Source: Schumannella luteola (GTDB lineage: Bacteria; Actinomycetota; Actinomycetes; Actinomycetales; Microbacteriaceae). Taken from it: DNA of 64,000 bases. The stretch spans positions 1,860,001 through 1,924,000 of the forward strand of contig NZ_JACBZY010000001.1 of NCBI RefSeq assembly GCF_013408685.1, given 5' to 3'. Numbering within the stretch: the stretch's first letter is position 1; each line of letters starts with the position of its first letter. Shown piece after piece: positions 1 to 64,000 of this stretch. The notes beneath the pieces are model-generated. The model was given only the letters and a program-made list of their open reading frames with translations, did not search any database and was not told the DNA's origin. The translations under genes were made by a program, and so were the position numbers.

Positions 1-2
1 TC

Positions 3-389
3 GACGCGCTCGCCGAGATGGTTCGCACGTCCTGGACTCGCCTGGTCGCGCACATCGAGGCCAACGAGGACGCGCTCGCCACGGCCGCGCGTGAGAAAGG
101 CGAGCAGTCGCTGCAGCGCATGGCCGCGGCGCGCGAAGCGTTCTCTTCCGCCGCACGCGAGGCCGAACTCAGCTACGGCCTCCTCGGCATGTTCTACCGG
201 GGCCGCATCGACGGACTGCAGCCGATCCTCGCCGAGCTGCCGAAGTCGCAGCGGAAGATCTCGACCGATGAAGCGCTGACGCAGATGGGCAAGGCGGTCG
301 GCTTCGCCAACCTCGACCTCGAGGTCGCGCGACGCGGCACCGGACCCACCCGCGACGAGGTCGAGGAGATCAGCGATGGGGAAGCGTAA
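3..389 (+). CDS. Phage-type protein of unknown function, 5' end outside window
   Basis: I do not recognise the family. The frame is open to the left edge of the window, and the first in-frame ATG (position 18) has no ribosome binding site, so the gene probably starts upstream. The visible ~125 residues are helical and charged, with heptad-like Ala/Glu/Arg runs, and no membrane segment or signal peptide. It overlaps the next gene by 14 nt, and the chain of overlapping small genes that follows ends in a tail-fibre gene, so a phage structural or packaging-region role is inferred from context only. Confidence 0.55.
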   Translation, partial: DALAEMVRTSWTRLVAHIEANEDALATAAREKGEQSLQRMAAAREAFSSAAREAELSYGLLGMFYRGRIDGLQPILAELPKSQRKISTDEALTQMGKAVGFANLDLEVARRGTGPTRDEVEEISDGEA

Positions 390-747
390 GGGCGCCGAGG
401 TCGTCGACCCGCGCATTCGGGTCGAGCAGGCCGTGCGCGCGGTCATGATGCGACGCGAGGGCGCCGACTACGCCGACATCGCGACGGAGCTGCGCATCAG
501 CGAGGCCGAGGCCGCGGAGATCACCCGCGTCGGGTACGGCCGGCTCGCCGCGCAGACCGCCGACGAGCTGCGCATCGAGGTCGAGGACAGGCTCAACGGC
601 CTGCTGCGCCGCGCGCACCTCGATCTCAGGTTCGCCGACTCCCAGAGCGCTCGAACGGCGCTCTACCGGACGATCCTCGCCATTGAGGGGCGACGAGCTC
701 AGCTGCTCGGACTCGACCTGCCGAAGGCCGGCACCGGCGATGAGTGA
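376..747 (+). CDS. Phage small-terminase-like helix-turn-helix protein
   Basis: 123 residues. Residues ~30-55 read as a helix-turn-helix (DYADIATELRISEAEAAEI), followed by a long helix and a C-terminal segment of the type LYRTILAIEGRRAQLLGLDLPK, a pattern common in phage small-terminase-like DNA-binding proteins of actinophages. The gene overlaps the one before it by 14 nt and the one after it by 8 nt, as in a tightly packed phage operon. No large terminase gene lies inside the window, so the packaging role is inference; a generic phage DNA-binding protein is the alternative. Confidence 0.55.
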   Translation: MGKRKGAEVVDPRIRVEQAVRAVMMRREGADYADIATELRISEAEAAEITRVGYGRLAAQTADELRIEVEDRLNGLLRRAHLDLRFADSQSARTALYRTILAIEGRRAQLLGLDLPKAGTGDE

Positions 748-1405
748 GCGCCGGCCGCGCCGGTCCGACTTCGACCTGCTCGGGGACTACTACGCGGCGC
801 TGCTCGGCTGGATCCAGCGCCGGCACCCCGACGACCAGATCGCCCGCATCCGCCGATTCGAGAAGGCCGAGAAGAAGGAGGCCGCCATGCCCGTAGAGCG
901 CAAGGCCAAGGCCAAGCCCGTCACCCGCCACGACCGCGAGGTCGCCGAGGCGCTGACCCAGATGTTGGCGCTCGAGCACACCGCCGCCGGTGACCCGACC
1001 GAGGAGGCCGAGCTGCGGCGTCGGCACATCGCGAACCGGACCTCGAGACGCTATGCGAAGGCCACGGCGAAGTGGGCACGCCGGTCGAGTGAACCGGCAT
1101 GGCGCGCTCGCTGGCGCGACGAAGCCGAGTACGTCGTGTTCGTGGTCCGCGGCGGCAAGAAGGGTGAGGCGAAGCGCGAGCGCAAGGAAGAGCGGCAGCT
1201 CGCGAAGAAGCGGGCGGAAGACGAAGCGTATTGGGCGGCGCGCAGTCGCCCGGACGACGAGCCGGAGGCGCGATCGACCGCCGCGTCGCCGGGCCGTCTC
1301 GAGCGCGAGTTCGGCGACCTGGCTCCCGAGCCCGACCAGCCCCGCCGTCGCCGGCGGGCGGGGATCGTCGCCGTCTACAACCGCCACGGCGACCGGATCG
1401 GGTGA
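740..1405 (+). CDS. Hypothetical phage protein, charged and Lys/Arg/Glu-rich
   Basis: 221 residues starting at the ATG that overlaps the end of the upstream gene (frames overlap 740-747). The frame is open to a GTG at 683, but that start would lie well inside the upstream gene. The N-terminal ~45 residues look globular (FDLLGDYYAALLGWIQRRH); from residue ~50 the protein is dominated by Lys, Arg, Glu and Ala, as in a long helical or nucleic-acid-contacting protein. No known motif, signal peptide or membrane segment. Part of the phage gene run; function unknown. Confidence 0.6.
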   Translation: MSERRPRRSDFDLLGDYYAALLGWIQRRHPDDQIARIRRFEKAEKKEAAMPVERKAKAKPVTRHDREVAEALTQMLALEHTAAGDPTEEAELRRRHIANRTSRRYAKATAKWARRSSEPAWRARWRDEAEYVVFVVRGGKKGEAKRERKEERQLAKKRAEDEAYWAARSRPDDEPEARSTAASPGRLEREFGDLAPEPDQPRRRRRAGIVAVYNRHGDRIG

Positions 1406-1575
1406 TGGACACCCCGACCGCGCCATGGCGCCTCACGACGTGCTGCGAGCCCGGATGCTCGGCGCCGGTCGACAAGCCTCGCAGTCGAGTTCGCTGCGCT
1501 GAGCACTACTCCCCGCCCGTCTACGGGCAACCCGAGAAGTTCACGACCCCCGCACCGAAGAAGGAGACACCATGA
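1405..1575 (+). CDS. Small Cys-rich (zinc-finger-like) phage protein
   Basis: 56 residues, starting at an ATG whose A is the last base of the preceding stop codon (TGATG), so probably translationally coupled. Residues ~12-35 carry a cluster of cysteines and a histidine, with the spacing C-C-x3-C ... C-x2-H, consistent with a small treble-clef or zinc-ribbon fold. The C-terminal part is Pro/Lys-rich. Small zinc-binding proteins of this kind are common between structural genes of actinophages; no function can be assigned. It overlaps the next gene by 4 nt (ATGA). Confidence 0.55.
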   Translation: MDTPTAPWRLTTCCEPGCSAPVDKPRSRVRCAEHYSPPVYGQPEKFTTPAPKKETP

Positions 1576-1796
1576 CGAAGAACCTCAAGGCCCGCGCCCG
1601 TCAGCTCGAGGCGGAGCTGCGCTCCCGTCGCGACGCTCGCTCCGACACTGAGCGCCAGATCGACGCCGCCCGCGGCATCAACGGGCGCCCGGCCGAACCG
1701 GAGTACAAGCCCGAGGCCGAGTGGACGACGACGGAGCGGCAGCTCCACGCACACCGCGGCATCCGCCCCGTGATCAATCCCGAGGGGGAAGCATGA
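1572..1796 (+). CDS. Hypothetical small phage protein
   Basis: 74 residues. The N-terminal 30 residues form a basic amphipathic helix (KARARQLEAELRSRRDARSD). A short unit is approximately repeated: RQIDAARGINGRP and RQLHAHRGIRPV, suggesting an internal duplication. A good ribosome binding site (GAAGGAGA) precedes the ATG. It overlaps both neighbours by 4 nt and lies directly upstream of the tail-fibre gene. Function unknown. Confidence 0.55.
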   Translation: MTKNLKARARQLEAELRSRRDARSDTERQIDAARGINGRPAEPEYKPEAEWTTTERQLHAHRGIRPVINPEGEA

Positions 1797-2479
1797 GCCG
1801 CGTCGTAGACCCGCGCACGCCGGTCGACCCGACCAATCGCATGGCGACCGAGCTCGCGGCGATCAAGCGCCGGCTCGACCTGCTCGAGGCCCCGACCGGC
1901 ACGAGCGTCTATCAGACCGTCGCCAAGCTCACGCAACTCGTCTCGAACATCCAGGCGCAGCTGGACGCCTACAACGCCGCGCGCTACACCAACGCGCAGA
2001 TCGACGCGCGGATCGCCAGCCCCGGCGCCATCGCGCCGACCACCGTGACGGCATCGGGCGACGTGGTCGTCGGCGGTCAGCTTCGGGCGCCGGATGCCGT
2101 CGCCTTCAACATCACGGGAGCGCGGCGCACAGCGTGGCTCGAGGATGCGACGGGTCGCCTGGGCTACTCGCCGTCGTCCGAGCGCGTGAAGCAGGACATC
2201 GCGCCGGCCGCGATCGACGTCGGCGCCGTGCTCGCGATCGAGCCGTCGTCGTGGCGATACCGCGAGCAGGTCACCGAGGTGGGCGACGCCGCCGCGATCG
2301 AGGTCGGCGTCATGGCCGAGGCCGTCGCCGCCGCGGGCCTCGAGTTCGCGGTGCTGCGCAACGGCGACGGCGAGGTCGAGGGCGTCGAGTACTCGCAGCT
2401 GGTCGTCGCCCTCCTGGCCGTCGTGCGCGAGCTCGACCGGCGCATCAACCGCGTCGCGTCCGGGAACGTGCGTTTGTAG
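1793..2479 (+). CDS. Tail-fibre protein with C-terminal S74 intramolecular chaperone
   Basis: 228 residues. Residues ~15-65 form a trimerising-type helix, followed by a short beta region with VTASGDVVVGGQLRAPDA, typical of a tail-fibre or tail-spike stalk. The C-terminal ~100 residues match the peptidase S74 chaperone domain: SSERVKQDI gives the Ser and Lys (five residues apart) that form the self-cleavage dyad in endosialidase-type chaperones, followed by WRYREQ, GVMAEAV and a terminal YSQLVVALLAVVRELDRRI helix. Known role of the family: the domain trimerises the fibre and then cuts itself off. The start ATG at 1793 overlaps the previous stop (ATGA) and follows GAGGGGGAA. It is the last gene before two terminators. 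Confidence 0.82.
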   Translation: MSRVVDPRTPVDPTNRMATELAAIKRRLDLLEAPTGTSVYQTVAKLTQLVSNIQAQLDAYNAARYTNAQIDARIASPGAIAPTTVTASGDVVVGGQLRAPDAVAFNITGARRTAWLEDATGRLGYSPSSERVKQDIAPAAIDVGAVLAIEPSSWRYREQVTEVGDAAAIEVGVMAEAVAAAGLEFAVLRNGDGEVEGVEYSQLVVALLAVVRELDRRINRVASGNVRL

Positions 2480-2482
2480 ACC

Positions 2483-2524
2483 CTCGGGGCGCGTGTCTAG
2501 CCCGTCCAGCCCACGCGCCCCGAG
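2483..2524 (+). terminator. Terminator hairpin after the phage tail-fibre gene
   Basis: Perfect 13-bp inverted repeat: left arm 2483-2495, 16-nt loop, right arm 2512-2524, starting 3 nt after the tail-fibre stop codon. There is no long T-tract, as is common in high-GC genomes. It probably ends the phage late transcript. Confidence 0.7.
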
Positions 2525-2546
2525 ACCCCGGCCGGCATCCGGTCGG

Positions 2547-2579
2547 CGAAGGCCCTCGCCTATCCAGCGGGGGCCTTCG
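2547..2579 (+). terminator. Second hairpin, tandem terminator
   Basis: 13-bp stem (2547-2559 with 2567-2579, one G-T wobble) with a 7-nt loop, immediately downstream of the previous hairpin. Two terminators in a row mark a strong transcription boundary between the phage structural operon and the small genes at the island edge. Confidence 0.65.
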
Positions 2580-2592
2580 GCATGATGGGCGC

Positions 2593-2736
2593 ATGAGCGA
2601 CGACGACCCGCACAACCCGGTCGACCTGTTCGCCGACTCGGCCGCGCCGAATTGCCAGCGGTGCCTCATGCCGATGGAGCCCGACGACGGCGCCTGGTCG
2701 TGGCAGTGCCCGGACTGCGGAGCTGTGCAAGCCTAG
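2593..2736 (+). CDS. Small zinc-ribbon protein
   Basis: 47 residues. An acidic N-terminus is followed by two CxxC knuckles (C21-x2-C24 and C39-x2-C42) that form a zinc ribbon, with Trp residues between them. The ATG at 2593 is the only plausible start; a CATGAT box 6 nt upstream could serve as the -10 of a leaderless transcript. It sits between the phage terminators and the island-edge gene. The family is unknown, but the motif and length fit small zinc-ribbon proteins seen in actinophages and islands. Confidence 0.5.
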   Translation: MSDDDPHNPVDLFADSAAPNCQRCLMPMEPDDGAWSWQCPDCGAVQA

Positions 2737-2754
2737 AACTCGTACGATGCTCAA

Positions 2755-3612
2755 ATGTCGACGTACCCCCGTCAATTGGTTCCTGGCACGAACATCGGCG
2801 ATTGGTCAGAGCGCAAGTACACGCGCGGCTTGGAGCATCTGTCGGAGTTGGCGAGACGGGTTGAGGAGTACCACGCTGGGCAGCCCCTGTGGGCGCACTC
2901 CGAACTAACGCCGGACAGAATGGCACTCGAAACCCGCCTGCGAATCAGAACGCCCCCGCCGATCGGCGAGCTGGCGCTGATCTTGGGCGACGCGGTGCAC
3001 AACTTTCGCGCCGCCTTCGACGCGGTGGCATGGGAGATGGCGACGCTCGATGGTGCCGTGCCGGAGCGCGAGACGCTCGTGAAGTTCCCCGTGACCAAGA
3101 CCCTCGCCGACTTCAAGAACTGGACGAAGCAGACGCCGACCATCCCGGACGTGATGCGCGCTCGAATCGGCAATCTCCAGCCGCACAATGAGTCCGACCC
3201 CGACGCGATTTCGTTGCTGCCGTTTCTGCATGAACTCGACATCACCGACAAGCATCGGACCGCGATCGCCGCGCGGATGGCGCCGATCGAAGCGGAAATG
3301 CAGACGGTGCTCGCGCTCGAAGCTGGTCAGGTGCTCGAACAGATGCACCCGATTGTGTTGCCCCCTCTCGAGGACGGCGCAGTGCTGATGAAGGTCGTAT
3401 CGGATCGGCCGATCGCGTCCGCGGAGGACACACCAATGCCGGTGCGTGCGGTGTTCATCGCCGAGAATCGCGCCGGCCAGGGGATCAACCTGGAAAGTGC
3501 GACGGAATTCCTCACGAGAGGCGTTCGGGTCGCCCTCGACCTGCTGTACACCGGCGCCGTGGCAATCGCCACGAGCGAGCAGAGCGAAGCGGGCTTGCGA
3601 CCTACGCCCTGA
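2755..3612 (+). CDS. Hypothetical protein at island edge (AT-richer cargo gene)
   Basis: 285 residues, no signal peptide or membrane segment. Residues ~75-100 (LILGDAVHNFRAAFDAVAWEMA) match a segment I associate with a loosely defined group of actinobacterial hypothetical proteins (GD-x-x-HN-x-R-x-A-x-D); I cannot name a function. Codon use is visibly less GC-biased than that of the neighbours (for example ttg, gaa, aat and ggt codons), consistent with recent transfer. A TACGAT box 6 nt before the ATG suggests a leaderless transcript of its own. It is the last gene before the junction with the comM fragment, where phages and islands often carry cargo genes. Confidence 0.6.
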   Translation: MSTYPRQLVPGTNIGDWSERKYTRGLEHLSELARRVEEYHAGQPLWAHSELTPDRMALETRLRIRTPPPIGELALILGDAVHNFRAAFDAVAWEMATLDGAVPERETLVKFPVTKTLADFKNWTKQTPTIPDVMRARIGNLQPHNESDPDAISLLPFLHELDITDKHRTAIAARMAPIEAEMQTVLALEAGQVLEQMHPIVLPPLEDGAVLMKVVSDRPIASAEDTPMPVRAVFIAENRAGQGINLESATEFLTRGVRVALDLLYTGAVAIATSEQSEAGLRPTP

Positions 3613-3626
3613 CTCTATGCAGTTGC
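3605..3626. other. Island/chromosome junction (candidate attachment region)
   Basis: Left of this point are phage and cargo genes; right of it the reading frame becomes the conserved C-terminal end of ComM/YifB, coupled to dprA. The frame of the comM fragment cannot be followed upstream as ComM. The exact crossover core cannot be fixed without the other end of the element; it should lie between about 3612 and 3718. Confidence 0.5.
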
Positions 3627-3718
3627 TGGCCTGGACGATCGCCGACCTCGACGGCGTCGAACGACCCGGTGCCGACCAGATCGGCCGTGCGCTCCACCTG
3701 CGGCAGGCCGCCGCATGA
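3617..3718 (+). pseudogene. comM: 3' remnant of comM/yifB (Mg-chelatase-like AAA ATPase)
   Basis: Only the last ~33 codons are present, encoding LLAWTIADLDGVERPGADQI followed by GRALHLRQAAA. This matches the C-terminal helix of ComM/YifB (AWTxADLxGxxxPGxDxxxxALxLR), a family of ~500 residues that normally sits directly upstream of dprA in actinobacteria. The stop codon overlaps the dprA start (ATGA), preserving the native coupling. The AAA module, magnesium-chelatase domain and everything else are missing here because the island joins at 3605-3626. If the island integrated site-specifically, an intact or hybrid comM may exist at its other end outside the window. Confidence 0.75.
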
Positions 3719-5172
3719 GCGCGCTCGGCATCTCGAAGGCCGCGATCGCCCAGCTCGTGCGCGGCGTCGTCGACGAGCGGGTGCTCGCAGACGCCGTGGA
3801 GGCCGGCACGCGTCGCGCGAGAAGCGACGAAGCCGATCACGCCGACCGCACGGAGTGGTCGGCCCTCGAGGAGCGTTTCGCCCGCGGGGTGTGGAGCTGC
3901 CTCGTCGAACCGGGCGACCGGGTCGCGGGGATGCTGATCGCCGCGCTCGGTGCGCCGACGGCGCTGCGACCGCTCATCGATGAAAGCGGGGCCGACGGCT
4001 GGATACGGCTGCTCGCCGACCGGGCGGACTCGACCGATGACCCGACTGGCGCCGCGACAGCGCTGCTCGCGCAGGAGACCGACGAGGACAGGCCGTCCGA
4101 GGGGAGTTCCGGCGCCGCCTCGGTCCGGCTCGCGTCCGAGCTCGCGGCGGCGGCGGAGCGCTGGCGCCCGCGTTTCGCGACGCGCCCGGTCGAGATCGCG
4201 TTCCGGCAGGCCGAGCGCTTCGGCACTCAGCTGGTCGTGCCGGGAGACCCGGACTGGCCGGCGCGCCTCGACGATCTCGGCCCGCACGGCCCGGTCGCGC
4301 TCTGGGCCCGCGGGGATCGCGGGGTGCTCACGCGCCTCGACGATTCGATCGCGCTCGTCGGCGCCCGCGCGGCGACCGGCTACGGCGAGCACGTGACCGC
4401 CGAGGCCTCCGCCGGCCTGGTCGACCGCGGCTACGCCGTCGTCTCCGGTGCGGCCTACGGCATCGACGGCGTCGCGCATCGGGCCGCGCTCGCCTCCGGC
4501 GGCGACACTGTCGCCGTCCTCGCTGGTGGTCTCGACCGCTTCTACCCCTCCGGGCACGAGGCGCTGCTGCAGCGGATCGTCGAACGCGGGGTGGTCATCG
4601 CCGAGGTCCCAGCCGGCTCCGCGCCGACCAAGTGGAGGTTCTTGCAGCGCAACAGGTTGATCGCGGCGCTCAGCGCCGCGACGGTGATCGTCGAGGCGGG
4701 GCGCCGGTCGGGATCGCTGAACACCGCGGGCCATGCGGCTGAGCTCGGTCGCCCCCTCGGCGCGGTGCCGGGGCCGGTCACGAGCACCGCCTCGGCGGGA
4801 TGCCATCGGCTGCTGCGCGACTACGGCGCCACCTGCGTGACGAACGCCGACGAGATGGCCGAGCTCGCCCCGCACTCCGGCGCGGGGAAGCAGGCGGATG
4901 CGGCCGACCCGAGCGCTGGCGACGGATGCGAGCAGCCGGCACGACCGCGCACCGAAGGCCCATCCGCCGCGCGGCGTTCGCCCGATCCCGACGGGGCGAC
5001 CCTGCGCGTCGTCGACGCCTTGGCGCCACGCGCGGCCCGGACGGTGCTGCAGCTCGCGACCGCGAGCGGGCTCGCGCCCGACCGGGTGCGAGCCGTGCTC
5101 GGGCTGCTCGAACTGGAGGGCGACGTGCGGCAGGCGGGAAGCGGATGGGTGCGCGTCAGCGGCCGTCGCTAG
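3715..5172 (+). CDS. dprA: DNA processing protein DprA
   Basis: 485 residues, cytoplasmic. DprA binds single-stranded DNA entering by transformation and loads RecA. The Rossmann-like DNA_processg_A core (about residues 165-385) shows the family landmarks: VALVGARAATGYG, the SGAAYGIDGVAHRAAL motif, and RFLQRNRLIAALS followed by EAGRRSGSLNTA. The C-terminus (~425-480) is the winged-helix DprA_WH domain (ALAPRAARTVLQLATASGLA). It is longer than typical DprA (~370-400) because of an N-terminal helical region and a Pro/Ala/Asp-rich linker at ~390-425. It overlaps the comM remnant by 4 nt; with comM cut off by the island, its transcription probably now starts in or near the island. Confidence 0.93.
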   Translation: MSALGISKAAIAQLVRGVVDERVLADAVEAGTRRARSDEADHADRTEWSALEERFARGVWSCLVEPGDRVAGMLIAALGAPTALRPLIDESGADGWIRLLADRADSTDDPTGAATALLAQETDEDRPSEGSSGAASVRLASELAAAAERWRPRFATRPVEIAFRQAERFGTQLVVPGDPDWPARLDDLGPHGPVALWARGDRGVLTRLDDSIALVGARAATGYGEHVTAEASAGLVDRGYAVVSGAAYGIDGVAHRAALASGGDTVAVLAGGLDRFYPSGHEALLQRIVERGVVIAEVPAGSAPTKWRFLQRNRLIAALSAATVIVEAGRRSGSLNTAGHAAELGRPLGAVPGPVTSTASAGCHRLLRDYGATCVTNADEMAELAPHSGAGKQADAADPSAGDGCEQPARPRTEGPSAARRSPDPDGATLRVVDALAPRAARTVLQLATASGLAPDRVRAVLGLLELEGDVRQAGSGWVRVSGRR

Positions 5173-5224
5173 GGTGGCGGCGTCGCCGGCCGAACCGCGT
5201 CCGGCACTCGACGCAGGAGGACTC

Positions 5225-6145
5225 GTGGTCCGACTCGGCCAGCATCCGGCACCGCGGCACACGATCGCGCACATCAGCGACACGCACTTCCTCGACGGAG
5301 CTCGCCCGCTCTACGGCGCGCTCAGTTCGGAGACGACACTGCAGCGCGCGCTGGATCAGCTCGAGGGCTCGGGCCTCGACATCGAGGCGATCGTCTTCAC
5401 CGGTGACCTCGCCGACCTCGGCGAGAGCGACGCGTACCAGCGGCTGCGCTCGATCGTCGATCCGGTCGCCGAGAGGCTCGGCGCCCAGATCGTCTGGGTC
5501 ATGGGCAACCACGACGAGCGCGAGCCCTTCGCCCGGCACATGCTCGACGCCGAGCCGAGCACGGCCCCGCAGGACGCCGTCTACGACATCGGCGGGCTGC
5601 GCATCATCGCGCTCGACTCCACCGTGCCCGGCTACCACCACGGCGAGATCAGCGCCGAGCAGCTCGACTGGCTGCGCGGCGTGCTCGCCGAACCCGCGCC
5701 GCACGGAACGCTGCTCGCACTTCACCACCCGCCGATCCCGTCGCCGGTCGAGCTCATGGCGATCCTCGAGCTGCAGGACCAGCCGGCGCTCGCCGAGGTG
5801 CTGCGCGGCACCGACGTCATCGGCATCCTCGGCGGCCACCTGCACTATTCGACCCACTCCACCTTCGCGGGCATCCCCGTCGCCGTCGCCGCGGCCACCT
5901 GCTACACGATGGATGTGCTGGCTCCCGTCGGGTCCCTCAGCGGCGTCGACGGCGGGCAGTCGGTGCACCTCACCCAGGTCTACGACGACCGCGTCGTGCA
6001 CTCGATCGTGCCGATCGGCTCGCCGCCGCAGGTCTCCGGCTTCGGCGATCGTGTGCTCGAGCGTCTCGCCGCGCTCACCCCCGAGGAGCGGCGCGAGGCC
6101 TTCTCGAACAAGAAGTCCGTCTGGAAGCTGCCGCCCGAGAACTGA
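5225..6145 (+). CDS. CpdA-like metallophosphoesterase (class III cAMP phosphodiesterase type)
   Basis: 306 residues from a GTG at 5225, chosen because GGAGG lies 5 nt upstream; the frame runs further upstream, but inside dprA. All binuclear metallophosphoesterase motifs are visible: SDTHF (D18, H20), GDLAD (D60), GNHDE (N94, H95), a lone His in LLALHHPPIP and GGHLHYS. The layout matches the CpdA/Rv0805 family, which hydrolyses 3',5'-cyclic nucleotides and other phosphodiesters using Fe/Mn or Zn. No signal peptide. It lies between dprA and a xerC-type gene. The substrate cannot be read from sequence. Confidence 0.85.
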   Translation: MVRLGQHPAPRHTIAHISDTHFLDGARPLYGALSSETTLQRALDQLEGSGLDIEAIVFTGDLADLGESDAYQRLRSIVDPVAERLGAQIVWVMGNHDEREPFARHMLDAEPSTAPQDAVYDIGGLRIIALDSTVPGYHHGEISAEQLDWLRGVLAEPAPHGTLLALHHPPIPSPVELMAILELQDQPALAEVLRGTDVIGILGGHLHYSTHSTFAGIPVAVAAATCYTMDVLAPVGSLSGVDGGQSVHLTQVYDDRVVHSIVPIGSPPQVSGFGDRVLERLAALTPEERREAFSNKKSVWKLPPEN

Positions 6146-6250
6146 GCGCTCACCGCCGCGGCACGGGTGCAGCCTTCTGCTGCGCCCGCTGCTGCGCCTC
6201 GCGCGGCGAGGCACTCGCGCCGTGACAGCGGTGCGCGTCAGCATGTCCCC

Positions 6251-7177
6251 ATGCGACTCGACCCGGCGATCGACGCCTACTTGCGGCACCTCGCCGCCGA
6301 GCGCGCCTACAGCGACCACACGATCGCCGGCTACGGGGCCGACCTGCGCGCCCTGGCAGCGCACGCCGAGCAGCGCGCGGCCGACGAGGTCGAGCACCTC
6401 GACCTCGAGCTGCTGCGCGACTGGCTCTGGGCCTCGACGCAGGCCGGGCTCGCCAAGTCGACGCTCGCCCGCCGTGCCGCATCCGCTCGCGGACTCACCC
6501 GCTGGCTCCACATCACCGGAGCGCTCCCCGTCGATCCGGGCGCACGGCTGAAGTCGCCGCGCCGCGACAGTCGCCTCCCGCGCGTGCTCGGACGGGAGCA
6601 GATGGATCGCCTGCTCGCCGGCCTGGCCGTGCGCGCCGCGGACGGCGACCCGGCCGCCCAGCGGGATCTGGCCGTCGTCGAGCTGCTGTACGCCTCCGCC
6701 CTCCGCGTCAGCGAGCTCACCGGGCTCGATCTCGGCGACCTCGATCTCGAGCGGCAGACCGTGCGCGTGCTCGGCAAGGGCGCGAAGGAGCGCGTCGTGC
6801 CCGTCGGCCTGCCCGCTCTCCGCGCGCTGACCACCTGGCGAGACGACGGGCGTGAGCGCGTCCTCGCCTCAGCGAGCGAGAGCGCCGGCGCCGACGCCGA
6901 GCGCGCCGTCTTCCTCGGCTCGCGTGGCCGCCGACTCGGCGTGCGCGCCGTCTACGAGCTCGTATCCGGGCTGCTGGCCGAAGTGCCGGGGTCGGGCCCT
7001 GCCGGTCCGCATGCGCTGCGGCACACCGCCGCGACGCACCTGCTCGACGGCGGAGCCGATCTGCGCGCCGTGCAGGAGATGCTCGGGCACGCCAGCCTCG
7101 GCACCACTCAGATCTACACGCACGTCTCGGCCGAGCGGCTCCGCCAGGTCTACGCGCAGGCGCACCCGCGCGCCTGA
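6251..7177 (+). CDS. xerC: Tyrosine recombinase XerC
   Basis: 308 residues. N-terminal SAM-like DNA-binding domain (~1-95) and C-terminal tyrosine recombinase domain with the full catalytic set: R152 (ALRVSELTG), K176 (LGKGAKERVVP), H254 and R257 (HALRHTAATHLL), H280 (LGHASLGTTQ) and the nucleophile Y289 (IYTH). With XerD it resolves chromosome dimers at dif. The ATG at 6251 gives the usual XerC length. Position next to dprA and upstream of rpsB is the standard actinobacterial xerC context, so this is the housekeeping recombinase and not the island integrase. Confidence 0.93.
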   Translation: MRLDPAIDAYLRHLAAERAYSDHTIAGYGADLRALAAHAEQRAADEVEHLDLELLRDWLWASTQAGLAKSTLARRAASARGLTRWLHITGALPVDPGARLKSPRRDSRLPRVLGREQMDRLLAGLAVRAADGDPAAQRDLAVVELLYASALRVSELTGLDLGDLDLERQTVRVLGKGAKERVVPVGLPALRALTTWRDDGRERVLASASESAGADAERAVFLGSRGRRLGVRAVYELVSGLLAEVPGSGPAGPHALRHTAATHLLDGGADLRAVQEMLGHASLGTTQIYTHVSAERLRQVYAQAHPRA

Positions 7178-7267
7178 CCCATCGCCGTCGAGCGCCCGCC
7201 TCGAGACGGCCGATGCCGTCGAGCTCGCGCCGATGTCCATGACGCCGCCGCGGTCACCGAACACCCG

Positions 7268-7798
7268 TCATCCGCCGCCCATCGGCAGCAGTACCGCCCG
7301 CGGAACGCCGCCCAGCCACAGCAGCGGCGACACGTACTCGCCGTCGACCCGCACGCCGAGATGCACGCAGGCGCCGGGGGAGCAGTGCCCCGGCTGGAGG
7401 GTTCCGATCACCTGACCGCGCGTCACGGTGTCGCCGGCCGCGACGGCCGGCTCGACCGGCTCCATGCTGCTGAGCACCCCGCCGCCGTGATCGATCGACA
7501 CGAGCGGCCGATCGACGACCACCCCGGCGAAGTGCACGATGCCGTCGGCCGGCGCCAGCACGGGCGAGCCGGCGGGCGCGCCGATGTCGATGCCGCGGTG
7601 CCCCGCCGAGTAGGGCGTCGGCGGTGCCTGGAACGGCTCGACGACCGGATGCGGCGCAGCCACCGGCCATAGCCACGCGCCCGTCACGGCGACGGCGGCG
7701 AGGGCGCGCAACAGGCGCCCGACGCCGCGCGCCGTCGCCGTCGCCGCCGGGCGCGATCCGATGACGCTCGAGAACGCACGACGCGCGAGGATGCTCAT
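7268..7798 (-). CDS. M23-family (LytM-like) exported protein, apparently catalytically degenerate
   Basis: 176 residues. A basic N-terminus and hydrophobic segment (LLRALAAVAVTGAWLWPVAA) form a signal peptide or anchor, followed by an M23 fold. The first zinc ligands are present (GHRGIDIGAPAGSPV, His-x3-Asp). The active-site HxH is reduced to C-V-H (ACVHLGVRV), and the second catalytic His region reads SSMEPV, so two residues needed for endopeptidase activity are missing. Related actinobacterial proteins next to rpsB show the same pattern, suggesting a peptidoglycan-binding or regulatory role. It is convergent with xerC and divergent from rpsB. Confidence 0.82.
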   Translation of the reverse strand: MSILARRAFSSVIGSRPAATATARGVGRLLRALAAVAVTGAWLWPVAAPHPVVEPFQAPPTPYSAGHRGIDIGAPAGSPVLAPADGIVHFAGVVVDRPLVSIDHGGGVLSSMEPVEPAVAAGDTVTRGQVIGTLQPGHCSPGACVHLGVRVDGEYVSPLLWLGGVPRAVLLPMGGG

Positions 7799-8177
7799 GC
7801 GCACAGAATGCGTCGCTCGGGCACCGCGCTCGGAGCCGCCGCGAGCATCCGTGCAGAACGCCCCCTGACCAGGGGTTGGGGAGGAGAGCCGCGGCCCGTT
7901 CCCGGTCGGCCGGCGCGCGTCCGCGATGCTATGCTGACCCCTGCATCCCGACTTCGGGGTGACTTCGCGCGCCCAGAGCGCCGCGGCACCGGCTCCCTCT
8001 CGACGGTCTCCGTCCGAGCAGAGCCGCGAGCAGCGGTGCGGCATCGCATCCATCAGTCTCCGATCCGTCGGAAGCGGATGCGCGCCGGGCGCCAGGGATC
8101 GAGCCGTCGGCTCGATCGACAACTGAGAACGCGCGAGCGCGGCCCTGGGCCGTGCCCGCCAGAGAAGGAGAACGGCC
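7799..8177 (+). promoter_or_regulatory. rpsB upstream region: candidate promoter and long 5' leader
   Basis: 379-bp gap without a credible gene between divergent M23 and rpsB genes. A TATGCT box (7930-7935) is the best -10 candidate, which would give a ~235-nt leader; no good -35 is visible. The leader is GC-rich with several short inverted repeats. Ribosomal protein S2 leaders often mediate autoregulation, so a structured control element is possible but not demonstrated. The ribosome binding site AGAAGGAGAA precedes the rpsB ATG. Confidence 0.4.
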
Positions 8178-9200
8178 ATGGCCGTCGTCACCATCCGCCA
8201 GCTGCTCGACAGCGGCGTGCACTTCGGACACCAGACCCGCCGCTGGAACCCGAAGGTGAAGCGCTTCATCCTCACCGAGCGCTCGGGCATCCACATCATC
8301 GACCTGCAGAAGTCGCTCGGCTACATCGACAAGGCCTACGACTTCGTCAAGGAGACGGTCGCCCACGGCGGCACCGTGCTCTTCGTCGGCACGAAGAAGC
8401 AGGCGCAGGAGTCCATCGCCGAGCAGGCGACCCGCGTGGGCCAGCCCTACGTCAACCAGCGCTGGCTCGGCGGTCTGCTCACCAACTTCCAGACGGTCTC
8501 CAAGCGCCTCGCGCGCATGAAGGAGCTCGAGGAGATCGACTTCGACGACACCACCAAGGGCTTCACCAAGAAGGAGCTCCTGATCAAGAAGCGTGAGCTG
8601 GACAAGCTCCACAAGACGCTCGGTGGTATCCGCAACCTCACCAAGACCCCCAGCGCGATCTGGGTCGTCGACTCGAAGCGCGAGCACCTCGCGATCGACG
8701 AGGCGACGAAGCTCGGCATCCCGGTGATCGGCATCCTCGACACCAACGCCGACCCCGACGAGCTGCAGTACCCGATCCCGGGCAACGACGACGCGATCCG
8801 CTCGGTGGGCCTGCTCACCCGCATCATCGCCGACGCCGCCGCCGAGGGTCTCGTGCAGCGCCACCAGGCTCCCGCGGCCGAGGGCAACGTCTCGGCCGTC
8901 GAGCCGCTCGCCGAGTGGGAGCAGGAGCTGCTCGCCGCCAGCGAGACCCCCGCGTCGACCGCTGAGAAGATCGAGGCCGTCGACCAGGGCGCCGACGCCG
9001 CCGAGAAGGTCGCCGAGGTCGTCGAGGCCGAGGCTCCCGTCGCCGAGAACGACGCCGACGCCGCTGCCGAGGCCGACCTCGCCGCTCAGGCCGACGAGAC
9101 CGTCGTCGCCGAGCACGCTCCGGAGTCGGACGAGGCCGCCGAGGCCCGCATCGAGGCCGAGGCGACCGAGGCCGAGAAGAAGCCGGCCGCGAAGAAGTAG
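8178..9200 (+). CDS. rpsB: 30S ribosomal protein S2
   Basis: 340 residues. The first ~250 are canonical S2 (N-terminal [18 protein letters not shown]; later [36 protein letters not shown]). The remaining ~85 residues form a low-complexity acidic tail rich in Ala, Glu, Val and Asp with a basic last segment (EKKPAAKK); such tails occur on S2 of several actinobacteria and are dispensable for the fold. Start ATG follows AGAAGGAGAA. tsf lies 47 nt downstream in the classical rpsB-tsf operon. Confidence 0.97.
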
Positions 9201-9247
9201 TCCGGGCGTTATCCGCCTGTTCATCACGACTGAGTAAGGAATAGTCC

Positions 9248-10075
9248 ATGGCCAACTTCAGCCTGGAAGACGTCAAGATCCTGCGCGAGCGCCTCGGCAC
9301 CGGCATGGTCGACACCAAGAACGCCCTGGTCGAGGCCGAGGGCGACATCGAGAAGGCGGTGGAGATCCTCCGCCTCAAGGGTGCGAAGGGCAACGCCAAG
9401 CGCGCTGACCGCTCCACCAGCGAGGGCCTCATCGCCGTCGTCGAGAGCGCGACCGCCGTCACCCTGATCGAGCTCGCCTGCGAGACCGACTTCGTCGCCA
9501 AGAACGACAAGTTCGGTGCGCTGGCCGAGAAGGTCGTCGCCGCGCTCGCCGACTCGGGCGCCGAGACCGTGGATGCCGCTCTCGCGGTGCCCGCGGAGGG
9601 TGGCACCGTCGGCAGCCTCATCGAGGAGCAGGCCGCGACCATCGGCGAGAAGATCGAGCTGCGTCAGGTCGCTCGCATCGCCGGTGACAAGTTCGCCGTC
9701 TACCTGCACCGCACCTCGAAGGACCTGCCGCCGCAGATCGGCGTCGTCGTCTCCTACACGGGTGACGACGCGGAGACCGCGCGCAGCATCGCCCAGCACA
9801 TCTCGTTCGCCGCTCCGACCTACCTCTCCAAGGACGAGGTGCCGGAGGCCGACGTCGCCAACGAGCGTCGCATCGTCGAGCAGATCAGCCGCGAGGAGGG
9901 CAAGCCGGAGGCCGCCCTGCCGAAGATCGTGGAGGGTCGCCTCGGCGCCTACTTCAAGCAGGTCGCCCTGCTCGAGCAGGACTACGCCCGCGACAACAAG
10001 CTCTCGGTCAAGAAGGTCGCGGAAGACGCGGGCCTGACCGTGAACGGCTTCGCCCGTTTCAAGGTCGGCGCCTGA
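9248..10075 (+). CDS. tsf: Elongation factor Ts
   Basis: 275 residues, the normal actinobacterial length. EF-Ts is the nucleotide exchange factor for EF-Tu. N-terminal UBA-like domain with LRERLGTGMVDTKNALVEA and ADRSTSEGLI; the signature CETDFVAKNDKF, which contacts EF-Tu, is at ~residues 78-90; a dimerisation core and C-terminal module follow. Ribosome binding site AAGGAA lies upstream of the ATG. Cotranscribed with rpsB and followed by a perfect 15-bp terminator at 10088-10121, which isolates it from the following genes although tsf and pyrH are adjacent in many relatives. Confidence 0.97.
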   Translation: MANFSLEDVKILRERLGTGMVDTKNALVEAEGDIEKAVEILRLKGAKGNAKRADRSTSEGLIAVVESATAVTLIELACETDFVAKNDKFGALAEKVVAALADSGAETVDAALAVPAEGGTVGSLIEEQAATIGEKIELRQVARIAGDKFAVYLHRTSKDLPPQIGVVVSYTGDDAETARSIAQHISFAAPTYLSKDEVPEADVANERRIVEQISREEGKPEAALPKIVEGRLGAYFKQVALLEQDYARDNKLSVKKVAEDAGLTVNGFARFKVGA

Positions 10076-10087
10076 GCTAGCCGCCTC

Positions 10088-10121
10088 AGAGGGCCCGGAT
10101 GCTTCGGCATCCGGGCCCTCT
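10088..10121 (+). terminator. Terminator of the rpsB-tsf operon
   Basis: Perfect 15-bp inverted repeat (10088-10102 and 10107-10121) with a stable TTCG tetraloop, 12 nt after the tsf stop. Only a short T-run follows. A strong intrinsic terminator candidate. Confidence 0.88.
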
Positions 10122-10186
10122 GCATTTCCAGGCCACGGGCGCGACGACAGCGCGACGACGAGGATGCGACGGGTTAGCCTGGATCG

Positions 10187-10960
10187 GTGAGCGACCCTCA
10201 GTCCGGTTTCGGCTATCCGCGTCAGCAGTCTCCGCAGGACCCGTACCGGGGAGCGTCGCAGCAGGATCCGCACGGCCCAGCGCAGCGGAACCCGCATGAG
10301 GTGCCGGCGCAGGATCCGAACGGCGGCTACGGATACGGCGGGCCCCCGCCGCACGTCGCCGGAGCGCAGGCGTGGTCGCCGGCGGCGGCACCCGGCTACT
10401 ATCCGAGACCCGCACCACGTCGTCGCGGTCTCTCCACGGGCGGCGTGCTGGCGATCGTCTTCGGCTCCGTCGGGCTCCTGCTCGTCGCCGGCGTGGTGCT
10501 CGTCGCGATCGTCATCGCCGGGGTGATCCAGGGCGAGACGAGTCGTCCCGCAGCCGCGCCGACCTCCGATTCCAGCACGGGCGCCTACGACCTCGTCGAG
10601 CGGCCGGCCTACGCCGCCTACGTCACCCGCGTGAAGGAGATGACGAAGAAGTACTCCGATGCGCGCGCCGACGGCAGCATCCACCAGTGGGTGCCGGCGA
10701 CGCAGGCCGGCGACGACTACGCGACCGCCTTCGTCTACATCCTCACCGACAAGGAGGGCGCGACCCTCTTCGCGGCCACCGGCATCACGACCGACGACGA
10801 CCCGGCCGTGCTGGACGCGATGATCGCCGCCGACGACGCCGATCTCACCGAACTCGAGCGACGCTTCCTCGCGGGGGAGGCGCTCGGCACGAAGGTCACC
10901 ATCACGCGCCCGAACGGCAGCACGTTCTCGTATGACGGGAACGCAGGCCCGAACGGCTGA
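10187..10960 (+). CDS. Membrane protein with Pro/Gln/Gly-rich cytoplasmic tail
   Basis: 257 residues from a GTG start; a TAGCCT box 6 nt upstream indicates a leaderless transcript. Residues 1-~80 are disordered and rich in Pro, Gln, Gly and Tyr; ~83-110 form one membrane segment (GGVLAIVFGSVGLLLVAGVVLVAIVIAGVI); the remaining ~145 residues would lie outside the cell and have a mixed alpha/beta character without a recognised motif. This domain order is common for actinobacterial envelope proteins of unknown function. It interrupts the usual tsf-pyrH adjacency. Confidence 0.7.
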   Translation: MSDPQSGFGYPRQQSPQDPYRGASQQDPHGPAQRNPHEVPAQDPNGGYGYGGPPPHVAGAQAWSPAAAPGYYPRPAPRRRGLSTGGVLAIVFGSVGLLLVAGVVLVAIVIAGVIQGETSRPAAAPTSDSSTGAYDLVERPAYAAYVTRVKEMTKKYSDARADGSIHQWVPATQAGDDYATAFVYILTDKEGATLFAATGITTDDDPAVLDAMIAADDADLTELERRFLAGEALGTKVTITRPNGSTFSYDGNAGPNG

Positions 10961-11026
10961 GTCGCAGGCGCATCCCGGCCGGGTGCATCCCAGCCCTCGT
11001 CCGCCGACGCGCTCTAGGGTGGCGCC

Positions 11027-11743
11027 ATGACGCGCTCCGCTGCTCTCTCCGCACTCATCGCCGATGGCGTGTTCCTCGCGCACGAGGCGCAGCTGCAGAT
11101 CGTCGACCGCTTCGGCGACCACGAGCACTGGGATGTCGACCTCGCGACCCGGCAGTTCCGCTTCACCGGCCCGACGCCGGCGACCCTGTCGCTGCAGCTG
11201 CTCGGGTCAGCCGCCCCCGGCCCGCGCAGCTGGCTGTGGGGCTGGGCGAACCCGTCGGGCTACTCGCCCGCGATCGTGGGCGCGGCGACCGCTGCGCGGC
11301 AGCTGGGCGAGCGCTTCCGCATCCCCGAGCTGGTCTCCGGCGAGGTGATGTTCGACGACCCCGCCCCGGCGGGGGAGCCCGAGCCCGGCTACCAGCTCGG
11401 CTGGGACCTCTCGATCGCGGCGCGCGTGGCGAGCGGGGTCTGGTTCGGCTACAGCGGGCGGGTCGAGGGCGGCACGCGCGTGTGGATGCTGCTCGAGGGT
11501 CTGGCCTTCGATCTGCCCTCGGCGCCGCGGGTGCTGCGGGTGATCGGGGAGGGGCTCGGCACGACGACGGTCGGCGATCACCGCCGCGCGCTGGCCAGCT
11601 ACACGACGCTGCGCGGAATCCCCTTCGACGGATTCCGGCTGACGCTGCCGGATGGCGTGATCACGGTCGAGTTCGATCAGCTGGGCCGCATCGCGCGGCT
11701 CAACGGCACCGCCGTTCCAGGGCCGGCGCCCGCCTCCGCCTGA
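11027..11743 (+). CDS. DUF6882-like protein
   Basis: 238 residues, cytoplasmic, no signal or membrane segment. The N-terminal half contains QFRFTGPTPATLSLQLLGS followed by WLWGWANPSGYSP, the pattern I associate with the DUF6882 family of unknown function; the family name is from memory and should be checked. A TAGGGT box 6 nt before the ATG suggests a leaderless transcript. It stands alone between a membrane-protein gene and pyrH. Confidence 0.65.
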   Translation: MTRSAALSALIADGVFLAHEAQLQIVDRFGDHEHWDVDLATRQFRFTGPTPATLSLQLLGSAAPGPRSWLWGWANPSGYSPAIVGAATAARQLGERFRIPELVSGEVMFDDPAPAGEPEPGYQLGWDLSIAARVASGVWFGYSGRVEGGTRVWMLLEGLAFDLPSAPRVLRVIGEGLGTTTVGDHRRALASYTTLRGIPFDGFRLTLPDGVITVEFDQLGRIARLNGTAVPGPAPASA

Positions 11744-11837
11744 GCCCGCTCGCGGACCGCGGTCGGACCCGTGAGCGCCGGGTGCACGGGCGCGGTCGGG
11801 TAGCCTGGACCGACCCCTGACGGAAGGAACCCCCGCG

Positions 11838-12566
11838 ATGACCGATCGCCGACGCCGCGTGCTGCTCAAGCTCTCCGGAGAGGCGTTCGGCGGTGGTTCC
11901 CTCGGGGTGAACCCGGATGTGGTCTCGGCCATCGCGAAGGAGATCGCTGCGGCGACGACCGACCCCGACGAGTCGAAGCGCGTCGAGGTCGCCGTGGTCG
12001 TCGGCGGCGGCAACTTCTTCCGCGGCGCGGAGCTGAGCCAGCGCGGCATGGACCGCGGCCGCGCCGACTACATGGGCATGCTGGGCACCGTCATGAACGC
12101 CCTCGCCCTGCAGGACTTCCTCGAGCAGGCGGGCGCCGCGACGCGCGTGCAGTCGGCCATCCAGATGACCCAGGTCGCCGAGCCGTACATCCCGCTGCGC
12201 GCCGAGCGCCACCTCGAGAAGGGCCGCGTCGTGATCTTCGGCGCCGGAGCGGGACTGCCCTACTTCTCGACCGACACCGTCTCGGCGCAGCGCGCGCTCG
12301 AGATCGGCGCCGACGAGGTGCTCGTGGCGAAGAACGGCGTCGACGGCGTCTACACGGCCGATCCGCGCATCGACCCGACGGCGACCAAGATCGACGCGAT
12401 CAGCTACCAGGAGGCGCTGCAGAAGGGCCTCAAGGTCGTCGACTCGACCGCCTTCAGTCTCTGCATGGACAACCGGATGCCGATGCACGTCTTCGGCATG
12501 GAGCCGGCCGGCAACGTCACCGCGGCGGTGCGCGGCGAGCGTCTCGGCACGCTCGTCACGGCCTGA
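11838..12566 (+). CDS. pyrH: Uridylate kinase (UMP kinase)
   Basis: 242 residues, the usual PyrH length; phosphorylates UMP to UDP in pyrimidine synthesis. Amino acid kinase fold: the phosphate-binding [12 protein letters not shown] at the N-terminus, [33 protein letters not shown], and [16 protein letters not shown] are all PyrH hallmarks. The ribosome binding site GGAAGGA precedes the ATG; a TAGCCT box lies ~30 nt upstream. It begins the pyrH-frr-cdsA-divIVA-like run conserved in actinobacteria. Confidence 0.96.
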
Positions 12567-12579
12567 GTCGATCCCCGCC

Positions 12580-12978
12580 GTGGCACGCCGCGACGAGGTC
12601 TTCCCGTTCAAGGCCACCCACGACCCCGAGAAGGAGCGTCGCGAGCGCGGCCCGCTGCTGCACGGCGACGTGGCCCTGTCGATCCTGCTCGTCGTCATCG
12701 GCGCGGCCGGCGTGGGCATCGCGATCGCGCTGGCGCTCGTCGAGGCCGCGCTGACCAGCGGAACGGCGGATGCGCAGTCGCCGACTCTGCTGGTGGCGAT
12801 CGCGCTCACCGTGGTCGGCCCGGCGCTGAGCTGGGCTATCGGCTCGCTGCTCGTGCTGATCCGCGCCGTTCGCCGTCAGCGCGCCTGGCGCGTGGCGCTG
12901 ATCTCGCTGATCGTCTCGCTCGTGACCGGATCGGTCGGCACGGTGTGGTGGGCGGCGCAGACCGGGGTTCTCTCGTGA
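12580..12978 (+). CDS. Small membrane protein, three predicted membrane segments
   Basis: 132 residues from a GTG 13 nt after pyrH. A charged N-terminus (~30 residues) is followed by three hydrophobic segments at about 32-55, 68-92 and 105-128. The family is unrecognised. Its place between pyrH and frr, with short spacing, suggests cotranscription with them. No obvious catalytic motif. Confidence 0.7.
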
Positions 12979-13024
12979 CACGACCACTAGGCTTGACCGA
13001 CGGTATCTGCGAAGGAGTGCACCC

Positions 13025-13579
13025 GTGATCAGCGACGTACTGGCCGAGGCCAAGGACAAGATGCTCAAGGCCGTCGAGGTCGCCAAGGACGACTTCTCGA
13101 CGGTGCGGACGGGCCGCGCGAACCCCGCGCTGTTCGAGCGCATCAACGTGGAGTACTACGGCACCCCGACGCCGCTGCAGCAGCTCGCGAGCCTGCAGAA
13201 CCCCGAGGCGCGCACCATCATCATCACGCCCTACGACAAGACGGCCCTCAAGGACATCGAGAAGGCCATCGTCGCGTTCCCGAACCTCGGCGCCGCTCCG
13301 TCGAACGACGGCAACATCATCCGCGTCACCATGCCGGAGCTCACCGAAGAGCGTCGCAAGGAGTACGTGAAGCTCGCCCGAGCGAAGGGCGAGGACGCGA
13401 AGGTCGTCGTGCGCAACCTGCGCCGCAAGAGCAAGGACGACCTCGATGCGCTGAAGAGCGAGGTCGGCGACGACGAGGTGGCCCGCGCGGAGAAGGAGCT
13501 GGAGGCGATCACGAAGACCCACATCGACGCGATCGACGAGGCCCTGAAGCGCAAGGAAGCCGAACTGCTCGAGGTCTGA
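13025..13579 (+). CDS. frr: Ribosome recycling factor
   Basis: 184 residues, exactly the family length. RRF with EF-G splits post-termination ribosomes. Signature [20 protein letters not shown] is followed by TPLQQLA and later [15 protein letters not shown]-type sequence; the long three-helix bundle and small beta domain are recognisable. GTG start preceded by AAGGAG at 7 nt spacing. A TAGGCT box ~30 nt upstream could give it its own promoter. cdsA begins 2 nt after its stop. Confidence 0.97.
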
Positions 13580-13581
13580 GC

Positions 13582-14583
13582 ATGTCCGACGACGACCACT
13601 CCGCCCCGGACCACTCCGGCGAGCCGAAGCGCCACTCGCGCGCCGAGTTCGAGGCGAAGGCGCGGGCGAACGTCGCCGAGTTCGAGGCGCAGGTGCGGGC
13701 GACGCGCGCGCAGTTCGAAGAGGCGAACGCCCGCATCGAGGCGCGCGCGGGGCGCAACCTGCCCTTCGCGATCGGCGTGGGCATCCTGCTCGGCGGGCTG
13801 CTCATCGTCAGCCTGATCATCCTCAAGTGGCTGTTCATCGTCTTCGCGGCGGTGCTGGTGGCCTTCGCGATCTTCGAGCTCGGCACGGGGCTGCGGCATG
13901 CGGGACGGGATGTTCCGCGCGTCGCCTCGATCGTGGTCGGCGTCGCGGTCATGCCGGTGGCGTTCTTCTTCGGCGTCGAGGGGCTGTGGCTCGCGACGCT
14001 CGCCGCGATCGCGCTCGTGAGCCTCTACCGGCTGGTCGAGGTCGCGACCGGTCGGGGGAGGGTTCCGGCCCGGGCCGTCATCCAGGACCTGGTCGCGGGC
14101 GCGTTCATCCAGCTCTACGTGACGTTCCTCGCCGGCTTCCTGGTGGTGCTGACGCACGAGCAGCACGGCGAGTTCTGGACGCTGACGTCGATCATCGTGG
14201 TCGTCGGCGCCGACATCGGCGCGTACCTGTTCGGCGTGCTGTGGGGCAAGCACCTCATGGCGCCGAAGATCAGCCCGAAGAAGACCTGGGAGGGCTTCGC
14301 CGGCGCGGCGCTGTTCTCGGTCGTCGCGGCGATGCTGCTCGCCTGGCTGATGCTCGGCGTGCCGTTCTGGGTGGGTATCCCGCTCGGCGTGCTGCTGCTG
14401 CTCACCGGCACCGGCGGCGACCTGGTCGAGTCGCTGATCAAGCGCGACCTCGGCATCAAGGACATCTCGAGCTGGCTGCCCGGCCACGGCGGATTCCTCG
14501 ACCGGCTCGACTCGATCCTGCCGTCGGCGGCGATCGCCTACGGCGCCTTCCTGGTCGTGACGAAGCTGGGGCTCGCCGGCTGA
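13582..14583 (+). CDS. cdsA: Phosphatidate cytidylyltransferase
   Basis: 333 residues. Makes CDP-diacylglycerol from phosphatidate and CTP, the precursor of acidic and inositol phospholipids. The first ~55 residues are charged and helical (repeated AEFEA/ARAQFEEA), a common extension in this lineage. Eight or so membrane segments follow. The CDS signature is intact near the C-terminus: SLIKRDLGIKDISSWLPGHG followed by GFLDRLDS, including the metal-binding Asp residues; KISPKKTWEG lies upstream of it. Located directly after frr, as usual. Confidence 0.95.
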   Translation: MSDDDHSAPDHSGEPKRHSRAEFEAKARANVAEFEAQVRATRAQFEEANARIEARAGRNLPFAIGVGILLGGLLIVSLIILKWLFIVFAAVLVAFAIFELGTGLRHAGRDVPRVASIVVGVAVMPVAFFFGVEGLWLATLAAIALVSLYRLVEVATGRGRVPARAVIQDLVAGAFIQLYVTFLAGFLVVLTHEQHGEFWTLTSIIVVVGADIGAYLFGVLWGKHLMAPKISPKKTWEGFAGAALFSVVAAMLLAWLMLGVPFWVGIPLGVLLLLTGTGGDLVESLIKRDLGIKDISSWLPGHGGFLDRLDSILPSAAIAYGAFLVVTKLGLAG

Positions 14584-14654
14584 TCCGTCAGCACCGCTCC
14601 GGTCGTCGACGCATGCTCCCAGGCTGCGCGACGCCTCCGCCCTAGACTGTGCGG

Positions 14655-15200
14655 GTGAGCTCGACCTTCCCGCACGCCCGCCGGTCGCGTCTCGGCTACG
14701 ACGTCGACGAGGTGGAGCAGTTCCTCGGCGACGCCCGCAGCTCCTACCTCGGCGAGCCGGGGTCGCGTGAGCTGAACTCCGACGACATCCGCACGACCGG
14801 CTTCACGCTGCGCAAGGGCGGCTACGCGACCGAGCACGTGGATGCGGCGCTCGCCCGTCTCGAAGACGCCTTCGCGGGGCGCGAGAAGCAGAAGGCGCTC
14901 GCTTCCGACGGCGAGGGGCATCTGGTCACGGCCCGCGACCGCGCGCAGGAGATCCTCGACCGCCTCGTGCGCCCCCGGCATCACCGCTTCCGCCGCGTGA
15001 GCCTGTTCACGGTCGGCTACTCCGCCGTCGACGTCGACGCCTTCGTCGATCGCGTCGCCGCCTATCTGCAGGGCGGCGAGGCCGTGACGGCGGATGAGAT
15101 CCGCGAGGTCGCGTTCCGTCCGCGCCGCGGCGGCTACGACGAGACCCAGGTCGACGTCGTGCTGGATGCGATGGTCGACGTGATCCTCGCGGTGCGCTGA
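14655..15200 (+). CDS. DivIVA-domain repeat protein
   Basis: 181 residues, containing two copies of a ~55-residue DivIVA-like unit: GYDVDEVEQFL ... TTGFTLRKGGYATEHVDAAL, then GYSAVDVDAFVDRV ... EVAFRPRRGGYDETQVDVVL. This matches the actinobacterial DivIVA domain repeat proteins, thought to act at curved membrane or the septum, although the role is not established. The GTG at 14655 is preferred over one at 14649 because TAGACT (14643-14648) lies 6 nt upstream, fitting a leaderless start. Lies after cdsA. Confidence 0.82.
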   Translation: MSSTFPHARRSRLGYDVDEVEQFLGDARSSYLGEPGSRELNSDDIRTTGFTLRKGGYATEHVDAALARLEDAFAGREKQKALASDGEGHLVTARDRAQEILDRLVRPRHHRFRRVSLFTVGYSAVDVDAFVDRVAAYLQGGEAVTADEIREVAFRPRRGGYDETQVDVVLDAMVDVILAVR

Positions 15201-15273
15201 GCGCTCCTCAACCTGGCGAACCCCTGAACCGGGCTGGGCGCGGGCAGGGGTGCTCGGGTAAGGTCGTTGGATC

Positions 15274-15930
15274 GTGAGCAGTTCCCGGAGTACCTCTGCG
15301 CCCGGCGCGCTCGCTACCCGACCCCGCTTCGACACCTCGGTGGCCATCCCGCGGCACATCCGTCGCCGCCACTCGCTGCCGCTGTTCGCGGGTCTCGCGA
15401 CGCTCGCCTTCGTCCTCGTCTCGATCGTCGATCCCTACAGCGGGGCCTACGCCTCGGCCACGGTCGCGCCCGGCCACGACAGTCGGCTCCAGACCTACCA
15501 GGCGGGCACGGCCGCCGCGTCGTCGACGCAGCGTGACAGCTACCAGGTGATCAAGCCGCAGCCGGTCGCCCCGCCCCCGTCCGCCGCGAAGGGCGGCGGC
15601 GCCGCTCCCGCAGCGGGCACGCCCGATCCGGGCAGCGCCAAGGCCATCGGACACGACATGGTCATGGCGCGTGGATGGGGCGAGGGCGAATACGACTGCC
15701 TCGTCTCGCTGTGGAACAAGGAATCGCACTGGAACGTCTACGCCCACAACAAGGGCAGCGGGGCCTACGGCATCCCGCAGGCGCTTCCCGGGTCGAAGAT
15801 GGCGAAGTTCGGCGCCGACTGGGAGACCAACCCGGCGACCCAGATCGCCTGGGGACTGGAGTACATCACGGGGCGCTACGGCACCCCCTGCGGCGCGTGG
15901 GGCAAGAGCCAGGCCTCCGGCTGGTACTGA
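15274..15930 (+). CDS. Exported lytic-transglycosylase-like (Rpf/SLT-type) protein
   Basis: 218 residues from a GTG. The basic N-terminus and hydrophobic segment at ~37-58 (LPLFAGLATLAFVLVSIVDPYSG) act as a signal anchor; a Pro/Ala/Gly linker follows. The C-terminal ~75 residues have the lysozyme-like transglycosylase core (CLVSLWNKESHWNVYAHNK, Glu in the position of the catalytic acid; then GAYGIPQALPG). Known activity of such folds: cleavage of peptidoglycan glycan strands. The two Cys residues may form a disulphide outside the cell. TAAGGT at 15259-15264 is a candidate -10. Confidence 0.85.
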   Translation: MSSSRSTSAPGALATRPRFDTSVAIPRHIRRRHSLPLFAGLATLAFVLVSIVDPYSGAYASATVAPGHDSRLQTYQAGTAAASSTQRDSYQVIKPQPVAPPPSAAKGGGAAPAAGTPDPGSAKAIGHDMVMARGWGEGEYDCLVSLWNKESHWNVYAHNKGSGAYGIPQALPGSKMAKFGADWETNPATQIAWGLEYITGRYGTPCGAWGKSQASGWY

Positions 15931-15987
15931 CCGTATCCCTGATCGCCGCCGGGCACCTGCCGGGTGCGTCTGCGTAGACTCGATCGC

Positions 15988-16284
15988 ATGCCCCGCTCGA
16001 ACCGTCCGCGCCAGCGTCGCGCGGAGGAGAGCAAGCCGCTCGACATGAATCGCGTGCTCGGCGGATTGCGTCGCGTCGAGACGAAGCGCGATGGCGAGTG
16101 GAACGTGCAGCCGCAGTCCGCCGGCGCCGCCGTGAAGATCTACACCTGCCCCGGCTGCGGCGGCGACATCGCCGAGGGCATCGCCCACCTGGTCGCCTGG
16201 CGCGCCGACGGCATCATGGGCGAAGCCGACGACCTGGCTGCCCGCCGGCACTGGCACAGCCGCTGCTGGAGGATCCGCGCATGA
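15988..16284 (+). CDS. Conserved small zinc-binding-type protein
   Basis: 98 residues. Arg-rich N-terminus (PRSNRPRQRR), then RRVETKRDGEWNVQP, a CxxC knuckle (CPGCGG) and a His/Cys-rich end (RRHWHSRCW), suggesting a treble-clef-like zinc site. This short protein is widely conserved in actinobacteria, often annotated only as ATP/GTP-binding without proof. TAGACT at 15975-15980 lies 7 nt before the ATG (leaderless pattern). It overlaps the following hydrolase gene by 4 nt (ATGA), so the two are coupled. Confidence 0.75.
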   Translation: MPRSNRPRQRRAEESKPLDMNRVLGGLRRVETKRDGEWNVQPQSAGAAVKIYTCPGCGGDIAEGIAHLVAWRADGIMGEADDLAARRHWHSRCWRIRA

Positions 16285-17087
16285 CCGACCCGACCACCGC
16301 TCCCACTGCTCCCGCCGCTGCGGCAGGAGAGGGCGCCGCACCCGCCGTTTCGAGCGCGGGGGAGCGGATCGAGATCCGCGGCAGCGTCGACCTGCCCGCC
16401 CGGCGCGAGGATGTGGTGCTGCGCACCGACGACGGCCTCGAGCTCGTCGGCGAGCTGGCGCTGCCGGCATCGGCCGCGCCGGTCGGCACGCTGCTCTTCT
16501 TGCACCCGCTGCCGACCGCCGGCGGCTTCATGGACTCGCACATCGTGCGCAAGGCGTCGGGTCGTCTGCCGGCGCTCGCCGACCTCGCGGTGCTGCGCTT
16601 CAACTTCCGCGGGGTCAGCTCGCCGCGCGGCACCTCGCAGGGCTCCTTCGGCGACGGCGTCGACGAACGGCACGACCTCGCCGCGGCGCTGCGCCTCGTC
16701 GCCGGGCGCGGCCTGCCGACGCCGTGGCTCGTCGGCTGGTCGTTCGGCACCGAGGTGCTGCTCAAACACGGCCGGGATGCCGACATCGCGGGCGCGATCC
16801 TGCTGTCGCCGCCGCTGCACCGCACGAGCGACGCCGAGCTGGCCCGCTGGCGCGACTTCCCGCATCCCCTCGTCGCTCTCGTGCCCGAGCACGACGACTT
16901 CCTGGGGCCCGCTGAGGCGGCCGGTCGCTTCGCGATCGTGCCGAACCTCGAGCTGGTCGCCGTCGAGGCGGCGAAGCACCTCTGGGTGGGCGAGAAGCAG
17001 ACCTCCCGCGTGCTGAGCGAGATCGTGCAGCGCGTGAACCCGGCGGCGCTGCCGCTGCCGACCGAATGGCCGCCGGCCGCGGCCTGA
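16281..17087 (+). CDS. Alpha/beta hydrolase
   Basis: 268 residues, cytoplasmic, with an Ala/Thr/Pro-rich N-terminal tail. Alpha/beta-hydrolase landmarks: LLFLHPLPTAGGFMDS (oxyanion region), nucleophile elbow GWSFGTE (Gly-x-Ser-x-Gly), a candidate acid in PEHDDFLGP and the catalytic His in AAKHLWVGE. Substrate unknown. It is translationally coupled to the zinc protein by an ATGA overlap. Confidence 0.85.
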   Translation: MTDPTTAPTAPAAAAGEGAAPAVSSAGERIEIRGSVDLPARREDVVLRTDDGLELVGELALPASAAPVGTLLFLHPLPTAGGFMDSHIVRKASGRLPALADLAVLRFNFRGVSSPRGTSQGSFGDGVDERHDLAAALRLVAGRGLPTPWLVGWSFGTEVLLKHGRDADIAGAILLSPPLHRTSDAELARWRDFPHPLVALVPEHDDFLGPAEAAGRFAIVPNLELVAVEAAKHLWVGEKQTSRVLSEIVQRVNPAALPLPTEWPPAAA

Positions 17088-17155
17088 GCCGCCGCGCGGT
17101 CGTCTGAGCCGCCGCATCCCGCCACCCCGACCCCGTGACCGAAGAGGAGAACCCC

Positions 17156-17461
17156 GTGCGCAGCATCACCGTGCAGCAGCTGTCCGAGCTCGACGCCCCG
17201 AGCGTCGTCGATGTGCGCGAGCCCGACGAGTACGCCGCCGTGCACGCCGTCGGGGTGATCCCGATCCCGATGCAGACGGTGCCCGAGCGGCTCGACGAAC
17301 TGCCCGAGGGCACCATCCACCTGATCTGCAAGTCGGGCGGTCGCAGCGGCCGCGTGGCCGCCTACCTCGAGCAGCAGGGCTACGACGTCGTCAACGTCGA
17401 GGGCGGAACCGACGCCTGGGTCGCCGCCGGCCTGCCGACCGAGTCGGGCGCCTCCGCCTGA
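17156..17461 (+). CDS. Rhodanese-like sulfurtransferase
   Basis: 101 residues, a single rhodanese domain. VVDVREPDEYAAVHAVGVIPIP is the N-terminal CH2-type motif; the active loop is CKSGGRSG with the nucleophilic Cys; EGGTDAW closes the domain. It would carry a persulfide sulfur. The GTG at 17156 is chosen because AGAGGAGA lies 5 nt upstream; another GTG at 17135 lacks a ribosome binding site. A perfect hairpin terminator follows. Confidence 0.88.
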   Translation: MRSITVQQLSELDAPSVVDVREPDEYAAVHAVGVIPIPMQTVPERLDELPEGTIHLICKSGGRSGRVAAYLEQQGYDVVNVEGGTDAWVAAGLPTESGASA

Positions 17462-17467
17462 AGCCGG

Positions 17468-17485
17468 CGGTTCCGTCGGGAACCG
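17468..17485. terminator. Hairpin between convergent rhodanese and permease genes
   Basis: Perfect 7-bp stem (17468-17474 and 17479-17485) with a GTCG loop, 7 nt after the rhodanese stop. It could end transcription from either side. Confidence 0.65.
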
Positions 17486-17510
17486 ATGGCGACGGCCTGT
17501 CGGAGCCGCG

Positions 17511-18554
17511 CTAGAGCTCGTTCTGGCGCGGGATGATGACCTGCTTGACGATCAGCAGGGCCGACGCCGCCACGGGGATCGCGATGAGCGCCCCGAGGAT
17601 GCCGAGCAGCGATCCGCCCGCCAGCGCCGCGATCACGACCACCGCACCCGGCACCTTCACGGCGCGGTTCATGATGTTCGGGCTGAGCACGTAGGCCTCG
17701 ACCTGCATGTAGATCACGTAGTAGATCGCCACCGCGATCACCGACGGCGAGCCGTTGAACAGCCACACCGCGAGCGTGATCACGACCGAGCCCGAGATCG
17801 TTCCGACGAGCGGGATCAGCGAGAACAGGAACGCGATGAAGGCGAGCAGCGCCGAGTACTTCGCGCCGACGATGAAGGTCAGGAAGACGAAGCTGAGGAT
17901 GCCGTTGCAGAGGCCCAGCGCTACCTGGCCGACCACGTAGCGGCCGACCGAGGCGGTGATCTGCTCGGAGATGTCGATGAAGCGCTCGCGCTTCGTGGCC
18001 GGCACCAGCTGGTAGAGGCCGCGCTTGATGCTGGCGAGCGAGGCGACGAAGTAGAGGGTCAGGATCAGCACGATCAGTCCGCCGAAGGCGCCGTTCGCGA
18101 TCGTGAAGATGGTGCTGAACGCGGCGCCGGTGATGCCGCCGAGGTTCTTGGTGAGCTCGTTCTGCACCGTAGTGAGCGTGTCTTCGTAGCTCAGCCAGGG
18201 GAGGGTGGCCTCGAACCACTTCTGGAACTCGTTGTTCTCGAAGGCCTTCACGATCGACGGGATCTGATCGATCAGGGTGCCGATCTGATCGCTGACGACC
18301 GGGATGATCGCGAAGACGAGACCGGCGAAGATGCCGAGGATCACGATCAGCACGATGAGGATCGCCAGCCAGCGCGGCAGCTTGCGTCGCTCGAGGAACG
18401 AGACCGCGGGGTCGATGCCGAGAGCCAGGAACAGCGCCGCACCGATGTAGGTGATGATCGTCGCGAGCGACGAGATCGATGCTCCGATGAGCAGCGCGAG
18501 CAGCACGCCGAGCCCGCCGAAGAGACCGAAACGGAAGGCGTTCTGGATCTTCAT
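17511..18554 (-). CDS. AI-2E family transporter (PerM-like permease)
   Basis: 347 residues with about eight membrane segments. The family-typical features are visible: paired N-terminal hydrophobic hairpins, a soluble segment with DQIGTLIDQIPSIVKAFE, LTLYFVAS, and the conserved C-terminal part FSLIPLVGTISGSVVITLAV followed by EAYVLSPNIMNRAVKVPG. The family includes exporters of autoinducer-2 and Na+/H+ antiporters, so the substrate is open. The ATG at 18554 is chosen because AAGGAG lies 5 nt upstream. Confidence 0.9.
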   Translation of the reverse strand: MKIQNAFRFGLFGGLGVLLALLIGASISSLATIITYIGAALFLALGIDPAVSFLERRKLPRWLAILIVLIVILGIFAGLVFAIIPVVSDQIGTLIDQIPSIVKAFENNEFQKWFEATLPWLSYEDTLTTVQNELTKNLGGITGAAFSTIFTIANGAFGGLIVLILTLYFVASLASIKRGLYQLVPATKRERFIDISEQITASVGRYVVGQVALGLCNGILSFVFLTFIVGAKYSALLAFIAFLFSLIPLVGTISGSVVITLAVWLFNGSPSVIAVAIYYVIYMQVEAYVLSPNIMNRAVKVPGAVVVIAALAGGSLLGILGALIAIPVAASALLIVKQVIIPRQNEL

Positions 18555-18632
18555 GGGCACTCCTTCGGGGCGGGCGAGTCGGTCGCCGTGGCGATCAGCG
18601 GATCGAGCTTGTCAGCGCGGATGAGGCGCAGA

Positions 18633-18650
18633 CCCCGCCTTTCGGCGGGG
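18633..18650 (-). terminator. Terminator of the giant coiled-coil gene
   Basis: Perfect 7-bp GC-rich stem (18633-18639 and 18644-18650, loop TTTC on the plus strand) ~10 nt past the stop of the minus-strand coiled-coil gene and upstream of the permease gene, so the two are separate transcription units. Confidence 0.75.
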
Positions 18651-18658
18651 GTTCAGCT

Positions 18659-21600
18659 TCAGTCCGCGCTTCCGATCCTCTCAGCCTGGCCCAGCATCCC
18701 GCGCAGGTTCTCGAAGTAGCCGGCGACCGCGTCGCGCTCGATGCGGATCTTCTCGAGGCGCTCCTCGGCGTCGGCGAGCAGCTCGGCCGAGCGCGCCTCC
18801 GCCTCGGCGACGATCGCGGCGCTGCGCTTCTCGGCGTTCGCGAGGATCTCGGATGCGGTCGCGCGCGATTCGTCGAGACGCTTCTTCGACTCGCGGGTCG
18901 AGTCGGCCGTGACCTTCTCGGCGTCGGCGCGGGCGGCGGTCGCACGCTCGGCGGCCTCGGCCATCTGCGCGTTCGCCTCGTCGAGGTAGGTCTTGGTCGC
19001 GGCCGCGGCCGTCTGATGGGCCGTCTGGTACTCCTTCTCGGCCTCGTCGCGGCGGGCGGTCAGCTCGACCTCGAGGTCGGCGCGGGCCTGCTCGGCCTCG
19101 CGGGCGAGGAGTCCGCGCTGCTCGTCGGCCTCGTGCTCGACCTGGGCTCGCGTCGTGGCGCTCTCGGCGGCGAGCTGCTCGCGCTGGCGCGCGGTGTCGC
19201 GGTCGAGGTCGGCCCGCTCCTTGGCGATGTCCGACTCCAGCTTGGTGCGCACATCGGCGAGGTCGTGGTCGATCTCGGCACGGCCGGCGGCGATCTCGGA
19301 CTCCAGCTCGGCGCGGCGGCCGGCGATCTCCGCCTCGAGGGTCTCGCGGGCGGCGGCGGCCTCGGCGTCGTAGGCGGCGCGTTCGGTCGAGAGGGCGGCG
19401 TCGTGCTTCTCGCGGGCGGTCGCGAGCTCCGACTCCACGGCGGCGCGCTGCGACGCGAGCTCGCGCTCGAGCTCGGTGCGTGCGTGCGTCAGCTCGGCGT
19501 CGAGGGTGCTGCGGGCCTGCGTGGTCTCGGCCTCGAGCGTGGCGCGCTCGCGATCGACGTCGGCGGTGAGCGCGGCACGGGCGTCGGCGACCTCGGTCTC
19601 GAGCGCGGAGCGGGTCTCGGCCTGCTCGGCCTCGAGCGCCGCGCGGGCGCGCTCCTGCTCGGCTTCGAGCTCGGCGCGGCCGGTGGCGACGTCGGCCTCG
19701 AGCTTGCGGCGGGTGCGGGTGTCCTCGCCCTTGAGCTTGGCGCGGCCGCTCGTGAGCTCCTTCTCGAGGGCGGCGCGGGCATCCCCGACCTCCTTCTCGA
19801 GGGCGGCCCGGGTCTCGGTGACCTCGCGGTCGAGGGCGGCACGGCCCTCGGCGTCGTCCTTCTCGAGCTGCGCGGTGACGCGGGCGACCCGCGCCTCGAG
19901 CTCGGCGCCGGTCGTGGTGACGTGCTCGTCGTGCGCGGCCGTGCTCTCGGCGATGAGCTTCTCGTGCGCGGCCGTGCTCTCGGCGAGGTGGCGGTCGTGC
20001 TTCGCCTGCGTCTCGGCGAGGTGCTTGTCGTGCGCCGACCGCGTCGTGGCGATGTGGTTGTCGTGCTCGGTGCGCGCCTGCTTGAGCTCCGTCTCCTGCG
20101 TGGTGCGGGCCTCGCTGAGCTCGTCGGCGAGCTCGGATCGGGCGGTCGTGAGCTCGGTGGCGAGCTCGGCGCGGGCAGCGCGCAGCTCGGTCTCGAGCTC
20201 GGCGCGGGCAGCGCGCAGCTCGGTCTCCAGCTCGGCGCGCGCGGTCTTCACCTCGGTGACGAGCTCGCTGCGCGTGCGCTCGACCTCGTCGCTCAGCTCG
20301 CGGCGCGCCTTCTCGACCTCGTCGGCGAGGGCCGCGCGGGTCGTGTCGACCTCGGTCGCGAGGCTCGACTGCGTGGTCGACACCTCGGTCGCGAGCGCGG
20401 CCTGCGTCGTGGTGACCTCGTTCTCGAGCTCGGTGCGGGCGCTCGTCACGTCGGCCTCGAGGGCCGCGCGGGTCGTGACGACCTCGTTCTCGAGCTGGAT
20501 GCGGGTGATCTCGAGCTGGTTCGCGAGCTCGGCCGAGCGGGCCGAGATCTCGTTCTCGAGGGCCGTGCGGCGCGTGTCGATCTCGGTCTCGAGCTCGGCG
20601 CGGGCGCGGGTGACGTGGTCGTCGATCGCCGCGCGCTCGCGGGCGACGTAGGCGTCGGTCTCGTTCGTGTCCTGCGCGACGCGCGCCTCGATCGCCGCGG
20701 TCTTCTCGGCCACCTCGGCGTCGATCGCCGCACGGCGCTCGGCGATCTCGGCGTCGAGGGTGGCGCGGGTCTCCTTCTCGAGAGTCTCGACCTCGGCCGT
20801 GCGCCGGGTCACATCGGTGTCGAGCTGCGCCCGGGTCGAGCCGAGGTGCGAGTCGTGTGCGGCGCGCTCGCTCGCGATGGCGGCGTCGTGGTCGGCGCGC
20901 GCCTGGGCGAGCTCGCCCTCGAGCTCGGCGCGGCGCTGGCCGAGCTCGGAGTCGAAGGCCTCGCGCACCTGGGCGATCTCGTCGGCGACCTCGGCGCGGG
21001 CGGCGCGCAGCTCTTCGGCGAGGTCGGCGCGGGCCGTGCGCCGCTCGGCGTCGAGCGCCTCGCGGGCTGCGGCCGTGTCGCTGGCGAGAGCGGCGCGGGC
21101 CGTCGTCGTCTCCTGCTCGAGCGCGGCGCGCTGCTTCGCGGTCTCGGCGTCGAGCGCGGCCCACTTGGCGGTCGACTCGTTCTCGAGCGCCGCGCGGTCG
21201 TCGGCGAGCGTGCGCTCGTGGTCGGTGCGGCCCTGCTCGATCTCGTGGGCGAGGGCGGTGCGGGCCTGCTCGCTCTCGGCCGCGAACGACGTGCGCTCGC
21301 GCTCGGTGTCGCGGGCGAGGGCGGCCGCGGCGTCGCGGGCCTCGGCGGTCTCGCGCTGGGCGACGACGCGCAGCTCGGCGATCTCGCGCTCGGCCTCGGC
21401 GCGCAGGGCCGAGGCCTCGCGCTTGGCGGCGGCGCGGGCATCCGCCGACTCGGTCGCGACGGCGCCGCGGATGGATGCGGCCTCGCGGATGGCATCCTGC
21501 GTGGCCGACTCGGCGGCGACCCGGGCCGAGGTGCGCAGCTGCTCGGCCTCTTCCTGGGCGTCGTCGAGCAGACGGGTGGCGCGCTGCTCGGCCTCGGCGA

Positions 21601-21964
21601 CCGTGCGGGTGGCGAGGGCCGCGCTGTCGTCGCGCAGCTTCTGCACCTCGGCGCCGACGCTGGAGCGCAGCTTCTCGGCGTCGATGTCGGCCTGGCTGAT
21701 CAGGCGCGTCGCCTGCTCCTCGGCCGTGCGCAGCGTCGACTCGAGCTTCGTGCCGAGGCCGCTGTAGGTGGGGCTGCCGACCTCGTCGATCTCGGCCTGG
21801 AGGTCTTCGACGACCGCCTGCAGGCGCTTGACCTCCTTGGCGGACTCCGTCTTGTCGGTGTTCGCCTTGATCAGGTCGCGTCGGAGTGTTCCGACCGCCT
21901 TGTCGACCTCGTCTTTGCGGTATCCGCGCAGCTCGGTGCCGAATCCGGTGTCGTCTGCCGCCAC
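18659..21964 (-). CDS. Giant DivIVA/Scy-like hendecad coiled-coil protein
   Basis: 1101 residues from a GTG at 21964 (GGAGAG 6 nt upstream). Residues ~8-35 (GTELRGYRKDEVDKAVGTLR) are a DivIVA-like membrane-curvature segment, followed by SPTYSGLGTKLESTLRTAEE, as in Streptomyces Scy and related polarity proteins. Residues 223-981 are ~69 consecutive 11-residue repeats of the type xRAxLExExxx with no break in phase. The tail (982-1101) ends in AVAGYFENLRGMLGQAE. No membrane segment. Scy-type proteins organise polar growth and scaffold DivIVA; this is the likely role, by inference. The reverse frames over this gene are also long and open but are artefacts of the repeat. Confidence 0.9.
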   Translation of the reverse strand: MAADDTGFGTELRGYRKDEVDKAVGTLRRDLIKANTDKTESAKEVKRLQAVVEDLQAEIDEVGSPTYSGLGTKLESTLRTAEEQATRLISQADIDAEKLRSSVGAEVQKLRDDSAALATRTVAEAEQRATRLLDDAQEEAEQLRTSARVAAESATQDAIREAASIRGAVATESADARAAAKREASALRAEAEREIAELRVVAQRETAEARDAAAALARDTERERTSFAAESEQARTALAHEIEQGRTDHERTLADDRAALENESTAKWAALDAETAKQRAALEQETTTARAALASDTAAAREALDAERRTARADLAEELRAARAEVADEIAQVREAFDSELGQRRAELEGELAQARADHDAAIASERAAHDSHLGSTRAQLDTDVTRRTAEVETLEKETRATLDAEIAERRAAIDAEVAEKTAAIEARVAQDTNETDAYVARERAAIDDHVTRARAELETEIDTRRTALENEISARSAELANQLEITRIQLENEVVTTRAALEADVTSARTELENEVTTTQAALATEVSTTQSSLATEVDTTRAALADEVEKARRELSDEVERTRSELVTEVKTARAELETELRAARAELETELRAARAELATELTTARSELADELSEARTTQETELKQARTEHDNHIATTRSAHDKHLAETQAKHDRHLAESTAAHEKLIAESTAAHDEHVTTTGAELEARVARVTAQLEKDDAEGRAALDREVTETRAALEKEVGDARAALEKELTSGRAKLKGEDTRTRRKLEADVATGRAELEAEQERARAALEAEQAETRSALETEVADARAALTADVDRERATLEAETTQARSTLDAELTHARTELERELASQRAAVESELATAREKHDAALSTERAAYDAEAAAARETLEAEIAGRRAELESEIAAGRAEIDHDLADVRTKLESDIAKERADLDRDTARQREQLAAESATTRAQVEHEADEQRGLLAREAEQARADLEVELTARRDEAEKEYQTAHQTAAAATKTYLDEANAQMAEAAERATAARADAEKVTADSTRESKKRLDESRATASEILANAEKRSAAIVAEAEARSAELLADAEERLEKIRIERDAVAGYFENLRGMLGQAERIGSAD
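19022..21298 (-). repeat. Array of ~69 coding 33-bp (11-residue) repeats
   Basis: Each unit encodes 11 residues with Arg at position 2, a hydrophobic or Ala residue at 4-5 and an acidic/hydrophobic pattern at 6-9 (for example ARAELETELRA twice in succession). The phase is kept from residue 223 to 981 of the host protein. Units 38-42 (about 19913-20077) replace the core Leu positions with His (HDNHIAT, HDKHLAE, HDRHLAE), giving 9 His in 55 residues. Confidence 0.9.
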
Positions 21965-22295
21965 TGTCAGCTCTCCTGTCGTCGGCCGCTGTCCGGCGAG
22001 CCGAAAGTCGATCGGACCGTGAAAGTCTAGTGAGACGGCGCAGCTGGGTTCTCCTCGCATCCGAGACGACCGGCGCGGCGAGTCCGCGCACGGGGCCGGC
22101 GGGCGTATGGAGGCTTCTCCCACGTCTCTGTCAGCCCGATCTTGGGCTCAGGGCTAGGCGACCGGTATCCTGGGTTGTCTTTGTCTGCTGCTTCGCCGCG
22201 CTCAGCGCGCGGATCTCCCTCCGCCGGACCGCCGGCGAACCCGTCGGGAGAGGGGCGGGCCACGAGCCGCCCCGCAGCACGAGAGGAGTTCATCC
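21965..22295. promoter_or_regulatory. Divergent intergenic region with a candidate promoter
   Basis: 331 bp between divergent genes. For the plus-strand gene, TTGGGC (22142-22147) and TATCCT (22166-22171) with an 18-bp spacer form a plausible promoter giving a ~115-nt leader. AGGAGAG precedes the minus-strand GTG at 21964. No other gene-like frame was credible here. Confidence 0.45.
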
Positions 22296-24074
22296 GTGAG
22301 ATTCGTCCTCGCGATCGTGCTGTTCGTGTGCGCGCTCGCGTCGGCTGGCTATGGGATCGCGCAGCGCACCGTGCTCGCCGGTCCCGATCAGCTGACCGTG
22401 AAAGCCGAGGTGCGCTCCGACGCGCCGATCACCGTCATCAGCGGCAAGACGCTGAGCTCGGTGGGCGGTGCGCAGCAGCTGACCGTGAGCGGCGGTGACG
22501 AGGTCAACCTCGCCTACGGCCGCACCGCCGACGTCATGGCGTGGGTCGGCGAGAGCTCCTACAACACCGTGTCGTTCAACGCCGAGAAGAAGACCCTCGC
22601 AGGCAAGACGGTCGACGGCTCCGACTCGGATGCGATCCCCTCGGCAGTCGGCAGCGACCTCTGGCTCGACGAGAAGCGCGGCGAGTCGAGCGTCGACTGG
22701 CCGCTCAAGCTCTCGAGCGACTACTCGGTCATCGTGACCGGGGCGAAGGACGCGGCGGCGCCCGCCGATGTCAGCATCCGCTGGCCGCTCGACAACTCCG
22801 CGCCCTACTCGGGCCTGCTGATCCTCATCGGCATCGCGCTCCTCATCGCGGGCCTGCTCGCCTTCATCTGGGCTCTGGTGCACGCGCGTCGTCGCCGCGG
22901 ACCCCGCCGCAAGCAGCCGAAGCTGCCGCGCGCCCCGCGTCCGAAGGCGATCACCGCGCGCTCGTCGCGAGCGCTGCCCGCCGGGCCGAGCGCCCCGCGC
23001 GGCGGCCGCCGCCGCGGCTTCGTCGTCGTTCCCGGCCTGCTGGTCGGCGCCCTGGCTCTCACGGGCTGCACGACCATCAACGGCCTCACCGGCGGCAGCG
23101 CCGGCTCGTCCTCCTCGCCGTCGCCGAGCAGCTCGGCCTCGGGCGCGGCGGCCGCGCCGACCAAGCCGGTCGCCGTGCTGCCCGCGCAGCTCGACAAGAT
23201 CGTGGCCAGGGTCAGCGACTCCGTCGGCCGCGCCGACGCCGCCCTCGACGACACCCTCGCGGGCGACCGGCTCACCGGCCCGGCGCTGACGACGCGCACC
23301 GCGAGCTACAAGATCCGCAAGGCGGACGCCAACCAGACGGCCGAGCCGGCGATCCCCGCATCGAAGGTGCGGGTCGACCTGCCGCAGCAGAACGCCTCGT
23401 GGCCGCGCACCGTGTTCGCGGTGGTCGCCGATCCCGAGCAGCCGACCGTGGCGCCCATGTCGCTCATGCTCGTGCAGGAGTCGGCGCGCAGCCAGTACAA
23501 GGCCGAGTACGTCATCCCGCTCGAGGCGAATGCCAAGGTGCCCGACCTCGCGCCCGCCGACGTCGGCGCCTCGCGCGTCAAGTCGGACGTGAAGTACCTG
23601 AAGCTCGAACCCGGCAAGCTCGTCGACGCCTACGCCGCCATCCTGCTGCAGGACAACGCGGCGCCGGACTACGACCTGTTCGACGCCGACGGCGACGGGC
23701 TGCGCACCGCCCTCGGGGCGAGCTACAAGGCGCAGCGCAAGGCGAGCCTGCCGCCCTCGGCGACGATCGACTTCACCCACGCCCAGGGCGCGGGCGACAC
23801 GATCGTGTTCGGCACCAACGACTCGGGCGCGATCGTCACCGTCGACCTCAACGACATCGAGACGGTCAAGCCCGCCGAGCAGGGCGCGGCGATCAACCCC
23901 GACGGTCGCGTGAAGCTGCTGTCGGGCGTCTCGCAGACCACGAAGGGCATCCAGTCGACCTACGACGTGCAGCTGCTCTTCTACGTGCCGCTCGCCTCCG
24001 ATACCGACCCCCAGGCGAAGATCAAGCTCCTCGGCTTCTCGCAGGTGCTGTCTGACGCGAAGGAGCTGCCATGA
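22296..24074 (+). CDS. Envelope protein with internal lipobox-like segment (DUF8094-like)
   Basis: 592 residues from a GTG with AGAGGAG upstream. Layout: membrane segment 3-22; extracytoplasmic domain to ~170; second membrane segment 172-194; a very basic linker (~195-240); a third hydrophobic stretch ending in a lipobox-like LTGC (C258); a Ser/Ala/Pro linker; and a ~310-residue C-terminal domain. It looks like a membrane protein fused to a lipoprotein. I associate the C-terminal domain with DUF8094; the name is from memory. It overlaps the CnoX-like gene by 4 nt, so the pair probably works together at the envelope. Confidence 0.75.
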   Translation: MRFVLAIVLFVCALASAGYGIAQRTVLAGPDQLTVKAEVRSDAPITVISGKTLSSVGGAQQLTVSGGDEVNLAYGRTADVMAWVGESSYNTVSFNAEKKTLAGKTVDGSDSDAIPSAVGSDLWLDEKRGESSVDWPLKLSSDYSVIVTGAKDAAAPADVSIRWPLDNSAPYSGLLILIGIALLIAGLLAFIWALVHARRRRGPRRKQPKLPRAPRPKAITARSSRALPAGPSAPRGGRRRGFVVVPGLLVGALALTGCTTINGLTGGSAGSSSSPSPSSSASGAAAAPTKPVAVLPAQLDKIVARVSDSVGRADAALDDTLAGDRLTGPALTTRTASYKIRKADANQTAEPAIPASKVRVDLPQQNASWPRTVFAVVADPEQPTVAPMSLMLVQESARSQYKAEYVIPLEANAKVPDLAPADVGASRVKSDVKYLKLEPGKLVDAYAAILLQDNAAPDYDLFDADGDGLRTALGASYKAQRKASLPPSATIDFTHAQGAGDTIVFGTNDSGAIVTVDLNDIETVKPAEQGAAINPDGRVKLLSGVSQTTKGIQSTYDVQLLFYVPLASDTDPQAKIKLLGFSQVLSDAKELP

Positions 24075-25000
24075 CCGACCCCCGTCTCGCCGCCGGAGCC
24101 AACCTCCGTGGCGCCGTCGACCTGAGCTCGCTGGTGAACCGCGCCGCCGACCCGGAGGGCGCCGCCAGCGCCGCCGCGGCCGCCGACGGCTCGCAGATCG
24201 TGTTCGAGACCGACGACACCGCCTTCGAGCAGGTGCTGCAGCTGTCGAACACCGTGCCGGTGATCATCGAGATCGTCGCCTCGGGGCTCGAGCCGGCGCT
24301 GCCCGCGCTCGTGCGCAGCTACGGCGGGCGCCTCGCCCTCGCCGTGGTCGACGGCAACCGCAGCCCCGGCATCGCGCAGGCGTTCCAGGCGCAGCAGGTG
24401 CCGACGGTCGGCGCGCTCGTCGCCGGCCGCCCGCTCGGCCTCTACGTGGGCGGCGTGAGCGATGCGGATGCGCGCCAGGTGCTCGACCAGGTGCTGCAGG
24501 CGGCGACGCAGGCCGGCGTGACCGGCCGCCTCGACGCCGGCGCCGGCGAGGAGGGCGACGAGCCGGCCGAGCCGGTCGAGGAGCCGCTGCCGCCACTGCA
24601 CCAGGAGGCCTACGACGCGATCGGCGAGGGCGACTACGCCCGAGCGATCGCCGCCTACGAGAAGGCCATCACGCAGAACCCGCGCGACGCACAGGCCGTC
24701 GCCGGGCTCGCGCAGGTGTCGCTGCTCGATCGGCTGCAGGGGGCGGATGCGCAGCAGCTGCGATCGGCCGCCGCCGACGCGCCCGCCGATCTCGACGCGC
24801 AGCTCGCCGTCGCCGACCTGGATGTCAGCGGCGGCCACCTCGACGATGCCGCGGACCGACTGCTCGACCTCTTCCTCGACCAGGACCAGGCGGGCCGCGA
24901 CCGCATCCGCGCCCGACTGCTGGAGTACTTCGAGATCGCCGGCCCCGACGACGCGCGCGTCGCCCGGGTGCGCGCGCGGCTCACCTCGCTGCTCTACTGA
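24071..25000 (+). CDS. CnoX/YbbN-like thioredoxin-fold protein with TPR-type helices
   Basis: 309 residues. Residues ~50-155 form a thioredoxin fold (VPVIIEIVASGLEPALPALV, then QQVPTVGALVAGRPLG with the cis-Pro) but lack a CxxC pair, as is usual for actinobacterial members. Residues ~175-305 are tetratricopeptide-like (YDAIGEGDYARAIAAYEKAI). E. coli CnoX is a chaperone-redox protein; here the redox part cannot work in the classical way, so a holdase or scaffold role is more likely. ATGA overlap with the upstream gene. Confidence 0.85.
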   Translation: MTDPRLAAGANLRGAVDLSSLVNRAADPEGAASAAAAADGSQIVFETDDTAFEQVLQLSNTVPVIIEIVASGLEPALPALVRSYGGRLALAVVDGNRSPGIAQAFQAQQVPTVGALVAGRPLGLYVGGVSDADARQVLDQVLQAATQAGVTGRLDAGAGEEGDEPAEPVEEPLPPLHQEAYDAIGEGDYARAIAAYEKAITQNPRDAQAVAGLAQVSLLDRLQGADAQQLRSAAADAPADLDAQLAVADLDVSGGHLDDAADRLLDLFLDQDQAGRDRIRARLLEYFEIAGPDDARVARVRARLTSLLY

Positions 25001-25045
25001 GCGCAGCGAGCGCGCTCGCCGCGCTCGCTGCTCGCGCACACGATC

Positions 25046-25075
25046 GAGGCCGGCATCCCGCGGGATGCCGGCCTC
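25046..25075. terminator. Bidirectional terminator between CnoX-like gene and glgB
   Basis: Perfect 30-bp palindrome (15 bp each arm, 25046-25060 and 25061-25075) in the gap between the convergent genes. The centre would open into a small loop in RNA. Well placed to stop transcription from both sides. Confidence 0.8.
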
Positions 25076-25110
25076 CGTCGTCTCAGCGCTGTCGCGCGGG
25101 CGCTGTTCGC

Positions 25111-27588
25111 TCAGCTCAGCTCGCGCGCTCCGCCCACTCCGAACTGCGGACTGGCGACCGGGGCGCTCGATGACGCCGTCGGCGTCGCCGCCGCGGGATC
25201 CTCGAGGGGAGCCGCTGCCGGCTCGGACTCGGCGGGCCGCGCCGGGGCGATCGGGGTGGCCTGCGGGCTGCCTGCATCCGCCGGGCCGGCGGCGTCGGAG
25301 GCACCCGCCGCGTCATCGATCGCCGCCACGCCCTCGGCCTCGTCCGGCTCGAAACGCAGCCAGAGGCCGGCGAGCGGCGGGATCGTCAGCTCGGCCGACG
25401 CCGGCTTGCCGTCCCACGGCTCGGCGACCGCGGTGACGGCGCCGAAGTTGCCGACGCCCGACCCGCCGAACTCCTCGGCATCCGTGTTGAGCACCTCGAC
25501 CCAGCGGCCCGCCTGCGGCAGTCCCACCCGGTAGGAGCCCGCCGGGTTGCCGCCGAAGTTCACCAGACAGGCGAGCTGCGAGCCGTCGCGAGCGGTGCGC
25601 AGGAAGCCGAGCACATTCGCCTCCGGCGACGACGTGATCCAGTCGAGGCCGTCGGGGGAGGAGTCCTGCTGCCACAGCGCCGGCGTCTCGGCGTAGACCC
25701 GGTTGAGCTGCCCCACGAGCTTCAGCAGCCCCTGGTGCACCGGCTGGTCGAGGATCCACCAGTCGAGCCCGCGCTGCTCGCTCCACTCGCTCGGCTGACC
25801 GAACTCCGAGCCCATGAAGAGCAGCTGCTTGCCCGGATGCGACCACATGAACGCGAGGTACGCGCGCACGTTCGCGAGCTTCTGCCACTGATCGCCCGGC
25901 ATCCGCCCCAGCAGCGAGCCCTTGCCGTGCACGACCTCGTCATGGCTGATCGGCAGCAGGAAGTTCTCGCTGAAGGCGTAGACGAAGCTGAAGGTGATCT
26001 CGCCGTGGTGGTGCGAGCGCCACATCGGGTTCTCGCCGATGTACGACAGCGTGTCGTGCATCCAGCCCATGTTCCACTTCAGCCCGAAGCCGAGGCCGCC
26101 CTGATCGCTGGGACGCGTGACGCCCGGATACGAGGTCGACTCCTCGGCGATCATCACGATGCCCGGGTTGCGCTTGTAGGCGGTCGCGTTGACCTCCTGC
26201 AGGAAGCTGATCGCCTCGAGGTTCTCGCGCCCGCCGTGGCGGTTCGGCAGCCACTGACCCTCCTCGCGGGAGTAGTCGAGGTAGAGCATGCTCGCGACCG
26301 CATCCACCCGCAGCCCGTCGACGTGGAACTCCTCCAGCCAGTAGAGCGCGTTGGCGACCAGGAAGTTGCGCACCTGCGAGTCGCCGTAGTTGAAGATCAG
26401 CGTGCCCCAGTCCATGTGCTCGCCGAGCCGGGGATCGGGGTGCTCGTAGACCGAGCGCCCGTCGAAGTTCGCGAGCGCCCACTCGTCTTTCGGGAAGTGG
26501 CCGGGCACCCAGTCCATGATCACGCCGATGCCGGCCTGGTGCAGGGCGTCGATGAGGTGCTTCAGGTCGTCGGGATGCCCGAAGCGCGAGGTCGGGGCGT
26601 AGTAGCCGGTGACCTGGTAGCCCCACGAGCCGCCGAAGGGATGCTCGGCGAGCGGCAGGAACTCGACGTGCGTGAAGCCGGTCTCGCGCACGTATTCGAC
26701 CAGCTCGACCGCGGCGGCGCGGTAGTCGAGGCCGGGGCGCCAGGAGCCGAGATGCACCTCGTAGATGCTCATCGCGCCCTGGTGCGGGTCGGTCGCGGCG
26801 CGGGTGCGCATCCAGGCGTCGTCCTGCCAGGCGTAGATGGTGTCGCCGATCTTCGACGCGGTCGACGGCGGCACCTCGGTGTAGCGCGCCATCGGATCGG
26901 CGCGGGTGACCCAGTGGCCGTCGGGCGTGAGGATCTCGAACTTGTAGTTGTCGCCGGCGCCGAGACCGGGCACGAAGAGCTCCCAGACGCCCTGGTCGCT
27001 CAGTCGGCGCAGCGTGTGGCCGGCGCCGACCCAGCGGTTGAAGTCGCCGACGACGCGCACGGCCTGCGCGTGCGGCGCCCAGACCGAGAACGAGGTGCCG
27101 TCGACGCCCTCGTGCGGGCGGTGGTGGGCGCCGAGCCAGTGCCAGAGCTGCTCGCTGCGGCCCTCGCCGAAGAGGTAGAGGTCGATCTCGCCGACGCTCG
27201 GCACGAAGCGGTAGGGGTCGCCGCTCGTCCACGAGGGCCCGTCGGCGTAGTCGGCGCGCACCTCGTACGCCTGCCCCTCGCCGAGAGCGAAGCCGTGCCA
27301 GAGGCCGTCCTGCACGTGGCCCAGCGGCACCTCGCTGCCGTCGGCGCGCACGACCGTCACGGCCTGCGCGAGCGGGCGGATGACGCGGATGACCCACCCG
27401 CCCTCGACCCGGTGCGCCCCGAGGGCGTCGTGCGGGTGCGGGTGCCGGCCCTCGACGAGCGACAGGATGTGATCGGGGTGCAGCTCGGGCAGAGCGCCCG
27501 CCGCGGTCGGCGGCGCCGACACCGGCTCGGGTGCGGCGTGACCGGTGGCGGCGCTCGGGATGGTCGGTGTGTCGTCGTGCTCGGTCAT
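25111..27588 (-). CDS. glgB: 1,4-alpha-glucan branching enzyme
   Basis: 825 residues. Forms alpha-1,6 branches in alpha-glucan. N-terminal beta domains ([22 protein letters not shown]48 [19 protein letters not shown]) precede the GH13 barrel with the nucleophile region [19 protein letters not shown], acid region [16 protein letters not shown] and third Asp in [17 protein letters not shown]. Unusual: ~90 extra C-terminal residues rich in Ala, Pro and Ser after the usual end ([12 protein letters not shown]). The ATG shares one base with the glgE stop (TGATG), so translation is coupled: glgE-glgB form one operon, as in the mycobacterial Rv1327c-Rv1326c pair. Confidence 0.95.
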
Positions 27589-29696
27589 CAGACGCCTCTC
27601 GGGTACTCGATCGCGAGGATGTGCACGGGTTCCGTGAACGCATCCAGTCGCACGTAGTTCTCCGCGCCCCACGTCCAGCGCTGGCCCGTGACGAGGTCGC
27701 GCACGCCGAACTCCGCATCCTCGTCGAGCCCGAGGGCCGCGAGGTCGAGGTAGACCATGCCCTCGCGCACCGAGTGCGGGTCGACGTTCGCGACCACGAT
27801 GACGCCGTCGCGGCGACCGGAGCGCACGAACTCGGACTCGATCGTCTTGCTGTAGACCAGCAGCGCGTCGTCGCTCGACCAGTGCACGCGCAGGTTGCGC
27901 AGCTGACGCAGCGCCGGGTGCTCGCGGCGCGCCTGGTTGAGCAGCGTGAGGTACGGCGCCAGCGAGCGGTTCTCGCGCTCGGCGGCGGCCCAGTCGCGGG
28001 GCTTGTACTCGTACTTCTCGTTGTCGATGTTCTCTTCGCTGCCCGGGCGGGCGACATCCTCGAACAGCTCGTAGCCCGAGTAGACGCCCCAGAGCGGCCC
28101 GCCCGTGGCGGCCAGCGCGGCGCGGATCTTGTACGCGGCCGGCCCGCCGAACTGCAGGTACTCGGTGAGGATGTCCGGGGTGTTGACGAAGAGGTTCGGC
28201 CGCATCCACGCGCTCGTCTCGGTCGAGACCGAGCCGAGGAACTCCTCGAGCTCCTCCTTCGTGTTGCGCCAGGTGAAGTAGCTGTAGCTCTGCTGGAATC
28301 CGGCGCCGGCCAGCGAGCGCATCATCGCCGGGCGGGTGAACGCCTCGGCGAGGAACACGACCTCGGGGTGGCGCTCGTAGATGACGCCGAGCAGCCACTC
28401 CCAGAAGTCGAGCGGCTTCGTGTGCGGGTTGTCGACGCGGAAGATCGTGACGCCCTGCTCGATCCAGTGCTCGACGATGCGCAGCACCTCGGCGCGGATG
28501 CCCTCCGGATCGTTGTCGAAGTTGACCGGGTAGATGTCCTGGTACTTCTTCGGCGGGTTCTCGGCGTAGGCGATCGAGCCGTCGGGACGCGTGGTGAACC
28601 ACTCGGGATGCGCCTCGACCCACGGGTGGTCGGGCGCCGCCTGCAGGGCCAGGTCGATCGCGAGCTCGAGGCCGTTCTTCTTCGCCTGGCCGAGGAACCA
28701 GCGGAAGTCGGCGAGCGTGCCGAGGTCGGGGTGCACGGCGTCGTGCCCGCCCTCGGCGGCCCCGATCGCCCAGGGGCTGCCCGGGTCGTGCGGCCCGGCG
28801 ACGGTGGAATTGTTCGGACCCTTGCGGAAGACGCGTCCGATGGGGTGGATGGGCGGCAGGTAGACGACGTCGAAGCCCATGGCCGCGATCGCCGGCAGGC
28901 GGCGGGCGGCGGTGCGGAACGTGCCGCTCTGCCACGAGCCGTCTTTGCGCTGCTTCGCGCCCTCGGAGCGGGGGAAGAACTCGTACCAGCTGCCGACGCC
29001 GGCGCGTTCGCGCTCGACGCGCAGGGTGAGCGTCGCGCTCTCGGTGGTGAGCGAGGCAACCGGTTCGGCGTCGATCTCGCGGCTCAGCCGCGGGTCGTGC
29101 GCGACCTTGAGCCGCGTCTCGCCGGGGGAGGAGGTGTCGAGGAAGGCGGCGCGCGCCTCCTTGTAGACCTTGCCCTTGCGGCCCTCGAGCAGCTGGGCGC
29201 CCATCGCGAAGACGAGATCGACATCCTGATCGACCTCGACCTTGATGTCGGCGGTGTGCAGCCAGGTGGCCCAGTCGTCGCTGGAGGCGCGCACGCGCCA
29301 GGTCCAGTCGCCGAGCTGGTCGAGCTGCGCCTCGGCGCTCCAGCGGTCGCTGCCGGCGGCTCCGAGTGCCAGGGGGCGGGTCGTGGTCGTGCCGTCGGGC
29401 GCGGTGAGCACGAGGTCGACCCTGAGCAGGCCGTGCCCCTCGCGGAAGACGGTCGCCGCGAACGGGACCACCTCGCCGGCGAAGGCCTTCGCATCCCAGC
29501 GGCCCTCGGGCTGCGCCGGGGAGAGGTCGCGGATGGGGATGCGGCCGATGCGCGCGGCGCGCGACGGCAGGGCGTCGGCGAATGCGGGAGAGGCCGGAGC
29601 GCTCACGGGCGCAGCTGCGGGCGGTGCGGGATCAGGCGCCGGGGCGGAGCTCGGCGTCGCGGTCGAGGGGCGCTGGTTTCGCGGGGTGGTCGCCAC
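27588..29696 (-). CDS. glgE: Alpha-1,4-glucan:maltose-1-phosphate maltosyltransferase
   Basis: 702 residues from a GTG; TACGGT (29703-29708 on the complementary strand) lies 6 nt upstream, a leaderless pattern. GlgE extends alpha-glucan with maltose-1-phosphate. An Ala/Pro-rich N-terminal tail (~40) is followed by the GlgE N-terminal domain and a GH13_3 barrel: [23 protein letters not shown]-like substrate site, nucleophile region [18 protein letters not shown], acid region [14 protein letters not shown]. The maltose-1-phosphate supply genes (treS, pep2, glgC, glgM) are not in the window. It is first in the operon with glgB. Confidence 0.95.
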
Positions 29697-30212
29697 GTTC
29701 CGACCGTAGCGCGCAGGTGCGTCGCTGTCGCGGGGGACTCAGAGCACAGCCAGGAGCCGAGTGGATGGGGGACGATCTGTCGGCGCGGGGTACGCGTGGG
29801 GTACACGGATTCGTACCCCGAACTGCAGGTCAGCCCGCATGTGCCCGGTTGTGTTGTAACCCGAAATCGCAACTGATTTCGTGCGAGAAGTCGTCAGTTT
29901 CACGTAAAACCCCGATCAGATCCCGTCGTCGGGGTTTGTACCCCATCCGGCGATACCCCGCCCCTCTACTGGGGACAGCCGCGAGCTTGTCCGCATTAGA
30001 GGGGACTGTCTACTGTTTGTTTCACGGAGGCAATGATCCGCGCGCCGCACCGGGGGGACCGGACGACGCACTGCCTCCGAACTCGAAGACCCGAATCTCT
30101 CCACACCCGAATCTCACGAGGCGCCCGACCTCGGCGACGGCCCGAACCGTCGCTTCTCCGTCGTGCCCGCGTGCTCGTCGGCGGCCCGAATCCGCCACGG
30201 AAGGACACGACA
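29697..30212. promoter_or_regulatory. Repeat-rich regulatory region between glgE and the SipW cassette
   Basis: 516 bp, locally AT-richer, no credible gene. GGGGTAC or its complement GTACCCC occurs four times (29787-29793, 29798-29804, 29813-29819, 29938-29944), two of them as an inverted pair. Other inverted repeats: CGAAATC-N6-GATTTCG (29862-29881) and CCCCTCTA/TAGAGGGG (29961-29968, 29997-30004), the latter flanking a candidate -35. Promoter for the cassette: TTGTCC (29987-29992), 18-bp spacer, TACTGT (30011-30016), giving a ~190-nt leader that contains two copies of ACCCGAATCTC 16 bp apart (30089, 30105). The leftward glgE promoter lies at 29703-29708. Confidence 0.5.
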
Positions 30213-30806
30213 ATGAACAAGCTCACCAAGGGCGCCATCGCCGGCGCCGCCGGCATCGTCCTCCTCATGGGCGGCGCGGGCTCGCTCGCCTACTGGACCG
30301 GCACCGCCGACCTCGGCAACGCCCAGACGATCACCGCCGGCCAGCTCAAGGCCGCCGCCGGAACCACCGGCACCTGGCTCGTCAACAACGCTGCCGTCCC
30401 GGCCGCGTACAAGATCGTCCCCGGCGACCAGCTCACCTACTCGCAGAACGTCACGGTCGACGCCTCCGGCAGCAACCTGAAGTTCCAGGTGTCGCTCGCC
30501 AACGGCGCCATCACCGCCGACACGGCCAACGCCAACAGCACCGCGAGCAGCAACCTCGTCGGCCGTCTGCAGAAGGCGGCGGCGTTCACCGTCTCCGGCT
30601 CGAACGTCACGCTCGTCAGCGGCACGACCGACACCTACAAGGTCGCGACCGCCGGCAGCACGACCGTCGCGGTCTCGGTCACGATCACCTGGACGAACAG
30701 CTTCAACGACGCCCTCACCTCGGCCAACGTCACGGCCGACAACAACGCTCAGCTCGGCGGCGTCAAGCTCGCCAACTACGCGCTGAACGTCACTCAGGTC
30801 GCGTAA
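30213..30806 (+). CDS. Alternate-signal (SipW-type) exported protein, putative fibre subunit
   Basis: 197 residues. Short basic start, hydrophobic segment (~7-23), then SLAYWTGTADLGNAQTITAG: a small residue pattern, aromatic pair Y27-W28, and an ITAG strand start, as in TasA/CalY-type substrates of SipW and in the actinobacterial alternate-signal export family (TIGR04089-like; name from memory). The mature part is Thr/Ser/Asn-rich and all-beta in character (VTVDASGSNLKFQVSLANG; VAVSVTITWTNSF) without Cys. Ribosome binding site GGAAGGA. First gene of the cassette and separated from the rest by three hairpins, so it may be the most abundant product. Confidence 0.82.
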   Translation: MNKLTKGAIAGAAGIVLLMGGAGSLAYWTGTADLGNAQTITAGQLKAAAGTTGTWLVNNAAVPAAYKIVPGDQLTYSQNVTVDASGSNLKFQVSLANGAITADTANANSTASSNLVGRLQKAAAFTVSGSNVTLVSGTTDTYKVATAGSTTVAVSVTITWTNSFNDALTSANVTADNNAQLGGVKLANYALNVTQVA

Positions 30807-30812
30807 CACCTC

Positions 30813-30900
30813 GCGGGTCCGCGCGCCTCGTCGTCGCGGACCCGCGCCCTCCCGCCGGGCTCGACCCGGCATCCACCGACCGGAACCCGAACCGGTCGGT
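30813..30900 (+). other. Three tandem RNA hairpins within the SipW cassette
   Basis: Perfect inverted repeats: 11 bp (30813-30823/30835-30845), 6 bp (30854-30859/30865-30870) and 9 bp (30875-30883/30892-30900), filling most of the 131-nt gap between the first and second genes. They could act as an attenuator, partial terminator or RNase-blocking 3' end that raises the level of the first gene product relative to the others. Confidence 0.6.
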
Positions 30901-30937
30901 TCCCGCCCACAGCACACTCGACCCGAACGAGGAAGCC

Positions 30938-31753
30938 ATGAGCAGCATGTCTCGCGCCCTGCGCCGCAGCACGACGTCCGCGTCGCGCTCGCGCCGCAAC
31001 GCGACTCTGCTCGCGGTCGTGCTGCTGGGCGCCGGACTCGGAATCGGCGTCGCCACAGTCCGTCGCACCACGACGGCGCAGCCGGCGACGCCGATTCGAC
31101 TGCGAGGCACGGCCTCCGCACGTCCGGTCGGGCTCGCCACGCTGCGCGATTCCGCGGCGTCGCCGCTTGCTGTGCGCGCTCTCGCGCTCGGCCGACGCGG
31201 CGCTCGGGGAGCAGCGCGCGCTGCGGCGCGAACCTCGATCCGCGGAGTGCTCGCCTCGGCCGCGGCCATCGGCGTCGCCGTCGTCGCCGTCTCGACCGGA
31301 GTCGGCGGCACCTACGCCTTCATCAACGCCCAGGCGCCGGCGTCGAACGGGCTGACGATCACCGCCGGGGCTCCCGCCCTCAAGGTCACCGGATCGACCG
31401 GGACGAACGTCATCCCGGCGAGCACCTGGACCAACCTCCTCCCCGGTGACAGCGGACGGCAGGCCATCACCATCAGCAACACGGGCGACGCGCCCATGAA
31501 GCTCTCCGCCAAGGTCGCGGGCGCGACGCCCTACACGGTCGGCGTCATCTACAACGCGACCTGCGCCTCCACCGCCACGCCGATCACTCTCGGGGCGACC
31601 TCGGCCTCGCTGAGCGCCGCCTCGCTCGCGAAGAACGGCGGCTCCGTCACCGCGTGCGTCGTCGTGACCGTGCCCGCCAATGCCGCGTCGAGCACCCAGG
31701 CGGCCGCCAACGTCTTCACCCTCACCATCGACGCCGCGCAGGCCGCATCATGA
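30938..31753 (+). CDS. SipW-type signal protein with long Arg-rich N-terminal extension
   Basis: 271 residues. Two hydrophobic segments (about 22-40 and 103-123) are separated by an Arg/Ala-rich stretch. The second is followed by GGTYAFINAQAPASNGLTITAG, the same spacing of aromatic residue and ITAG seen in the first cassette protein, so this is the likely SipW cleavage region. The mature ~140 residues are beta-rich (GDSGRQAITISNTGDAPMKLS). GAGGA precedes the ATG. The true start could lie further downstream, removing the first segment. It overlaps the next gene by 4 nt. Confidence 0.75.
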   Translation: MSSMSRALRRSTTSASRSRRNATLLAVVLLGAGLGIGVATVRRTTTAQPATPIRLRGTASARPVGLATLRDSAASPLAVRALALGRRGARGAARAAARTSIRGVLASAAAIGVAVVAVSTGVGGTYAFINAQAPASNGLTITAGAPALKVTGSTGTNVIPASTWTNLLPGDSGRQAITISNTGDAPMKLSAKVAGATPYTVGVIYNATCASTATPITLGATSASLSAASLAKNGGSVTACVVVTVPANAASSTQAAANVFTLTIDAAQAAS

Positions 31754-33156
31754 TCCGCACCCGACTCGTCGGCGCGCTGCGCGCCCACGGAGGTCGACCG
31801 CTCAAGCACGGCATCGTCGCCGGGCTGGTCGTCGCCCTGCTCGCCGCCGGCACCGGCGCCAGTTACGCCTACTGGAGCGTCTCGGCCACGGCGACGAGCA
31901 CGCCGACCATCGCGAAGCTCGTCGTCACGCCGACTGGCTTCGGCACGATCTCGCTGGGAAACGAGAACGTGAGCGCCGCCGGATCGACCAGCCTCGTGCA
32001 GACCAGCTCGGTGCAGATCAAGAACGACACGGTGACCTCGAGCGTCCAGGCGATGCCGCTGAGCGTGCGCTTCTCGTCGAGCGAGACCAGCGGTCTCGCC
32101 GCAGCCGCGGTGGTGCGCGCCTGGCCGGTCGCCTCGCTGGCCGCCTGCACGACCGCCACCGCCGTCCCCGCCGGCACCGCTTCGGCGACCTGGGCTGCCG
32201 GTGTGACCGTCACCGCATCCGATCTCGACGCCGGGGTCAGCGCTTTCTACTGCATCCGCACCACCGTCGACCGCGCCAGCGCCACGGCCGCGAACGGCGC
32301 GCTCAGCTTCACCCCGCGCGCCGCCGCCACGCTGACCGCGGGCAGCGCTTTCACGGTGACCACGACCGCCACCAGCACCGGCAGCACGACGCGCATCTAC
32401 CCGACTGCCACGTCGATCAGCAACTCCTACTGGCAGAAGGTCGTCGTCAACTCGATGTGCCTCGACGTCTCGAACAGCGGCACCGGCAGCGGCACCGCAG
32501 TCATCCCGTGGAGCGACTGCCATGGCGGCACGAACCAGCAGTGGCAGTTCATCCCCGACAGCACCAACCCGGGCTACGTGGAGATCAAGCCGCGCAACGC
32601 GACCGCTCTGCGCATCGACAACAACGGCACCCTGACCTCCGGAACGGGCGTCACCGTGACTACCGACGGCTCGGTCGCCGCCGATCGTCAGCTGTGGCAG
32701 GTGCAGGTCGTCAACGGCGGCTCGAGCTACCAGATCGTCAGCAAGTACAGCGGCATGTGCCTGACCGCCCCCGGCGGCTCGGGCGGCCAGATGACCCAGG
32801 CTCCGTGCGCCGGCGGCGCCACCCAGACCTTCGCGATCACGCAGCTGACGCGCGTGCAGTTCCCGACGCCGACCTGCTCGATCCCCACCGGCCGTCAGTC
32901 GCTCGTCTTCGCCTGGAGCGAGGCCGGCACCGGTCCGTACACGATCCAGGGCTGGACCGGCTCGATGTGGTACACCGCCGACAGCTCCAGCAACGCCAAC
33001 GCGACCCAGCTCACGGTGCCCAACCGCAGCTACCCGAACGGCACCTACGCCTTCCGGATCCTCGACGGCACCGACGTCGTCGTCGCCACCGGCACGGTCG
33101 TCGTCAACAACGGCGGATTCAGCAGCTGCACCGCGCAAGCGGCGGTCGCCTCGTGA
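31750..33156 (+). CDS. SipW-type exported protein with ricin B-type lectin domain
   Basis: 468 residues. SipW-type signal: hydrophobic 21-36, then GASYAYWSVSATATSTPTIA. Residues ~50-210 are a Thr/Ala-rich beta region; ~227-365 are a ricin-type beta-trefoil with QxW-like repeats (NQQWQF, RQLWQV, TQTFAI) and paired Cys; ~370-468 form a further beta domain (YPNGTYAFRILDGTDVVVA). Ricin-type domains bind sugars, so it could tie an exported fibre to glycans or the cell wall. Overlaps both neighbours by 4 nt. Confidence 0.82.
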   Translation: MIRTRLVGALRAHGGRPLKHGIVAGLVVALLAAGTGASYAYWSVSATATSTPTIAKLVVTPTGFGTISLGNENVSAAGSTSLVQTSSVQIKNDTVTSSVQAMPLSVRFSSSETSGLAAAAVVRAWPVASLAACTTATAVPAGTASATWAAGVTVTASDLDAGVSAFYCIRTTVDRASATAANGALSFTPRAAATLTAGSAFTVTTTATSTGSTTRIYPTATSISNSYWQKVVVNSMCLDVSNSGTGSGTAVIPWSDCHGGTNQQWQFIPDSTNPGYVEIKPRNATALRIDNNGTLTSGTGVTVTTDGSVAADRQLWQVQVVNGGSSYQIVSKYSGMCLTAPGGSGGQMTQAPCAGGATQTFAITQLTRVQFPTPTCSIPTGRQSLVFAWSEAGTGPYTIQGWTGSMWYTADSSSNANATQLTVPNRSYPNGTYAFRILDGTDVVVATGTVVVNNGGFSSCTAQAAVAS

Positions 33157-34058
33157 TCGCCGCACGACGACCGGTCCTGGCGACCGTCGTCGCCTCCCTG
33201 CTCGCGGCGGCTGCGGCCCTGGGGGGAGTCGCAGCCGCCGTGTCTCCCGCGTACGCGGAGAGCAGCGGCATCGAGCTGAGCACCGACGGAACCTACTTCG
33301 CCCGCACCCTCACGACGCCGCTGTTCGACCCGTCGGCGGCGATGATCCCCGGCAGCTCGCAGTCGAACTCGTTCTGGGTGCGCAACGCCTCGGGCGCTCC
33401 CGCCTACCTGCGGGTGTCGATCGCGAACGTCCACAGCACCGACGTCGACCTCGCGAACGCGCTGACCGTCTCGGCCAGCACCAGTGGCGACAGCGGCAGC
33501 CGCGTCGCGATCTCCGAGGCCGCGCCCTGCGCCGTGCTGACCGAGGGGCAGGTGATCCCGAGCGGCGGCACGCTGCGCGTCTCGGCCGTCGCCGCGCTCG
33601 GCGACCTGCAGGGCCAGGCCGGCCAGGGAGGATCGGCGGACTTCCGGATGCTCGTCAACCTGTCGAGCGTCAACCTCGCCGGCGGCGACCGCTACGCCTG
33701 CCTCGCCGACAGCGGCGAGGTGCCCGGCTTCTACACCGGCTCCCGCACCACCGCGGGCGGCACCCGCTCGGCCGGCCAGGGCGACCTCGTGGCGACCGGC
33801 GGCGCCGACGTCCCCGCCGCGGTGACCCCGAGCGACAGCGTGCCGATCGCCGGCGGATCCAGCTCCGACGACGAGGACCACCTTCTCGCCGCGGCCTGGA
33901 ACTCGGCCGACCTCGACCAGTGGTGGATCGTCCTCCTCTGGATCGGCGCCGCCCTCCTCGGCGGACTCGCGGTGCTCGGCCGCGACCGACTCCGCCGCAC
34001 CTCTTCTTCGGCCACCACCACGACCTCGGGAACCCCCGAGAACGGAGCAGCGTCATGA
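33153..34058 (+). CDS. Membrane-anchored surface protein of the SipW cassette
   Basis: 301 residues from a GTG overlapping the previous stop (GTGA). Unlike the other cassette proteins it has an ordinary Sec signal with an AxA site (SPAYAES, cut after ~A35). The exported part has STDGTYFARTLTTPLFDPSA and PGSSQSNSFWVRNASGAPAYL, a beta-sandwich-like pattern I associate with proteins encoded next to actinobacterial sipW genes. A Gly/Ser/Asp linker leads to a C-terminal membrane segment (WWIVLLWIGAALLGGLAVLG) and a basic tail. It may be the cell-surface anchor for the fibre; this is inference. Confidence 0.75.
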   Translation: MIAARRPVLATVVASLLAAAAALGGVAAAVSPAYAESSGIELSTDGTYFARTLTTPLFDPSAAMIPGSSQSNSFWVRNASGAPAYLRVSIANVHSTDVDLANALTVSASTSGDSGSRVAISEAAPCAVLTEGQVIPSGGTLRVSAVAALGDLQGQAGQGGSADFRMLVNLSSVNLAGGDRYACLADSGEVPGFYTGSRTTAGGTRSAGQGDLVATGGADVPAAVTPSDSVPIAGGSSSDDEDHLLAAAWNSADLDQWWIVLLWIGAALLGGLAVLGRDRLRRTSSSATTTTSGTPENGAAS

Positions 34059-34693
34059 GCGCCATCGCCAGCACCACCGCATCCGCCGGTCTCGGCGACC
34101 TGGCCTCGAAGCCGACTCGCGCCGTTGCCGCCAAACCCGAGAAGCGCCGCGGCCCGCTGCACTATGTCGGCGTGACCATCAGCGCCGCCCTGCTGCTGTT
34201 CGTGGCGATCGTCGCCCTGCTCGTCGTCGCGATCCCCGCGGCGACCGGGTCGACGCCGTACACGGTGCTGACCTCGTCGATGGAGCCGAAGTACCCCGCC
34301 GGCACGCTCGTCGTGATCAAGCCCGTCGCCGCCGAGAACGTGCAGGTCGGCGACGTGATCACCTACCAGCTGCACTCGGGCGAGCCCGAGGTCGTGACGC
34401 ACCGCGTGATCGCGATCGACAACCCGATCGGCGGCGAGCGCACCTTCACCACGAAGGGCGACAACAATGACATCGCCGACGCCGCGCCCGTGCGCGAGGT
34501 GCAGGTGCGCGGTGAGCTCTGGTACGCCGTGCCGCTGATCGGCTGGGTCAACAACGTGATCAACGGCGGCACCCGCGCCGTCATCATCCCGATCGCCGCC
34601 GTCGTGCTCTTCGGCTACGCCGGGTGGATGTTCGTGGGCTCGGTGCTCGACCGTCGCCGTCGTCGTCGCGAGGCCCAGGCCGGGCAGGCCTGA
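34055..34693 (+). CDS. sipW: Signal peptidase I, SipW/ER-type
   Basis: 212 residues. Membrane segments at ~37-62 and ~174-197. ER-type (archaeal/SipW) catalytic layout: Ser75 in LTSSMEPKYPAG, His116 in VVTHRVIAID in place of the Lys of bacterial-type enzymes, and Asp136 in TKGDNNDIAD. In Bacillus, SipW processes TasA and TapA for biofilm fibres; here it is the last gene of an operon encoding three proteins with matching signals, with 4-nt overlaps from 31750 onward, so those are its likely substrates. Confidence 0.9.
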   Translation: MSAIASTTASAGLGDLASKPTRAVAAKPEKRRGPLHYVGVTISAALLLFVAIVALLVVAIPAATGSTPYTVLTSSMEPKYPAGTLVVIKPVAAENVQVGDVITYQLHSGEPEVVTHRVIAIDNPIGGERTFTTKGDNNDIADAAPVREVQVRGELWYAVPLIGWVNNVINGGTRAVIIPIAAVVLFGYAGWMFVGSVLDRRRRRREAQAGQA

Positions 34694-34779
34694 GCCGCAC
34701 CGGCGGCTCGAGCGGAATCGCGCTCCCCGGTCGCCCCCGCGTCGGAGGCACGCAACCGCCTGCCCCTAGGCTGTCGCGG

Positions 34780-37353
34780 GTGAAGGCCATCCGTCGATTC
34801 ACCGTCCGCGCCGTCCTCCCCGCTCAGCTCTCCGCTCTCGACGAGCTCGCCGCCAACCTGCGGTGGTCGTGGCACGAGCCCACGCAACGGCTGTTCCGCG
34901 ACATCGCGCCTCAGCTCTGGGATCGTCAGCACCGCGACAGTCAGGGCCACGACCCCATCGCCCTGCTCGGCGAGGTCGCACCCGAACGGCTCGACGAGCT
35001 GGCCTCCGACGGCGAGTTCACCGCCCGCGCCGAGGCGCTGCGCGACGATCTGCGCCGTTACCTGGGCGAGCCGCGCTGGTACCAGTCGCTCGAGGGCGCG
35101 ACGCCCGACACGATCGCCTACTTCTCGCCCGAGTTCGGCATCGCCGCCGCGCTGCCGCAGTACTCGGGCGGTCTCGGCATCCTCGCCGGCGACCACCTCA
35201 AGAGCGCCTCCGACCTCGGCGTGCCGATCGTCGGCGTCGGGCTCTTTTACCGCGCCGGCTACTTCCGTCAGTCGATCTCGCGCGACGGCTGGCAGCAGGA
35301 GTCGTACCCGGTGCTCGACCCCGACGGGCTGCCGATGCGCGTGCTGCGCAACCCCGACGGCTCGGCCGCGCAGGTCACGCTCGCGCTGCCCGAGGGCCGC
35401 GCGCTGGTGGCCCGCATCTGGAAGCTCGACGTCGGCCGCGTTCCCCTGCTGCTGCTCGACACCGACATCCCCGACAACGACGAGAGCCTGCGCGGCGTCA
35501 CCGACCGCCTCTACGGCGGCGGCGGCGAGCACCGTCTGCTGCAGGAGCTGCTGCTCGGCATCGGCGGCTCGCGGGCCGTCAAGCTCTTCACCGGGCTGAC
35601 CGGGCGCGCCCCGGCCGAGGTGTTCCACACCAACGAGGGCCACGCTGGATTCCAGGGTCTCGACCGCATCAACGACCTCGTGTCGCAGGGCCTCGCCTTC
35701 TCCGAGGCGCTGCGCGCCGTGCGCGCGGGCACCGTGTTCACGACCCACACGCCGGTTCCGGCCGGCATCGACCGCTTCGAGGCGGGCCTCGTCGCGCGGT
35801 ACTTCTCCACCGATCTGCTGCCCGGCGTCGACGTCGCCGATGTGCTCGCGCTCGGCGCCGAGGACTATGCCGGCGGCACCGCCGACACCTTCAACATGGC
35901 CGTCATGGGCCTGCGTCTCGCTCAGCGCGCCAACGGCGTCTCGAAGCTGCACGGCGAGGTGTCGCGGGGGATGTTCGGCGCGCTCTGGCCGGGATTCGAC
36001 GCGGATGACGTGCCGATCGGCTCGGTCACGAACGGCGTGCACGCCCCCACCTGGACCGACCAGCGCGTGCGCGACCTCGCCGCCGAGACCTTCGGCGACG
36101 ACGACAGCACCCGCGTCGACTGGAGCGACGAGCAGCGACTCGGCGGCGCCGCGATCTGGAACCTGCGGCGTGACCTGCGCGAGCAGCTCGTCGACGACGC
36201 CCGCGCACGGGTCGGCGCCGCCTGGGACGAGGAGAACCCGGGCATCGGCCGGCCGGTCTGGCACCGCTCGCTGCTCGACCCCGACGTGCTCACGATCGGC
36301 TTCGCCCGCCGCGTGCCCACCTACAAGCGCCTCACGCTCATGCTCCACGACCCGGAGCGCCTGCGCGCGCTGCTCACGCACCCCGAGCGTCCCGTGCAGC
36401 TGGTCATCGCCGGCAAGTCGCATCCCGCCGACGACGAGGGCAAGCGCCTCATCCAGCGTCTCGTCGACTTCAGCCGCGAGGCCGATGTGCGCGAGCGGAT
36501 CGTGTTCCTGCCGAACTACGACATCGCGATGGCGCAGAAGCTCTACCCGGGCACCGACATCTGGCTGAACAACCCGCTGCGCCCGCTCGAGGCGTGCGGC
36601 ACCTCGGGCATGAAGGCGGCGCTCAACGGCTCGCTCAACCTGTCGATCCTCGACGGCTGGTGGAACGAGTACTACGACGACCGCAACGGCTGGGCGATCC
36701 CCTCCGCCGACAGCGCGGGGGATGCGGCCGAGCGCGACGCCCTCGAGGCCGCCGCGATGTACGACCTGATCGAGCACCAGATCGCCCCGCGCTTCTACGA
36801 GCGCGACGGCGCCGGGGTCCCGCAGAAGTGGGTCTCCGACATCCGCCACACCCTCGCGACCCTGTCGCCCGAGCTCTCGGCCGATCGGATGCTGCGGCAG
36901 TACGTCGAGGGGCTCTACCTTCCGGCCGCGCGTGCCGAGCGCACGATCGCCGACACCCGCTACCGACCGGCGCGCGAGCTCGCCGCCTGGACCGCGCGCG
37001 TCACCGAGGCGTGGCCGCAGGTGCACGTCGCCCACGTCGAGTCGGGCGGGGTGGATGCGACGCCCCAGGTCGGCGAGGAACTGCAGGTGCGCGCCTTCGT
37101 CGAGCTCGGCGAGCTGACCGCCGACGACGTGGCGGTCGAACTCGTGCACGGCCGGGCCCGAGAGGGCGACCAGCTCGGCGACGTCGAGCGGGTGCCGCTC
37201 GAGTTCGTCGCGCACGAGCTCGGCTCGCCGGCGACCTACACGGGCACGGTCCGGTTCACCCGGGCGGGATCGTTCGGCTACACGGTTCGGGTCGTGCCGC
37301 GGCACGCGCTGCTCGCCTCGCCGGCGGAGCTGGGGCTCGTCGCGGTCGCCTGA
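34780..37353 (+). CDS. glgP: Alpha-glucan phosphorylase (GT35)
   Basis: 857 residues from a GTG; TAGGCT (34767-34772) is 7 nt upstream, a leaderless pattern. Releases glucose-1-phosphate from alpha-1,4-glucan ends. The order fits the shorter bacterial GT35 subgroup: YFSPEFGIAAALPQYSGGLG at the N-terminus, HTNEGHAGFQGLDR, VTNGVHAPTW, and the pyridoxal-phosphate Lys in ACGTSGMKAALNGSLNLS. A C-terminal beta domain (~770-857) is extra. In M. tuberculosis the orthologue (Rv1328) is next to glgE; here the SipW cassette separates them. Confidence 0.94.
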   Translation: MKAIRRFTVRAVLPAQLSALDELAANLRWSWHEPTQRLFRDIAPQLWDRQHRDSQGHDPIALLGEVAPERLDELASDGEFTARAEALRDDLRRYLGEPRWYQSLEGATPDTIAYFSPEFGIAAALPQYSGGLGILAGDHLKSASDLGVPIVGVGLFYRAGYFRQSISRDGWQQESYPVLDPDGLPMRVLRNPDGSAAQVTLALPEGRALVARIWKLDVGRVPLLLLDTDIPDNDESLRGVTDRLYGGGGEHRLLQELLLGIGGSRAVKLFTGLTGRAPAEVFHTNEGHAGFQGLDRINDLVSQGLAFSEALRAVRAGTVFTTHTPVPAGIDRFEAGLVARYFSTDLLPGVDVADVLALGAEDYAGGTADTFNMAVMGLRLAQRANGVSKLHGEVSRGMFGALWPGFDADDVPIGSVTNGVHAPTWTDQRVRDLAAETFGDDDSTRVDWSDEQRLGGAAIWNLRRDLREQLVDDARARVGAAWDEENPGIGRPVWHRSLLDPDVLTIGFARRVPTYKRLTLMLHDPERLRALLTHPERPVQLVIAGKSHPADDEGKRLIQRLVDFSREADVRERIVFLPNYDIAMAQKLYPGTDIWLNNPLRPLEACGTSGMKAALNGSLNLSILDGWWNEYYDDRNGWAIPSADSAGDAAERDALEAAAMYDLIEHQIAPRFYERDGAGVPQKWVSDIRHTLATLSPELSADRMLRQYVEGLYLPAARAERTIADTRYRPARELAAWTARVTEAWPQVHVAHVESGGVDATPQVGEELQVRAFVELGELTADDVAVELVHGRAREGDQLGDVERVPLEFVAHELGSPATYTGTVRFTRAGSFGYTVRVVPRHALLASPAELGLVAVA

Positions 37354-37365
37354 GCGCGCTCGGGC

Positions 37366-37809
37366 TCAGGACTCCGGTGCGTCGACGCCGGCGAGCGCCA
37401 GCGCGAGGATGAGGCCGACGAGCAGCAGCGTACCGACGATCGCCAGCAGCGAGATCACGAGCCCGGCGATCGCGGCGGGCCGCGACGCGTACGGGGTGCC
37501 GGCGACGACCATCCGATTCGCCCGGCGGAGCCCGATGATCGACAGCACGAGTCCCGCGATCGCGAACGGCAGCAGCGCGAGCCCGAAGACTCCGAGGATC
37601 AGGCCGATCATCGCGGGCGGGTTCCCGCTCGAACGCTCAGCGGAGCCGGCGTCGGGCGCCCACGCCGACTGCGGCGCGTCGACCGAGCGGCTCGGGGCGC
37701 CCGACATGCCGCGGCGCGCATCCGACCAGGCGGCGCCGTTCCACCAGCGCTGGGTTCCAGCCCGCTCGGGGTCGGCGTACCAGCCGGGCGAGTCGGAGGA
37801 GGTCGGCAT
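37366..37809 (-). CDS. DUF2510/DUF4190-type membrane protein
   Basis: 147 residues. N-terminal DUF2510 motif PGWYADPERAGTQRWWNGAAW, a short disordered linker, then two membrane segments (~68-92 and ~113-140) around the pattern LSIIGLRRANRM, typical of DUF4190. Function unknown; DUF2510 domains are thought to act as small protein- or envelope-binding modules. It is 14 nt from the ybaK-type gene on the same strand and is a paralogue of the gene at 38288-39028. Confidence 0.8.
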   Translation of the reverse strand: MPTSSDSPGWYADPERAGTQRWWNGAAWSDARRGMSGAPSRSVDAPQSAWAPDAGSAERSSGNPPAMIGLILGVFGLALLPFAIAGLVLSIIGLRRANRMVVAGTPYASRPAAIAGLVISLLAIVGTLLLVGLILALALAGVDAPES

Positions 37810-37823
37810 CGTGCGGGTGCCGG

Positions 37824-38291
37824 TCAGCGGGCGATGTCGGCGAGCGCGCCGCCCGTGATGGTCAGCAGATCGGCGGGGGCGAGCTCGAGGTCGAGGCCGC
37901 GACGGCCGCCGCTGACGAGCACGGTCTCCCAGAGCTCGGCGCTGTCGTCGAGCACGGTGTCGTGGCGGTTCTTCTGGCCGATCGGCGAGATGCCGCCGAC
38001 GACGTAGCCGGTGCGCTTCTGCGCGAGCTCGGGATCGGCCATCGCGGCCTTCCGCCCGCCCACCGCAGCGGCCAGCGCCTTGAGATCGAGCTTCGTGCTG
38101 ACCGGCACGATGCCGACCACGAGCCGCCCGTCGACCTCCGCCAGCAGGGTCTTGAACACGCGCTCCGGCTCGACGCCGAGCGCGTCGGCGGCCTCCCGGC
38201 CGAACGACGCCGCGCGCGGGTCGTGTTCGTAGGCGCGCTCGGTGAAGGGGATGCCCGCCGCGGTGAGCGCACGGATCGCGGGCGTGCTCAT
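37824..38291 (-). CDS. ybaK: Cys-tRNA(Pro)/aminoacyl-tRNA deacylase YbaK/EbsC family
   Basis: 155 residues, the usual length. YbaK removes Cys or other amino acids mischarged onto tRNA. Hallmarks: TPAIRALTAAGIPFTERAYEHD near the N-terminus, VFKTLLAEVDGRLVVGIVPV, KLDLKALAAAVGGRKAAMAD and TGYVVGGISPIGQKN. Its start overlaps the stop of the upstream DUF2510 gene by 4 nt (ATGA), so it is translated from that operon. Exact tRNA specificity cannot be read from sequence. Confidence 0.92.
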   Translation of the reverse strand: MSTPAIRALTAAGIPFTERAYEHDPRAASFGREAADALGVEPERVFKTLLAEVDGRLVVGIVPVSTKLDLKALAAAVGGRKAAMADPELAQKRTGYVVGGISPIGQKNRHDTVLDDSAELWETVLVSGGRRGLDLELAPADLLTITGGALADIAR

Positions 38292-39028
38292 CCGCCGTCC
38301 ACTGCGGTGACGATTCGGGCCACGAGGGTGCCGACCGCGATCACGACGCCGATCGAGCCGATGACGACGCCGGCGATCGCGAGCCCGCGGTAGGCGCCAG
38401 CCGGACCGTTCTCGCGGATCATCCGATCCGCCCTCCGCAGCGCCGCGATCGAGAGGGCGAAGCCGATGACGCCGCCGAATCCGCTCGAGAGTCCGAGCAC
38501 GCTGACGACGAAGCCGGCGATCGCGTAGCCATTGGTGCGGCGACGCGCGTTCGCAGCGCCGTAGTACTGCACCGGGGCGGGCGACCCGGGCGCCGCTCCC
38601 GCGGAGGGCGCCGAGGCGTACGGATTCGGCTCGTAGGGGTTGACGGGGTGCGGTGCGCCGCCGGCCGCCGTGAGACCGGCGTTCAGACGGGCTCCGGGCG
38701 GCGGAGGCGGCGTCGGCGGCGCGCCGTACGCTCCGTAGCCCGTGACGGCGCCGCCCGAGGTCCACCCCGGCGTGCCGCCCGCCGCGGTCGTCGGCGGGTA
38801 TCCCGGCGGCGCTGCGGGCGGCACGGATGGGGCGGCGCCCAGCGTCGGCGGCCCGGGCGAGGAACTCGGGATCGCCGGGGGAGCCGTCGTCGGCCGGAAC
38901 CCCGTCGCCGGGCCGGCCGTCGGGGCATCGCGGCGCGCATCCGACCAGCCGGCGCCGTTCCACCAGCGCTGACCACCCCGGTGCTCGGGATCCGGGTACC
39001 AGCCGGGGGAGTCGGAGCTGTCGGGCAT
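38288..39028 (-). CDS. DUF2510/DUF4190-type membrane protein with long Pro-rich linker
   Basis: 246 residues. DUF2510 motif at the N-terminus (PGWYPDPEHRGGQRWWNGAGW), a ~120-residue Pro/Gly/Ala/Thr-rich linker, and two C-terminal membrane segments around LSIAALRRADRMI. TAGTCT lies 6 nt before the ATG on the minus strand (leaderless pattern). First gene of the operon with ybaK; paralogous to the 37366-37809 gene. Function unknown. Confidence 0.8.
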   Translation of the reverse strand: MPDSSDSPGWYPDPEHRGGQRWWNGAGWSDARRDAPTAGPATGFRPTTAPPAIPSSSPGPPTLGAAPSVPPAAPPGYPPTTAAGGTPGWTSGGAVTGYGAYGAPPTPPPPPGARLNAGLTAAGGAPHPVNPYEPNPYASAPSAGAAPGSPAPVQYYGAANARRRTNGYAIAGFVVSVLGLSSGFGGVIGFALSIAALRRADRMIRENGPAGAYRGLAIAGVVIGSIGVVIAVGTLVARIVTAVDGG

Positions 39029-39105
39029 GACGACAGACTAGAGCTCGGTTCGGGCCCGGCCGCTCCGGCCAGGCAGCTCCCGCATCCGCTCGGGCAGCCG
39101 CGGGA

Positions 39106-39396
39106 TCACCCGCCCGCTGAGCTGCCCGCCGTCAGTGCCGCCGTCAGCCCCGCGGCCAGCAGGATCAGTACCAGCAGCCCGCTCAGGCACCCGGCGAGGG
39201 CGACGCCGCTGATCGCGAGACCGCGTCGGGCGATAGCGGCGCGACCTTCGGCGACGAGCGCGTTCGCGCGCTTCAGTCCGCGCAGCGAGACCAGGAGGGC
39301 GACCGGCGCGATGATCCAGATCGGGATGCTCACCAGCGCGAGGACGAGTCCGACGACAGCGGTGCCGTTCGACTCGGGCAGCTCACGCTCGGGCAT
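39106..39396 (-). CDS. Small DUF4190-like membrane protein
   Basis: 96 residues with two to three membrane segments around SLRGLKRANALVAEGRA, the same inter-helix pattern as the two DUF2510 proteins nearby but without the DUF2510 domain. TAGGCT lies 6 nt before the ATG (leaderless pattern). Probably a paralogue that lost or never had the N-terminal module. Confidence 0.72.
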   Translation of the reverse strand: MPERELPESNGTAVVGLVLALVSIPIWIIAPVALLVSLRGLKRANALVAEGRAAIARRGLAISGVALAGCLSGLLVLILLAAGLTAALTAGSSAGG

Positions 39397-39435
39397 GCGG
39401 CGAGCCTACAAGCGCGGCCGCGCCGGGCCGAGGGC

Positions 39436-41499
39436 TCAGGCGATCGGCGGATGCGCGCGCAGCAGCAGCATCGAGGTCGGTCCCACCGTGAGCTGCTCGC
39501 CCGGCACGTGCTCGGCGGCGAGGCCCGAGATGTCGTCGTGCGACGAGTCCCAGAGCAGCGTGTAGCCGCCGACACCCTCGTGCGCGGGCAGGGTCACCTC
39601 GACCGGCGACTCGACGCCGTGCACGATCAGCAGGATGCGGTTGAACTCCTCGAACTCGGGCGTCGACGCCGCCAGGTACTGCAGCGTCCGCTGGCTCGGG
39701 TCGTCCCAGTTCTCGGGCGACATCGCGGAGCCGGCGACGTTGTACCAGTCCATCTGCGTCGCGCTCGGCACGGTCTCGCCGAACCGGCCGTAGCGCACCG
39801 GGCGCAGCGCCGGGTTCTCGCGCCGCAGCCGGGTGAGGGTGCGGCTGACCTGCAGCAGCTCCTCCTGCCAGTCGTCGCGCTCCCAGTGCATCCAGGTCAG
39901 CGGCCCGTCGTGGCAGTAGGCGTTGTTGTTGCCGTTCTGGCTGCGGCCCCACTCGTCGCCCGCGGTGATCATCGGCACGCCCGAGCTGAGCAGCAGGGTG
40001 CCGAGCAGGTTGCGCATGGTCTTGCGGCGGGCGGCGAGCACCCCGCGGTCGCGGGTCGGACCCTCGACGCCGTGGTTGAAGGAGTGGTTGTCGCTCGAGC
40101 CGTCGCGGTTCTCCTCGCCGTTGCCGAGGTTGTGCTTCGTGTCGAAGGCGACGACGTCGGCGAGCGTGAAGCCGTCGTGGGCGGTGACGAAATCGATCGA
40201 GGCGAGCGGGCCGCGCTCGGTCGAGAAGACGTGGTTCGAACCGGAGACGCGGCCGGCGAGCGAGCCGATCCCGTGCTGGGCGGTGCCGTGCGCGCGGGCG
40301 TGCGCGACATCCGTGAGCCAGAACTTGCGGATGCGGTCGCGGTAGCCGTCGTTCCACTCCGAGTAGCCGTCGGGGAAGTTGCCGACCTGCCAGCCGCCCA
40401 TTCCGACATCCCACGGCTCGGCGATCATCTTCTGTCCCTGCAGGTCGGGATCGTCGAGGATCGCGCGCAGCAGCGGATGCTCGCGCTGGAACTCGGCGTT
40501 CTCGTCGCGCCCGAGCGTCGCCATCAGGTCGAAGCGGAAGCCGTCGACCTGCACCTCCTGGCTCCAGTAGCGCAGCGAGTCGAGTACCAGGCGCTGGGCG
40601 GCCGGCTTCGAGTAGTCGACCGTGTTGCCGCATCCGGTCGTGTCGATGTAGTGGCCCTCGGCGGTCTGGCGGTAGTAGCTGCGGTCGTCGATGCCGCGCA
40701 GGCTCGTGACCGGACCCTGGGGGCCCTCTTCGGCGGTGTGGTTGTAGACCACATCCAGCACCACCTCGAGACCGGCTTCGTGCAGCAGCCGCACCATGCC
40801 CTTGAACTCGCGCAGCACCGCGCCGGTGCCGCCGTGCTGCGCCTCGCGCGAGGCGTAGGCGGCGTGCGGGGTGAAGAAGTTGAGGGTGTTGTAGCCCCAG
40901 TAGTTCGCGAGGCCCATCTTCGTGAGCCGCTGCTCGCTGACGAACTGGTGCACCGGCAGCAGCTCGACGGTCGTGACGCCGAGATCCTTGAGGTAGTCGA
41001 TCGTCGAGGGATGCGCGAGGCCGGCGTAGGTGCCGCGCAGGTGCTCGGGGATCGCGGGGTTGAGCTTGGTGAGTCCCTTGACGTGGGCTTCGTAGATGAC
41101 GGTGTGGTCGAGGGGGATGCGCGGCTTGGCGACGCCGCCCCAGTCGAAGGCGTCGTCTTGCACATAGCCGCGCCACTCGCCCGTTCCGGTGCGGGCGAGG
41201 CCGCGGGCATAGGGATCGATCAGCACGGTCTCGGGCGAGAAGCGCTGGCCCTTCGGTCCGCGCACGCGCAGGCCGTAGCGGGCGCCGGGGCGCAGCTCGG
41301 GGCTGCTGGCGCTCCAGACGTCGCCGCCCTCGCCGTCGGCGTCGCGCGTCATCTTGACGGTCGCGGTCGTCCATGCGGGGTCGCGCTCGTCGAAGAGCAG
41401 CAGATCCATGCCGGTGGCGTGGGCGCTCCACACGCGTAGAGTGCCGCCGTCGGGCCCGCTGCGCACGCCGAGATCGCGGAGCAGATCGGGGGAGGGCAT
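39436..41499 (-). CDS. glgX: Glycogen debranching protein GlgX
   Basis: 687 residues. Isoamylase-type GH13_11 enzyme that cuts alpha-1,6 branches, working with GlgP on glycogen or capsular glucan. N-terminal CBM48-type domain (TLRVWSAHATGMDLLLFDE), barrel motifs VIYEAHVKGLTKLNP, VVYNHTAEEG, nucleophile region VDGFRFDLMATLGRD, acid KMIAEPWDVGMGG and third Asp region FVTAHDGFTLADVVAF. It is slightly shorter at the C-terminus than some relatives. TATCGT on the minus strand (41507-41512) lies 7 nt before the ATG, so probably leaderless. Confidence 0.94.
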   Translation of the reverse strand: MPSPDLLRDLGVRSGPDGGTLRVWSAHATGMDLLLFDERDPAWTTATVKMTRDADGEGGDVWSASSPELRPGARYGLRVRGPKGQRFSPETVLIDPYARGLARTGTGEWRGYVQDDAFDWGGVAKPRIPLDHTVIYEAHVKGLTKLNPAIPEHLRGTYAGLAHPSTIDYLKDLGVTTVELLPVHQFVSEQRLTKMGLANYWGYNTLNFFTPHAAYASREAQHGGTGAVLREFKGMVRLLHEAGLEVVLDVVYNHTAEEGPQGPVTSLRGIDDRSYYRQTAEGHYIDTTGCGNTVDYSKPAAQRLVLDSLRYWSQEVQVDGFRFDLMATLGRDENAEFQREHPLLRAILDDPDLQGQKMIAEPWDVGMGGWQVGNFPDGYSEWNDGYRDRIRKFWLTDVAHARAHGTAQHGIGSLAGRVSGSNHVFSTERGPLASIDFVTAHDGFTLADVVAFDTKHNLGNGEENRDGSSDNHSFNHGVEGPTRDRGVLAARRKTMRNLLGTLLLSSGVPMITAGDEWGRSQNGNNNAYCHDGPLTWMHWERDDWQEELLQVSRTLTRLRRENPALRPVRYGRFGETVPSATQMDWYNVAGSAMSPENWDDPSQRTLQYLAASTPEFEEFNRILLIVHGVESPVEVTLPAHEGVGGYTLLWDSSHDDISGLAAEHVPGEQLTVGPTSMLLLRAHPPIA

Positions 41500-41587
41500 G
41501 CGATCTACGATAAAGCGGTGCGAGCGGCCTCCCTGACGTGGGCCGTCCCCAGAACGGGATGCGCGAGGCCCCAGTACGGAGGACGGC

Positions 41588-42859
41588 ATGACGGTCTACC
41601 TCGACCACGCCGCGACCTCGCCGTTGCGGCCGGTGGTTCTCGAGGCCTACACGCACGCCCTGCGCACGGTCGGCAACCCCTCGTCGATCCACGCCGACGG
41701 GCAGCGCGCCCGCGAGGTGCTCGAGGAGGGACGCGAGCAGGTCGCCGCGTCGCTCGGCGCGGATCCGATGGAGATCGTCTTCACCTCGGGCGGCACCGAG
41801 GCGGTCAACCTCGGCATCAAGGGGCTGTTCTGGGCGCGGAACGCGGGCGCCGGCACCGGCACCGGCACCGGCGCGGTCGCGGGCTCGGGTCGTGCCGCAG
41901 TGCTGCCGCGGCCGCGCATCGTCGTGCCGCGCGGCGAGCACCACGCGACGATCGACTCGGTCGAGTGGCTCGAACGGCACGAGGGCGCCGAGCTCTCGTG
42001 GGTCGAGCTCGACGCGGAGGGGCACATCCGCCTCGACGACCTCGAGCGCGCGCTCGGCGACGGCACGGACGTCGCGCTCGTCACCGCGCTGTGGGCCAAC
42101 AACGAGGTCGGAACCCTGCAGCCGGTCGACGAGATCGTCGCGCTCGCGGCCGCGGTCGGCGTGCCCGTGCACCTCGACGCGATCGCCGCCTACGGCCAGG
42201 TCGAGGTGGATGCGCACCGCACCGGCGCCGCCGCGATCAGCGTCTCGGCGCACAAGATCGGCGGACCCGTCGGCGTCGGCGCGCTCGTGCTCTCCCGCGG
42301 CTGGGATGTCGAGGCGCTGCTGCACGGCGGCGGCCAGCAGCGTGGGCGCTCCGGCACGCAGGATGCGGCCGGCGCGGCCGGCTTCGGCACGGCGGCGGCG
42401 GTCGCCGCAGAGATCCTCGGCGCGCACGCCGTGCAGCTCGCGGAACTGCGCGACCGGCTGATCGACGGCGTCATCGCGACCGTTCCGGGTGCGGTGCTGC
42501 GCGGGCCGGCGCCTGCCGCGTCCGCAGCCGGATCCGGGTCTGCAACCGCTACCCGCCTGCCCGGCAACGTCCACTTCACCTTCGACGGCTGCGAGGGCGA
42601 CTCGCTGCTCATGCTGCTCGACCTCGAGGGCTTCTCCGTGTCGACCGGGTCGGCGTGCCAGGCCGGGGTGCCCGAGCCCTCGCACGTGCTGCTCGGCATG
42701 GGCGTCGACCCCGCGACCGCGCGCGGCGCGCTGCGCTTCACCCTCGGCCCCGACTCAACCGCCGACGACATCGACGCGCTGCTCGCGGTGCTGCCGGGCG
42801 TCGTCGACCGCGCCCGGTCCGCCGGGCTGGCGCAGCGCATCCCCTCGCTCGGCCGCTGA
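41588..42859 (+). CDS. Cysteine desulfurase (NifS/IscS family)
   Basis: 423 residues, GGAGG upstream of the ATG. A pyridoxal-phosphate enzyme that makes protein-bound persulfide from cysteine. Motifs: [50 protein letters not shown] Lys in [13 protein letters not shown], and active Cys in [15 protein letters not shown]. Two low-complexity insertions occur: a Gly-Thr-rich loop at ~88-100 made by a hexanucleotide repeat, and an Ala/Ser/Gly loop at ~305-317. Lying 40 nt before mnmA, it probably supplies sulfur for tRNA 2-thiouridine; iscS would be the common label. Confidence 0.92.
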
Positions 42860-42899
42860 GCGGCCAGCGGTCCGGTCGGGTCACGCTTACCCTGGAGGC

Positions 42900-44051
42900 A
42901 TGAGGATCCTCGCGGCGATGAGCGGCGGCGTCGACAGCGCCGTGGCGGCCGCGCGCCTCGTCGAGGCCGGGCACGACGTCGTCGGCGTGCACCTCGCCCT
43001 CAGCCGCAACCGCGGAACCCTGCGCACCGGCAGCCGCGGCTGCTGCACGGTCGAAGACGCGCTCGACGCGCGTCGCGCCGCGAACCTGCTCGGCATCCCC
43101 TTCTACGTCTGGGACTTCAGCGAGCGCTTCGCCGACGACGTGGTCGACGACTTCATCAGCGAGTACGCGGCCGGCCGAACCCCGAACCCCTGCCTGCGCT
43201 GCAATGAGCGCATCAAGTTCGCCGCCGTGCTCGAGAAGGCGCTCGCGCTCGGCTTCGACGCCGTTGCGACCGGGCACTACGCCGAGATCCGCGAAGATGC
43301 CGACGGGCACCGCGAGCTGCACCGCGCGGCCGCGTGGGCGAAGGACCAGAGCTACGTGCTCGGCGTGCTGACGGCCGAGCAGCTGGAGCACGCGGTCTTC
43401 CCGCTCGGTGCGACACCGTCGAAGGACGAGGTGCGCGCCGAAGCCGCCGCCCGCGGGCTCACGGTCGCGGCGAAGCCCGACAGCTACGACATCTGCTTCA
43501 TCCCCGACGGCGACACCCGCGGCTGGCTGGCCGACAAGATGGGTGCCGAGCCAGGCGAGATCCTCGACCAGTCGGGGGCCAAGGTCGGCACGCACGCCGG
43601 CGCCCACGCCTTCACGGTCGGTCAGCGCAAGGGGCTCAACCTCGGTGTTCCGGCGCCCGATGGTCGCCCGCGTTTCGTGCTCGAGGTGCGTCCGGTGACG
43701 AACCAGGTCGTGGTCGGCCCGAAGGAGGCGCTCGCCGTCGCCGAGCTGGCGGGCTCGCGCTTCAGCTGGGCCGGGCGGCCGCCCGCGGATGCCGAGGCCG
43801 GCTTCGCCTGCCACGTGCAGGTGCGCGCGCACGGCGAGCCCGTCCCGGCGACCGCGCGGGTCATGGATGCGGCGGACGGCGCGGCGGACGAGGCCCGCGA
43901 GCTGGTCATCCGTCCCGAGGCAGCCCTCGACGGCGTCGCGCCCGGTCAGAGCGCCGTCGTCTACGTCGGCACGCGTGTGCTCGGTCAGGTCACGATCGAC
44001 CGGACCGTGAGCGCGGCGCCGGCCGTCGACCCGGTCCCGGTTCCCGCCTGA
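42900..44051 (+). CDS. mnmA: tRNA-specific 2-thiouridylase MnmA
   Basis: 383 residues. Thiolates U34 of Lys, Glu and Gln tRNAs. PP-loop [18 protein letters not shown] at the N-terminus; the catalytic Cys pair in [16 protein letters not shown] and [12 protein letters not shown]; central and C-terminal beta-barrel domains ([14 protein letters not shown]). TACCCT at 42888-42893 lies 6 nt before the ATG; the GGAGG there is too close to act as a normal ribosome binding site, so a leaderless start is likely. Pairs with the cysteine desulfurase upstream. Confidence 0.95.
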
Positions 44052-44076
44052 GTCCGACCCGTCGCGGCTTCCGGCG

Positions 44077-44973
44077 TCAGGCCGGGCCGCCGATCTCCGC
44101 GTCCAGCGCGTCGAGTGCGGCGTCGACGAGCCGATGGTCGTCGGTCTCCTCGTGTGCCGTGATCGTGACGACCGCATCCCTCTCGGAATCGACGATCACG
44201 TATTGCCCGTAGCGGGCGTCGAGTCGCCAGATCGAGTCGCGCTCCTCCCAGCCGGCGATCGCGTAGCGCGCGAACGGGGCGTCGGCGCCGGTCGGCACCC
44301 AGCCGGAATGCATCCCGTCGATCCAGGTGCTCGACACGATCCGCCGGTCGTGCCAGAGCCCGCCGTCGCGCAGCACCCGGCCGACGCGCGCGAGCTCCTC
44401 GGTGCGCAGCTCAAGCCCGGAGCCGGCGACGATCCAGCCGAGCGGGCAGCGGTGCCACTGCGGATTGTCGATCCCGAGCGGCTCGAACAGCCGGGGGAGC
44501 AGCCAGTCGCGCACGTCGCCGACGGCCGCGCCGAGCATTCGCATCGCGACATAGGTGCTGGCGTCCGAGTACTGGAAGACGGTGCCGGCACCGCGGCTGG
44601 GGCGGCCGAGCATCGCCTGGGCGAGATCGGCGCCGGGCACGGGCTGATCGCCGAACCACTCGAAGTCGATACCGCTCGTCATCGTCAGCAGGTGGCGCAG
44701 GGTGACGCCCTCGACGCCGGCGCCGAGCTCGAGGCCTCCCAGCAGCTCCGGCACGCGGGTGTCGAGTGTCAGCAGTCCCTCGTCGGCGGCGATGCCGGCG
44801 GCGAGCGCGCTGACGCCCTTCGACACGGAATAGAGGTTGACCCGATCGTCGCTGCGCCACCGGTGCCCGGCCGCGTCATCGGCGCCGAGCAGGATGTGCA
44901 CTCCGTAGGCGCCGAGCCGGTCGGCATCGACGGCGGTCACGAAGCGGTCGCGGACCCTCTCGGCTGCGCTCAT
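44077..44973 (-). CDS. Beta-lactamase-family serine hydrolase
   Basis: 298 residues, no clear signal peptide. Class C beta-lactamase/penicillin-binding fold: SxxK motif in LYSVSKGVSAL, a Tyr-Ser-Asp motif in FQYSDASTYVAMRM (the YxN position), LRHLLTMTSGIDFEW and FEPLGIDNPQW. Such proteins act as esterases, DD-peptidases or amidases; no substrate is implied. The ATG at 44973 is preferred; the frame stays open upstream into the arsR-family gene but without a start signal. It is downstream of, and oriented with, the arsR-SRPBCC pair. Confidence 0.85.
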   Translation of the reverse strand: MSAAERVRDRFVTAVDADRLGAYGVHILLGADDAAGHRWRSDDRVNLYSVSKGVSALAAGIAADEGLLTLDTRVPELLGGLELGAGVEGVTLRHLLTMTSGIDFEWFGDQPVPGADLAQAMLGRPSRGAGTVFQYSDASTYVAMRMLGAAVGDVRDWLLPRLFEPLGIDNPQWHRCPLGWIVAGSGLELRTEELARVGRVLRDGGLWHDRRIVSSTWIDGMHSGWVPTGADAPFARYAIAGWEERDSIWRLDARYGQYVIVDSERDAVVTITAHEETDDHRLVDAALDALDAEIGGPA

Positions 44974-45004
44974 GCGGCCAGTCTCGCCGACGCCGCCGAC
45001 ACGG

Positions 45005-45319
45005 CTACAGGCCCTCGGCGATCCGCTTGATCGCGGCCAGGCGGCGATCCCACTCGGCGCCGATGCGGTCGAGCTCGCGCGCCGTGTCGCCGAGCCGTGA
45101 GCCGAGCACGCTCCAGCGCAGCTCACGGCCGACGCGGTGCGACTCGACCACGCCGACCTGCTCGAGCACGGCGAGGTGCTTCGCGATCGCCTGCCGGGTC
45201 ACCGGCAGCCGCTCGGCGAGCGCGGACGCCGAGGCGTCGCCCTCGCCGAGCGCGAGCAGGATGCTCCAGCGGGTGTCGTCGCCGAGCGCGGCGAAGACGG
45301 CCACGAGCCGCTCGGTCAT
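45005..45319 (-). CDS. ArsR-family transcriptional regulator
   Basis: 104 residues. Winged helix-turn-helix of the ArsR type: FAALGDDTRWSILLALGEG, recognition helix LPVTRQAIAKHLAVLEQVG and wing VESHRVGRELRWSV. No Cys-rich metal site, as in the ArsR group that is encoded with SRPBCC proteins. It overlaps the SRPBCC gene by 4 nt (ATGA) and is second in the operon. The TGCAAC-type inverted repeats upstream of the operon are its probable operator. Confidence 0.9.
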   Translation of the reverse strand: MTERLVAVFAALGDDTRWSILLALGEGDASASALAERLPVTRQAIAKHLAVLEQVGVVESHRVGRELRWSVLGSRLGDTARELDRIGAEWDRRLAAIKRIAEGL

Positions 45320-45843
45320 GCGTGTTCCGCGGCGGCCGGGCCGCTCTCGGCGCCGTCGCCGCCCTCGAGGTAGGCGACCAGCTCGTCGAGCTCGTGCGTC
45401 CATCCGCCCCGGTTGCTCTCCAGCGCCGCGGCGGGATCGCTCAGCGCCGCGAATCCCGTCTCGACGACCGTGAGCACCGTGCCCGCGTCGGCTCCGTCGC
45501 CGTCGGGCTCGATCGTGAAACGGAATACGGTCGAGCGCACCGGATCCGGCCGCGCGGTGTCGAGCAGCGCGGGCTCGTTGCTCCAGCGGTAGGCGATCGC
45601 GCGCGGCGCATCCAGCTCGACGATCTCGAAGGGGAAGCCGCCGTAGTCCTTCCAGACGAGTCGGCCGGCGCCGCCGACCTCGAGCCGGTCGAGCTCGGTG
45701 CTCTCACTGAACCAGCGGCTGATGTGCTCGGGCTCGGTCACGGCGGCCCAGACCTTCGCCGGGCTCGCGGCGATGCGGATGCTGCGTCGCACCGCGAAGG
45801 AGTCGTGGTCGATCGCGGCGGGCTCGTTGGCGGTCATGCTCAT
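45316..45843 (-). CDS. SRPBCC/AHSA1-domain protein
   Basis: 175 residues, one START-like SRPBCC domain of the activator-of-Hsp90 (AHSA1) type: IRIAASPAKVWAAVTEPEHI at the N-terminus, FEIVELDAPRAIAYRW in the middle and GWTHELDELVAYLEG at the end. These fold around a hydrophobic pocket, but the ligand is unknown. AAGGA lies 8 nt before the ATG at 45843. First gene of the SRPBCC-arsR operon, the reverse of the common order. A short Asp/Gly/Ala tail precedes the stop. Confidence 0.88.
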   Translation of the reverse strand: MSMTANEPAAIDHDSFAVRRSIRIAASPAKVWAAVTEPEHISRWFSESTELDRLEVGGAGRLVWKDYGGFPFEIVELDAPRAIAYRWSNEPALLDTARPDPVRSTVFRFTIEPDGDGADAGTVLTVVETGFAALSDPAAALESNRGGWTHELDELVAYLEGGDGAESGPAAAEHA

Positions 45844-45859
45844 GATCCTGGTCCTTCCG

Positions 45860-45933
45860 ATTATGAAGTGCAACCGAATGATTGCAAAAGAAGGATGCGC
45901 GTGCTCTGCGAATAATGCAACCCATGAGTTGCA
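45860..45933 (-). promoter_or_regulatory. Promoter and ArsR-type operators of the SRPBCC-arsR operon
   Basis: On the minus strand TTGCAA (45882-45887) and CATAAT (45860-45865) form a -35/-10 pair with a 16-bp spacer. Two inverted repeats share the same half-site: TGCAAC-N7-TTGCA (45869-45886), placed exactly between -35 and -10, and TGCAAC-N6-GTTGCA (45916-45933) further upstream. A repressor bound at the first would block polymerase, so autoregulation by the ArsR protein is likely. Confidence 0.72.
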
Positions 45934-46025
45934 CATTTAATGCACCCAGGTCTCGACGCTCGCGCATCCGTCGCTCGTCCGGGCGCCCGCCGAGCATCCC
46001 CGGCGGCGTCGGTGGTGCGCCCTAG

Positions 46026-48497
<2,472 letters not shown>

Positions 48498-48588
48498 TCC
48501 GATGGGTCCTTCGCGTCCGTTAACGAGTGCGAAAGCGCGACGCGCCGTGCCATTGACCCCCGTGCACGTCACGATCCTTGCGTTGTCG

Positions 48589-48604
48589 ACCCCCGGACGG
48601 GGGT
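48589..48604 (+). terminator. Terminator downstream of ligA
   Basis: 6-bp perfect stem ACCCCC/GGGGGT (48589-48594 and 48599-48604) with a GGAC loop followed by GATTTTGCGTTT, ~90 nt after the ligA stop. A second hairpin of five C/G pairs follows at about 48651-48664. Confidence 0.65.
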
Positions 48605-48750
48605 GATTTTGCGTTTCAAAGCCTCTCGCGCGTTACTTTTTCGTGAACTCCCCCCTGATGGGGGCGGACAGATGCGTATCCTGAAGGCCTCGCCGCCGGG
48701 GTGACTGGGACCGATCTCCGGCGGTGCTTACCCGAGGGGACACCCCTGCC
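48605..48750 (+). promoter_or_regulatory. Intergenic region before the exported hydrolase gene
   Basis: The ~250-bp gap after ligA holds the ligA terminator, a second short hairpin (about 48651-48664), an AT-richer patch and a TATCCT box near 48679 that may be a -10 element. No gene-like frame other than the hydrolase start was credible. Confidence 0.35.
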
Positions 48751-50154
48751 GTGCTGTTCGACGTCACAGCGGTACTCGTCACCTCGACGACGCTGGGATC
48801 CGTCGTCGAGGTCTCTGGCGTGCCCGTGACCCCGACCGCCGTCGTCGCCGTCGCGCCCCTCGACCGCGGCGCCGCAGTCCCCGACCGCGCCGCCGCATCC
48901 CCGGCCACCGCACGCGCGGCGACCTCCCTCGCGTCCGCCGTCGACCCGGCCGCGCTGCCCGCCGCGCTCGGCCCCGCGCCCTTCATCGGCCCGCAGCCCG
49001 CCCAGAAGCTCGCGCAGGATGCGCTCGAGCGCATCCCGACCCTGCGCGGCACGACGCTGCTCGCTCAGCTCTCGCTGCTGCAGCGCGACGATCTCGCGAC
49101 GGTGCTCGGCGACAACCCGAAGCTCGTTCCCCGACTGCTCAGCTCGCCGCCGCCGGCCGCCGCGGTCGCGACCTGGTGGCGCGACTCGAGCACCGACGCG
49201 CGCCGCTCGCTCATCGCCGAGGCGCCGCAGCTGGTCGGAGCACTCGAGGGCATCCCGTACACGCAGCGCAGCACGGCGAACAAGCGCTACCTCGACGAGG
49301 TGACCGGCGACATCCGCACCCGCCTGCAGAACGGCGTCGGCCGCGCGAAGGCCTCGGAGCTGACGACCCGCCTGCACATGCTCGAGCAGGTGCGCGAGGC
49401 GCTCACGCCCGCCGACGGGGGAGCGCAGCGCCAGCTCGTCTCGCTCGACCCGCGCGGCGACGGCACGGCCGTCATCGTGGTGGGCGACCTGCAGACCGCC
49501 GACGATGTCAGCTTCCTGGTGCCGGGCATGTTCTACGGCGTGGATGCGCGCATCGTGCCGTGGACGACGACGGCCGCCGACCTGCAGAAGCAGCAGGGCG
49601 AGTGGCTGAAGCGGCTCGGCCGCGGCGATGAGACGAGCGCGGTCGTCTCGTGGATCGGCTACGAGACCCCGACCCTCGTCAACGTCGCCGCGATGGACAA
49701 CGCGCGCGCCGGTCAGAAGGCGCTTACCGCCTCGCTGCGTGGGCTCGCGGCCGCCCGCGACGACCACCCCTATGTGTCGGTGCTCGCGCACAGCTACGGC
49801 ACGACGGCCGCGATGCTCTCCCTCTCCGAAGACGATGTGACCGTCGACTCGCTCGCGATGGTCGGCTCGCCCGGCGGGCCGGTCGCCAACGTGCGCGACC
49901 TCGCCGTGCGCGACGGCGTCTGGGTCGGCGCGGCGCCGTGGGATCCGATCGGCGATGCGGGCGTGTTCGGCAACCAGCCGCGCCAGGCGTCGTTCGGGGC
50001 GACGAAGCTCGGCGTCGACGGCGCGCACGACCCGATCACGGAATCCGACCTCACGGCCGCCGTCAGCCACAACGACTACTTCACGGTGGGCGGCGAATCG
50101 CTGCGCAATCTGGCGCTCGTCGGCATCGGCGAGGGCGCGCGCGTCATCAGCTGA
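48751..50154 (+). CDS. Alpha/beta hydrolase of the DUF1023 type
   Basis: 467 residues if it starts at the GTG with GAGGGGA ~10 nt upstream; a GTG at 48724 is an alternative, so the start is uncertain. The N-terminal ~75 residues are Ala/Val/Thr-rich and weakly hydrophobic, without a clean signal peptide. A helical region (100-215) precedes an alpha/beta hydrolase domain with SVLAHSYGTTAAML (nucleophile elbow), GGPVANVRDLAV and a final His in AVSHNDYF. This resembles PF06259/DUF1023 proteins of actinobacteria, whose substrates are unknown. Confidence 0.78.
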   Translation: MLFDVTAVLVTSTTLGSVVEVSGVPVTPTAVVAVAPLDRGAAVPDRAAASPATARAATSLASAVDPAALPAALGPAPFIGPQPAQKLAQDALERIPTLRGTTLLAQLSLLQRDDLATVLGDNPKLVPRLLSSPPPAAAVATWWRDSSTDARRSLIAEAPQLVGALEGIPYTQRSTANKRYLDEVTGDIRTRLQNGVGRAKASELTTRLHMLEQVREALTPADGGAQRQLVSLDPRGDGTAVIVVGDLQTADDVSFLVPGMFYGVDARIVPWTTTAADLQKQQGEWLKRLGRGDETSAVVSWIGYETPTLVNVAAMDNARAGQKALTASLRGLAAARDDHPYVSVLAHSYGTTAAMLSLSEDDVTVDSLAMVGSPGGPVANVRDLAVRDGVWVGAAPWDPIGDAGVFGNQPRQASFGATKLGVDGAHDPITESDLTAAVSHNDYFTVGGESLRNLALVGIGEGARVIS

Positions 50155-50266
50155 CGCGCTGACGGAGCACCGGCACGGAATCGGCCGCGGCCCGACGTGC
50201 GACTGGGACGTCACGTCGGACCGCGGCCGATGATCGACGGGATGCGCTGGCTCCGCACCCCTCCGA

Positions 50267-53200
50267 TCAGCTCTGCACGCCGGCTCGCGTGGTCGAGCGC
50301 GCGGCGGCCGGCGCGGTGACGCTGATCGGCACCGTGGTGCTGGCGCGCACGCCGTCCGCATCCTCGACCGTGATCGTCGCCGTCACGACGCCGGGCTTCA
50401 CGAAGGTGTGCGACCCCGAGACACCGTAGGTGGGGGCTCCGTCGTCGCCGACGCCGAGCGGCGCGACGGTTCCGGCGACCTGCGTGGAGCCGTCGCCCCA
50501 GTCGATCGTGGCCGTGTACGACGAGGCCGCCGACGCGTCACCGTGCGCGACCGTCGCGAGCACGCCCTCGAACACCGCGCCGGCGGTCGCCGCGATACCC
50601 GTCGCCGGGGTCGCGGTGACCGGCGGCACCGGGCGCTGCAGGGCGACATCGTCGACCCAGCCGCGCAGGTAGCCGACCTTGTCGGCGTCGCCGCCGTGGG
50701 TGTGCGGCGCGAACGACAGCAGCAGCGCATCCACCGTCTTGCCGACGACGGAGTCGGGCAGCTCGGCGGTGACGCGGTTCCAGGTGTCGACCTTGAGCGC
50801 CTTCCCCTGGGCGGCCGCGGTCAGGGCCGCGCCGTTGGAGGCCGTCGGGGCGTCGGCGCTGAGCAGCGTGCCGTCGGTGAAGCGCACGTCGACCGCGACG
50901 TCGGCGCTCGCATCCTGCACATAGTCGCCGAACGGTCCGCCGTCCTGTTGCGGACGCACCCAGTAGGAGAGCGTGTCGCCCTTCTGCACGGCGGTCTTCG
51001 AGGCCGAGAGGTCGAGCAGCACGTTCGACGCCGTCGCGCCCTCCTTCGTGCCGCGGCCCGAGTAGACGACCGAGGCCGTGCCGCTGTGCGGGTCGCCGGT
51101 CTGAACCTTGCTCTCCGGACCGGTCAGACCGCAGCAGTAGCCGCCCACGCCGTCGTTCGTCACGACCTGGCTGGCCGGCGCCTGCGGCTGCCCCGCCTCG
51201 AAGCCGCTGCCGGCGAGGTCGCTCACCTGCGCCGCGACCGTGACCGTCACCTTCTGCGTCGCGAGCGTCTGCGTGCCGGCCTTCACCGTGACGGTGACCG
51301 TGTGGTCGCCGATCGCGGTGTCGGCGGCGGCGCGCAGCGTGACCGCGGCATCCCCGGCTCCCGTGCCGTCGAGGGCGATGGTGCCGGATGCGGGGCTCGC
51401 GCTGATGCCCTCGGCGCCCTCGACCGTCCAGGTGACGGGCGACGAGTCGGCCTGGTCGATGCGCTGCACGTGCACCTTCACCGGATCGGTCGTGCCGCCC
51501 GGCGCCGCCGAGAGGTTCGACGGCACGATCGACGCGAGGTGCGAGCGCTCGCCGTCGCGCACCGACGGCGGGGCGTCGGACTCGGCGGTGCCGCGCGTCG
51601 TGTTCGGCGTCGCCGACAGCGTGTAGTCGATCTGGGTGTCGCGGGTGATGGCCGCCGCATCCAGGTAGACCTTCGAGGTCTTCGTGCCGTCGACCTTCAT
51701 CGACTGGATGTAGGGCTTGTCAAGACCCGCACCGGGCGAGGAGAGGTGCAGCACGGGGCCGCTCGCGCGGTGCAGCACGATCTCGGGGAACAGCGGCGTC
51801 GCGGTCGCGAGCTCGGCCCGCGAGGGGTTCTGCGGGTAGATGCCCATCGCGGCGAACACGAGCCACGACGACATCTGACCGAGGTCGTCATTGCCGGGGA
51901 TGCCGTCGGGGCCGTTCGGCTGGCCGTCCTCCGTGTCGATCCAGAGCTGGCGGATCGTCTCGCGCACCGTCTCCTGCGTCTTCCACGGCTGACCCGCGTA
52001 GTCGTAGAGCCAGGGCGTGCCGATCGACGGCTCGTTGTCGACGTTGGCATGCAGGTTGGTGTCCCACGAGCCGCCCGCGAGCGTCCACTCGTTCGGCACG
52101 CCGTTGCCGTTCTCGTCGCCGACCTCGTGGAAGAAGGCGTCGAGACGCTTCGCCGCCGCCTCCTTGCCGCCCATCGCGGCGAACAGACCGGCCGGGTCGT
52201 GCTGCACCATCCACGTGTACTGCGCCGCGGTGCCCTCGACGAAGCCGTCGCTCGAGGCCGGGTCGAAGCCCGACTTCCACGATCCGTCGGCGTTGCGGCC
52301 CTGGATGTAGCCGCCGTGGTCGGTCGCCTGCGGGTTGAACTGGTTCTGCCACGACTGCGAGCGCGTCGTGAACTCGGTGTAGTCCTTCGTCAGGCCGAGG
52401 TGCTGCGCGAGCTGGGCGAGGCCGGCGTCGGCGGCGCCCATCTCGAGGGTCTCGTTCGGGCATCCCCAGGCGTTGCAGCCCTCGGGGTAGTAGCCGTACT
52501 TCAGGAACTGGTCGAGCGAGGGGCGCTGCCCGACGACGGCGATGTTCCAGCCGGCGCGCGAGAGGTCGTCCTCCGTGGGAACCCGGGCGGCCTGCGCGAG
52601 CGAGGCGTAGGAGCCCTTCACGTCGAAGTCGGTGCCGCCGAAGGCGACGATGCCGGCGAGGGCCGCGGCCGAGGGGTCGCCGACCATGACGTGGGTCGTG
52701 CCGGAGTTGTGGGTCCAGCGATCCCAGACGCCGCCGTTCTGGTCGGCCTGGTTCTTCAGCGACTGGGCGACGTCGCTGCCGCGCTTCGCGTCGAGCAGCG
52801 TGACGAGCTGCACCTGCGAGCGGTAGACGTCCCAGCCCGAGAAGGTCTGGTACTGCGCCTGCTGGCCCTTGGTCAGCTTGTGCGTCGCGAGGTCCATGCC
52901 GGTGTACTCGCCGGTCACGTCGTTGGCGATCGAGGGGTGCAGCAGCGAGTGGTACAGCGCCGTGTAGAAGGTCGTGCGCTCGGCTGCGGTGCCGCCGCCG
53001 GTGCGGATGCGGTTGAGCTCGGTGTTCCAGGCGGCCTTGGTCTGCTTCGCGACCTGGGCGCGCGTGGTGCCGACCGGGTTCTCGGTCGCGAGGTTCTTCT
53101 TCGCGCCCGCGAGGTCGACGTAGCTGATGCCGACGCGCATGTTCACGCTGCGGCTCTTCGACGTGTCGAAGCTGACGTAGCCGCCCGAGCCCTTGCCGGC

Positions 53201-54079
53201 CGGCGGGTAGCCGCCGGGGTAGGTGGTGCCGCCCTGGGCGCTCGTCGAGCCGGGGGTGAGCGCCGCATCCTGCCAGGTTCCGGTCGTGGTGAAGTCGGTG
53301 TCGAACTCGGCCACGAAGTGCACGGTGTAGTAGCTCTTCTGCAGGATTCCGTCGCCGGTGAAGCCGCCGCAGAAGTTGCCGCTCGTGACCGAGCCCGTGA
53401 TGCGGCGGTGCTTCGCGTCGATCTGGATGTCGGCATCGCTCGATCCGACGAGCGAGTCGGAGGTGCGCACGAGCATCGTCGCGGGCGAGCCCTTCGGGTA
53501 GCTGAAGGTGCCGGATCCGGTGCGGGTGGTGGCGGCGAGCTTCACGCCGACGCCGTTGTCGAGGTCGACCGCGTAGCTGCCGGGCGAGGCGCTCTCGCGA
53601 GCGTGCGAGAACGTCGTCGTCATCGGCGTGCCGGCGGCGTCGGCGGCCGACGGCGAGGTCGTGACCTGCTGGGTGATCGGCAGGAAGGGGATGTCGCCGC
53701 TGAGCCCGGCGCAGCCGGCGCCGGAGACGTGGGTGAGCGAGAAGCCGCGCACGGTGTTCGCGCCGTACTCGTAGCCGCTCGGGCTCGGGGTGCGCATGGT
53801 GCCGTCGCTGCGCTTGGTGCTCTGGTCGGGACTCCAGCCGAGCATGCCGAAGGGGGCGACCGCGCCGGGGAAGGTGTTGCCGGCGTTCGCCGTGCCGATG
53901 AACGGGTCGACGGTCGCGGCCGGGTTGGTGATCAGCGTCGTCGCGGCCTCGGCGGGTGCGGGGACCGTGGCGAGCGCTCCGGCGGCGGCCATCGCGAGGG
54001 CGAGACCACCGGCGAGCGCGGTGCGCGTGACGCGGGTGGCGGGGGATGACGTGGTGGGTGCTGGCACGACCTGCTCCAT
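50267..54079 (-). CDS. Secreted GH92 alpha-mannosidase with accessory beta domains
   Basis: 1270 residues. Signal peptide ~17-46 (ALAGGLALAMAAAGALATVPAPAEAA). GH92 catalytic region (~50-800): VDPFIGTANAGNTFPGAVAP start, FSLTHVSGAGCAGLSGDIPF, the candidate acid Glu in VEGTAAQYTWM and the Asp pair in GNDDLGQMSSW. Then two accessory beta domains and a C-terminal PKD-like repeat (TIDWGDGSTQVAGTV ... GSHTFVKPGVVTATITVEDADG). GH92 enzymes are Ca-dependent exo-mannosidases acting on fungal, plant or host N-glycans. No sortase or membrane anchor, so probably released. A 14-bp palindrome 41 bp upstream looks like a LacI-family operator. Confidence 0.92.
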   Translation of the reverse strand: MEQVVPAPTTSSPATRVTRTALAGGLALAMAAAGALATVPAPAEAATTLITNPAATVDPFIGTANAGNTFPGAVAPFGMLGWSPDQSTKRSDGTMRTPSPSGYEYGANTVRGFSLTHVSGAGCAGLSGDIPFLPITQQVTTSPSAADAAGTPMTTTFSHARESASPGSYAVDLDNGVGVKLAATTRTGSGTFSYPKGSPATMLVRTSDSLVGSSDADIQIDAKHRRITGSVTSGNFCGGFTGDGILQKSYYTVHFVAEFDTDFTTTGTWQDAALTPGSTSAQGGTTYPGGYPPAGKGSGGYVSFDTSKSRSVNMRVGISYVDLAGAKKNLATENPVGTTRAQVAKQTKAAWNTELNRIRTGGGTAAERTTFYTALYHSLLHPSIANDVTGEYTGMDLATHKLTKGQQAQYQTFSGWDVYRSQVQLVTLLDAKRGSDVAQSLKNQADQNGGVWDRWTHNSGTTHVMVGDPSAAALAGIVAFGGTDFDVKGSYASLAQAARVPTEDDLSRAGWNIAVVGQRPSLDQFLKYGYYPEGCNAWGCPNETLEMGAADAGLAQLAQHLGLTKDYTEFTTRSQSWQNQFNPQATDHGGYIQGRNADGSWKSGFDPASSDGFVEGTAAQYTWMVQHDPAGLFAAMGGKEAAAKRLDAFFHEVGDENGNGVPNEWTLAGGSWDTNLHANVDNEPSIGTPWLYDYAGQPWKTQETVRETIRQLWIDTEDGQPNGPDGIPGNDDLGQMSSWLVFAAMGIYPQNPSRAELATATPLFPEIVLHRASGPVLHLSSPGAGLDKPYIQSMKVDGTKTSKVYLDAAAITRDTQIDYTLSATPNTTRGTAESDAPPSVRDGERSHLASIVPSNLSAAPGGTTDPVKVHVQRIDQADSSPVTWTVEGAEGISASPASGTIALDGTGAGDAAVTLRAAADTAIGDHTVTVTVKAGTQTLATQKVTVTVAAQVSDLAGSGFEAGQPQAPASQVVTNDGVGGYCCGLTGPESKVQTGDPHSGTASVVYSGRGTKEGATASNVLLDLSASKTAVQKGDTLSYWVRPQQDGGPFGDYVQDASADVAVDVRFTDGTLLSADAPTASNGAALTAAAQGKALKVDTWNRVTAELPDSVVGKTVDALLLSFAPHTHGGDADKVGYLRGWVDDVALQRPVPPVTATPATGIAATAGAVFEGVLATVAHGDASAASSYTATIDWGDGSTQVAGTVAPLGVGDDGAPTYGVSGSHTFVKPGVVTATITVEDADGVRASTTVPISVTAPAAARSTTRAGVQS

Positions 54080-54119
54080 CGAAGGTGGCGAACGAGAACT
54101 CGGTCATCAGATCACAGAT

Positions 54120-54133
54120 TGACAGCGCTGTCA
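54120..54133. promoter_or_regulatory. LacI-family-type operator upstream of the mannosidase
   Basis: Perfect 14-bp palindrome TGACAGCGCTGTCA with the central CG typical of LacI-family operators, 41 bp upstream of the GH92 start codon and downstream of the murA-like gene. No lacI-type gene lies in the window, so the regulator must be encoded elsewhere. Confidence 0.65.
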
Positions 54134-54254
54134 CCCCCGAACGGGGGACGACCGGCGTGTCTAGTCGTCGAGGCTCGACGGAGGTGGCACGACGGAGGGG
54201 GATGTGCGCGGCCGGCCCGCGTGCATCCCCCTCGTCACTCGGGTCGAGCCCGCG

Positions 54255-55859
54255 TCAGTCGCGGAAGGTGTCGATCGAGGCGCCGAGCGACACGAGGCGC
54301 TCCTGCAGCCCCTCGTAGCCGCGGGCGATGATGTCGACGTTGCGCAGCACGCTCTCGCCCTTCGCCGCGAGCATCGCGAGCAGGATCACGACAGCGGGGC
54401 GCAGCGCCGGCGGGCAGCTGACCTCGGCGCCGGAGAGGTGCGCCGGCCCGCTGACGTCGAGCCGGTGCGGATCGCGCAGCGTGACGCTTGCACCGAGGCG
54501 GGTGAGGTCGAGCAGGTGGATCGCTCGGCCCTCGTAGACCCAGTCGTGCACGAGCGTCGTGCCCTCGGCCATCGCGGCGATGATCACGAAGAACGGCAGG
54601 TTGTCGATGTTGAGGCCGGGGAACGGCATCGCGTGGATCTTGTCGATCGGCGCGCGCAGCTTCGAGGGGTGCACCGTGATGTCGACGAGGCGGGTGCGGC
54701 CGTTCGCCGCCGGGTACTCCTCGCTCACGTCGAAGACGAGGCCCATCTCGGCGAGCGTGGCGAGCTCGATCTCGAGGAACTCGATCGGCGCGTGCGTGAC
54801 GGTCAGCGTCGACTCGGTGACGATGCCGGCGGTGAGCAGGCTCATCGCCTCCACCGGGTCCTCGCTCGGCCAGTAGTCGACATCCGCGCGGATCTCGCTC
54901 TGCCCGGTGACGCGCAGGGTCGTCGTGCCGATCCCCTCGATGCGGATTCCGAGCAGCTCCAGGTAGAAGCAGAGGTCCTGCACCATGTAGTTCGGGCTGG
55001 CGTTGCGGATGACGGTCTCGCCGTCGTGCGCCGCGGCGGCGAGGATCGCGTTCTCGGTCACGGTGTCGCCGCGCTCGGTGAGCACGATCGAGCGGGTGGT
55101 GCGGCCGTCGCGGGCGACCTTCACGTCGTACCAGCCGGCCTGCGCATCCACGCCGACGCCGAAGGGGCGCAGCGCGATGAGGTGCGGCTCGACTGTGCGG
55201 GTGCCGAGGTCGCAGCCGCCGGCGTAGGGCAGGCGGAAGCTGTCGAAGCGGCCCGAGAGCGGCCCGAGGAACATGAGCACGCTGCGGGTGCGGCGGGCGG
55301 CGTCGGCGTCGATCGCGTCGAGGCGCAGCTCGGCGGGGGCGATGATCTCGAGGGTCTCGCCGTCGGCGCTCCAGGTGACGCTCGCGCCGAGGCTGCGTAG
55401 CACGTCGATGATGCGGTCGACCTCGACGATGCGCGCGACCTTGTGCAGGCGGGTGACGCCGCGGTTGAGCAGTGCGGCGCAGAGCAGGGCGACGGCGCCG
55501 TTCTTGCTCGAGTTGACCGCGATCGATCCGCTGAGCTTGCGGCCGCCCTGCACGCGCAGGTGCGAGCGCTGCGGGGCGCCGCCGATCGAGACGAGCTGCT
55601 GGTCGAGCGCGCCGCTGATGCGGGCGAGCAGCTCGAGGCTGAGGTTCTGGCCGCCCTGCTCGATGCGGTTGACGGCGCTCTGGCTGGTGCCGACGCGCTC
55701 GGCGAGCTGGGCTTGCGTGAGACCGCGGCCCTGACGGGCTCCGCGGATGAGGGCGCCGACCTCGCGCAGCGGGGCGCTGGGGGTGACGGCGATCGACCCG
55801 GTGGGAGTGGGATCGAGGGCGGGGGAGTCGGACGGGGTGAGCGTGGTGGTGTCGGTCAC
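54255..55859 (-). CDS. XRE helix-turn-helix fused to MurA-like enolpyruvyl transferase
   Basis: 534 residues from a GTG; TACGAT (55866-55871 on the minus strand) lies 6 nt upstream, a leaderless pattern that sets the start. Residues ~31-91 are an XRE helix-turn-helix (LREVGALIRGARQGRGLTQA; SQSAVNRIEQGGQNLSLELL). Residues ~100-534 are the EPSP-synthase/MurA fold: K119-N120 in NSSKNGAVALL, C216 in YAGGCDLGTRTVEPH at the position of MurA Cys115, and PFPGLNIDN for the Asp loop. It could make UDP-GlcNAc-enolpyruvate and sense or regulate, or be a second MurA. A canonical murA probably lies elsewhere. Confidence 0.85.
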   Translation of the reverse strand: MTDTTTLTPSDSPALDPTPTGSIAVTPSAPLREVGALIRGARQGRGLTQAQLAERVGTSQSAVNRIEQGGQNLSLELLARISGALDQQLVSIGGAPQRSHLRVQGGRKLSGSIAVNSSKNGAVALLCAALLNRGVTRLHKVARIVEVDRIIDVLRSLGASVTWSADGETLEIIAPAELRLDAIDADAARRTRSVLMFLGPLSGRFDSFRLPYAGGCDLGTRTVEPHLIALRPFGVGVDAQAGWYDVKVARDGRTTRSIVLTERGDTVTENAILAAAAHDGETVIRNASPNYMVQDLCFYLELLGIRIEGIGTTTLRVTGQSEIRADVDYWPSEDPVEAMSLLTAGIVTESTLTVTHAPIEFLEIELATLAEMGLVFDVSEEYPAANGRTRLVDITVHPSKLRAPIDKIHAMPFPGLNIDNLPFFVIIAAMAEGTTLVHDWVYEGRAIHLLDLTRLGASVTLRDPHRLDVSGPAHLSGAEVSCPPALRPAVVILLAMLAAKGESVLRNVDIIARGYEGLQERLVSLGASIDTFRD

Positions 55860-55865
55860 AGCGCG

Positions 55866-55948
55866 ATCGTAACTCGCATGTGAGATATCGACCGGCCCAT
55901 CCGCTTGCTTTCCGGGTCTGCACTCAGATTTCATTCTCAGATATGAGA
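55866..55948 (-). promoter_or_regulatory. Promoter and inverted repeats upstream of the HTH-MurA gene
   Basis: TACGAT (-10, 55866-55871, minus strand) lies 6 nt before the GTG. Further upstream lie TGAGATATC near 55880 and TCTCA-GATA-TGAGA (55935-55948), which share the TGAGA word and may be sites for the XRE domain of the encoded protein itself. Inference only. Confidence 0.45.
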
Positions 55949-55980
55949 TGCACGCGACAGTTGTCGCAGAGACCGGGCGC

Positions 55981-56109
55981 TCAGCCGCCGATCACGTGGG
56001 CGAGCGCGGTCGCCACGATCACGACGATGCCGAGCGCCAGCGGCACGAGCATCGCCTCGGGCGAGTTCTGCAGGTCGGCGCGGCGCAGCTGCGCGAGGAA
56101 GCGGGTCAT
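55981..56109 (-). CDS. Small single-pass membrane protein
   Basis: 42 residues; the start ATG at 56109 has a good ribosome binding site (GAGGAGA, 6 nt upstream). A charged N-terminal ~20 residues (TRFLAQLRRADLQNSPEA) precedes one membrane helix (MLVPLALGIVVIVATALAHVIGG). Family unrecognised. It lies 40 nt downstream of a lipoprotein gene on the same strand and may be cotranscribed with it. Confidence 0.6.
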   Translation of the reverse strand: MTRFLAQLRRADLQNSPEAMLVPLALGIVVIVATALAHVIGG

Positions 56110-56149
56110 CTCGGTTCTCCTCTCCGGAGGTGGGGGTCGTCGTTCGCGG

Positions 56150-56764
56150 TCAGCCGTTCGCGGTCTCGGGCGACGCCGATCCGCTCGGCGCATCGCCGCT
56201 GAAGCTGCCGCCGGCGGAGCCGCTCGGCGACGGCGATCCCGACAGGTGGCTCACCGGCACGGCGCCGGCGGAGGGCTTGGCGCCGGGCTCTCGGGCGCTG
56301 TACCAGCCGATCCACTCGCCGTCCTGGTCGACGATCTCGTAGTCGCCGCAGCGCTGCACACGATCGGGCAGGCCGATCTTGCCGAAGCGCGTGTCGAAGG
56401 GGAGTCCCTGGCGCGGCATCTCGAGGCACCACGACGGCAGGTCGCCGCCCTTCGCCGCGATCACGGCGTTCGTCTCGTCGTCGGTCGCGACGTTGCGGAT
56501 GTCGGTGGCCGAGGCGGGGATCCACTCGGGCAGCTGCACCCCGATCCAGCCCTTCGCCGCCTCGACGTGATCGTCGAACGACTCGCTGTGCACCTTGTGC
56601 ATGCTGTCCATGAGGGTTGAGCAGCCGGCCAGCAGAAGGGATGCGGCGGCCAGCGCGGCCGCGCCGGTGACGAGCGCGGCGCGACGGCCGGCACGGTGTC
56701 GGATGCCGCTGCCGACTCCGACGCGGCGGTCGGTGCGGGACGGGCGGGGGCTGTGCGGGGTCAT
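56150..56764 (-). CDS. Lipoprotein of unknown function
   Basis: 204 residues from the ATG at 56764. Basic N-terminus, hydrophobic segment and lipobox LLAGC (Cys ~43) define a lipoprotein signal. The mature part has WIGVQLPEWIPASATDIRNV and GDYEIVDQDGEWIGWY, two Cys that may pair, and a disordered Ser/Gly/Pro tail. I do not recognise the family. Upstream is a ~180-bp GC-rich gap leading to the glyA promoter on the other strand. Confidence 0.78.
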   Translation of the reverse strand: MTPHSPRPSRTDRRVGVGSGIRHRAGRRAALVTGAAALAAASLLLAGCSTLMDSMHKVHSESFDDHVEAAKGWIGVQLPEWIPASATDIRNVATDDETNAVIAAKGGDLPSWCLEMPRQGLPFDTRFGKIGLPDRVQRCGDYEIVDQDGEWIGWYSAREPGAKPSAGAVPVSHLSGSPSPSGSAGGSFSGDAPSGSASPETANG

Positions 56765-56912
56765 GGATCCATCACAGCCGTCGCCCCGCGCGGGCACGTC
56801 GGCGCGGGGTCTGAACGGCGTCATCCGCTCGGCTGATCCCCGCTCATCCGCCGGTCCCATCGGGGCGGTCGGGAGAGGGCGGTCCAGTCGTCGCCGGGCG
56901 GCTCGCGCGGGG

Positions 56913-56940
56913 TTGAGGAGTCGGGCGCTGGCGGTAGACT
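56913..56940 (+). promoter_or_regulatory. Promoter of the glyA-folD unit
   Basis: TTGAGG (56913-56918) and TAGACT (56935-56940) with a 16-bp spacer. The predicted transcription start (~56947) coincides with the first paired bases of the ZTP aptamer, which supports the call. Confidence 0.6.
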
Positions 56941-56944
56941 CGCG

Positions 56945-57043
56945 GCGTCGCGACTGGCGTTCGGATGGGCTCACCATCAGGGAGCGACTGACTCAAGGGA
57001 TCTGCCGCTCAGGCGAGCAGAACGGCCGTACGCCTGGGCCGTG
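56945..57043 (+). ncRNA. ZTP (pfl) riboswitch controlling glyA-folD
   Basis: Matches the pfl aptamer in sequence and pairing: GCGACTGGCG near the 5' end, hairpin GATGG/CCATC (56964-56968, 56974-56978), then GGGAGCGAC closing the outer helix GTCGC/GCGAC (56947-56951, 56984-56988), and the conserved 3' hairpin with CGCCTGGGC inside ACGGCC/GGCCGT (57022-57027, 57037-57042). The RNA senses ZTP/ZMP, which build up when 10-formyl-THF is low, and switches on one-carbon genes; glyA and folD are known targets. CTCAA (56992-56996) can pair with TTGAG (57062-57066) at the ribosome binding site, hinting at translational control. Confidence 0.88.
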
Positions 57044-57073
57044 ACCGACACCCCGTTTCAGTTGAGGAGCCCC

Positions 57074-58360
57074 GTGTCCGACACGTTCAACGCCCCCCTG
57101 TCCGACGTCGACCCCGAGGTCGCCCGCGCGCTCGAGCTGGAGCTCGACCGCCAGCGCACCACCCTCGAGATGATCGCGAGCGAGAACTTCGTTCCCCGCG
57201 CGGTGCTCGAGGCGCAGGGCTCGGTGCTGACCAACAAGTACGCCGAGGGCTACCCCGGCCGTCGCTACTACGGCGGGTGCGAGTTCGTCGACATCGTCGA
57301 GCAGCTCGCCATCGATCGTGCCAAGGCGCTCTTCGGCGCCGAGTTCGCCAACGTGCAGCCCCACTCGGGCGCCTCCGCGAACGTCGCCGTGCTGTCGGCG
57401 ATCGCGCAGCCCGGCGACCGCATCCTCGGTCTCGAGCTGGCCCACGGCGGCCACCTGACCCACGGCATGAAGCTCAACTTCTCGGGCAAGCTCTACGAGG
57501 CGCACGCCTACGGCCTCGATCCCGAGACTGAGCGCATCGACATGGATGTGGTGCGCCAGCGCGCGCTCGAGGTGAAGCCGCAGGTCATCATCGCCGGCTG
57601 GTCGGCGTACAGCCGTCAGCTCGACTTCGCCGCCTTCCGCGCCATCGCCGACGAGGTCGGCGCGAAGCTCTGGGTCGACATGGCGCACTTCGCCGGCCTC
57701 GTGGCCGCGGGGCTGCACCCGTCGCCGGTGCCGCACGCCCACATCGTCTCGTCGACCGTGCACAAGACGATCGGCGGTCCGCGCTCAGGCTTCATCCTGA
57801 CCAACGACGCCGACATCGCGAAGAAGATGAACTCCAACGTCTTCCCGGGGCAGCAGGGCGGCCCGCTCATGCACGTCATCGCCGCGAAGGCGACCGCGTT
57901 CAAGCTGGCGGCCGAGCCCGAGTTCAAGGAACGCCAAGAGCGCACCGTGCGCGGCGCCGCGATCCTCGCCGAGCGCCTCACCCAGCCCGACGCGAAGGCG
58001 GCCGGCATCGACGTGCTGACCGGCGGCACCGACGTGCACCTCGTGCTCGTCGACCTGCGCACCTCCGAGTTCTCGGGCCAGGAGGCCGAGAACCGCCTGC
58101 ACGAGGCCGGCATCACGGTCAACAAGAACTCCGTGCCGAACGACCCGCGCCCGCCGATGGTGACCTCGGGTGTGCGCATCGGCACCCCGGCGCTCGCGAC
58201 CCGCGGCTTCGGCGACGCCGAGTTCACCGAGGTGGCCGACATCATCGCGCTCGCGCTGCAGAAGGACGCCGACATCCCGGCGCTGCGCGCGCGCGTGGCC
58301 GAGCTGGCGGGGAGGTTCCCGCTGTACCCGGGCCTCACCTCCCCGACGACCTGGGCCTGA
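57074..58360 (+). CDS. glyA: Serine hydroxymethyltransferase
   Basis: 428 residues from the GTG at 57074 with TTGAGGAG 4-5 nt upstream; an in-frame GTG at 57041 falls inside the riboswitch and is rejected. Converts serine and THF to glycine and 5,10-methylene-THF. Family motifs: [65 protein letters not shown] and the PLP Lys in [14 protein letters not shown]. Followed 4 nt later by folD, the next step of one-carbon metabolism. Confidence 0.97.
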
Positions 58361-58364
58361 GCGC

Positions 58365-59252
58365 ATGACCGCGATCCGTCTGGATGGTGTCGCCACCGCG
58401 GCGGCGATCAAGTCCGAGCTGAAGCAGCGCGTCGACGTGCTGCGCGAGCGAGGAGTCGTGCCGGGCCTCGGCACGCTCCTCGTGGGCGCGGACGGCGCCT
58501 CCGTCAGCTACGTCGGCGGCAAGCACCGCGACTCGGCCGAGATCGGCATCGAGTCGATCCGCGTCGACCTGCCCGCCGATGCGACCGAGGCCGAGGTGCA
58601 CGCCGAGATCCAGCGCCTCAACGCCGACCCGGCCGTCACCGGCTACCTCGTGCAGCTGCCGCTGCCGAAGGGCATGGACGAGCACGCGGCGATCACCGCC
58701 GTCGACCCCGCCAAAGACGTCGACGGGCTGCACCCGGCGAACCTCGGCGAGCTCGTGCTGGGCGTCGAGGGCGAGCTGACGACGCCGCTGCCGTGCACCC
58801 CGGCCGGCGTGGTCGAGCTGCTGCTCCGCCACGAGGTGCCGCTCTCGGGCCGGCACGTGGTCGTGATCGGCCGCGGACTCACGGTCGGCCGCCCGCTCGG
58901 GCTGCTGCTCACCCGCAAGGGCGTCGACGCGACCGTCACGCTCACGCACTCGCGCACGGCCGACCTGGCCGCCGAGGTTCGGCGGGCGGATGTCGTGGTC
59001 GCGGCCGTCGGCCAGCCGCACCTGGTGAAGGCCGACTGGATCAAGCCGGGCGCCGCGGTGCTGGATGTGGGCGTCACCCGCGTCGGCGTCACGGAGTCGG
59101 GCAAGGCGAAGCTGGCGGGCGACATCGACCCGGGCGTCGCCGAGGTCGCGGGCTGGCTGTCGCCCAACCCGGGCGGGGTGGGCCCGATGACCCGCGCGAT
59201 GCTGATGCAGAACGTGGTGCTGGCGGCCGAGCGCGCCGCCGGCCTGGCCTAG
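58365..59252 (+). CDS. folD: Methylene-THF dehydrogenase/cyclohydrolase FolD
   Basis: 295 residues. Interconverts 5,10-methylene-THF and 10-formyl-THF. The catalytic Tyr-x3-Lys is in [64 protein letters not shown] and the NADP-binding [14 protein letters not shown] follow; [12 protein letters not shown] ends the fold. Starts 4 nt after glyA, so it is cotranscribed and under the same riboswitch. Confidence 0.96.
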
Positions 59253-59281
59253 CCGCCGCCACAGCCGAGCCGAGAACCGCC

Positions 59282-59347
59282 GAGCGCGGGGTTCCGTTCC
59301 GAGCGCGGGGTGTCGTCACCCCGCCGCGGGAACGGGACCCCGCGCTC
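59282..59347. terminator. Large nested hairpin downstream of folD
   Basis: Outer 19-bp arms (59282-59300 and 59329-59347, one T-G mismatch that would be a wobble in RNA) enclose an inner perfect 7-bp hairpin CGGGGTG/CACCCCG (59306-59312, 59317-59323). GAGCGCGGGG is present twice in direct and once in inverted orientation. It lies 30 nt after folD and ~30 nt before a leaderless gene. It may be a terminator, or a dispersed palindromic element. Confidence 0.6.
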
Positions 59348-59376
59348 GCTCGTCGCGCGCGGATAACGTGGACATC

Positions 59377-59919
59377 GTGGATGCGATTCTTCGGCCGTGG
59401 TCGTCGGGTGACCTCGAAGCGCTCCGGTCGGCCCGCGCATCCGCCGCCGACCTCGACTCGCAGTTCGGCTGGGATCTCGACGACGCGGGAGCGGCCGAGC
59501 AGCACCTCGTCGGGGCGCTCGGTTTCAGCGAACACGCCCGCAACTGGGCGATCACGGTTCAGGGCGTCGCGGTGGGCAACATCGGAGTGAGCGCGATCGA
59601 GCGTCGTCATGGCACCGCGTGGGCGCACTACTGGCTTGCCGCGTCGGCACGCGGGAAAGGGCTGGCCGTTCGCGCGCTGGCGAGCGTCGCCGCGCACGCT
59701 TTCGACGACGGACTGTTCCGGCTCGAGCTCGGTCACCGCGTCAACAACCCGGCGTCCTGTCGGGTCGCGACGAGGGCGGGATTCGAGCCCGAGGGAATCG
59801 AGAGGCAGAAGCTCCGCTACGGCGAGGCGCGCTTCGACGTCGAGACGCACGCGCGGCTCGCGAGCGATCCGCCTCCGCTCACCGAGCCGCTGCCGCTGCC
59901 GCTGGTGCTTCCGGGCTGA
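59377..59919 (+). CDS. GNAT-family N-acetyltransferase
   Basis: 180 residues from a GTG; TAACGT (59364-59369) lies 7 nt upstream, the leaderless pattern. GNAT fold: ILRPWSSGDLEALRSARA at the N-terminus, AHYWLAASARGKGLAVRAL with the acetyl-CoA-binding R-x-x-G-x-G/A motif, and LELGHRVNNPASCRVATRAG followed by FEPEGIERQKLRYG. This is the RimJ-like type, acting on N-termini or small molecules; the substrate is unknown. Confidence 0.88.
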   Translation: MDAILRPWSSGDLEALRSARASAADLDSQFGWDLDDAGAAEQHLVGALGFSEHARNWAITVQGVAVGNIGVSAIERRHGTAWAHYWLAASARGKGLAVRALASVAAHAFDDGLFRLELGHRVNNPASCRVATRAGFEPEGIERQKLRYGEARFDVETHARLASDPPPLTEPLPLPLVLPG

Positions 59920-59949
59920 GGGCGCCTCGGCTGGGCGAGCCTCGTCGCC

Positions 59950-61110
<1,161 letters not shown>

Positions 61111-61167
61111 GCGGTGGTCTCGCGTTTCGAACGGGTGCGTGAAGCAGGGATGAGGCGGGAGAGGCGG

Positions 61168-62313
61168 TCAGACGCCGGCGGGGATCGCCGCGCGGATGGT
61201 CTCGGCGGCGGCCTCGGGGCGGATGTCGCCGATCCAGGCTCCCATAGCGGCTTCCGATCCCGCCGTGTACTTGAGCTTGTCGCGGCCGCGGCGCGGCGAG
61301 GTGAGCTGCAGATGCAGGCGCGCGGAGTCGCGGGCGACGTTGACGGGGGCCTGGTGCCAGGCGGCGATGTAGGGCGTCGGGTCGCCGTAGATCGCATCCA
61401 CGCCCCGCAGCAGCCGCAGGTAGACCTGCGCGAGCTCGTCGCGCTCGGCGTCGCTCGTCGCGGCGAAGTCGGGCACGTGGCGATGCGGCACGAGGTGGAT
61501 CTCGAGGGGCCAGCGCGCGGCGAAGGGCACGAAGGCGGTCCAGTGCTCGCCGGCGAGCAGCACGCGCGAGGAGTCGCGCTCGCTGTCGAGGATGCGGTCG
61601 AACATGTCGGGCCCGAGCTCGTCGAGCGAGGCGAGCAGCCGCTGGGTGCGCGGCGTGATGTAGGGGTAGGAGTAGATCTGCCCGTGCGGGTGCGGGAGCG
61701 TGACGCCGATCGCTGCGCCGCGATTCTCGAAGGGGAACACCTGCTCGACGCCGGGCAGGGCGGAGAGCGCGGCGGTGCGGTGCGCCCAGGCCTCGATCAC
61801 GGTGCGGGCGCGGCTGGGCGTCTGGGTTCCGAACGAACCCTCGGCCTCGGGGCTGAAGCAGACGACCTCGCAGCGGCCGACCGAGGTGCGGGTGCGGCCG
61901 TAGCCGAGCGTCGCGAGGTCGGCGAGACCCTGGGGCGCGTCGGCGGCGACCGGCGCATCCACCGGATCCGTCGAGGCGCCCGCGAGCGCGGGGCCGAAGG
62001 AGGGGGAGCGGTTCTCGAACACGGCGACGTCGTAGAGATCGGGGATCTCGCTGGGGTTGTCGTCGCTCTGCGGGGCGAGCGGGTCGAGCGCGGCGCTCGG
62101 GTTGACGACCCGGTTCTGCCGGGCCGCCGCGATCGACACCCACTCGCCGGTCAGCACGTCGAGACGCATGGTGGCCGTCTCGGGGCGCGCATCGAGCGTG
62201 CGGGTGTCGAGGCGGCGCTCGGGCCCGAGGGTCGTGTCGGCGTCGTCGAAGTAGATGAGCTCGCGGCCGTCGGCGAGACGCGTGGGGTGGATGGCGATGC
62301 CGGCAGCGGTCAC
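61168..62313 (-). CDS. galT: Galactose-1-phosphate uridylyltransferase
   Basis: 381 residues from a GTG; TATCGT (62320-62325, minus strand) lies 6 nt upstream, so probably leaderless. HIT-like fold with the active-site HPHGQIYSYPY (His-Pro-His); FENRSPSFGP, VVCFSPEAEGSFG and HLVPHRHVPDFA are typical. Exchanges UDP-glucose and galactose-1-phosphate. First gene of the galT-galK operon, divergent from the DeoR gene, with operator-like repeats in the 89-bp gap. Confidence 0.95.
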   Translation of the reverse strand: MTAAGIAIHPTRLADGRELIYFDDADTTLGPERRLDTRTLDARPETATMRLDVLTGEWVSIAAARQNRVVNPSAALDPLAPQSDDNPSEIPDLYDVAVFENRSPSFGPALAGASTDPVDAPVAADAPQGLADLATLGYGRTRTSVGRCEVVCFSPEAEGSFGTQTPSRARTVIEAWAHRTAALSALPGVEQVFPFENRGAAIGVTLPHPHGQIYSYPYITPRTQRLLASLDELGPDMFDRILDSERDSSRVLLAGEHWTAFVPFAARWPLEIHLVPHRHVPDFAATSDAERDELAQVYLRLLRGVDAIYGDPTPYIAAWHQAPVNVARDSARLHLQLTSPRRGRDKLKYTAGSEAAMGAWIGDIRPEAAAETIRAAIPAGV

Positions 62314-62319
62314 CGCATT

Positions 62320-62363
62320 ACGATATCGAAAGCGCGACTTTCGTTTTCGACAGGTATCGAAAG
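62320..62363. promoter_or_regulatory. Operator array between galT and the DeoR regulator
   Basis: Two neighbouring inverted repeats with related half-sites: CGAAAG-N5-CTTTCG (62327-62343) and TTTCGA-N6-TCGAAA (62345-62362). The first is immediately upstream of the galT -10 box TATCGT (62320-62325). DeoR-family repressors bind tandem repeats of this kind, and the regulator gene starts 40 bp away, so repression of galTK and autoregulation are likely. Confidence 0.7.
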
Positions 62364-62402
62364 CGGTCGTCGCTCACCGCATCCGGCATCGAAGGGACGG
62401 AC

Positions 62403-63224
62403 ATGGCCGGTAACGATCGGATCGACCCCGCCGCGCGCCCGGTGACGGCGCGGCGCGAACAGCTCACCGCCCTCGTCGCCGAGCGCGGCTTCGTGCGCGT
62501 GGCCGATGCCGCCGACGAGCTCGGCGTGAGCACCGTGACGCTGCGCGGCGACCTCGAGGCGCTCGCCGCGGACGGGCTGCTGCGGCGCGTGCACGGCGGA
62601 GCGATGCCGCCGGTTCCCGAGCACCGCGAGTCGTCGATGGAGCTCTCGAGCGAACGGCAGAGCGCCGTGAAGCGGGCCATCGCGCGTCGTGCCGCGGCTC
62701 TCGTCGCCCCGGGTACGAGCGTGCTGCTCGACGTCGGCTCCACCACGCTGGCGGTCGCCGAGGCGCTCGTCGAGCGCACCGAGCTGGCGGATGTCGTCGT
62801 CATCACGAACGGGCTCTCGGTCGCCCTCGCGCTCGAGCGGGCGATCCCGCGCTTCGACGTGATCGTCACCGGCGGCACGCTGCGTCCGCTGCAGCACTCG
62901 CTCGTGAACCCCGTCGCCGCCTCCACGCTCGAGGGCCTGCACGCCGACCTCGCGATCATCGGCTGCACCGGCGTCGACCGTGCCGGGCGCGTCACGAACG
63001 TGAACCTGCCCGAGGCCGAGGTCAAGCGCGCGATGCTCGGCGCCGCCGATCGGGCTGTGCTCGTCGCCGACGGCTCGAAGCTCGGCGTGACCCACCTCGG
63101 GCGCGTCGGCGCGCTCGCCGACTTCGAGGCGGTCGTGACCGGCGGCGAGGTCGCCGATGCGGCGGTGCTCGACGCGGTGCGCGAGGCCGGATGCCGTCTG
63201 CTGGCGGTGGATGCGCGCGGCTGA
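62403..63224 (+). CDS. DeoR/GlpR-family transcriptional regulator (gal operon)
   Basis: 273 residues. N-terminal DeoR helix-turn-helix (ARREQLTALVAERGFVRVAD; LGVSTVTLRGDLEALAADG; LLRRVHGGA), then the sugar-phosphate-binding DeoRC domain (LLDVGSTTLAVAEAL; VVITNGLSVALALE; VIVTGGTLRPLQHSLV; ADLAIIGCTGVD). The inducer is probably a galactose-pathway phosphate, by context. Divergent from galT-galK with the repeats described above in between; galM follows on the same strand. Confidence 0.92.
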   Translation: MAGNDRIDPAARPVTARREQLTALVAERGFVRVADAADELGVSTVTLRGDLEALAADGLLRRVHGGAMPPVPEHRESSMELSSERQSAVKRAIARRAAALVAPGTSVLLDVGSTTLAVAEALVERTELADVVVITNGLSVALALERAIPRFDVIVTGGTLRPLQHSLVNPVAASTLEGLHADLAIIGCTGVDRAGRVTNVNLPEAEVKRAMLGAADRAVLVADGSKLGVTHLGRVGALADFEAVVTGGEVADAAVLDAVREAGCRLLAVDARG

Positions 63225-63246
63225 CGGCGGGTCGTAGCCTGACGGC

Positions 63247-64000
63247 ATGACCGACGCCCGCGTGCCGTCTCCGCATCCCGACTCCGCCGTGCCGGCCGCC
63301 GCCGCGGCCACCTCCGCGCTCGTCGGCACCTCGCCGGTCGCCGCTCTCGGCGCGCCCGCGCCGGTGAGCGGACCGCGTTTCGAGCTGCGCAGCGGCGACG
63401 CGCGCGCCGTGATCGGCTCGGTCGCCGCGGTGCTCTGCGAACTCGAGGTCGACGGGCACGCACTGACCGAGACGGTGCCGGTCGACAGCCTCCCGCCGCA
63501 GGGCTGCGGCATCGTGCTCGCGCCCTGGCCGAACCGGGTGCGCGGCGCGCGCTGGACTCTGCGAGCCGCCGACAGCGGCGCCGCAGCCGACGCCGAGCTC
63601 GAGCTCGACCTGACCGACCCGAAGTGGAACGCCGCCTCGCACGGCCTGCTGCGCAACACCGCCTACCGGCTCGTCGACCACACGCCCTCGACCGTCGAGC
63701 TCGCGGCGCTTATCCCGCCGCAGCACGGCTGGCCCTTCGAGCTCGAGACCCGGGTGCGCTACGCGCTCGAGCCCGACGGCCTCGTCGTGACCCATCACGT
63801 GAGCAACGTCGGGGCGACGCGGGCGCCGTGGGCGGTCGGCGCGCATCCCTACCTGCGTGTGGGCGACACGCCCGCAGCCGATCTCGAGCTGCGGGTGCCC
63901 GCCGGGGTGGCGCTCGAGGTGGATGCGACGCTCATCCCCGTCGGAGCCCACCCCGTCGGCGACGACGAAGACCTGCGAGCCGGGAGTCGGGTCGGCGACC
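63247..64000 (+). CDS. galM: Aldose 1-epimerase family protein (GalM-like), 3' end outside window
   Basis: The frame is open from the ATG at 63247 to the window edge (~251 residues visible). TAGCCT (63235-63240) lies 6 nt before the ATG, a leaderless pattern. An Ala/Pro-rich tail (~40) precedes the galactose-mutarotase fold: FELRSGDARAVIGSVAAVLC, GIVLAPWPNRVRGARWTL, a catalytic-type His in AASHGLLRNTAY and GAHPYLRVG. It interconverts anomers of galactose or a related sugar; position after the gal regulator supports GalM. Confidence 0.85.
   Translation, partial: MTDARVPSPHPDSAVPAAAAATSALVGTSPVAALGAPAPVSGPRFELRSGDARAVIGSVAAVLCELEVDGHALTETVPVDSLPPQGCGIVLAPWPNRVRGARWTLRAADSGAAADAELELDLTDPKWNAASHGLLRNTAYRLVDHTPSTVELAALIPPQHGWPFELETRVRYALEPDGLVVTHHVSNVGATRAPWAVGAHPYLRVGDTPAADLELRVPAGVALEVDATLIPVGAHPVGDDEDLRAGSRVGD

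Follow-up and report, generated by a model that had tools for sequence, protein, structure and literature searches.

An XRE-MurA fusion, widespread in Actinomycetia, is predicted to repress its own gene

The self-regulating 'trigger enzymes' PutA, BirA and NadR combine metabolic and repressor functions in one polypeptide, but we know of none for MurA or for the EPSP-synthase superfamily. BzdR, a repressor in which an XRE helix-turn-helix (HTH) is fused to a shikimate-kinase-like C-terminal domain, is a non-catalytic sensor. UDP-GlcNAc causes MurA to close, UDP-MurNAc is able to hold it, and the catalytic residues of the E. coli enzyme are Lys22-Asn23, Cys115, Arg91, Arg120, Asp305, Arg331, Arg371 and Arg397. 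The ligand to which BzdR responds is benzoyl-CoA (PMC6079105). For S. coelicolor SCO5998, 'MurA2', published accounts give a promoter that depends on SigB and a predicted DmdR1 site, and name the product as a putative UDP-GlcNAc transferase (PMC12161575, PMC8346170); an HTH, an operator or self-regulation does not figure in the passages concerned. Enzymes that regulate themselves are already known, as are XRE-enzyme fusions such as BzdR. An HTH-fused self-regulating MurA is apparently undescribed, as none was found in a literature search that covered few subscription journals. Here we describe a fusion of an XRE domain and a MurA-type domain which, as judged by sequence comparison, is quite probably a catalytically competent, deeply diverged MurA that also represses its own gene.

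The fusion gene occupies 54255..55859 on the minus strand of the window (the whole stretch of DNA that was analysed, 64,000 nucleotides), with a GTG start at 55859 and a stop at 54255 according to the open reading frame call, and encodes 534 amino acids. The preliminary description had read it as an XRE HTH fused to a MurA-like enzyme, and profile searches agree. An XRE-type HTH domain spans residues 33-90 (55590..55763, minus strand), within which Pfam HTH_3 matches residues 38-86 (1.6e-12, 47.7 bits against a cut-off of 23), and Pfam EPSP_synthase matches residues 103-522 (8.4e-42); alignment with canonical MurA and an AlphaFold model delimit the MurA-type enolpyruvyl transferase domain as residues 99-534 (54258..55565, minus strand). 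The model has a mean pLDDT of 84.8, and the linker between the domains (residues 92-95) is of low confidence. Among the NCBIfam profiles, the MurA subfamily PRK09369 scores 303.4 bits, above its cut-off of 297, the murA equivalog TIGR01072 scores 291.9 bits, below its cut-off of 392.7, and the HTH resembles that of the BzdR-type PRK08154 (1.4e-8). The GTG start is supported because the closest relative (L005, 98% identity) has no in-frame start upstream of the equivalent position and because a conserved operator and -10 element, described below, lie 10 bp ahead of it. An alternative upstream start, the ATG at 55934, was rejected as it is absent in L005.

The model superimposes on E. coli MurA (1uae) with a Z of 47.4 and an rmsd of 1.9 over 410 residues, at a sequence identity of about 28%. 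Retention of the Lys-Asn pair and of the reactive Cys, claimed earlier, could be confirmed and extended to the catalytic arginines and aspartate: K119/N120, C216, R192, R221, D419, R445, R487 and R513 are invariant in 99 aligned orthologues, and C216 is kept in 103 out of 103. The fusion differs from E. coli MurA by its N-terminal XRE domain, by falling into a separate long-stemmed clade and by its nucleotide site. Here the E. coli loop K160-A165 is replaced by ERGDTV, invariant among the orthologues, such that GDT stands for the UDP-site residues S162-V163-G164, and the equivalent of D369 is not conserved (A485 in the fusion according to the alignment). Given this loop and the lost D369, the substrate preference of the fusion could differ where a canonical MurA coexists, as is the case here. 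A UDP loop unlike that of canonical MurA would also fit an enzyme that uses a different acceptor for enolpyruvate, in the way NikO uses UMP, with the HTH controlling the corresponding pathway, and NikO is indeed among the structural matches (Z 42). However, MurA structures match better, no pathway cluster is found, the neighbouring genes are not conserved, and genomes in which the fusion is the sole MurA require the MurA reaction; we consider this reading very unlikely.

Whether the genome encodes a second murA had been raised as a check. A search of the source genome (3.75 Mb, one contig) identified a canonical murA at C1:1756141-1757436, with 425 bits and above the murA cut-off. This coexistence, the altered yet invariant nucleotide loop, the missing D369 equivalent and the BzdR-type HTH would suit a MurA fold that acts as a sensor only, i.e. 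a dedicated transcription factor that, similar to BzdR, would recognise UDP-GlcNAc, PEP or some related metabolite and catalyse nothing. But where BzdR has a shikimate-kinase-like domain, the fusion has an EPSP_synthase/MurA domain with its catalytic residues kept, and these are invariant among the orthologues. Moreover, many genomes lack any other MurA and yet have murB, which makes the sensor-only reading quite unlikely. In the family that contains genome G269, identified as Nocardioidaceae because its member falls next to Aeromicrobium in the tree, a MurA scoring above the TIGR01072 cut-off is missing in 45 of 61 genomes, 38 of these 45 contain a full-length fusion, eight of the 38 being single-contig, and the fusion is the only MurA detected in 11 out of 20 named genomes, with the provision that draft assemblies could conceal a second copy. 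Nocardioides pinisoli, Aeromicrobium massiliense, Mumia quercus, Rarobacter faecitabidus and Pseudoclavibacter sp. CFCC 11306 are among the latter, and murB was found in all genomes tested. Since it is the only MurA detected in many genomes that have murB, the fusion probably performs the MurA reaction with PEP and UDP-GlcNAc.

The canonical second MurA of all 16 sampled Nocardioidaceae carriers (L209-L224) has an Asp (GGD) at the position of the fosfomycin-reactive Cys, whereas the fusion always has Cys. This affects drug-target annotation, as it is the fusion lineage that keeps the fosfomycin-reactive residue and the second MurA of these 16 that is of the Asp type. In Paraoerskovia sediminicola a canonical murA (G511:C1:2515043-2516346) is split over two reading frames, being either a pseudogene or a sequencing error, and a fusion is encoded on the same chromosome.

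A scan of species genomes yielded 570 stretches that encode relatives, spread over Actinomycetia, of which 80 named loci from Streptomyces, Nocardioides, Aeromicrobium, Cellulomonadaceae, Geodermatophilaceae, Curtobacterium and others were retained. Whole-genome searches found close orthologues (61-98% identity), with a patchy distribution within the family and order of the source and in eight out of eight sampled genomes of a genus presumed to be Streptomyces. Every relative looked at in detail retains the HTH. In a maximum-likelihood tree the 25 sampled fusions form a single group (100/100) on a long stem, apart from the canonical MurAs, although its exact placement is unsure since long branches meet. 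The fusion is one old clade and no local oddity.

The HTH helices of the AlphaFold model correspond to residues 49-56 and 60-67, and the recognition helix TSQSAVNRIE to residues 58-67 (55659-55688, minus strand). The pattern T-S-Q-S-A-x-x-R-x-E is near-invariant: T58, Q60, S61, R65 and E67 do not vary in 99 orthologues and S59 and A62 are each found in 98. Hence the unconserved recognition residues that would have spoken against a regulator were not encountered. The promoters are similarly constrained. A palindrome TATCTCA-N4-TGAGATA, with at most three mismatches in 14 positions, is present in 99 out of 100 distinct orthologue promoters, mostly with the in-frame start 10-12 bp downstream, and so a conserved operator in the own promoter, a criterion for trigger enzymes, is found for the fusion. 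The exact 10-bp core occurs in 56 out of 102 promoters and in none of 100 rounds of Markov shuffles, and the same operator was recovered in 30 loci that were gathered by the MurA profile instead of the HTH.

In the source genome, the TGAGA-containing repeats that had been noted in the promoter and suggested as targets are real and comprise two putative operators on the minus strand. The proximal one, TATCTCACATGCGAGTTA (55870..55887), spans 18 bp and lies 10 bp ahead of the start codon; the distal one, TCTCATATCTGAGA (55935..55948), is an exact 14-bp site further upstream, the centres of the two being 63 bp apart. Two sites at a spacing of 63-64 bp are also found in L005, L006, L067, L068, L069, L076 and L078, which represent two families and include Curtobacterium and Cellulomonas. 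The distal site is the only exact copy of TCTCAN4TGAGA in the source genome. We dropped this uniqueness as an argument, since about one copy, attributable to chance, also occurs in genomes that lack the fusion; the evidence is the position before the gene rather than the copy number.

The strongest point in favour of the repeats as targets is the co-variation of helix and operator, although two cases are not proof. Aeromicrobium sp. Root495 (L089), the only member with S59T and A62V (helix TTQSVVNRIE), carries the only symmetric operator change, TATCGCA-N4-TGCGATA, and L043, with the only degenerate helix, has no operator in its promoter. Binding of the fusion to the palindrome is a prediction, and one could argue that a different regulator or an RNA element uses the palindrome and that the HTH is vestigial. 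This is highly improbable: the recognition helix is near-invariant, it shifts along with the operator in one lineage and vanishes with it in another, and the site stays with the fusion gene where neighbours vary between genera. An RNA hairpin was rejected because pairing of the arms is lost without compensation, as expected for a DNA site. Taken with the sole-MurA genomes, helix, operator and co-variation strongly support, at the level of comparison, the bifunctional enzyme-regulator proposed in the preliminary description, and the conservation in 99 promoters likewise supports its own-promoter repeats as targets. L043 itself (G194:C1:1261843-1263362) appears to be a decaying fusion, and its reading frame is split.

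A putative -10 element, TACGAT (55866..55871, minus strand), takes its first two bases from the end of the operator. A scan of the upstream region with the sigma-70 consensus found no promoter, hence the assignment rests on cross-species conservation: a TAnnnT element is found 6-8 nt before the start codon and its final T is conserved in 95 out of 99 orthologue promoters. A -10 box this close to the start codon suggests a leaderless transcript, which here would start at 55859. In the mechanism we propose, the XRE domain at the N-terminus, presumably dimeric, would bind TATCTCA-N4-TGAGATA, a sequence that takes up the spacer and the first two -10 bases of the apparently leaderless promoter, and would thereby block RNA polymerase. 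It is this occupation of the spacer and contact with the -10 box that suggests repression by polymerase exclusion rather than activation. In the source genome the second site, six helical turns upstream, could allow cooperative or looped binding. Expression of the gene would then fall as the enzyme accumulates, and, its own promoter being the main target that can be recognised, the enzyme would limit itself.

The earlier proposal also tied transcription to the supply of UDP-GlcNAc or PEP, a part that remains speculative. Conceivably, with a chance somewhat short of even, the ligand state of the MurA domain (UDP-GlcNAc, PEP or UDP-MurNAc) sets the DNA affinity, which would make the protein a feedback sensor of precursor supply. 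This version is attractive given the closure of MurA on UDP-GlcNAc and its retention by UDP-MurNAc, and complexes of the UDP-GlcNAc/UDP-MurNAc type are among the structural matches of the model. That such ligand-set operator affinity couples precursor supply to transcription by what is, in Nocardioides- and Aeromicrobium-type bacteria, the sole and essential MurA, is a tentative proposition, with the balance leaning against it. If true, the enzyme of the first committed step in peptidoglycan synthesis would itself be a ligand-responsive repressor. Irrespective of ligand, this is a widespread and old MurA lineage in which the enzyme carries a DNA-binding domain and its promoter a near-invariant operator, and feedback from enzyme to promoter at the first committed peptidoglycan step becomes testable in S. 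coelicolor and in apparent sole-MurA species.

Gene neighbours of the fusion vary by genus: Streptomyces has acnA, Cellulomonadaceae an IMP-dehydrogenase-like gene and Nocardioides other genes. A function based on operon or neighbourhood was therefore rejected, and the lack of conserved neighbours points to the own promoter as the main target. Near matches to the operator in 1.31 Mb (80 loci) comprise 87 in own promoters, 21 before acnA, which concern a different palindrome, and two elsewhere. The acnA palindrome, TATCTCGATGTCGAGATA, is present in Streptomyces and in the source genome (G000:C1:2792166-2792183 in L203; further in L207, L208 and, in genome G002, L250:2192), and shares its outer 6-bp arms with the fusion operator, which would be consistent with an HTH that governs a wider regulon including acnA. 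However, the palindrome is intact in G002, of the same genus as the source, where no HTH-MurA was detected, by which acnA was rejected as a target, and one-mismatch core sites in the source genome do not exceed the control (22 versus 23 for the reversed pattern). A wider regulon is thus unlikely.

The Streptomyces members are about 67% identical to the fusion, share its HTH and operator and have acnA as neighbour, and from this neighbourhood SCO5998 is probably an orthologue. A Streptomyces-type genome has a one-mismatch operator-like site away from the fusion gene (G248:C1:3396498-3396515, L201), possibly a second target or a chance occurrence. In the window, a possible 42-aa one-helix membrane protein without Pfam match is encoded upstream of the fusion gene (55981-56109), and a large GH92 glycoside hydrolase gene lies downstream (50267-54079).
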